This document shows positions 1-28,753 of a stretch of DNA of 28,753 nt, piece by piece. A program made the position numbers and the translations under genes. Origin of the DNA: a virus. The notes under the pieces are model-generated. The model was not told the origin of the DNA, made no database searches, and saw only the letters and a program-made list of their open reading frames with translations. Where the stretch lies: positions 1-28,753 of the IMG/VR virus record IMGVR_UViG_3300033388_001702. One strand, written 5' to 3'. Within the stretch, counting starts at the first letter, position 1, and every line of letters begins with the position of its first letter.

Positions 1-2
1 AC

Positions 3-59
3 GATATAACGGTTGAGGATGCAGAATGTTTCATAGCGGATGGACTCGTAAGCCACAAT
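3..59 (+). other. C-terminal splice region of an intein in TerL
   Basis: The residues before the terminase coupling motif, ending VEDAECFIADGLVSHN, match the end of Hint/intein domains: a V.D beta strand, F.A.G.V, then the terminal His-Asn pair, followed by Thr as the +1 extein nucleophile. The remainder of the intein, including any homing endonuclease, lies upstream and cannot be judged. Inteins typically insert in conserved catalytic motifs, and this one sits right before TRW..DD. Confidence 0.9.
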
Positions 60-962
60 ACTCGATGGAATACTGATGATCTTATGGGGAGATTGATAAA
101 TCAAGCTAATTTAGAAGGTGACAAGTTCCCTTTTGATATGGAATATATAACCTTACCAGCACTAATAGAGACCGAAGAACAAAAGAAAAAAGACCCACTA
201 GGGAGAAAATTCGGTGAAGCTTTGTGGCCCAAAAGATATAATGAAAAATTATTAAATGCGGCTAAAAAAATAGTTGGTCCTTATTATTGGAATGCTGAAT
301 TTCAAGGTAACCCAACTAAACTTGGTGGAAATTTATTTAAATCACAATATTTTAGGTATTATACTATAGAAGCTTTAACATCAAATTATTTATGTTGGAG
401 AGCAGATGAGGAACAACCTATAAGAATTAGGAAAAGTGATTTAAAAATAGTTGTTATCGTTGATCCAGCTTTAGAAATGAAGAAGAAAAACGATCCATGC
501 GGTATGCTTGCTTGGGGATATTCGAGAAAATATAAGATATGGTTGCTTCTTGATAGATTTAATGATAAAATAGAACATCAGAGGGTAAATAGTATAATTA
601 AAAATTTTGCTTTTAAAAATAATGCACATTATATATTGGTTGAAAATGAAAAGATAGGAAAAATAATAGTAAAGAATTCTGCCGGAAATGACAGTATAGG
701 TGGGCAAAAAATTCCATTTAAAGAAGTTCCGACTAAGGGGTTAGATAAACATACAAGAGCTGTACCAATGGCTACTTATTGTGAAAATGAGAGAGTATTT
801 TTCCCTAGAAACTCTCCTTGGTTGATAGCATATGAAACTAATATAAAAGATTTCCCAACAGGTGGCAATGATGAAGATGCTGATTTAACAGCTTATGCGT
901 CCACAATGGAAGATAAAGTATCAATAGCTGAAATTTTAGCAATAAATAAGGGATTAAAATGA
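3..962 (+). CDS. terL: Terminase large subunit, 3' part, intein-containing precursor
   Basis: The packaging motor ATPase/nuclease that pumps and cuts phage DNA at the portal. The frame is open from base 3, so the first Met at base 84 is not the true start; the gene begins upstream of the window. Bases 3-59 read as the C-terminal end of an intein, and the mature terminase resumes at Thr (60-62) with TRWNTDDLMGRL, the ATPase coupling motif of the family. An RNase H-like nuclease domain follows, with candidate metal ligands Asp at 462 (VDPA), Glu at 642 (LVENE) and the Asp cluster at 870-884 (NDEDADLTAYAS). The stop overlaps the portal start as ATGA. The Walker A and B motifs must lie upstream. 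Family call is firm; intein call rests on the motif. Confidence 0.95.
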   Translation, partial: DITVEDAECFIADGLVSHNTRWNTDDLMGRLINQANLEGDKFPFDMEYITLPALIETEEQKKKDPLGRKFGEALWPKRYNEKLLNAAKKIVGPYYWNAEFQGNPTKLGGNLFKSQYFRYYTIEALTSNYLCWRADEEQPIRIRKSDLKIVVIVDPALEMKKKNDPCGMLAWGYSRKYKIWLLLDRFNDKIEHQRVNSIIKNFAFKNNAHYILVENEKIGKIIVKNSAGNDSIGGQKIPFKEVPTKGLDKHTRAVPMATYCENERVFFPRNSPWLIAYETNIKDFPTGGNDEDADLTAYASTMEDKVSIAEILAINKGLK

Positions 963-2593
963 ATAATTTAAAACGTAACAAGTATATATCATATAATTCT
1001 AATAATCATACGAGTAAAATAATAAATAGAAATAGAAAAACTCTTGATGCTTACAAAAATGCTATGAGCGGATTTGGTGGTCAATTTGACCCTATGAATA
1101 GATTAACTTTTAATGTATCTACTATATTAAGTAAAGGCGATGTAGAATTATTGTATAGGCAAGATTGGTTATCCAGAAAAATAGTTGAAGCCGTACCCGA
1201 TGATGTAACTAGAAAATGGATAGATATTCATATCGGAGACAATAGTATAGTACAAGATATTAACAATAAAATTAAAAAGTTAAAAATTATCAAAAAATTT
1301 AAAGAAGCATTAATAAATGCTCGTTTATATAAAGGCTCTGTAATAATTTTAGGTGTACTTGATGGTAAAGCCCCGTGTGATCCATTAGATTATGATAATA
1401 TAGAAGATTTATTGTATTTAAATGTTATAGATTCATATAGTATTAATGTTAAAAGTTATTATAAAGATCCGTTTAAACCTAACTATGGTGAGCCAAAATT
1501 ATATAAATTATATACGCAATTAAAACCTGATGAATACGATCCTAGTGACAATATTATTCACGAATCAAGATTGATAAGATTTGATGGTGCGTATTTACCA
1601 GAATTTCTTAGACGTATGAACAATGGTTGGAATGATAGTGTGTTAAATTCAATTAATCAAGCCCTTAAACAATACGGAACCAGTATGCAATCAGGTGCTT
1701 TATTATTTCAAGATTTTATAAGTAAAGTATTGAAAATGCCCAATTTAGGGGATCTACTTTCTTCTGAAGAAGGCAGATCGACATTAGAATTAAGAATACA
1801 ATATGCAATGGCTAGTTTTTCTTCTATTGGTATGGTAGTCATAGGAGAAGATGAAGAGTTCGCTAAAGTTCAGACTCCAATCTCTGGATTATCTGAATTA
1901 ATGGATAAATATATAGAAGCTGTTTCTGCTTCATCTAATGTTCCTCGATCAAGATTATTTGGACAATCTTTAGGTACACTTGCAGGGGCAACTGAAACAA
2001 CTAGATCATATTATGATTATTGTGCCGCATATCAAATAGATCACGTTGAAGATCAAGTAAGTAAATTGATAAAGATATTGTTAAATTGTAAAAATAGCGT
2101 AACTAAAGGCAAGGAACCACCGGAATGGGGTTTTGAATTTTGTTCATTGTGGGATGAAACTAACAAAGAAGTAACTACCGCAAGAAAAATGCAAGCTCAG
2201 GTTGATGATCTTTATATTGAAAAGAAAGTATTGACCCCTGAAGAAGTTACTGCTTCAAGATTTAGACCTGATGGATATAGTTTTGATACTATAGTTAATA
2301 TAAATAAAAGATTAGGTGAATTTTATAGTGAGCAAAACATTGAATCTGATGATAAACCTGATTCCGACGAAAAAGATATATTAAAAAGTTTAGGTAAGAA
2401 TGTCCCAATTGAAGTAAAAAATATAGTGGATACTATATACTCAGGTGCTAGATCTAAGTATAAAAAAGATAAACTAATTCCTGAAGCAGATAAAATTAAT
2501 AAAGAACTGTGTAAAAAATTAGCATTTCATGCAATAGAATATTGTGGATGGTATAAAGATTCAAAAGGTAAATGGATTAATAAAAATATATAA
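959..2593 (+). CDS. Portal protein (DUF1073 type) with C-terminal ChaB-like extension
   Basis: Forms the ring at the capsid vertex through which DNA enters and to which the terminase and neck attach. The N-terminal motif DWLSRKIVEAVPDDVTRKWI (about residues 70-89) is typical of DUF1073 portals, and the central part (SGLSELMDKYIEAVSASSNVPRSRLFG) keeps the conserved portal pattern. Residues about 481-544 do not belong to the portal core: they resemble ChaB-family domains, with P.EVKNIVDTIYSGA, a Y followed by a charged stretch, then A..AI.Y.GWYKD.KGKW. The start overlaps the terL stop by 4 nt. A long AT-rich gap follows the gene. Confidence 0.93.
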   Translation: MNNLKRNKYISYNSNNHTSKIINRNRKTLDAYKNAMSGFGGQFDPMNRLTFNVSTILSKGDVELLYRQDWLSRKIVEAVPDDVTRKWIDIHIGDNSIVQDINNKIKKLKIIKKFKEALINARLYKGSVIILGVLDGKAPCDPLDYDNIEDLLYLNVIDSYSINVKSYYKDPFKPNYGEPKLYKLYTQLKPDEYDPSDNIIHESRLIRFDGAYLPEFLRRMNNGWNDSVLNSINQALKQYGTSMQSGALLFQDFISKVLKMPNLGDLLSSEEGRSTLELRIQYAMASFSSIGMVVIGEDEEFAKVQTPISGLSELMDKYIEAVSASSNVPRSRLFGQSLGTLAGATETTRSYYDYCAAYQIDHVEDQVSKLIKILLNCKNSVTKGKEPPEWGFEFCSLWDETNKEVTTARKMQAQVDDLYIEKKVLTPEEVTASRFRPDGYSFDTIVNINKRLGEFYSEQNIESDDKPDSDEKDILKSLGKNVPIEVKNIVDTIYSGARSKYKKDKLIPEADKINKELCKKLAFHAIEYCGWYKDSKGKWINKNI

Positions 2594-2730
2594 TTTATTT
2601 ACATTCATATTGTAAAACTTCTTTATAATAATATATAATATATAATATATATAATAGAAAATAAAATATTTTTTTGATTTTTTTCTATTATAATGATATA
2701 TTAATATTAAAAACATAAAGGAGTTTTAAT
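2594..2730 (+). other. AT-rich intergenic gap with an inverted repeat
   Basis: This 137-bp gap holds an imperfect (TA)n-like stretch and a 12-bp inverted repeat: 2650-2661 pairs with 2681-2692 around a 19-nt loop. The stem has only one G-C pair, so terminator strength is doubtful. A TATAAT hexamer lies at 2689-2694, but no good -35 box is found 16-18 bp upstream, so I do not call a promoter. A clear AAAGGAG site precedes the next ATG. Confidence 0.4.
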
Positions 2731-4044
2731 ATGCCACTTCCGATCCCAAAAACTAACGAGAATCAAAAAGATTTTATGTCTCGATGTATAGATATAATTT
2801 CTGATGAATTTCCAAATCCAAAACAAAGAGTAGCTGTCTGTCTTTCTCAATGGAAAAAACCAGCAAAAAAAGATTCTAATGATGAGTTAAAGAGATCTCT
2901 TGTTTTTAATCTTGATTATTCAGAAAAATCTAATTTTAAAGTAGATAAAACCACTGGATTTTTACATGCGAAAGCAAGGGTAACAAGATCCGGTGTCTTT
3001 GATTATTATGCCGAAGACGGTGATTTAATTAGAGAATACAGGTCACCAGAAGAAGTTTTTAACAAAGAATCAATCCAATCATTACGGCTTAAACCGATCA
3101 CAGACGATCACCCAGAAGAAATGGTAACGGTTGATAATATTAAAAATTTCCAAATCGGAACCGTTGGAGAAGATATAAAAAAAGATGGTGATTTCCTAGA
3201 CGCCAATATAATTATAACGGACAAGGAAATGGTAGAAATGATTGTAAATAGAAAGAAAATGAATCTTCCAATAGAATTAAGTTTGGGTTATTCTTGTGAC
3301 GTATTGCCTGACATGGGTATACATGATAAGGACGGTTGGTACACACATAAACAACATAAAATAAAATATAATCATCTTAGTATAGTTGATAAAGGTAGGG
3401 CCGGAAGAGGTGTTAAAATATTAGATAAATTAAACAACAATAAAAAGGAGTTTGATATGGCAGAAAAGGTTCAGTTTACAAGAAAAAGCGTTAATCTTGA
3501 TTCATTTAAAATTGATGCAATAACTAAAGTTATCAATGAGGATAGTTTGGAACTTGCGAATACTTTAAGTTCTAAACTTGATGAAGCAGTTGATGTTATT
3601 ACAACTCTTAATAAAGACAAAGATGAATTGCAGGGTAAATTTGATCAAGCAAATGAAACTATTGCTTCATTAAAAGAAAAAGTAGATACTTTATCCGACG
3701 CTAATTCACCGGAAGTATCCAGTATGTTAAAGGTAAGAAGTGATATTGAAAATACAGCAAAAGAATTAAAGGTCGATTATGATGGAAAAGATATTAAAAC
3801 CATTAAATGCGATTGTATCATAGCAATTTCTAAAAACGCAGATATGAAAGATAAAACTGACGATTACATTAATGCAAGATTTGATGCTATTGTGGAAATT
3901 ATCAATGAAGAAAAAAAAGATAAAGGAAATCAAAAATTTAGTAATTTTATGCAAAAACTCGATAAAGGAAAAAATATAGAGTTAAAAAATCATAGAGATA
4001 ACTTTCTTAAAAAAGATAAAGAACAAAATAGAAAAAGAAATTAA
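2731..4044 (+). CDS. Prohead protease (DUF2213 type) fused to scaffold
   Basis: Capsid maturation protease that processes the scaffold and head proteins inside the prohead. Residues 1-45 form a small module ending FPNPKQRVAVCLSQWKK, often seen in phage head proteins. Residues about 65-235 are the DUF2213 protease: candidate catalytic His127 in ITDDHP and Ser184 in IELSLGY, then NHLSIVDKGRAGRG (214-227). From about residue 243 the protein becomes charged and coiled-coil-like (residues about 265-320) and ends in a Lys/Asn-rich tail, as expected for a scaffold. The start has a strong AAAGGAG site. An internal ribosome binding site and start at 3457 give a separate scaffold product. Confidence 0.9.
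   Translation: MPLPIPKTNENQKDFMSRCIDIISDEFPNPKQRVAVCLSQWKKPAKKDSNDELKRSLVFNLDYSEKSNFKVDKTTGFLHAKARVTRSGVFDYYAEDGDLIREYRSPEEVFNKESIQSLRLKPITDDHPEEMVTVDNIKNFQIGTVGEDIKKDGDFLDANIIITDKEMVEMIVNRKKMNLPIELSLGYSCDVLPDMGIHDKDGWYTHKQHKIKYNHLSIVDKGRAGRGVKILDKLNNNKKEFDMAEKVQFTRKSVNLDSFKIDAITKVINEDSLELANTLSSKLDEAVDVITTLNKDKDELQGKFDQANETIASLKEKVDTLSDANSPEVSSMLKVRSDIENTAKELKVDYDGKDIKTIKCDCIIAISKNADMKDKTDDYINARFDAIVEIINEEKKDKGNQKFSNFMQKLDKGKNIELKNHRDNFLKKDKEQNRKRN
3457..4044 (+). CDS. Nested scaffold protein from an internal start
   Basis: Met243 of the protease-scaffold frame is preceded by AAAAAGGAG ending 6 nt before the ATG, one of the better ribosome binding sites in this window. Starting there gives a 195-residue protein without the protease domain: a short N-terminal stretch (MAEKVQFTRKSV), a coiled-coil-prone region and a basic tail. 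This matches the lambda C/Nu3 arrangement, in which the scaffold is made in excess from inside the protease gene. The switch from protease to scaffold falls right at this Met, which supports use of the site. Expression is inferred. Confidence 0.75.
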   Translation: MAEKVQFTRKSVNLDSFKIDAITKVINEDSLELANTLSSKLDEAVDVITTLNKDKDELQGKFDQANETIASLKEKVDTLSDANSPEVSSMLKVRSDIENTAKELKVDYDGKDIKTIKCDCIIAISKNADMKDKTDDYINARFDAIVEIINEEKKDKGNQKFSNFMQKLDKGKNIELKNHRDNFLKKDKEQNRKRN

Positions 4045-4105
4045 TATATATCGTAAAATATAAATTAACATTATAATTAAATAATACACATTAGGAGAAA
4101 AAAAC

Positions 4106-4876
4106 ATGCAAAGTTCAATGAATACCAGTTTAACCCAGGGTTTACCTGGGGGATTATATGGTTTTAATCACGACATAATTGGTAAAAATAATTATTCAAA
4201 AAAGTTAGATCAAGTTACTATCACGGCTGTGAATCTAGCGACTACTGTTACTATCAACGGTACTGCATTTACTGTTAATAGTGCAGTCGATACTAAAACA
4301 AAAACTGAATTAGCTGAATTATTGGCCGCAGCAGTAAACGCAGGGTCCGAGCCTGTTACTGCATATTTTACAGCAGCAGCAGAATTAATTACTGTAGAAT
4401 CGGATGTTGTTGGAACCACGACTACTGTTGTCGGAACCACGAATTGTAGTATAGTGGCTCAAATTGGTAATTCAGCAGCTATAGGTTTTGGTTTATTTGT
4501 ATGCCAAGATTTACTCTATATTGATGTAGCTAGAGTACCAATAGTAACAGCCGATGTTACTGCTACTGGATCACCCAGAGGGATTACGATTCATACTCAA
4601 GCTATTGAACAATTCTATCAAACTGATGGTGGAGCTGGGTATGCCCTTAATGCAGAAATGAGTATTTGTAGAAGAGGTATGGTGTGGGTTGCTGCTGAAA
4701 CCGCTATGGCAACGACTGATGATGTATTTGCAAGATATACCGTAAATGGGACAACAGTGTTAGGTGGGATTAGAAATGATGACGATACTTCAAAAGCAGT
4801 CGCAATTCCTACAGCGAGAGTTGTACGTCCAGTCACCGCTGCTGGATTATGTTTAATTGATATTAATTTACCGTAA
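4106..4876 (+). CDS. Probable capsid decoration/cement protein with inserted beta domain
   Basis: It lies between scaffold and major capsid protein, the usual place of head-stabilising proteins. The outer parts (residues 1-33 and about 119-256, with GLPGGLYGFNHDI, ARVPIVTADVTATGSPRGI and the C-terminal VVRPVTAAGLCLIDINLP) look like a small Gly/Ala/Thr-rich virion protein. Residues about 34-118 are a separate beta domain: VTINGTAFTVNSA, then an AELLAAAVNAG helix, then ITVESDVVGTTTTVVG. This domain type recurs in the stopper-like gene at 7286. Start ATG follows AGGAG. The decoration role is inferred from position and composition. Confidence 0.65.
   Translation: MQSSMNTSLTQGLPGGLYGFNHDIIGKNNYSKKLDQVTITAVNLATTVTINGTAFTVNSAVDTKTKTELAELLAAAVNAGSEPVTAYFTAAAELITVESDVVGTTTTVVGTTNCSIVAQIGNSAAIGFGLFVCQDLLYIDVARVPIVTADVTATGSPRGITIHTQAIEQFYQTDGGAGYALNAEMSICRRGMVWVAAETAMATTDDVFARYTVNGTTVLGGIRNDDDTSKAVAIPTARVVRPVTAAGLCLIDINLP
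4205..4459 (+). other. Inserted beta-sandwich domain (type 1) in decoration protein
   Basis: Encodes about 85 residues with the pattern TVTINGTAFTV, a helix with AAVNAG, then two beta strands around GTTTTV. It interrupts a shorter conserved protein and is related in pattern to residues 92-176 of the stopper-like protein at 7286. By eye the DNA is less AT-rich than the neighbouring protease and portal genes. The boundaries are approximate. Confidence 0.6.
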
Positions 4877-4907
4877 TATTTACGGATAACAGGAGGAATA
4901 AAATAAA

Positions 4908-5846
4908 ATGACTATAAGAATGGACGGAATTCAACATCGTTTTGACGCTAACGAAACTCTTTATGTTGCTAGAGAGTTAGAAAGTGTTGAAGCAACATTA
5001 TATGAGTGGGAAGAAAAAGAACTTAAATATCGTTCTTTAATCCCTGTAAGTAACGAAGATAGTCCAGGGGCAGAGAGTATTACGTATAGAATGATTACTA
5101 TGATTGGAATGGCTAAAATCATTGCTAATTACAGTGATGACATTCCAAGGTCAGATGGTATTACAAAAGAATATACTCAGAGTGTTAAGACTATTGCCAC
5201 TTCATTTGGGTATAATACCCAAGAAGTAAGGGCTGCCGCTATGGCCAATAAACCACTGGATAGAATAAAAGCCGATTCAGCGAGAAGAGCCGTAAGAGAA
5301 TTGGAAAATCAAATTTGTTGGACTGGCGATGATTCGCATGGTATAGTTGGTTTTCTTAATAATCCTAATATACCTGTTTTAGCTGCTGGGGCTGGTGTTA
5401 GTGGAACAACGTGGGCTTTAAAAACTCCGGATGAAATGATATATGATGTTTCCTTGATGGTTACAGAAAGCAGAGAGCAATCTTTAGGTCTTCATAGCGG
5501 CGAGACACTTATACTCCCTATTGCTCAACATACGCTTATTACTACTACGCCAAGATCGGCTAATTCAGATACCACTATTGCTAATTTTATTCTTGATAAC
5601 AAAGCATTCGGGATAAAGCAGATAGATTGGCTGAATGAATTAAGCAATGCCTTTACTGGTGACACCGAGGACGGCGCAGTTCTTTATGAAAAGAATCCGA
5701 GAATAATCCAAAACAGAATTCCACTTGAAATGGTTACTCATCCTATCCAAGAGCAAGGCCTTGAGTATATCATTCCTGTTGAAGCTAGAGCTGGCGGAGT
5801 CGTTGTGCGTTATCCTTTAGCTTGCTTATTTTTTACAGGTATTTAA
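4908..5846 (+). CDS. Major capsid protein (DUF2184 type)
   Basis: Forms the shell of the head; an HK97-like fold is expected for this family. Recognised by the DUF2184 pattern: IPVSNEDSPGAESITYR (about residues 45-61), GMAKIIANYSDDIPRSDG, SFGYNTQEVRAAAMANKPLD, and ARRAVRELENQICWTGD followed by GIVGFLNNPNI. The C-terminus (EYIIPVEARAGGVVVRYPLA) is also typical. At 312 residues it has family length, with no inserted domain. Start ATG follows AGGAGG, one of the strongest sites in the operon, as expected for the most abundant virion protein. A perfect 16-bp hairpin lies 25 nt downstream. Confidence 0.93.
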   Translation: MTIRMDGIQHRFDANETLYVARELESVEATLYEWEEKELKYRSLIPVSNEDSPGAESITYRMITMIGMAKIIANYSDDIPRSDGITKEYTQSVKTIATSFGYNTQEVRAAAMANKPLDRIKADSARRAVRELENQICWTGDDSHGIVGFLNNPNIPVLAAGAGVSGTTWALKTPDEMIYDVSLMVTESREQSLGLHSGETLILPIAQHTLITTTPRSANSDTTIANFILDNKAFGIKQIDWLNELSNAFTGDTEDGAVLYEKNPRIIQNRIPLEMVTHPIQEQGLEYIIPVEARAGGVVVRYPLACLFFTGI

Positions 5847-5871
5847 TTAATAACAATAATAACAAAACATG

Positions 5872-5906
5872 TTTATCTGGCGAGAATATTATTCTCGCCA
5901 GATAAA
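5872..5906 (+). terminator. Perfect 16-bp hairpin after major capsid gene
   Basis: Bases 5872-5887 are the exact reverse complement of 5891-5906, with a 3-nt loop (ATT). The stem holds TCTGGCGAGAA. No T-run follows on either strand, so it is not a standard intrinsic terminator; it may cause partial termination, act as a transcript-end stabiliser, or shield the next ribosome binding site just downstream. It sits where capsid protein and minor proteins need very different amounts. Confidence 0.6.
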
Positions 5907-5926
5907 AGGTGGGGAAAGGTAAAACA

Positions 5927-6421
5927 ATGATAGTTTTTTATACGAATCCAAACACATTAAAACTCCCATACGGTGCGGTTAAAAAAGTTAAATTAAGAGA
6001 TCGTGATGGACAGGTGATATATGACGCAAAAGGCAATATTAAATTAATTAATAAAAAAGAAGCTAAATACGTTAGGTTTATACCTGGTAAGAATACAATA
6101 AGCAGCGAATTATGGGTTAAAGTAGTAGAGTACAATAAGAAAAATTGGGATTATTATTCTACTATTTTAAATGTTTTTAAAGGAAAAGTTGACGTAAAAA
6201 CAGAAATAGAAATTGGTGCAAATGAAGATGAAATAAATATCAACGAATTAGCGGCGTCAGAAATGAAAGAATTAGTAGAAAATACTATGGACGGAAAAGA
6301 CATAGATAGATATTTAAAAAATGAAAATAAAAGAGACAAGCCAAGATCTTCTGTAGTCAAAGCAATCAAAAGAAGAAAAGCGACAATTTCCGAAGCAGAC
6401 AAAGCTTTTAGTAAAGAATAA
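5927..6421 (+). CDS. Unknown head-region protein
   Basis: I do not recognise a family. It is a charged 164-residue protein with an N-terminal beta-like half (MIVFYTNPNTLKLPYGAVKK, then KYVRFIPGKNTISSELW) and a Lys/Glu-rich helical C-terminal half. The chosen ATG has AAAGG 7 nt upstream; the GTG at 5909 is closer to the hairpin and lacks such a site. Its place between the major capsid and the DUF4054 adaptor suggests a minor head or connector role, but nothing in the sequence proves it. Confidence 0.75.
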   Translation: MIVFYTNPNTLKLPYGAVKKVKLRDRDGQVIYDAKGNIKLINKKEAKYVRFIPGKNTISSELWVKVVEYNKKNWDYYSTILNVFKGKVDVKTEIEIGANEDEININELAASEMKELVENTMDGKDIDRYLKNENKRDKPRSSVVKAIKRRKATISEADKAFSKE

Positions 6422-6433
6422 TAAGGATAAAAA

Positions 6434-6805
6434 ATGGCATTAACCACTAAGGCGAATGTACTATTAATTGCTCCCACACTATCAACCCTAAGTGATGATT
6501 TGTGGACTTTAATACTTGCTGATTCGAGTAATTTTATATCTTCTGCTGTATTTGGTTCTAAATCCGAGATAGCGGCCCGTAACTGGGTCGCTCATCGGTT
6601 GACTTTAATATCGGACGGTATACTAGGTAATGTAAGCGGTCCAATTGTAAAAGAAAAGGTTGGCGATGTTATGAGGGAATATGCCAAAATAAAACAAGTT
6701 TCTAGGGCTGATATGGATTACGGAAGAACACAATATGGAAGAGATTTTTTAACTATAAGGAATTCATGTATTCCTTATTTTTCAGTGGTGATTCCAGGTG
6801 TATAA
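6434..6805 (+). CDS. Head-tail adaptor (DUF4054 type)
   Basis: A 123-residue protein with the DUF4054 pattern: an N-terminal helix pair over DDLWTLILADSSNFISSAVFG, ARNWVAHRLTLISDGILGNVSGPIVKEKVGDV (about residues 48-79), and TQYGRDFLTIRNSCIPYFSVV near the end. Such proteins follow the capsid gene in myovirus loci and form the first ring below the portal. Start ATG follows AAGGA. Its end overlaps the next gene by 8 nt. Confidence 0.85.
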   Translation: MALTTKANVLLIAPTLSTLSDDLWTLILADSSNFISSAVFGSKSEIAARNWVAHRLTLISDGILGNVSGPIVKEKVGDVMREYAKIKQVSRADMDYGRTQYGRDFLTIRNSCIPYFSVVIPGV

Positions 6806-7289
6806 AGCTGAATTAATAGACAAAAGAGTTGAATGGGATGAAATTGTTAAAAATGTACAATTACTAAGCAAAAAAGAAGGGAATGCTGTTGAAATAGGTG
6901 TTTTTGGAGATGAAGGTATTGTTAGGATAGCAGTAGAAAACGAATTTGGTGATCCGCCTAGACCAAGTAGACCGTGGCCTATTCCTGAAAGATCATTTAT
7001 GAGACATGTATTTGATAGGGACAAGGATGTATTGTTGAATATGATGGAAGAAATGGTGAGCAATATTTTAATTGGAAAAGAAAAGATAGAACGTGATTTG
7101 GAAAAATTAGGTGTTTTCTTTGAAAAAAAAGTTAAAGATTTTATATTAAGTAGTTATTATAAAATTTCCAAACCTAATCATCCTATAACAATTAAAATAA
7201 AAGGTCACGATCAAACATTAGTTCAAACAGGTAAATTATTTAGTGTTATAACTCACAAAATAACTGGAAGACCGATAAAGATTAAATGA
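6798..7289 (+). CDS. gp10/virion-morphogenesis-like neck or tail-completion protein
   Basis: Residues about 33-75 show the family pattern: VEIGVFGDEG, then a stretch ending AVENEFGDPPRPSRPWPIPERSFMRHVFD, which corresponds to the E.G....IP.R.F.R core of HK97-gp10/Mu gpG-like proteins. A helical segment and a C-terminal beta part with QTLVQTGKLFSVITHKI follow, again typical. There is no ATG before Met73, so a GTG at 6798, inside the end of the previous gene, is the best start; ribosome binding is weak and coupling to the upstream gene is likely. The stop overlaps the next start as ATGA. Confidence 0.75.
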   Translation: MYKAELIDKRVEWDEIVKNVQLLSKKEGNAVEIGVFGDEGIVRIAVENEFGDPPRPSRPWPIPERSFMRHVFDRDKDVLLNMMEEMVSNILIGKEKIERDLEKLGVFFEKKVKDFILSSYYKISKPNHPITIKIKGHDQTLVQTGKLFSVITHKITGRPIKIK

Positions 7290-7897
7290 GTTTTTTAACG
7301 TATGAACCATTATTGTTAATAAGATATCCAGAGCCTACTAAATCAAAAGGTCATTATACAAAAGGAACGCCTACTATAATTTCATGTTCTGGGAATGTAC
7401 AACCACTTAACGGTGATGAATTAAAATTATTATCGGAAGGTAATAGAAAAAAGGGCAGTATAAAGATATATACTGAGATCACAATGTACGATGATGATAT
7501 AATCAGAAGAAATGATGATAAGTATAATATTTTTCAAATTGACATTTGTACTATAGATAATATTATTGATGAAACGGAATATACTTGTAGCATAAATAGC
7601 ACTACTTATACTCATACATCAATTATAGGTGCAACAAATCTAACAATAGTGGCCGGATTGGTTGATAAAATAAACAACGGATCTGAAAATATCGAGGCAA
7701 CCGATAACTTAGATGGTACATATAGTATAACTTCTATTTATAGAGGTACATCGTATACCATAGAAGTTGATGAAAATCAAAGTGTTGTTAACTCTGTTGC
7801 AAATATAACTGAAGAATACAGGATACTCCAAGATAAAGATTATAGTGTCCATAGCATTAGCCATTATAAATTATATGGATTTTTGTTAAACCAATAG
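7286..7897 (+). CDS. Head-tail stopper-like neck protein with inserted beta domain
   Basis: Residues about 36-66 (GNVQPLNGDELKLLSEGNRKKGSIKIYTE) match the conserved core of neck stopper proteins, which seal the portal channel before tail joining. The last part (about 177-203, YRILQDKDYSVHSISHYKLYGFL) resumes the same fold. Between them, residues about 92-176 form a separate beta domain (TEYTCSINSTTYTHTS, VAGLVDKINNG, DGTYSITSIYRGTSYTIEV) like that in the decoration protein. The start overlaps the preceding stop (ATGA). Stopper call is from pattern and position. Confidence 0.72.
   Translation: MSFLTYEPLLLIRYPEPTKSKGHYTKGTPTIISCSGNVQPLNGDELKLLSEGNRKKGSIKIYTEITMYDDDIIRRNDDKYNIFQIDICTIDNIIDETEYTCSINSTTYTHTSIIGATNLTIVAGLVDKINNGSENIEATDNLDGTYSITSIYRGTSYTIEVDENQSVVNSVANITEEYRILQDKDYSVHSISHYKLYGFLLNQ
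7559..7813 (+). other. Inserted beta-sandwich domain (type 1) in stopper-like protein
   Basis: Encodes about 85 residues with a Y.C.IN.T.Y.H strand pair, a helix ending KINNG, and DGTYSITSIYRGTSYTI. The order of elements matches the insert in the gene at 4106. It splits a short neck protein in two conserved parts. The edges are approximate. Confidence 0.6.
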
Positions 7898-7905
7898 GAT
7901 ATAAA

Positions 7906-8400
7906 ATGTATAAATTGAATCAAGTTTTAGAAGATGCATTATTTGATTGGTTGGTAATCTGTGTAGATTCTAATGTGGAAATTATATGGGACAAACCAGA
8001 CGAAGAAAGACCGAGAAAACCATATTGTACTTTAAATATAATATCCGGCCCTGTAAATGTCAATACTAGGGGTGAGTATTCTTATAAAGAACTGGATACT
8101 TATGAATATTATTTTAATAAAAGATTTACTCTAAGTATAAATATTTATGGTAATGAATATATTAATCAACAAATTGATTACATACTAAATGGAACCATGT
8201 TAGAAAGCAAATTGCAAATATTAAGAGCTGCCGGGCTATCTATCTGGGGCGTAAATGGTCCAAACGATATATCGAGGCCAATTGATTCAGGGTACGAATT
8301 TAGGAATCATTTGGATGTACATTTTAGTTATGGCGAGCTAGTTGAAGATATCCCCGGCTCAATTGAAACTGTTTCCTTAAACGGAACTATTATAGGATAA
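7906..8400 (+). CDS. Neck terminator protein (LIC_12616-like)
   Basis: A 164-residue protein with the features of the phage neck terminator family: an N-terminal helix (LNQVLEDALFDWLVI), then IIWDKPDEERPRKPYCTLNIISGP (about residues 25-48), FTLSINIYGN and a C-terminal strand EFRNHLDVHFSYGELVEDIPGSIETV. It sits right before the sheath gene, as in other myoviruses, and should join the neck to the tail top. Start ATG follows AGGA. Confidence 0.8.
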   Translation: MYKLNQVLEDALFDWLVICVDSNVEIIWDKPDEERPRKPYCTLNIISGPVNVNTRGEYSYKELDTYEYYFNKRFTLSINIYGNEYINQQIDYILNGTMLESKLQILRAAGLSIWGVNGPNDISRPIDSGYEFRNHLDVHFSYGELVEDIPGSIETVSLNGTIIG

Positions 8401-8456
8401 ATTTAGATACTATTAAAAATATAACTTGGGCCAATATATAATGAAAGGTAAAAATA

Positions 8457-9812
8457 ATGTCAGAAATTAACGATTTTGTAGTAGTCAACATTTCGCGCGA
8501 GACCGCAAAAATAACAAGAACTGGTTTTGGTATACCTATGTTTATAGGTGATTATTCTAACATACCAGACAGAAGTAAAGAATATTCTGATCCTGCTGAT
8601 ATGCTTACTGATAATTTTTCAATTACTGATCCCGAATACATAGCAGCCCTTAAACTTATGGGTCAAGCATTAAGTCCAGAATCTTTCAAGGTTGGGCGTA
8701 AATTAGAAGATGTAGATTCACAAGCAACTTTAGCTTTTACTGGGGCACCGTCAGCCGGAACATGGACGCTTTTTGTTGGTATTGGTACTGCCACACCAAT
8801 TGAAACTGCGAATATAACATGGGCAGCCGATGATGATTGTGCATTAATTAAAGCTGCTATCGAAGCTCTTAGCGGTATTACGACAGTTACAGTAACGGGT
8901 CTTTATAGCACAGGTTACACGATTGACTTCGATGGAGATCCCAACCTGGAATTTAGAGTTACGGCAATAGCTATAGGTAGTTTAACCGGTGTTACGGCGG
9001 CTACAGTGACTATAACTCAATATGGATCAGCAGTAGAAACATGGGCAGAAAGTCTCAATGCTGTTATTGCTGATGACGCCGATTGGTATTTTCTTATGGC
9101 TGAAACAAGAACTCAAGCCGACATAGAAGCTTTAGCCGCTATTATACAAACTAAACTTAAAATGTATTTTACATGTAGTGATGATTCTGAGGTTACAGCC
9201 GGTACTGCTGCTAACGTAGCGTTAACACTCGAAGCTTTAAGTTACTACAGAACTGTCTATAGGTGGAGCGGCGATCAAGCTAATTACCCAGAAGCCTCGT
9301 GGGTTGGGGGACAAGCCCCTAAAGATCCAGGATCGGTAACATGGAAGTTTAAGAAATGTGTAGGGACATTGCCTGATATTTTAACATCCGCAGAGTTTAC
9401 CAATATTACTGACGCTAATGGTAATACTTTTGAAACAGTAGGGGGTGTTAATGTTATCACTTCTGAGGCCATAACCTGTGAGGGTGAATATGTTGATATT
9501 ATTCGTGGAACAGATTGGTTACAAGTTCGGATGCAAGAAGGTATTTATGCTAAATTAATTAATGCTGATAAAATCCCATTTACCAACGCTGGCATTGGTA
9601 TGATAGAAGGTGAAATAATGTATTGGTTAAGCGAGGGTGAATCACCTGAAAGAGGTTTACTAGTCCCTGGAAGTTCTGCTGTAATTGTCCCGGATTTAGC
9701 AGATGTACCACCGGCAGAAAAAGCACTAAGGTTTTTAGATGGTATTACCTTTAGTGCCACTTATGCTGGCGCATTACATAAAATTGGTATTATTGGAAAA
9801 ATTAGTGCATAA
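8457..9812 (+). CDS. Contractile tail sheath protein (DUF3383 type) with inserted domain
   Basis: Forms the contractile outer tube of the tail. The N-terminus (ETAKITRTGFGIPMFIGDY) and the C-terminal half (GEYVDIIRGTDWLQVRMQEGIYAKLINADKIPFTNAGIGMIEGEI) are typical of DUF3383 sheaths. Residues about 84-189 are an extra beta domain: TLAFTGAPSAGTWTLFVG, IKAAIEALSGITTVTVTG, GYTIDFDGD, ending TVTITQYG, after which the sheath resumes with ETWAESLNAVIADDADWYF. Start ATG follows GAAAGG. Its presence is the main evidence that this is a myovirus. Confidence 0.93.
   Translation: MSEINDFVVVNISRETAKITRTGFGIPMFIGDYSNIPDRSKEYSDPADMLTDNFSITDPEYIAALKLMGQALSPESFKVGRKLEDVDSQATLAFTGAPSAGTWTLFVGIGTATPIETANITWAADDDCALIKAAIEALSGITTVTVTGLYSTGYTIDFDGDPNLEFRVTAIAIGSLTGVTAATVTITQYGSAVETWAESLNAVIADDADWYFLMAETRTQADIEALAAIIQTKLKMYFTCSDDSEVTAGTAANVALTLEALSYYRTVYRWSGDQANYPEASWVGGQAPKDPGSVTWKFKKCVGTLPDILTSAEFTNITDANGNTFETVGGVNVITSEAITCEGEYVDIIRGTDWLQVRMQEGIYAKLINADKIPFTNAGIGMIEGEIMYWLSEGESPERGLLVPGSSAVIVPDLADVPPAEKALRFLDGITFSATYAGALHKIGIIGKISA
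8706..9023 (+). other. Inserted beta-sandwich domain (type 2) in tail sheath
   Basis: Encodes about 106 residues with the order T.TL.FTG, a helix IKAAIEALSGI, V.VTG, GYTIDFDG and a closing TVTITQ strand. This is the same plan as the insert in the baseplate J protein (16599-16901), and resembles widespread domains with A..AL.AL.G..VTVTG and YTVTFTG signatures in virion proteins. The edges are approximate. Confidence 0.7.
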
Positions 9813-9838
9813 AATAACAATATAGAAAGGAAATTATT

Positions 9839-10246
9839 ATGTTGAAAACATACGATCCGTCAGAAGTATCGGTTGCTTTTGGTCCTATTCTTCTTACTGG
9901 TTGGAATACAGTAAGAATGAGTAGATCAGAGGACGGTGTTATGTTTAGTGCTGGAACGTCTGGTGAGGTAACTAGAAGCATTAATGCTAACAAGCTGGGC
10001 ACTATAACATTAACATATCCTCAAGCTTCTTCTGAAAATTTAATATTAAGCGGCTATGAAGCGTCTAAGGTTACAGTTCCAGTTACAGTTTTAGATAAGA
10101 GTGGAACAACAGCGGGAGTTATGAAATTTGGAACTGTTGTTAAACCACCTGATTCCGATTTGGGCAAGGAATCCGGCACAAGGGAATGGGCCATAACAGG
10201 TGAGTTACCAGTAATGATAATAGGCGGTAATAATCCTGAAACATAA
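9839..10246 (+). CDS. Tail tube protein (DUF3277 type)
   Basis: Inner tube of the contractile tail, placed right after the sheath as usual. The 135-residue length and the pattern fit: TYDPSEVSVAFGPILLTGW, MFSAGTSGEVTRSINANKLGTITLTYPQ, then KFGTVVKPPDSDLGKESGTREWAITGELPVMIIGG. The start has AAAGGA 8 nt upstream. No insertion is seen in this protein, in contrast to the sheath. Confidence 0.9.
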   Translation: MLKTYDPSEVSVAFGPILLTGWNTVRMSRSEDGVMFSAGTSGEVTRSINANKLGTITLTYPQASSENLILSGYEASKVTVPVTVLDKSGTTAGVMKFGTVVKPPDSDLGKESGTREWAITGELPVMIIGGNNPET

Positions 10247-10273
10247 TATATAATAAAATAAAGGAGATTTAAG

Positions 10274-10684
10274 ATGGGGAAAGAACCTGTAGAGAAAACT
10301 ATAGGAAAAGAAACTTATATTTTTTATTATTTAGCACCAAGAATTAGCACTAAAGTATTAGTGAAATTAACGAAAATAGTTGGGCCAGCTTTGGGAGCCG
10401 TATTTCCTGAAGATAAATCCATTAAAATAAACGATATTTTAGATATGGATATTAAAATCGGTGATGCAATTAGTATACTAGTTGACAAAATTGATGCTGA
10501 TGAAACACAAATGATAATTGATACTCTTTTTACAAGTATTATTTGTAAAGGCAGGGGAAAACTTTCTGAAGAAGGTGTTTATAATGAATTGTTTACTGGG
10601 GATTTAAAATTATTGTTTATTATATTAAAAGAATCATTGGAGGTCCAGTACGGTAGTTTTTTCGGCGAAAGCAACGTATTATGA
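10274..10684 (+). CDS. Tail assembly chaperone, first frame
   Basis: A 136-residue helical protein between tube and tape measure, where myovirus tail assembly chaperones lie; these coat the tape measure during tail building and are absent from the virion. It has a short N-terminal beta part (TIGKETYIFYYLAPRISTKVL) and helices over KIGDAISILVDKID and LKLLFIILKESLEVQYGSFFG. Near the 3' end lies a T TTT TTC heptamer, in frame, with an internal GGAGG upstream, so a share of ribosomes probably moves into the -1 frame and makes a longer product. The start has AAGGAG. Confidence 0.8.
   Translation: MGKEPVEKTIGKETYIFYYLAPRISTKVLVKLTKIVGPALGAVFPEDKSIKINDILDMDIKIGDAISILVDKIDADETQMIIDTLFTSIICKGRGKLSEEGVYNELFTGDLKLLFIILKESLEVQYGSFFGESNVL
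10657..10663 (+). promoter_or_regulatory. Candidate -1 programmed frameshift site (T TTT TTC)
   Basis: In the first chaperone frame the codons are AGT TTT TTC, giving the canonical heptamer. A GGAGG at 10639-10643 leaves 13 nt before it, like stimulatory Shine-Dalgarno elements. The -1 frame is open from here to 10893 and continues into the second frame, giving a 207-residue fusion. A 12-bp stem (10687-10698 with 10722-10733) lies downstream but is farther away than usual. Confidence 0.7.
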
Positions 10685-10896
10685 GGAAAAAAGAAGAACC
10701 TATAGATAACAATGTACTAGATTCTTCTTTTTTTGATAATGTTAATTTTGATCCGTTTATTTGGCGTCCTATTTTAGCTCAAATAACTACGTTGCATGAA
10801 ATAGATGAACATTGGACAATAAATGATTTAGCAGATGCTAATGAAGCCCTCGATATCAAAGCTGAAATCGAAGAAAAAATCAGGAATAATAATTAA
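10681..10896 (+). CDS. Tail assembly chaperone, second frame (likely frameshift extension)
   Basis: A 71-residue acidic frame. WRPILAQITTLHEIDEHWTINDLADANEALDIKAE (about residues 28-62) resembles the small helical proteins that accompany tail chaperones in related phages. Its ATG overlaps the preceding TGA (ATGA) and lacks a good ribosome binding site at normal spacing. The same frame is open upstream to the T TTT TTC site, so it is most likely expressed chiefly as the C-terminal part of a G-GT-type fusion; coupled reinitiation is the alternative. Confidence 0.75.
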   Translation: MRKKEEPIDNNVLDSSFFDNVNFDPFIWRPILAQITTLHEIDEHWTINDLADANEALDIKAEIEEKIRNNN

Positions 10897-10898
10897 AA

Positions 10899-12800
10899 AT
10901 GATAGTAAGAAATTTATTAGTAAAATTAAGTTTTTCTGGTAATGCAGGTAAGTTACTTAGTTTTAATAAACATGTTGATAATTTAAGAGGTAATGTATTA
11001 AAATTAAGTGCTGCGTTTGGGTTGGCAACTGTAACATTAGGATATTTTATTAGGGAAGCCGCTAAATTAGAACAAACCAGAATAGCTTTTCAGGTTATGA
11101 CCAATAGTATAGAGGTTGGTAATAGTCTCTTAAAAGATTTATATAAATTTGCAAGAACAACTCCATTCCAAATTCCAGGTGTTTTAGAAGCAACTAGAAC
11201 CTTACTAGCGATGGGTGTAGCATCCAAGGATATGGTTCATACACTTGTGCAAATAGGTGAGGTTTCTGCCGGTCTAAATGTTAGATTAGCTGTATTAGCT
11301 AATATATTTGGTAAAGTCAGAAGTGTTGGTCATTTGACTGGATTTGAAATGGAACGAATGCGGCGAGCTGGTGTACCATTATCAGAATTTCTTGCTAAAA
11401 CTCTTGGTACTGATATTCCCGGAATGCTAACAATGATACGTAAGAAACAAATTGATTTTGCTGCATTCCAAGAAGCATGGGCCGCAATGGTAGAAGATCG
11501 GTTTAATGGCTTAATGAATAAGTTACTAGGTACTCTTCTTGGAATGCTTAGTAATGTAAAAGATTTTATCTTTGAAATAGTTACATATTCAGGTGAAACA
11601 TTATTGCCAGCTATGAAAGTATGGACTAAACAGATAGCTGATGTTCTTGAAAATAGTAAAGATTTGATAGAATTAAATTTAAAAATTTTCTTTTTAGATT
11701 TGTCAAAAGTTATAATTGGTCTTAATAAACATTTTATGAGATTTGTGTCAAGTTCAAAAGAATCAATACATCATTTCGGCGGCATGAAAAAAGCACTAAT
11801 GGCTCTTGGTATAGTTTTGGGTATATATTTTGGTGGAACAACATTGAAAATGTTAGCATGGATATTTAAATCTTCTATTGGTTTTTTAAGTATAGCTGGT
11901 GTAAAATTAATGTTATTTGCTGGGTCTATGTTAGTTATATTAGGTGTTTTAGGTGATATATTTGAAACACTTACTACAAATAAGCAAACTATAACAAGAG
12001 ATTTTCTTGATATGCTTGAAAAAAAATTTCCTAAAGCATTTGAAACAACAATAAAATGGGTTAGATTTCTTAAAAAAGAGATTGAAGGAATATCCTTGAT
12101 GTTAATGGGAATATTAACAATGGATAAAGACATGATAGCCGCGGGAGCTTACCAGGTTCTTGAAGCTTACAGAATGGCTAAAAGTAAATCCGAAAAAGGA
12201 AAACCGATTAGTAAAGGTATGTCAGTTGAAAAGGGAATTGGGGGAGCATTGGGTGCTGCAAAAAGGGGCATGGGTCAAGGCGAAATTTACGGGGGATCAG
12301 AAGCTGAAGTAAGAGCATTATATCCTAAAACTACCGCTATTTCTGATTTTATGTGGAAATTGAAAAATTTTGTAGACGAAACATTTCAACCTGGTGGTAA
12401 GCCTGAACCAACAGATGTTTTCCCTTCCATGAAAGAGCATAAACGGGGCGAGCCATTGATTGGTTTTAAAATGCATAGTACAGAAGAAGCTTTTCAAAAA
12501 TTATTTCAAGGGATTCCGGTCGTTAAAGAAATGTATGAAAAATCAAAAAAAGGTTTAGGTAGTTTGGGAAAATCTGGTTGGGTTGGTTTAGAAGAAAATT
12601 TAGGATCAATTAGAACTGTAAATAATAATTTTACTGCTAATATAACAGCTAGTAAGTTACCAGCAGATGCAGACATAAATACATTCAAAAACAGTATAGA
12701 AAAATCAATGATGAAAGCCGCTAAAAAATTTAGTGACGAAGAAAGAAGAGCTACTTATAATAATATTTCAAGTAATGAAATTTTAGGTGCTAAAGAATAA
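10899..12800 (+). CDS. Tape measure protein
   Basis: Sets tail length and is ejected into the host envelope. Residues about 55-210 match the tape-measure N-terminal domain: AKLEQTRIAFQVMT, LYKFARTTPFQIPGVLEATRTLLAMG, IFGKVRSVGHLTGFEMERMRRAGVPLSEFLAKTLG and RFNGLMNKLLGTLLG. Hydrophobic segments lie at about 299-323 and 330-352, good candidates for membrane insertion. Gly/Lys-rich and helical parts follow. The usual rule of about 0.15 nm per residue gives a tail near 95 nm for 633 residues, short for a myovirus. The ribosome binding site is weak (AGGA far upstream). Confidence 0.93.
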   Translation: MIVRNLLVKLSFSGNAGKLLSFNKHVDNLRGNVLKLSAAFGLATVTLGYFIREAAKLEQTRIAFQVMTNSIEVGNSLLKDLYKFARTTPFQIPGVLEATRTLLAMGVASKDMVHTLVQIGEVSAGLNVRLAVLANIFGKVRSVGHLTGFEMERMRRAGVPLSEFLAKTLGTDIPGMLTMIRKKQIDFAAFQEAWAAMVEDRFNGLMNKLLGTLLGMLSNVKDFIFEIVTYSGETLLPAMKVWTKQIADVLENSKDLIELNLKIFFLDLSKVIIGLNKHFMRFVSSSKESIHHFGGMKKALMALGIVLGIYFGGTTLKMLAWIFKSSIGFLSIAGVKLMLFAGSMLVILGVLGDIFETLTTNKQTITRDFLDMLEKKFPKAFETTIKWVRFLKKEIEGISLMLMGILTMDKDMIAAGAYQVLEAYRMAKSKSEKGKPISKGMSVEKGIGGALGAAKRGMGQGEIYGGSEAEVRALYPKTTAISDFMWKLKNFVDETFQPGGKPEPTDVFPSMKEHKRGEPLIGFKMHSTEEAFQKLFQGIPVVKEMYEKSKKGLGSLGKSGWVGLEENLGSIRTVNNNFTANITASKLPADADINTFKNSIEKSMMKAAKKFSDEERRATYNNISSNEILGAKE

Positions 12801-12802
12801 TT

Positions 12803-13450
12803 ATGGCTAATATTTTCGATATGTTGAAAGCTAAAAGAATTACAGTTATTACAGATGGTGAAAAAACTATAATTGGATGTGATGTTATAACTGAAGAATC
12901 TCATGAAATGATATCTGAAGCTACTGAATTTGAGATAGAAGATGGTAGTTTAATCACAGATCATATTATAAAAAAAGGTAAAAGGTTGAAACTTACCGGG
13001 CTAATATCAGATGATCCTATAACTATCTTGCAAACAGGACTTCTTGAAAGAACATCATCAATAGTTCCTGAAAATTTGAAATCTAAACTTGGATTCGGAC
13101 TAGGCGGTAAACCTAGCAAAGATGTTTTTGATCATTTTGAAGAAATATATGACAATAAAATCCCTGTCGAAGTAGTTACGGGGCTGAAAAAATATGATAA
13201 TATGATTATGATAGATTTGAATATGCCAAGATCAAGTAAAACAGTTAGATCACTTCAGTTTACCGCAACATTTAAACAAATTAATATAGTATCAACGGAT
13301 TTTACTTATGCTCCTAGTCAAAAAATGGAAGCTGAATTAGGTGCAGAGACAAAGAAAAATATAGGTAAAAAGGGAACGCAAATATCTACACAAACAGAAG
13401 GTACGCTTGGATTCTGGAATGGTCTTGTCGGTAGCCCTTTTGCTCCTTAA
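12803..13450 (+). CDS. Dit-like baseplate protein
   Basis: Residues about 33-75 (SHEMISEATEFEIEDGSLITDHIIKKGKRLKLTGLISDDP) match the N-terminal beta domain of Dit-like tail proteins in Pam3/Mu-type baseplates, which link tube and hub. A conserved second part follows (FDHFEEIYDNKIPVEVVTGLKKYDNMIMIDLNMPR, then LQFTATFKQINIV). Position right after the tape measure agrees. The start lies 2 nt after the tape-measure stop with a weak ribosome binding site, so translation is probably coupled. Confidence 0.8.
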   Translation: MANIFDMLKAKRITVITDGEKTIIGCDVITEESHEMISEATEFEIEDGSLITDHIIKKGKRLKLTGLISDDPITILQTGLLERTSSIVPENLKSKLGFGLGGKPSKDVFDHFEEIYDNKIPVEVVTGLKKYDNMIMIDLNMPRSSKTVRSLQFTATFKQINIVSTDFTYAPSQKMEAELGAETKKNIGKKGTQISTQTEGTLGFWNGLVGSPFAP

Positions 13451-13462
13451 TATATAGGTTAT

Positions 13463-13807
13463 TTGGCTTATGAAAATATAATTGTTAAAAAAATTCCATT
13501 ACAAAAAAATGTGTATAATTATGAATTTAGTATAACAGCACAACAAATTGATTATATATTAAGATTATATTATAATAGAAGAATTGCTCAATGGACTTTG
13601 GATATAAAAGATGAGGATAATAATCCTATTGTTATGAGTATCCCGTTGTTAATCGGAGCGCAATTAACCAAGAGATTTGTTAATGAGAAATTAATTGGTC
13701 TAAAGTACATGTTATTATCAAATGATAAGAATGTATATGAAGAAGCTACCGAAGATTCATTAGGTAATAATTGTAATCTTTACTTTATGTATGAATTGAC
13801 GACTTAA
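13463..13807 (+). CDS. Baseplate plug protein (Pam3 gp18-like)
   Basis: A 114-residue protein with the pattern of the cyanophage Pam3 plug family: KIPLQKNVYNYEFSITAQQIDYILRLYYNRRIAQWTLDIKDEDNNPIV (about residues 9-56), where YN.R...W.LDI.D is the clearest signature. The plug closes the central channel of the baseplate. There is no ATG at the N-terminus; a TTG at 13463 is the only sensible start, shortly after TAGG. The next gene begins 2 nt past the stop. Confidence 0.8.
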   Translation: MAYENIIVKKIPLQKNVYNYEFSITAQQIDYILRLYYNRRIAQWTLDIKDEDNNPIVMSIPLLIGAQLTKRFVNEKLIGLKYMLLSNDKNVYEEATEDSLGNNCNLYFMYELTT

Positions 13808-13808
13808 T

Positions 13809-14867
13809 ATGAATGCACTATTTAATAGAAACGTAGAAGTCATTTGGGGTCCAACAAGAGAAATTATTACAGGCACACCATTTTTAGTAAATAATACTTC
13901 AGAAGGATTGAATGTTATGGATGCCTCTGGTTCTGGTTGGCCTTATTTTAATTATCTCAACCCTCCACTTATGAATAAAACTGCTTCTAAGTTAAAAATT
14001 GAATTTAATATAAAAAAAGATTTTGAAAAATCCGAAAACGAAGCGGTTATTAAAATATATAATTTAAAACAAGATAAATACTTGATAATAGAAGATGAGT
14101 CTAAGACAAAATATAAAGTATATCTTTATGTCGGATATGGGGATACTTACCATAAGTTGTATAGTGGGGATATAGAAGAAGCTGCTTATATAAAAGAAGG
14201 ACCAAACTGGGTGTTTATGATTAAGGCTAAAGATGGACAAACGGTTATGAATGAAACTATAATAAATAAATCATATACAGGTGGCATGAAACTTAAAGAT
14301 GCCATGTTGGATATGATTAAAGATTCTAGTGAAAAAACAAAAGATCAAACTAAATTATTTTTTACCAAAAAAGTTAGAAAATGGGTAGAAGATAATGTTT
14401 CAAGTAGTTTCAAGATAGACAGCGGCTTATCTGTTACCGGAAGATTAATAGACCAATTTGATAAATTTATGGATGAAATAGGGGGTAAACTAAGCGTACA
14501 AGACGAGAAAATGGAAATCATATGGAAAGATAGTAATAATAAAAACGATATTGTGGTATTAAATCCTAATAGCGGATTAATTGGTTCTCCTGTTAGGAAA
14601 AAGGATAATTATATTGAATTTAAATCATTACTAATTCCTATGATTTCGCCAGGAGGTCTTGTTAAAATAGAAAGCAGACAAGTAAATGATTATTTCAGGG
14701 TAGATAAGGCTGATTATATTGGTGATACACATAGTCAAGCATGGGAATGTAGGTGTGAAGGTGTAAAACCAACTAATCTTGATACGAGTCCTCCTAAAAT
14801 TAAATATTATGAAGTTATAAATAATATAGCCGTAGAAGATGAGGCTAAAATATTAGCAAATGCGTAA
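13809..14867 (+). CDS. Baseplate hub protein
   Basis: Hub proteins join tail tube and spike. Residues about 62-120 (LKIEFNIKKDFEKSENEAVIKIYNLKQD, then YKVYLYVGYGDTYHKLYSGDIEEAAY) are the typical first hub domain, with N.A.I.IYNL and a GY.....L..G.I pattern. The later part (SGLSVTGRLIDQFDKFMDEIGGKLSVQDEKMEII, SGLIGSPVRKKDNYIEFKSLLIPMISPGGLVKIES) fits gpD-like hub proteins. The gene sits between plug and spike and overlaps the spike gene by 8 nt. Confidence 0.82.
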   Translation: MNALFNRNVEVIWGPTREIITGTPFLVNNTSEGLNVMDASGSGWPYFNYLNPPLMNKTASKLKIEFNIKKDFEKSENEAVIKIYNLKQDKYLIIEDESKTKYKVYLYVGYGDTYHKLYSGDIEEAAYIKEGPNWVFMIKAKDGQTVMNETIINKSYTGGMKLKDAMLDMIKDSSEKTKDQTKLFFTKKVRKWVEDNVSSSFKIDSGLSVTGRLIDQFDKFMDEIGGKLSVQDEKMEIIWKDSNNKNDIVVLNPNSGLIGSPVRKKDNYIEFKSLLIPMISPGGLVKIESRQVNDYFRVDKADYIGDTHSQAWECRCEGVKPTNLDTSPPKIKYYEVINNIAVEDEAKILANA

Positions 14868-15540
14868 CAATAAAATAATAAAACCAACCTTATCAAAATT
14901 AATATCTGAAGCTACAAAAAAGGAAAGTTTGGATTTAAGAGCTAATATGCCTGGAAGAGTTGAAACATATGATTCATCACTTCAAAAAGCAACCATACAG
15001 CCATTGTTTTCTATTTCGTATAAGGGTAATCCAACTGTAGATTATGATTTACCTATTATAACAGAAGTTCCAGTACGATGGGACTCCTCTAATGACGGAA
15101 ATGCATATATACATCTTCCTTTAAAACCAGGGGATTTAGGTATGCTTATTTTTTCAGATAGGGCTTTAGATAATTATTTATCCGCTGTTCCAGATAATAA
15201 TAATAAAATACAACCAAAACGTCCAACTAAAACTAGATTTCATGATTTAACTGACGGTTGGTTTATCCCTGGCATTTTACCATTCTCAAAAGCTTTGAAT
15301 ATTATCAATAATGATGATATAATCTTTAACAATGGTGATATGAGAATTGAAATTGGAAATGACGGTAAGATAGCATTTAGATCACAATCAGATGAAATTA
15401 TGGATATATTAATAACTGTTCTTGAATATATAAGAGATGGAAGAGTGTTAACCGCGCTCGGCGCACAAAGCTGGATTGCCGTTGATTACGCTAAAATTGA
15501 TGGAATGATAACACGTTTGACTGCATTCAAAAAGGATTAA
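14860..15540 (+). CDS. Membrane-puncturing spike (Gp138 type)
   Basis: Central spike that pierces the host outer membrane. Residues about 25-115 form the Gp138 N-terminal OB-like domain: LRANMPGRVETYDSSLQKATIQPLF, PIITEVPVRW, IHLPLKPGDLGMLIFSDRALDNYL. HDLTDGWFIPGILPF follows, then short strands (NGDMRIEIGNDGKIAFRSQS) that suit a narrow beta-helix tip, and a C-terminal helix. The start is inside the end of the hub gene. Confidence 0.85.
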   Translation: MRNNKIIKPTLSKLISEATKKESLDLRANMPGRVETYDSSLQKATIQPLFSISYKGNPTVDYDLPIITEVPVRWDSSNDGNAYIHLPLKPGDLGMLIFSDRALDNYLSAVPDNNNKIQPKRPTKTRFHDLTDGWFIPGILPFSKALNIINNDDIIFNNGDMRIEIGNDGKIAFRSQSDEIMDILITVLEYIRDGRVLTALGAQSWIAVDYAKIDGMITRLTAFKKD

Positions 15541-15542
15541 TA

Positions 15543-15773
15543 ATGGCTTTAATTGGATCTGCGGCAACATGGAAAACTGCCTTAATCGCTACTCTGAATA
15601 CCGGAGATTTAAGCGCAGGGGAAATCGCTACATTGGAAGCTTTTTGGTTGGGAGTTTTAGGAGTTCACGTAACACACATAACTACAAATGCTTTACTCAG
15701 CACAGTTGTCTCTACTCCTGACACCTTCACGGGAGTCGGAGTCGGAACCCCACCTGCAACCGGAATAAAATAA
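15543..15773 (+). CDS. Unknown small protein between spike and wedge
   Basis: A 76-residue Ala/Thr/Gly-rich protein I do not recognise. A helical N-terminal half (ATWKTALIATLNTGDLSAGEIATLEAFWLGVLG) is followed by a small beta-like C-terminal part ending TFTGVGVGTPPATGIK. AAGGA overlapping the spike stop serves as ribosome binding site. Its place just after the spike gene would suit a spike-tip or baseplate accessory role, but it has no PAAR motif or clear metal-binding residues. By eye the DNA is richer in G+C than its neighbours. Confidence 0.7.
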   Translation: MALIGSAATWKTALIATLNTGDLSAGEIATLEAFWLGVLGVHVTHITTNALLSTVVSTPDTFTGVGVGTPPATGIK

Positions 15774-15805
15774 ATTATGAAATTAATAAAAGATTTGAAT
15801 ATATA

Positions 15806-16177
15806 ATGAATGATATAGTAGATATTAAACTTAATGAAATAACTTGGGATATTAGTATTACCGGACAGGATATAGATTTTGTGTACGGAGTAGAGGCAAT
15901 AAAGCAGCATCTCAGACAAAGGCTGTCTCTCTTTAAAGGAGAATATCCTTACGATTTAACTAGAGGAATTCCGTACCATGATGAATTTTTTAAAAAGAAT
16001 TTTAATCCAGTTATAATAGATACAGTCTTAAAGTCAACAATAATAGATACCCCTGGTGTTATCGAATTAGTTAAGTTTGATTTAGATTTTAGTGATTCTT
16101 CAAGAGAGTTATCTTTAACTTTTAAAGCAACATGCAGTGATGGAGTAATAGATTATAGTGATATAATATCACTTTAA
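15806..16177 (+). CDS. Baseplate wedge protein (gp25/Mu gp46-like)
   Basis: A 123-residue protein with the gp25-like core: DISITGQDIDFVYGVEAIKQHLRQRLSLFKGEYPYDLTRGIPYHDEFF (about residues 15-62), followed by VIIDTVLKSTIIDTPGVIELVKFDLDFS and a last beta strand with LTFKATCSDG. gp25-like proteins are conserved wedge parts that start sheath assembly in all contractile systems. It lies just upstream of baseplate J, the expected pair. Ribosome binding site is weak. Confidence 0.85.
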   Translation: MNDIVDIKLNEITWDISITGQDIDFVYGVEAIKQHLRQRLSLFKGEYPYDLTRGIPYHDEFFKKNFNPVIIDTVLKSTIIDTPGVIELVKFDLDFSDSSRELSLTFKATCSDGVIDYSDIISL

Positions 16178-16187
16178 GGAGTTATTT

Positions 16188-17762
16188 ATGGCTATTGAAT
16201 ATGGAATAACAGCCGAAGGTTTTGTTATAAAATCATTATCTATAATTAGGGAAGAAATAGAAAGTGATTTAAAGAGTTCATTCGGTGATCAAATAAATTT
16301 AAATCCAGAAAGTATTTTTAGTCAACTCGGAGATATATATGCTGAAAGAGAACACGAAATGTGGGAACTTGCTCAAGCGATATACAATAGTCAATGGCCT
16401 CAAACAGCTACAGACATTTCCTTAGAAAATGTTCTTGATTATGCTGCATTAGAAAAATTAGCAGCTAGAGAATCTACCGTAGAAATTCAAGCATTGTTCG
16501 GGACAACGTCTACAGTAATACCATCTGGAACACAAGTATCGGTTGAAAACGACCCGACCACAATTTTTGAAACAACAGATAATGTTACCCTGGTTGCTGG
16601 AGTTGATGAAATACAAACTATAACATTTGATACAGTTCCAGACGAAGGAAGTTTCACCGTTTTATATCTAAACGAAGAGATAGCAGTAGTAAACTACGAT
16701 GAAGCAGCAGCAGAATTTCAAGTAGCGTTGAGAGCTTTAGATGGGTTATCTGAAGTTACTGTTTCTGGTACTTTTACCGCGGGCTTTGTCGTTACATTTA
16801 CCGGAGCTGATGGAGTCCAAGAACAGCCACTATTAGTTGAAGAAATTAATACATTAAAAACTGCTTCTACGGGAGTTACTATCACAATAACAGAGACAAC
16901 ACCTGGGGAATATCAAGGTACAACCGGAATGATTTGTACTATTACGGGAGACGAGAATGCTAACATAAAAACATTAAATGTTATTAATACACCTATCGCT
17001 GGTTTTACAAGTACATTTAATACTGCTGACGCTGCTCTAGGAAGGGACGTAGAAACAGACGCAGAAGCGAGAATAAGACGAAATGAAAACATTGTTACAA
17101 GTAGGGCGGCTACAGTTGAAGCAATTAAAAATAAAATATCTGATTTAAACGATGATGAATATGTTAATTTACCTCAATTAACAGATGTAATAGTATATGA
17201 AAATAATACAGACATAACCGATGCAAAAAACATGTCGCCACATAGTGTTATGGCTGTAGTAAGGCAAGTTGGCGATGTTGACACAAGAGATCAGGAAATA
17301 GCTCAAGCTATATTCGACTCTAAATCTGCTGGAATAGAAACATCTTATGGGTTTGCTACTGGCGGTAATGCTGTTGTGAAAACTGTGACTGATACTATGG
17401 GTATTGATCACGGTATCAATTTCGCTAGGCCAGATTCCGTTCCTATATATTTGGGATTGTATGATTTTTCTACTGATAGTAATTACCCTACAGATGGTGA
17501 CGATCAATTAAAAACTGTTTTAGCAGCATGGGGTAATCTATTGGGAGTAGGCGTAGATATAATAGTATATCCACAATTAGTAGCTCAAATAGCTGAAATA
17601 CCAGGTATACTTGATTTTGTAATAAGAATAGATACAAGTTCAATAAGTGGATCTAGTACCGATGATAATATCGATGTGTCTGACGGTACAAGCACAACGC
17701 CTGAATTCTCAAGTTGGAGTACAGCCAATATAACAATATCGGCAGGCGCACCACCAACTTAA
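16188..17762 (+). CDS. Baseplate J protein with inserted beta domain
   Basis: Wedge protein that connects hub and tail fibres. The N-terminal part (SFGDQINLNPESIFSQLGDIYAEREHEMWE..Q) and the central part (VNTPIAGFTSTFNTADAALGRDVETDAEARIRR, about residues 265-298) are typical of Baseplate_J. Residues about 138-238 form an extra domain (DEIQTITFDTVPDEGSFTV, FQVALRALDGLSEVTVSG, GFVVTFTGADGVQEQPLL, closing TITITET) of the same type as in the sheath; the J sequence resumes with GTTGMICTITGDENANIKTLN. Start ATG follows AAGGAG. Confidence 0.94.
   Translation: MAIEYGITAEGFVIKSLSIIREEIESDLKSSFGDQINLNPESIFSQLGDIYAEREHEMWELAQAIYNSQWPQTATDISLENVLDYAALEKLAARESTVEIQALFGTTSTVIPSGTQVSVENDPTTIFETTDNVTLVAGVDEIQTITFDTVPDEGSFTVLYLNEEIAVVNYDEAAAEFQVALRALDGLSEVTVSGTFTAGFVVTFTGADGVQEQPLLVEEINTLKTASTGVTITITETTPGEYQGTTGMICTITGDENANIKTLNVINTPIAGFTSTFNTADAALGRDVETDAEARIRRNENIVTSRAATVEAIKNKISDLNDDEYVNLPQLTDVIVYENNTDITDAKNMSPHSVMAVVRQVGDVDTRDQEIAQAIFDSKSAGIETSYGFATGGNAVVKTVTDTMGIDHGINFARPDSVPIYLGLYDFSTDSNYPTDGDDQLKTVLAAWGNLLGVGVDIIVYPQLVAQIAEIPGILDFVIRIDTSSISGSSTDDNIDVSDGTSTTPEFSSWSTANITISAGAPPT
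16599..16901 (+). other. Inserted beta-sandwich domain (type 2) in baseplate J
   Basis: About 101 residues with T.TITFDT, a helix FQVALRALDGL, VTVSG, GFVVTFTGADG, QPLL and a closing TITIT strand. Order and spacing match the sheath insert at 8706-9023. The edges are approximate. Confidence 0.75.
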
Positions 17763-17779
17763 TGAAAGGTAATAAATAA

Positions 17780-20395
17780 ATGGCAATACCATCCGCACCA
17801 ACAAATTTTTCTATTACACCAGGGGCCGTAAGTAACGTAGTCTCATGGGATAATGTTAGTGGGGCAACATCATATAATCTTTATTGGAAAAAAGATAAAT
17901 GTCCCAATTGTCATTTTGATACTCTCGATGATTGGAGTATTACTAAATTAGATGGGAGTGAGACGGCTACAATTACCGGGAATAAATTAATCATAGATAT
18001 CCCAGATACAATTGATGCAAACATAACATTAACCTATGATTATGCATTGCTATCAGGAGATTTCACTGCTATTATAGATATTTCAAATTATACAGCAGAT
18101 GATCCCGATGGTTTTAGGATTTATTTTGGGGTTAAAGACTCTGGTGGTACTAATAATTGCCAATTATGGTATAGATGTTCCACGTCTGGGGGGACCGGAC
18201 ATCTTACTCGTGGATCGTTTAAAAAGGATAGTAATGTAACTTATACCGATACGGATTACCCGGTATCTATACCAACTAAATTTAGAATAAGAAGAATTGG
18301 GACTACTTTATATCTTGATTATTATATAGGATCATGGGTAAATTTAGGATCTCTTGATTTTGAATCTTTTGCTAGTTCAATAACTACACCAATGGTATTT
18401 GCAATAGATGAAATTTTAACAGGTGGTTCGATAGATTTGGACAATCTTATAATAACACCGTCTGTAAAAAGTTCAGGCACTAAAATAACAGATATTGCTA
18501 GTCCTTATGATCATACAGGTTTAACAAGAGATGATGTTTATTGTTATGAAGTAACAGCCGAAAATATTGATGGAGAAAGTGATGCATCATTAGAGAATTT
18601 TGGAGTACCGTTTCTCGATCCACCAACTTCTATATCGGTGGTAGGTGGGGAATATAAGAATACTATTACTTTTACGACGGACCCTAGAGCAGATAAAACT
18701 CATGCTTATTGGGATACTTCGCCGGGATTTGATAAAGATTCAAATCAAAAATTATCAGATATTTCTTCGCCGCACGAGCATATAGGATTAAATCCAGGAT
18801 TAACTTATTATTATAGATTAGTATCAGAAAAAGATGCCGAAGAAGGTAGTGATTCTTCTGAATATTCAGATAGTCCAATACATAAAATTCCAGAAAATTT
18901 AGTAATTACCGCTGGGGTAGAAAAAAATACGGCTACCTGGGATAATGTTGTTGGCGCAGATTCACATAATATTTACTGGAAAGGTTCTTCTCCGGTAACA
19001 AAAATAAATGGTACTAAAATAGTTGGCGTAACTTCTCCTCATGAACACACAAGTTTAACCCCTGGACAACCATATCATTATGTTGCTACCTCTTTAGCCC
19101 CTCCGATTATAACCCCAGAGGTTACTTGGGCACAAGAAGCTCCTCAGTTAAGTAGCGAAACAATAATTAGAAAAATAATAGAATTTAATGGAAAAATTTA
19201 TGGTGGAACTGCTCCAAACGCTAACCTATTCGTGTGGAATGATGTAGATGCTTGGGTTCAAAAAGCTCCTCAATTAAATTCTCAACAATATATAGATTGT
19301 ATGGCAGTCTTTAATGGAAAACTCTACGGTGGAACTTACCAAAATGGTTTGCTATTTGAATGGAATAATGTAGACGCTTGGGTTCAAAAAGCTCCTCAAC
19401 TAAATGGCCAAATTCATATTCGATGTCTTAAAGTATTTAATAATAAATTATATGGGGCTACCAGTAACGGAGGAAGGCTTTTTGAGTGGAATGATGTAGA
19501 TGCTTGGGTGCAGAAAGCTCCTCAACTAGGGGTCCAAACAAGTGTTCTTAGCCTTGAAGTATTTAATAATAAGTTATATGCTGGGACTGCTCCAAATGGT
19601 AAGCTTTACGAGTGGAATGAAGTTGATGCTTGGACTATAAAAGCCGGATTTTTGAATGGGCAAACTGATATACGACATTTAACAGTATTTGAAAATAATT
19701 TATATGGATGTACTAGTCCTGGTGGAAGATTATTTAAATGGAATAATGCAGATACTTGGATTGAGGTTGCGGGTCAATATGGTTCTGAAACAATTATATA
19801 TTCTCTTACAATTTGTAGTAGTGATAAAATACTTGGGGGAACGTATCCAAGTGGCAAATTGTTAAGGTGGAACAATGTAGATGCTTGGATTGAAATAGTT
19901 AATACATTAAGTGGGCAAGATTATATTTATACTTCATTGTGTCTCGATAGAATATATGCTGGCACTGGGTCCGGAGGTAGATTGTTTAGTTGGGGGTATA
20001 CATCAACTGATGATGAAAGCGATATTTCTTCTGAGGCATCGGGGATTCCTACAAATATGCCTGGAACACCTGTTATAACAGGATTAACGGGTGACAGTGA
20101 AAATATTATTACTATTTCCGAAACTATTAATACTGATATGCAACATATATATTGGAGTTTAGCTCCCGGAGTTACAAAAGAAAACGGTATTAAATTATCA
20201 AATATTACATCACCGTATAATCATATAGAATTAATAAGACAAAATTATTATTATGTTGCTACTTCCGAAAATGAATGGCATGAAAGCGCTATTAGTAATG
20301 AACTTTGTTTAAAACCAGTTTTTGATGGAAAAATCTTTACACATAATGATATAATAATAAGTAGATTATTGTATCAATATAAAATTAGGGAGTAA
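17780..20395 (+). CDS. Large tail-fibre-like protein: FN3 domains with nested lectin-like domain and propeller
   Basis: An 871-residue probable host-binding fibre. Four FN3-like domains are visible: residues 4-37 plus 232-278; 279-370; 371-438 plus 743-758; and 760-846. The first is split between YNLYWKK and GTKITDI by a concanavalin-like domain (about 39-231, FDTLDDWS..., FRIYFGVKD, GTTLYLDYY). The third is split between PYHYVATS and ESDISSEASG by seven repeats of about 42 residues starting at Trp450, 492, 534, 576, 618, 660 and 703, with pattern W..KAPQL..Q..I..L.VFN.KLYGGT..NG.LFEWN.VDA, which fits a seven-bladed beta-propeller. It lies between baseplate J and the DUF2612-type gene. Start follows AAAGG. 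The binding target is unknown. Confidence 0.85.
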   Translation: MAIPSAPTNFSITPGAVSNVVSWDNVSGATSYNLYWKKDKCPNCHFDTLDDWSITKLDGSETATITGNKLIIDIPDTIDANITLTYDYALLSGDFTAIIDISNYTADDPDGFRIYFGVKDSGGTNNCQLWYRCSTSGGTGHLTRGSFKKDSNVTYTDTDYPVSIPTKFRIRRIGTTLYLDYYIGSWVNLGSLDFESFASSITTPMVFAIDEILTGGSIDLDNLIITPSVKSSGTKITDIASPYDHTGLTRDDVYCYEVTAENIDGESDASLENFGVPFLDPPTSISVVGGEYKNTITFTTDPRADKTHAYWDTSPGFDKDSNQKLSDISSPHEHIGLNPGLTYYYRLVSEKDAEEGSDSSEYSDSPIHKIPENLVITAGVEKNTATWDNVVGADSHNIYWKGSSPVTKINGTKIVGVTSPHEHTSLTPGQPYHYVATSLAPPIITPEVTWAQEAPQLSSETIIRKIIEFNGKIYGGTAPNANLFVWNDVDAWVQKAPQLNSQQYIDCMAVFNGKLYGGTYQNGLLFEWNNVDAWVQKAPQLNGQIHIRCLKVFNNKLYGATSNGGRLFEWNDVDAWVQKAPQLGVQTSVLSLEVFNNKLYAGTAPNGKLYEWNEVDAWTIKAGFLNGQTDIRHLTVFENNLYGCTSPGGRLFKWNNADTWIEVAGQYGSETIIYSLTICSSDKILGGTYPSGKLLRWNNVDAWIEIVNTLSGQDYIYTSLCLDRIYAGTGSGGRLFSWGYTSTDDESDISSEASGIPTNMPGTPVITGLTGDSENIITISETINTDMQHIYWSLAPGVTKENGIKLSNITSPYNHIELIRQNYYYVATSENEWHESAISNELCLKPVFDGKIFTHNDIIISRLLYQYKIRE
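19127..19993 (+). repeat. Seven 42-residue propeller repeats
   Basis: Seven coding repeats of about 126 bp, one per propeller blade, from Trp450 to Trp738 of the fibre. The conserved positions are Trp at the blade start, LYGGT, LFEWN and VDA; blades 5-7 are the most diverged. At the DNA level the copies have drifted more than those of the array at 23449. Confidence 0.85.
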
Positions 20396-20401
20396 TAGAG
20401 T

Positions 20402-20887
20402 ATGTCTTCTAATATCGAAAATTTAATGATATCGTTATTCGGTAATCAAATACAGTCCTTAGAGGATGCAATGAGAACCATGTTGTTTAAACTTGATATC
20501 GATAGAATGGAAGGCGAGGGACTTGACCAAATAGGTACTATCGTAAACCAAGCAAGATTAGGAAATGATGATGCTTTTTATAGACTAATGATTAAAGTTA
20601 AAATAGGTATTAATACATCGACTGGGACAATAGAAGAAATCTTGACTTTATGGAAACTTTTGGCCGGAACCGCTAATGTTGCATTGGTAGAATTCGTTCC
20701 TGCAAAAATTCGTCTTGAGACTGATACTTACTTGGCCGATGCTGTTTTTGTTTTTTTGAAATCTGCAATAGCCGATGCTATAGCCGGTGGTGTAGCTGTT
20801 GATATATTAGTAAACGACAGTGATCGTTTTGGTTTTTCGCCTAATCGTGGCAATTTTGGAACGAGTAACTGGTCCGATGTTTATTAG
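20402..20887 (+). CDS. DUF2612-type baseplate/tail protein (gpI-like position)
   Basis: A 161-residue protein with the family pattern: EGLDQIGTIVNQARLGNDDAFYRLMIKVKIGINTSTGTIEEILTLWKLLAG (about residues 39-89), then VEFVPAKIRLE and a hydrophobic Ala-rich helix (FVFLKSAIADAIAGGVAVDILV), ending FGFSPNRGNFGTSNWSDVY. Such proteins usually follow baseplate J directly and link it to the fibre; here the large FN3/propeller gene is placed between them. Start follows GGAG. Confidence 0.8.
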   Translation: MSSNIENLMISLFGNQIQSLEDAMRTMLFKLDIDRMEGEGLDQIGTIVNQARLGNDDAFYRLMIKVKIGINTSTGTIEEILTLWKLLAGTANVALVEFVPAKIRLETDTYLADAVFVFLKSAIADAIAGGVAVDILVNDSDRFGFSPNRGNFGTSNWSDVY

Positions 20888-20936
20888 AATTAACAAATAA
20901 ATGATGGGGATTAAGATATGAAGGAGATAATTTATT

Positions 20937-22844
20937 ATGGCAACTAAGCCGAGCGTCCAGCTAGATTGGATTTTAAATGATGATGCTGGAAAAATGACAA
21001 TTGTAAGTGCGCCAAATCAACTTTTAGGTCATATTTCTGACACCGCAGCTGACCCAAAAATATTTAACTGGGTGTGGAACAGGGTCAGTCACTGGATTAC
21101 GTTTCTTGATGAAACTTTCGATAGCAACGGCAAAGACATAAATGCTGCAAAATCTACATCGATTACAGAAACGATTTCTCCTGCTGCAAGTACAGTAACA
21201 TTAGATGCTGGTGGTATTAAATCCTGGGATGCATCGAGTAACGCTATCTTCAGTGTAACTGAACCCGGCGTTGTTACAATGGGATATAACGGTAATGATA
21301 TTATATCCTTAACGGCTGGTGTTTTATCCGTGGCAACTGCTACGGCGGCTGACCTTATTAAGCTTCATGCATTAACTCCAAGTGCAGCAGATCTAAATCA
21401 TTTATTAGGAGCCAATGGAAATGGGTTAGTGGCAGCAGATGTAACTAAATTAGCAGATATGACACCAAGTGCAGCAGATCTAAATATTTTATTAGGGGCA
21501 TCTGGTAATGGATTAATAGTGGCTGATATAACTAAATTAGCAAATATTGATGCCAGCGATGCTGAAATAGATCAATTAGATGGAAATACAGTAGGAGGAT
21601 CTTCTGCGGGTGATATTGTTACAATAGATGCCGAACAAGAATTAACAACTAAAACATTAACATCTCCAAAGATTAACGAAGATGTAGTATTGACTGCAAC
21701 TTCAACAGAAATTGATGCTGCGGTAGCCGGTTTAAGTGCTGGAATATCTAGTTATAATATAACTAGCGATATAGGTGTTACTGATAAACCAGGATTGATT
21801 AAATGGGATCGTGCAGGTATAAATATGTCCGATCCTCGTAACCCAAGTGTATCACTTTTTAATCTAAAATCACGAAACCGTTCGGCGGGTACAGCGGATG
21901 GAACCTCAAGTGATAAATTAGTAGATAATGGAGCAGACTTTGTTACTGATGGTGTAGCAATAGGTGATTTTGTTTACAATACTACCGATAATACTTCTGC
22001 ATTAGTCACTGGTGTAGACGATCTTCATAATTTGAGTATAGATACTGATATTTTTGTATCAGGTGAATCTTATGTAATCATGAGTTTACATACTGGTGAT
22101 ATGCATATGGGATCTACTACGAAATACATTAGTTACGATTCCACTGCTGAAGTTATGACAGCCGCGGGTTCTTTTATAGGTCAAGGTGCTTTAAAAACAG
22201 ATACAGAGGAAGAGTCTGCGGAAGTAGGACAATCAGCAGTCTATACAACGTATACTTTTGCAAGTGTAGGTGAATATGGATTTTTCCCGCAAATAAAAGG
22301 TGATGGAACTGTTACCGGGATAAATGCACATATAATGGTCGATGACGATCCATCTTCTTATGCAACTACTGTATATGTAAATCATACTGGCGGAGGCGAT
22401 GGTACTGTATATGCTCAGATTCGATATGTAACCGCATCAGGGGAAATTTGTTGGTTATTTATCCTTCAAGATAAAATTACACAAAAATATATTCGGATGC
22501 ATAAAAGTCCAGATCATCCAGCAATAAGTCGTCATGATGTTGAAGCAGTACATCATCCATTTGGTAAAGTATATAATCCAGGAAAATACAACATGTTTTG
22601 TATTCCGCTCACGAAAGACGAACGAGCCGAGGTTGAAGATATGCGTGAATGGAAGAATGAATTTCCTCAACTTACATTTCTTGAAGCAGTTAAGAAACAT
22701 TATGATATTGATGAAAATCCGCCAAATGTCAAATGGCCCGATATTCCGGTAACAATTGGATTGAAACGAAACGGAAAAGTTATGAAAGCGAAAATTCCAA
22801 AACGTGGTTATATAAAACAAGCAAAATTAGTTAAAAAAGTGTAA
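20937..22844 (+). CDS. Tail fibre protein with short internal repeats
   Basis: A 635-residue fibre. The N-terminus (NQLLGHISDTAADPKIFNWVWNRVSHWITFLDE, about residues 28-60) is a common baseplate-attachment segment. Residues 146-175 and 176-205 are two 30-residue repeats (TPSAADLN.LLGA.GNGL..AD.TKLA), and T..AELN-like fibre motifs continue to about 265. Residues about 316-382 (AGTADGTSSDKLVDNGADF, DGVAIGDFVYNTTDNTSALVTGV) are a small domain often inserted in virion proteins. The last 120 residues (WLFILQDKITQKYIRMHKSPDHP, HHPFGKVYNPGKY, then a basic tail) may be a tip or intramolecular domain. AAGGAG lies 10 nt upstream of the ATG. Confidence 0.87.
   Translation: MATKPSVQLDWILNDDAGKMTIVSAPNQLLGHISDTAADPKIFNWVWNRVSHWITFLDETFDSNGKDINAAKSTSITETISPAASTVTLDAGGIKSWDASSNAIFSVTEPGVVTMGYNGNDIISLTAGVLSVATATAADLIKLHALTPSAADLNHLLGANGNGLVAADVTKLADMTPSAADLNILLGASGNGLIVADITKLANIDASDAEIDQLDGNTVGGSSAGDIVTIDAEQELTTKTLTSPKINEDVVLTATSTEIDAAVAGLSAGISSYNITSDIGVTDKPGLIKWDRAGINMSDPRNPSVSLFNLKSRNRSAGTADGTSSDKLVDNGADFVTDGVAIGDFVYNTTDNTSALVTGVDDLHNLSIDTDIFVSGESYVIMSLHTGDMHMGSTTKYISYDSTAEVMTAAGSFIGQGALKTDTEEESAEVGQSAVYTTYTFASVGEYGFFPQIKGDGTVTGINAHIMVDDDPSSYATTVYVNHTGGGDGTVYAQIRYVTASGEICWLFILQDKITQKYIRMHKSPDHPAISRHDVEAVHHPFGKVYNPGKYNMFCIPLTKDERAEVEDMREWKNEFPQLTFLEAVKKHYDIDENPPNVKWPDIPVTIGLKRNGKVMKAKIPKRGYIKQAKLVKKV
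21372..21551 (+). repeat. Two 30-residue tail-fibre repeats
   Basis: Two direct coding repeats of 90 bp; the segment CCAAGTGCAGCAGATCTAAA is identical in both (shared also at the protein level as TPSAADLN). They belong to the trimeric-fibre type repeats. Confidence 0.8.
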
Positions 22845-22911
22845 TTAATTAAAAATTAACAATTTGAACAAGATGGGATAAAAAAATGAAAAAAACAAGG
22901 TGGGGAATAAA

Positions 22912-23214
22912 ATGATAGACGTAAAAAATAAAAATAATCAACAAGATGGGAATAAAGAAATGAAAAATAAAGAAATAGATAACGGAAAAAATAAAAAAGA
23001 AATACAAGAAAATGAAAAGAATAATTATAATTTTATTATTAAAATACTTAAAGATAATATTGGTAATGAAATTGATAATTTTTTAAATACAAACATGAAA
23101 CAAGTAATAACTAAATATAATGCTGATTCTTTTGCAAGATATGCAATATTAGCATTAGAGAAATCAAAACAAGAAATTGTTAATGAATTTAAAAGAATAT
23201 TAAAAAACAATTAA
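22912..23214 (+). CDS. Unknown Lys/Asn-rich small protein
   Basis: A 100-residue protein of no recognised family. The first 40 residues are almost only Lys, Asn, Glu, Asp and Gln; the rest could form helices (NFIIKILKDNIGNEIDNFL, ARYAILALEKSKQEIVNEFKRIL). The ATG at 22912 has GGTGGGG 6 nt upstream; a GTG at 22900 lies inside that site and is rejected. It sits between two fibre genes, so a fibre assembly role is possible but unproven. A nine-codon frame at 22886-22915 ends on its start (ATGA). Confidence 0.75.
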   Translation: MIDVKNKNNQQDGNKEMKNKEIDNGKNKKEIQENEKNNYNFIIKILKDNIGNEIDNFLNTNMKQVITKYNADSFARYAILALEKSKQEIVNEFKRILKNN

Positions 23215-23232
23215 TTGCAAGGGATATGTATC

Positions 23233-24915
23233 ATGAGTATTTGGAAGAAGATGGAAGGTTTGATTGGGGGTTCTTTGCAGTTAGGATTTACGGGAGCTAA
23301 AGTCGTAGGGTCTGGAACTGATACTGTTATGATTAAAGATAAAGATGATGGTGTTGGAGTTTTAAGTATAGATAAAGTTACTGGTTTGTCAGATTCTTCT
23401 GGGGCAACAGATGCTATAAATAAAGCTTATGTAACAAGTGGGCTAACCTGGACTATACGTGTTACACCAGTAGATAATGATTGGCGTAGTATTTGTTATG
23501 GAGATGGTTTATTTGTAGTTGTTGCAACTACAGGAACAGACAATAGAGTAATGACTTCACCTGATGGTATTAATTGGACTATACGTGTTACACCAGTAGA
23601 TAATGATTGGCGTAGTATTTGTTATGGTTATGGTTTATTTGTAGCTGTTTCCGATACAGGTACAGACGATAGAGTAATGACTTCACCTGATGGTATTAAT
23701 TGGACTATACGTGTTACACCAGTAGATAATAATTGGCATAGTGTAACTTATGGTGGCGGTTTATTTGTAGCTGTTGCTTATTCTGGTACAGACAATAGAG
23801 TAATGACTTCACCTGATGGAATTAATTGGACTATACGTGTTACACCAGAAGATAATGATTGGCGTAGTATTTGTTATGGAAATGGCCTATTCGTAGCTGT
23901 TGCCAATTCAGGTACAGACAATAGAGTAATGACTTCACCTGATGGTATTAATTGGACTATACGTGTTACACCAGAAGATAATAATTGGCATGGTGTTTGT
24001 TATGGTAATGGTTTGTTTGTAGCGGTTGCACTTACGGGAACAGACGATAGAGTAATGACTTCACCTGATGGAATTAATTGGACTATACGTGTTACACCAG
24101 AAGATAATGAGTGGCATGGTGTTTATTATGGTAATGGTTTGTTTGTAGCGGTTGCACTTACGGGAACAGACGATAGAGTAATGACTTCACCTGATGGTAT
24201 TAATTGGACTATACGTGTTACACCAGAAGATAATAATTGGCAAAATGTTTGTTATGGAAATGGCCTATTCGTAGCTGTTGCTTATTCAGGTACAGATAAT
24301 AGAGTAATGACTTCCGGTAAAACAGAATATACTCCAAATCGCTATAATAATATATATCAAGGTGGTATGACTCTTGCTGGACCATTAGAATTAATTGGAG
24401 ACGGAGAAGTCCAAAAAGAAATTACAATAGGGGCCGCGAGTTGGCATTTGGGTTCAACGTCTCCTGCCGAAATTTGGGTCGGCCTTGGATATGCACTAGA
24501 GTTTGCCCAGGGCACTGAACAACATGTTCATTATATAAGAAAGATACCTACTGACTATAAAGCCGGTACAGATATTGAGTTTATTGTTTGTTGGAGTTTT
24601 GACACTGAAGAAGCTGATCATTATGTAATGTGGGAATTAAGTTACCTTTCTCTTGCTTCTGGCGAAGATCCCGCAGGAGCCGGTACAAATATATGGCAAT
24701 CGTCACTTGTGACAACAGCAGATGGCGACGTGAGTGAAGATAAATTAATATGTACTAAATTCGGTACAGATCTTACAGGTTTAGCGGCAGATGATATTTT
24801 AATATTAAAATTTAATAGAGATTCAGATGATACGCATGGAACAGATAATTTAAATCAGGGTGCGCGACTTCATTCTATTCATTTACATTATATTTCTGAT
24901 AAGTTAGGAACCTAA
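23233..24915 (+). CDS. Tail-fibre-like protein with seven-bladed propeller of near-identical repeats
   Basis: A 560-residue probable receptor-binding virion protein. Residues 1-46 (IWKKMEGLIGGSLQLGFTGAKVVGSGTDTV) form an N-terminal module shared with the protein at 26143. A linker (GLSDSSGATDAINKAYV) typical of fibres follows. From Trp at base 23449 come seven repeats of 42 residues (WTIRVTP.DN.W....YG.GLFVAV...GTD.RVMTSPDGIN), fitting a seven-bladed propeller of the sialidase-like type. The C-terminal part (bases 24418-24912) is a beta-rich domain homologous to the protein at 26936 (IPTDY..., CWSFDTEEADHYVMWELSYL, YISDKLGT). The ATG at 23233 has AAGGG upstream; the TTG at 23215 is rejected. 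Confidence 0.87.
   Translation: MSIWKKMEGLIGGSLQLGFTGAKVVGSGTDTVMIKDKDDGVGVLSIDKVTGLSDSSGATDAINKAYVTSGLTWTIRVTPVDNDWRSICYGDGLFVVVATTGTDNRVMTSPDGINWTIRVTPVDNDWRSICYGYGLFVAVSDTGTDDRVMTSPDGINWTIRVTPVDNNWHSVTYGGGLFVAVAYSGTDNRVMTSPDGINWTIRVTPEDNDWRSICYGNGLFVAVANSGTDNRVMTSPDGINWTIRVTPEDNNWHGVCYGNGLFVAVALTGTDDRVMTSPDGINWTIRVTPEDNEWHGVYYGNGLFVAVALTGTDDRVMTSPDGINWTIRVTPEDNNWQNVCYGNGLFVAVAYSGTDNRVMTSGKTEYTPNRYNNIYQGGMTLAGPLELIGDGEVQKEITIGAASWHLGSTSPAEIWVGLGYALEFAQGTEQHVHYIRKIPTDYKAGTDIEFIVCWSFDTEEADHYVMWELSYLSLASGEDPAGAGTNIWQSSLVTTADGDVSEDKLICTKFGTDLTGLAADDILILKFNRDSDDTHGTDNLNQGARLHSIHLHYISDKLGT
23449..24315 (+). repeat. Tandem array, 126-bp unit, seven copies (last one shortened)
   Basis: Units begin at 23449, 23575, 23701, 23827, 23953, 24079 and 24205; the seventh ends after TS at 24315. 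The segment GACTTCACCTGATGG and the following TTAATTGGACTATACGTG run are nearly base-identical in all copies, third positions included, while changes cluster in two short stretches of each unit. Units 5 and 6 are the closest pair; units 4 and 7 also share a distinct block (GGAAATGGCCTATTCGTAGC). Confidence 0.95.
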
Positions 24916-24939
24916 AATTAAAAATAAAGAAAATAAATT

Positions 24940-25025
24940 ATGGGGAATTCATGAAAGACTATAAGCACGGATAGGTTATTTTTTAACCGAAACCAGATTA
25001 CCCCATCGTCTGTTTTCCGTGCTTA
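24940..25025 (+). other. Structured leader before the gene at 25050, possible pseudoknot
   Basis: Three pairings are seen: 24962-24971 with 25016-25025 (10 bp, perfect, TAAGCACGGA), a small hairpin 24974-24978 with 24984-24988 over a T loop, and 24940-24945 with 25001-25006 (ATGGGG/CCCCAT). The first and third cross, as in a pseudoknot. A seven-codon frame (24951-24974) behind GGGGAA runs through the first arm. No T-run follows, so it is not a plain terminator. Confidence 0.45.
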
Positions 25026-25049
25026 CAATAAATAAAAAGGAATAATAAA

Positions 25050-25358
25050 ATGAAAGATCCATCAGGGCAATTTAACTCAAATATTATACGAGAATCAATC
25101 AAAGCTTTTGGTGTTGTTCCGGTTGCTTATGAAACACTAATTGATTTAACATCTGCATATACCGGGTATATAAATACACATCTAATTATCACTAATAGTT
25201 TAGATGAAGATGTTACCATTAAAATAGGTGATAACGAAATAACAGTTCAAGCTTTTAAAGATACATGGATGGATGGTTTAAGATATGATGGTATTATTCA
25301 ATATAAATATAAAACAGCCCCTTCAACTGAAGGTAGTTTACAAATAGTATGTTATTAA
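25050..25358 (+). CDS. Small beta-rich virion-like protein, family C (paralogue of 27627)
   Basis: A 102-residue protein whose residues about 26-102 align along their whole length with the protein at 27627: LIDLTSAYT..., NSLDEDVTIKIGDNEITV and YDGIIQYKYKTAPSTEGSLQIV are shared with small changes. The pattern suggests a single beta-sandwich. I do not recognise a named family. Its place between fibre genes suggests a fibre or decoration part. Start follows AAAAAGG; the leader upstream is structured. Confidence 0.8.
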   Translation: MKDPSGQFNSNIIRESIKAFGVVPVAYETLIDLTSAYTGYINTHLIITNSLDEDVTIKIGDNEITVQAFKDTWMDGLRYDGIIQYKYKTAPSTEGSLQIVCY

Positions 25359-25367
25359 GGAAATATA

Positions 25368-25736
25368 ATGTCACACGTACAAGATAATAAATTAGTTGCT
25401 TCTGATGTTAATCAAAAAACTTTTTGCGAAGAAGCCACTTTTGCTGATGCTGAAGTAGTGATTAAAAATGCTAAAGCCGGTGACACTTTAACAGAATTTG
25501 AAATAGATGTTAGCATTGTCTTTGATGGGGCTGCTCCACTGGCTAGTATTGGGATTGATTCAAACCACGAAAAATATCTATCGGAGGTACAAAATGATAT
25601 ACTATCAATAGGTACTTATGTGGTAGAAAATACAACAATATTAACTATAAATGAAACTATTAAAGTATATATAACTCCTGATGGATCTACACAAGGGCAA
25701 TTAAGCGCATCTGTAAGATTTTATGATACAGAATAG
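25368..25736 (+). CDS. Small beta-rich virion-like protein, family B, copy 1
   Basis: A 122-residue protein, tandem paralogue of the next gene. The core IKNAKAGDTLTEFEIDVSIVFDGAAPLASIGID..HEKYLSEVQ and the end TIKVYITPDGSTQG.L are shared. The same core occurs at the C-terminus of the protein at 26143 (VTEVFDNDATPATVEIGITG..GKYV), so this is a mobile domain family found both alone and fused. A virion decoration or fibre-tip role is inferred only from context. Start follows AAGGAA. Confidence 0.8.
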   Translation: MSHVQDNKLVASDVNQKTFCEEATFADAEVVIKNAKAGDTLTEFEIDVSIVFDGAAPLASIGIDSNHEKYLSEVQNDILSIGTYVVENTTILTINETIKVYITPDGSTQGQLSASVRFYDTE

Positions 25737-25754
25737 CGAAAATAAGGAAATAAA

Positions 25755-26117
25755 ATGTCAAGAGTGTTACCGAATAAATTAGTACCATCATCAGTCCCTC
25801 AAGAAGATACAGTTGATGTAATATTTTCTGATTCCCCAACGGTTATTAAGAACGCCTTATCTGGGGATACTTTAAGTGAGTTTGAAATAGAAGTTACAAC
25901 AATTTTTGATGGAGCTGCACCAGCGGCAAGCATAGGCATCGACGCCGATCATGAAAAATACTTAACGGAAGCTCAATGTTATCTTTTAAGCAAAGGGAAG
26001 TACATAATTGAAGATACAAATATTCTATCTTCAAATGAAACAATTAAAGTTTACTTAACCCCTGATGGATCTACTCAAGGGGCCTTAACCGCAAAGGTTA
26101 GATATTTGGATACATAA
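25755..26117 (+). CDS. Small beta-rich virion-like protein, family B, copy 2
   Basis: A 120-residue tandem paralogue of the preceding gene: VIKNALSGDTLSEFEIEV, IFDGAAPAASIGIDADHEKYL and ETIKVYLTPDGSTQGALTAKVRYLDT align without gaps in the core. The N-termini and several surface-type positions differ, and the DNA has diverged beyond a recent duplication. Both copies start with MS.V..NKLV. Function unknown; start follows AAGGAA. Confidence 0.8.
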   Translation: MSRVLPNKLVPSSVPQEDTVDVIFSDSPTVIKNALSGDTLSEFEIEVTTIFDGAAPAASIGIDADHEKYLTEAQCYLLSKGKYIIEDTNILSSNETIKVYLTPDGSTQGALTAKVRYLDT

Positions 26118-26142
26118 ACCCTAAAAATAAGGAGGAATAAAA

Positions 26143-26805
26143 ATGGGTGTATGGAAAAATATAATTGGTTTAATAGGCAATACTCTTCAAATGAATTTTA
26201 CTGGTCCTAAAATTGTTGGTAGTAGCACTGATACTGTTACTATTACTAGTAGTACGGATGGTGATGGAAAATTAGTCTCCGTAGCGGCCAATCATGAGTC
26301 GATTGAAGTTTATGATGGAACTTCGAGAACGACAACTATCACAATGGCTGGTAGTGGCGGCGGTGATATCACATTAGTATTACCAAATAATGATGGTGAT
26401 GCTAACAATGCTCTTACGACTGATGGTTCTGGTAATCTTTCTTGGACTGATTTAGATTCTGTTGCTGCTAAAATTTTAACTCTTAATTTTGGTGATGGGG
26501 CGGAGCAAAGTTTGGCTCCATCGGTCGCTGCGCGATACATTGACAGGATAATTATTAAAGTTACTGAGGTTTTCGATAACGATGCAACCCCAGCAACAGT
26601 AGAAATCGGAATAACTGGAACAACTGGTAAATATGTCGCTACTACTGATGTAGACCTTGGTACTGTCGGTATATACAGTGTTGATGTTGCTAATTATGAA
26701 TCTGGTGCTGAAGAACTTCTTGCTACTTTTGTCGCTGGCAGTGCAGCTTCAACGGGTATTGCAGAAATAGTTTTAGTACAATGTTTTCCAACTGTAACTG
26801 CATAA
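26143..26805 (+). CDS. Fibre-like protein: family A N-terminus plus family B C-terminus
   Basis: A 220-residue chimera. Residues 1-48 (VWKNIIGLIGNTLQMNFTGPKIVGSSTDTVTI) match the N-terminal module of the propeller fibre at 23233, probably the part that attaches to the virion. A middle stretch (TITMAGSGGGDITLVLPNND, LTTDGSGNLSWTDLDS) is a common fibre segment. Residues about 108-220 match the family B domain of the two preceding genes (IIIKVTEVFDNDATPATVEIGI, GKYV). Very strong ribosome binding site AAGGAGG. It links the small genes to the fibre system. Confidence 0.8.
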   Translation: MGVWKNIIGLIGNTLQMNFTGPKIVGSSTDTVTITSSTDGDGKLVSVAANHESIEVYDGTSRTTTITMAGSGGGDITLVLPNNDGDANNALTTDGSGNLSWTDLDSVAAKILTLNFGDGAEQSLAPSVAARYIDRIIIKVTEVFDNDATPATVEIGITGTTGKYVATTDVDLGTVGIYSVDVANYESGAEELLATFVAGSAASTGIAEIVLVQCFPTVTA

Positions 26806-26822
26806 TTTAATAATAATATAAT

Positions 26823-26870
26823 TTAAATAACGGTAGCTAATAAAACTTATCGTTGGTTGCCGTTATTTAA
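26823..26870 (+). other. 11-bp inverted repeat upstream of 26936
   Basis: Bases 26823-26833 (TTAAATAACGG) are the reverse complement of 26860-26870, and the stem can extend inward by four pairs with two G-U wobbles. No T-run follows. It may be a weak terminator or a leader structure for the next gene. Confidence 0.45.
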
Positions 26871-26935
26871 CAAACGAAGAAGGTTAGAATTTAAGAATGA
26901 TTGATCGTAAACAATTTAATAGAAAGGGTTGTATT

Positions 26936-27580
26936 ATGAATAAAAAATTAGCAACTATTGTAACTGTTTTATTAGTAACAATGGCTTTCTTTTGCTTATT
27001 CCCTATCAATGAAACCAAATCGAGCAGCGTATCGGACAACGTAAGTACCGGGATAATATTAGAAAGTGTTGCAAGAGTAAAACAAATCGAATGCATAAAT
27101 GCAAATGGATTTAGATTGCCTACGACTAATCCGGCAGTGCTTACAGATTTCGGGTCCGGGTCAGTCCTCGTGTTCGCTGATGAAACAGCGGATTATGATA
27201 ATAGTAGGATGTCGCTTAAAGTACCGAAGGATATAGACTCAACAGTTCAGCCATATCTTCAACTTGATTGGTCCTGCGACGCCGCCACAGACGATATTAA
27301 CGTAAGGTGGGAAATAATATATATATGGCTAGCGGAAGATGAAACAAGTGATGCAACATCAGATGCTACGATCACGGGAGATTATACTATAAGTGATGTA
27401 ACTAAAGGATTGGTCGAGTCCGATATTCAATTATCTAATTTTTTATCTACCGATAAATATTTACATGTAAACATAGCTAGACGTTCTGATGCAACACAAG
27501 ATACTTCTGATGGGCAAAACGCTAATATCTTTGGGGCCTGTTTATATTATACTAAGGATAGGCTTGGTGAACCGTTATAA
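26936..27580 (+). CDS. Exported or membrane-anchored protein with fibre C-terminal domain (family D)
   Basis: The ATG at 26936 has GAAAGGG 7 nt upstream and gives MNKKLATIVTVLLVTMAFFC, a basic start plus hydrophobic segment that looks like a signal peptide or anchor; an in-frame ATG at 26897 would add 13 polar residues and has a poor site. There is no clear lipobox. Residues about 50-214 match the C-terminal domain of the propeller fibre at 23233: KVPKDIDST, LDWSCDAATDDINVRWEIIYIWLA, VNIARRSDA and the closing CLYYTKDRLG. A fibre domain behind an export signal is unusual. Bases about 27100-27300 look richer in G+C than the rest. Confidence 0.78.
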   Translation: MNKKLATIVTVLLVTMAFFCLFPINETKSSSVSDNVSTGIILESVARVKQIECINANGFRLPTTNPAVLTDFGSGSVLVFADETADYDNSRMSLKVPKDIDSTVQPYLQLDWSCDAATDDINVRWEIIYIWLAEDETSDATSDATITGDYTISDVTKGLVESDIQLSNFLSTDKYLHVNIARRSDATQDTSDGQNANIFGACLYYTKDRLGEPL

Positions 27581-27626
27581 TAAAATATTATTTTATAAAC
27601 AAATATAAAACAAGGAGTTAGATAAA

Positions 27627-27905
27627 ATGATAACTGTTAATAAAATTAAAAGTTCCGATGTTGCTTATGGTAGTGTTCCAGCTTCATTAACGGAATTAAT
27701 TGATCTTGGAACCGTGTATACGTATAATCATATTGTAATTATGAGTAGTTTAGATACCAGTGTAACTGTAAAAATAGGGGATAATGAAATAGTTATTCCA
27801 GCTAATAAAAATATTGTGCTTGATAATGTGCCATATAATGGTGTCATAAGTTACAAATATAATTCAGCCCCAGGATCAGGGAATTTAAATATTATATATT
27901 CTTAA
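27627..27905 (+). CDS. Small beta-rich protein, family C (paralogue of 25050)
   Basis: A 92-residue protein with TELIDLGTVYTYNHIVIMSSLDTSVTVKIGDNEI and YNGVISYKYNSAPGSGNLNII, aligned with the protein at 25050 over nearly its whole length. No signal peptide. It is the last gene before the operon terminator. Function unknown; a fibre or decoration role is inferred from its family members. Start follows AAGGAG. Confidence 0.8.
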   Translation: MITVNKIKSSDVAYGSVPASLTELIDLGTVYTYNHIVIMSSLDTSVTVKIGDNEIVIPANKNIVLDNVPYNGVISYKYNSAPGSGNLNIIYS

Positions 27906-27934
27906 TAGTTTTATTATATAAATTTTCTCATTTC

Positions 27935-27976
27935 ATACGGCTTTTCAAGAGGATAAAATGAAAAGCCGTATTTTTT
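27935..27976 (+). terminator. Intrinsic terminator of the late operon
   Basis: A perfect 13-bp stem (27935-27947 with 27959-27971, ATACGGCTTTTCA) with an 11-nt loop, followed by a run of T to 27976. It is the only structure in the window with all the parts of a Rho-independent terminator, and it ends the phage gene series. The next gene's ribosome binding site begins only 8 nt later. Confidence 0.9.
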
Positions 27977-28000
27977 AAATAACAAAAAGGACCAAAAATT

Positions 28001-28753
28001 ATGTTAAAACGACGATATGTTGTAATTATCTGTTTTTTAATTTTACTTGCAGGAATTAGAGAAGTCCAAGGAAAGGAAATAAATGAAATAGAAAAGTGGG
28101 AAACTCGTGGAGAATTTTCTTATGCAAATACTAACGGTATTATTGAAACGCAAACTCTATCAAGTAAAATTGAAACAAAAAAGGAAACAGAAAAAGTTAG
28201 GCATTATATGAATAGTAATATTCAATATGGAGAACATTATAATCATATTAATAATACATATGAGAAGACAGTAAATAAATGGATATTAAATTATAGACAT
28301 GAAAGAATGTTTTCAGAAAAATTATTTTACTTTTCGTCTATTGAATATATCAGAAATGAATTCTCAGGTTATGATTATAATATTTTGGTTGGTCCTGGGT
28401 TGGGTTATGATATTATAAAAACAAAAAAACATTGCCTAAAATCGTTACTATCTACTCTTTATATTTATGATAATTTTAAAGAATTAGAAAATAATAACAA
28501 AGAAGATTCATATAGCTCAGAAAAAATGGCCATTAAGTATATATGGTATATTTCTGAAGATTTTATATTTAAAAATAATATAGATTATTTACATTCATTT
28601 AAAGAAAATAAAAAATATATTATTAATTCTAAAACAATATTTGAAATGAAAATAAATACTGCTATTTCGTTAGGATTAAGTTATATCATAAATTATCAAA
28701 ACAACCCTTCATCTTCATATAAAAATATGAAAAATACAGAAAAGACTTTTTTA
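28001..28753 (+). CDS. DUF481-like outer-membrane protein precursor, 3' end missing
   Basis: The frame is open from ATG 28001 to the last base (251 codons). Residues 1-24 (MLKRRYVVIICFLILLAG...VQG) are a signal peptide. The mature part starts WETRGEFSYANTNGIIETQTL and continues with alternating aromatic strands; FSGYDYNILVGPGLGYDIIKT (about residues 125-145) and TAISLGLSYIINYQNNP near the end fit DUF481 (YdiY-like) proteins, predicted outer-membrane beta-barrels. Since the family ends soon after such a motif, little is probably missing. AAAAAGG lies 10 nt upstream. It may be a phage-carried accessory gene or the first host gene after a prophage. The family call is by pattern. Confidence 0.7.
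   Translation, partial: MLKRRYVVIICFLILLAGIREVQGKEINEIEKWETRGEFSYANTNGIIETQTLSSKIETKKETEKVRHYMNSNIQYGEHYNHINNTYEKTVNKWILNYRHERMFSEKLFYFSSIEYIRNEFSGYDYNILVGPGLGYDIIKTKKHCLKSLLSTLYIYDNFKELENNNKEDSYSSEKMAIKYIWYISEDFIFKNNIDYLHSFKENKKYIINSKTIFEMKINTAISLGLSYIINYQNNPSSSYKNMKNTEKTFL

Follow-up and report, generated by a model that had tools for sequence, protein, structure and literature searches.

The window, by which we mean the whole stretch of DNA that was analyzed, corresponds to a 28,753-base virus record in IMG/VR. It carries the late region of a contractile-tailed phage, comprising terminase, portal, cement, major capsid protein, sheath, tape measure, baseplate and fibre genes and, directly after the baseplate and fibre genes, a block of small genes (Table 1); some gene names in the window were assigned by inspection of translations. 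The major capsid protein is 36% identical to its counterpart in Faecalibacterium phage Brigit. Within the block, a long fibre gene is followed by a structured RNA, by genes encoding small proteins assembled from a few recurring domains and by a gene for a DUF481 outer-membrane barrel, and each block gene has its own start preceded by a plausible ribosome-binding site. Two repeat blocks of the long fibre are 86-91% identical at the DNA level to an earlier stretch, and hence the repeats appear to have expanded recently. The DUF481 gene suggests a Gram-negative host. Genome scans for the host with AB and with the DUF2612 protein returned no close prophage and only a 38% match in Brevibacillus. 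No tRNA was detected, and a promoter scan gave a count about equal to that expected from shuffled sequence.

Table 1. Features of the block and of the late region in the window, together with related features in other phages; positions refer to the sequence named in the first column.
Sequence	Positions	Strand	Feature	Evidence
Window	3-62	+	terminase large-subunit gene, truncated start, intein C-terminal splicing region	TIGR01443 above cut-off
Window	4106-4876		capsid cement gene PF22758, adjoining the capsid gene	Pfam match
Window	23233-24915	+	long fibre: A N-terminus, 42-aa repeats, D at C-terminus (about aa 390-560)	comparisons, profiles
Window	~23449-24330	+	six to seven 42-aa repeats of the long fibre
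Window	24963-25024	+	structured RNA, three-way junction, 62 nt	folding, covariation
Window	25050-25358	+	C: single jelly-roll head, KDPxGQF N-terminus	shuffles, profiles, fold model
Window	25368-25736	+	B1: single B domain, phrog_4042	shuffles, profiles
Window	25755-26117	+	B2: single B domain with 61% identity to B1	comparison, profiles
Window	26143-26805	+	AB: A N-terminus, linker with DGSGNLSW motif, C-terminal B domain	shuffles, profiles
Window	26823-26870	+	hairpin, 19-bp stem, after AB and before SP-D, at a block border and possibly a terminator	folding
Window	26936-27580	+	SP-D: hydrophobic signal-type N-terminus and D domain, CBM-like beta-sandwich model	profiles, model
Window	27627-27905	+	C': paralogue of C	profiles, tree
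Window	27935-27976	+	hairpin then U run between C' and DUF481, intrinsic-terminator-like	folding
Window	28001-28753	+	DUF481 outer-membrane beta-barrel gene, signal-type N-terminus, runs off contig end	PF04338
L005	7486-7546		structured RNA
L023	5514-5575		structured RNA
L027	14123-14189		structured RNA
L009	7187-7249		structured RNA
L004	7596-7648		structured RNA
L005	8921-8966		hairpin between C' and DUF481
L005	8988-9764		DUF481 barrel with signal-type N-terminus
L005	12353-13321	-	sigma-70-like factor (apparent)	translation inspection
L023	7122-8084	-	sigma-70-like factor (apparent)	translation inspection
L027	16661-17485	-	sigma-70-like factor (apparent)	translation inspection
L019 (Vibrio phage 1.042.O)	6698-6700		in-frame stop in fibre gene, leaving a separate short B open reading frame

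A preliminary description of this DNA had proposed that four domain families, A, B, C and D, recur here alone, in tandem and fused. All of the open reading frames it named are present in this distal-tail region, the parts do occur in each of these arrangements, and an all-against-all comparison recovered the same four families. In shuffle tests the A parts of the long fibre and AB scored 130 against a shuffled mean of 27, C and C' 192 against 30, and the D parts of the long fibre and SP-D 114 against 33, with none of 2000 shuffles reaching the score in any of the three. The two single B proteins are related at z=59 and score 57 (B1) and 56 (B2) against the C-terminus of AB, where shuffles average about 31 and reach the score in 0 and 3 of 2000, respectively. 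For all cross-family pairs |z| was at most 1.7, and profile-profile comparison revealed no relation between A, B, C and D. Leave-one-out profiles, built without their target and searched against real and reversed open reading frames, placed every homology at E ≤1e-4, with best decoys at 0.07-3. The A profile from the fibres found AB at 8e-15 (4e-13 in the reverse direction), the C profile found C' at 3e-29, the exported-D profile found the C-terminus of the long fibre at 1e-5, and with the single-B profile the C-terminus of AB was recovered at 1e-4, its homologue in L004 at 2e-12. The weakest link, that of B to AB, is backed also by the phrog_4042 profile, which matches all three B proteins (B1, E 2e-10; B2, E 2e-9; AB, E 0.003). 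Family A extends over the first ~45-60 residues only, and the fragments are common to proteins with otherwise unrelated remainders: A to the long fibre and AB, D to the long fibre and SP-D, B to AB and the single-B genes. The C-terminal parts of the fibres of L005 and L023 were considered as further D domains and rejected as unproven, with leave-one-out E values of 0.13 and 1.6 and an hhalign probability of 7%. Profile searches of PDB sequences with B, C and D found nothing; in Pfam, C had no match, B none above cut-off, and the PF22758 cement family matched neither. A search of 50,697 phage genomes gave no match, or marginal ones at most, for C, D, DUF481 and the L005 fibre.

Gene order was read from profiles in six uncultured phages, several of whose contigs are fragments: the window and five others (L005, L023, L027, L009 and L004) found by scans with the small proteins and the neighbouring DUF2612 protein. 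Writing F for a 20937-type fibre, X for another fibre type, CC for a small gene between and TM for a two-helix end gene, the window reads F-CC-[A..repeats..D]-RNA-C-B-B-AB-SPD-C'-DUF481. The others read F-CC-[X]-RNA-C-SPD-C'-DUF481-TM (L005), F-CC-[X]-RNA-C-TM (L023), F-CC-[X-like]-g13825-RNA-C-SPD-C'-TM (L027), F-CC-[A..]-LamG-RNA-C-B-AB-TM (L009) and F-[A..beta-helix]-kelch-RNA-C-B-B-AB (L004). The order of the cassette is thus constant across all six, C is present in every one, and the optional sub-blocks, B-B-AB (or B-AB), SP-D-C' and DUF481, are present or absent as wholes. AB and B are confined to the three phages whose long fibre carries an A N-terminus. Beyond the block, on the opposite strand, L005, L023 and L027 seemingly encode a sigma-70-like factor. 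A search for invertible segments returned short AT-rich or hairpin pairs only, and no near-identical donor copy was found, DNA similarity between copies being at most about 69% over long stretches. The suggestion that the region behaves as a parts store is not borne out: the order is fixed, C is universal, sub-blocks come and go whole, and the genes are intact and under purifying selection.

In phylogenetic trees C' separates from C as a clade of its own (support 99/97), exported D occupies one side of the D tree (89/87, with long branches) and the AB heads group together to the exclusion of single B (100/100); the tree gives no firm order for the B1/B2 duplications. Between relatives, dN/dS lies at 0.10-0.39 for all parts and between C and C' at 0.40, values that are rough since synonymous sites are near saturation. 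Domain swapping is visible at A, which is joined to D in the long fibre and to B in AB. Fixed order, tree clades, dN/dS and the limited DNA similarity between copies together indicate that the block, as far as its sequences record, arose by duplication and by swapping of N- and C-terminal parts followed by stable inheritance, and is not a pool of exchangeable donors. The small genes could alternatively be decaying or split remnants of longer fibres that have no function of their own, and the fibre gene of Vibrio phage 1.042.O is naturally interrupted by an in-frame stop shortly before its B part. Conserved order, starts and ribosome sites and dN/dS of 0.1-0.4 speak against decay, and we consider this explanation very improbable.

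Folding of the gaps between genes revealed the same three-way junction before C in the related phages. Two stretches of it are invariant: the first junction has AUAGG, and the last loop has CCCC(A/G)UC. A covariance model, R1, built from the first three RNA sequences aligned without structure, retrieved the held-out copies in the window (4e-12), L027 (5e-11) and L004 (8e-7) and nothing else convincing; searches of whole records gave one convincing copy per phage, always directly upstream of C (n=6). Both sides have changed in 11 of 19 pairs and no shuffle reaches the covariation score, the alignment having been fitted to the model, which favours the structure. In the structure 96.4% of cells pair, and sliding the partner strand by 1-3 columns lowers this share to 34-41%. 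Each copy is on average more stable than its own shuffles (z -2.0 to -4.8), four of the six fold straight into the shape, and about seven G-U cells fall on the + strand, as expected for RNA made in the direction of the genes. The window copy had no match in Rfam 15 at gathering score; the best sub-threshold matches on or near it, DUF2815 RNA (RF03084) and ctRNA_pND324 (RF00238), with E values of 5.7 and 0.3, are far below their gathering scores and share no structure with it. A literature search for phage tail RNA motifs returned nothing relevant.

Because the upstream neighbour differs in nearly every phage while RNA and C are constant, a cis element of C is favoured, and the RNA would most likely act in cis on expression of C and later genes. 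It is possible, if less probable, that the RNA is not a leader of C and instead acts in trans or belongs to the upstream fibre transcript as a 3'-end or processing element. In keeping with this, the element has a gene on either side in each of the six phages, and the stop codon of the upstream gene falls inside it in L009 and abuts it in L004. However, the gene upstream may be a repeat-D fibre, an X fibre, g13825, LamG or kelch, the gene downstream is always C, and no U run follows the element. A more far-reaching proposal is that this RNA class marks the border between exchangeable fibres and constant heads and sets head expression whatever fibre lies upstream, with the exported head masking the receptor on the infected cell; we hold this to be improbable.

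What the small proteins do may be judged from where their domains recur. Vibrio phages encode 398-399-residue proteins that have B as their C-terminal domain and also match families of tail fibres; gp74 of EBPR siphovirus 2, near a tail gene, ends in D; and in three phages the long fibre begins with A. Similar domains hence exist in other viruses, where B and D end larger fibre-type proteins. As B terminates Vibrio-phage fibres and D a protein near a siphovirus tail gene, a tail-tip or adhesin role for the block proteins is most likely on present homology. The first 16 residues of the single-B proteins resemble those of the X fibres in L005 and L023, which rank 5 and 6 among 775 N-termini, next below the B proteins themselves, a likeness noticed before it was tested and so only suggestive. 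Of the earlier reading of the region as fibre tips or decoration drawn from a store, the first half is favoured by the reuse of parts and by the fibre-type ends of B and D; the freely shuffled store is not.

The model of C is a small jelly roll (pLDDT 71), a fold common to many small uncharacterized phage proteins. Cement, turret and fibre-tip proteins are all among its solved neighbours and score alike, and thus the C fold alone does not decide location. Could C and B be capsid decoration or turret proteins rather than tail-tip proteins? The C fold resembles the cement and turret proteins of KHP40, Pam1, PR772 and HFTV1 about as well as it does fibre tips. Yet the C and B genes occupy the distal extreme of the tail-fibre region, with 20 kb separating them from the capsid gene; the latter already has a canonical cement gene next to it, and B and A are fibre-type domains. 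We therefore regard a capsid location as unlikely and retain the tail tip. The D model is a CBM-type beta sandwich (Z 11 to CBM35, pLDDT 66), possibly slightly polluted by the unproven L005 and L023 fibre rows in the alignment given to AlphaFold. From this CBM-type fold we infer that D may bind sugar.

At their N-terminus SP-D in the window and its relatives in L005 and L027 have a basic end together with a run of 15 residues at Kyte-Doolittle hydropathy 2.5-3.05, and this N-terminus, the start and the ribosome site are conserved in the three phages. The preliminary description mentions neither this N-terminus nor the RNA. None of the other small cassette proteins (C, B, AB, C') shows such an N-terminus, and signal-type N-termini in the block are limited to SP-D and DUF481. 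SP-D is directly followed by C' in three of three phages, with the DUF481 barrel after them in two. The barrel of the window matches PF04338 at 108.9 bits (cut-off 21.1, E 5e-31); it had no tblastn match in the 50,697 phage genomes, and a literature search for DUF481 in phages yielded nothing relevant. The hairpin between C' and DUF481 has a near-identical core in the window and L005, and a U run follows the window copy. SP-D is thus best described as a predicted export version of the fibre head. A lipobox was sought at its N-terminus, where no Cys is conserved in the three phages, in contrast to lipoproteins of the Llp/Cor type. Cor and lambda Lom are exported superinfection-exclusion proteins, and lom and cor lie near host-range tail genes.

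These features could also signify a late-operon 'moron' that alters the envelope of the infected cell, in which SP-D binds glycans or receptor and blocks superinfection or re-adsorption to debris, with help from the barrel. The restriction of signal-type N-termini to SP-D and DUF481 and the strength of the DUF481 match (E 5e-31) would fit, as would the hairpin that sets the sub-block off in the window, its presence or absence as a block, and the precedent of T5 Llp, an exported superinfection-exclusion protein (PMC9586334). Nevertheless, SP-D lacks a lipobox and its export is itself predicted, C' has no export signal, L005 and L027 carry SP-D though their own fibres have no proven D, and L027 has no DUF481; we thus consider this account somewhat unlikely. 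A literature search for free tail-fibre decoys found nothing.

Taken together, the block is rather probably a distal host-attachment kit, in which heads, cis RNA and exported SP-D sub-block form parts of one explanation. An exchangeable long fibre would lie upstream, and the structured RNA would open a constant part consisting of C, to which B, B and AB are added in some phages. The small proteins would be very short fibres in which a beta-sandwich head is preceded by a brief docking segment at the N-terminus; this segment can be of the A type common to the long fibre. Copies would have come from gene duplication (B1/B2, C/C', D/SP-D) and from the joining of N-termini to different C-terminal heads, each copy then being fixed and kept by selection. 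SP-D, C' and, in two phages, the barrel would probably act on the envelope of the infected cell rather than in the virion. Against this explanation count the near-absence of relatives of C, D and DUF481 from the 50,697 phage genomes, the capsid proteins among the fold neighbours of C, the middling confidence of the C and D models and the presence of SP-D in phages with no provable D in their own fibre.

The preliminary description knew of no system with this layout, which is too strong a statement, since domain mosaicism of receptor-binding proteins is well documented: their N- and C-terminal parts are exchanged in several combinations (Smug et al. 2023, PMC10684548). The pairing of A with D and of A with B is of this kind; unlike in that mosaicism, the heads of the block also exist as separate one-domain genes, in fixed order, within one phage. 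Fibres of Vibrio phages (e.g. 1.123.O, L020) carry the phrog_4042 B domain by profile as the C-terminus of a ~399-residue fibre, whereas B in the block is also a free protein of ~120 residues, in tandem. The mosaic adhesive trimer (MAT) fibres of Bdellovibrio bear exchanged beta-sandwich tips on long beta-helix fibres (PMC10769870). In a comparison covering the Bd2133 tip fold and the C model only, the two resemble each other at Z 7.6-7.7, which may reflect only a common arrangement; MAT tips, however, are fused to bacterial beta-helix fibres, and C has no sequence match to them. T5 Llp is an exported phage protein, as SP-D is predicted to be (PMC9586334), but SP-D, a paralogue of the fibre head of the same phage, is no lipoprotein and is accompanied by a DUF481 barrel. 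Distinctive here are the keeping of heads as one-domain genes in a fixed-order block, the export-type N-terminus on one head and an undescribed structured RNA. The block shows candidate receptor-binding heads that are kept as conserved, separate genes of one domain each and not only at the ends of long fibres, and it offers a simple natural system in which to ask whether phages decorate their tails with free heads. If the RNA controls C, it would constitute a regulatory RNA for tail-tip composition, and its strong covariation makes it a testable leader candidate; SP-D, in turn, makes it possible to test directly whether a phage masks the receptor with a tip domain of its own.
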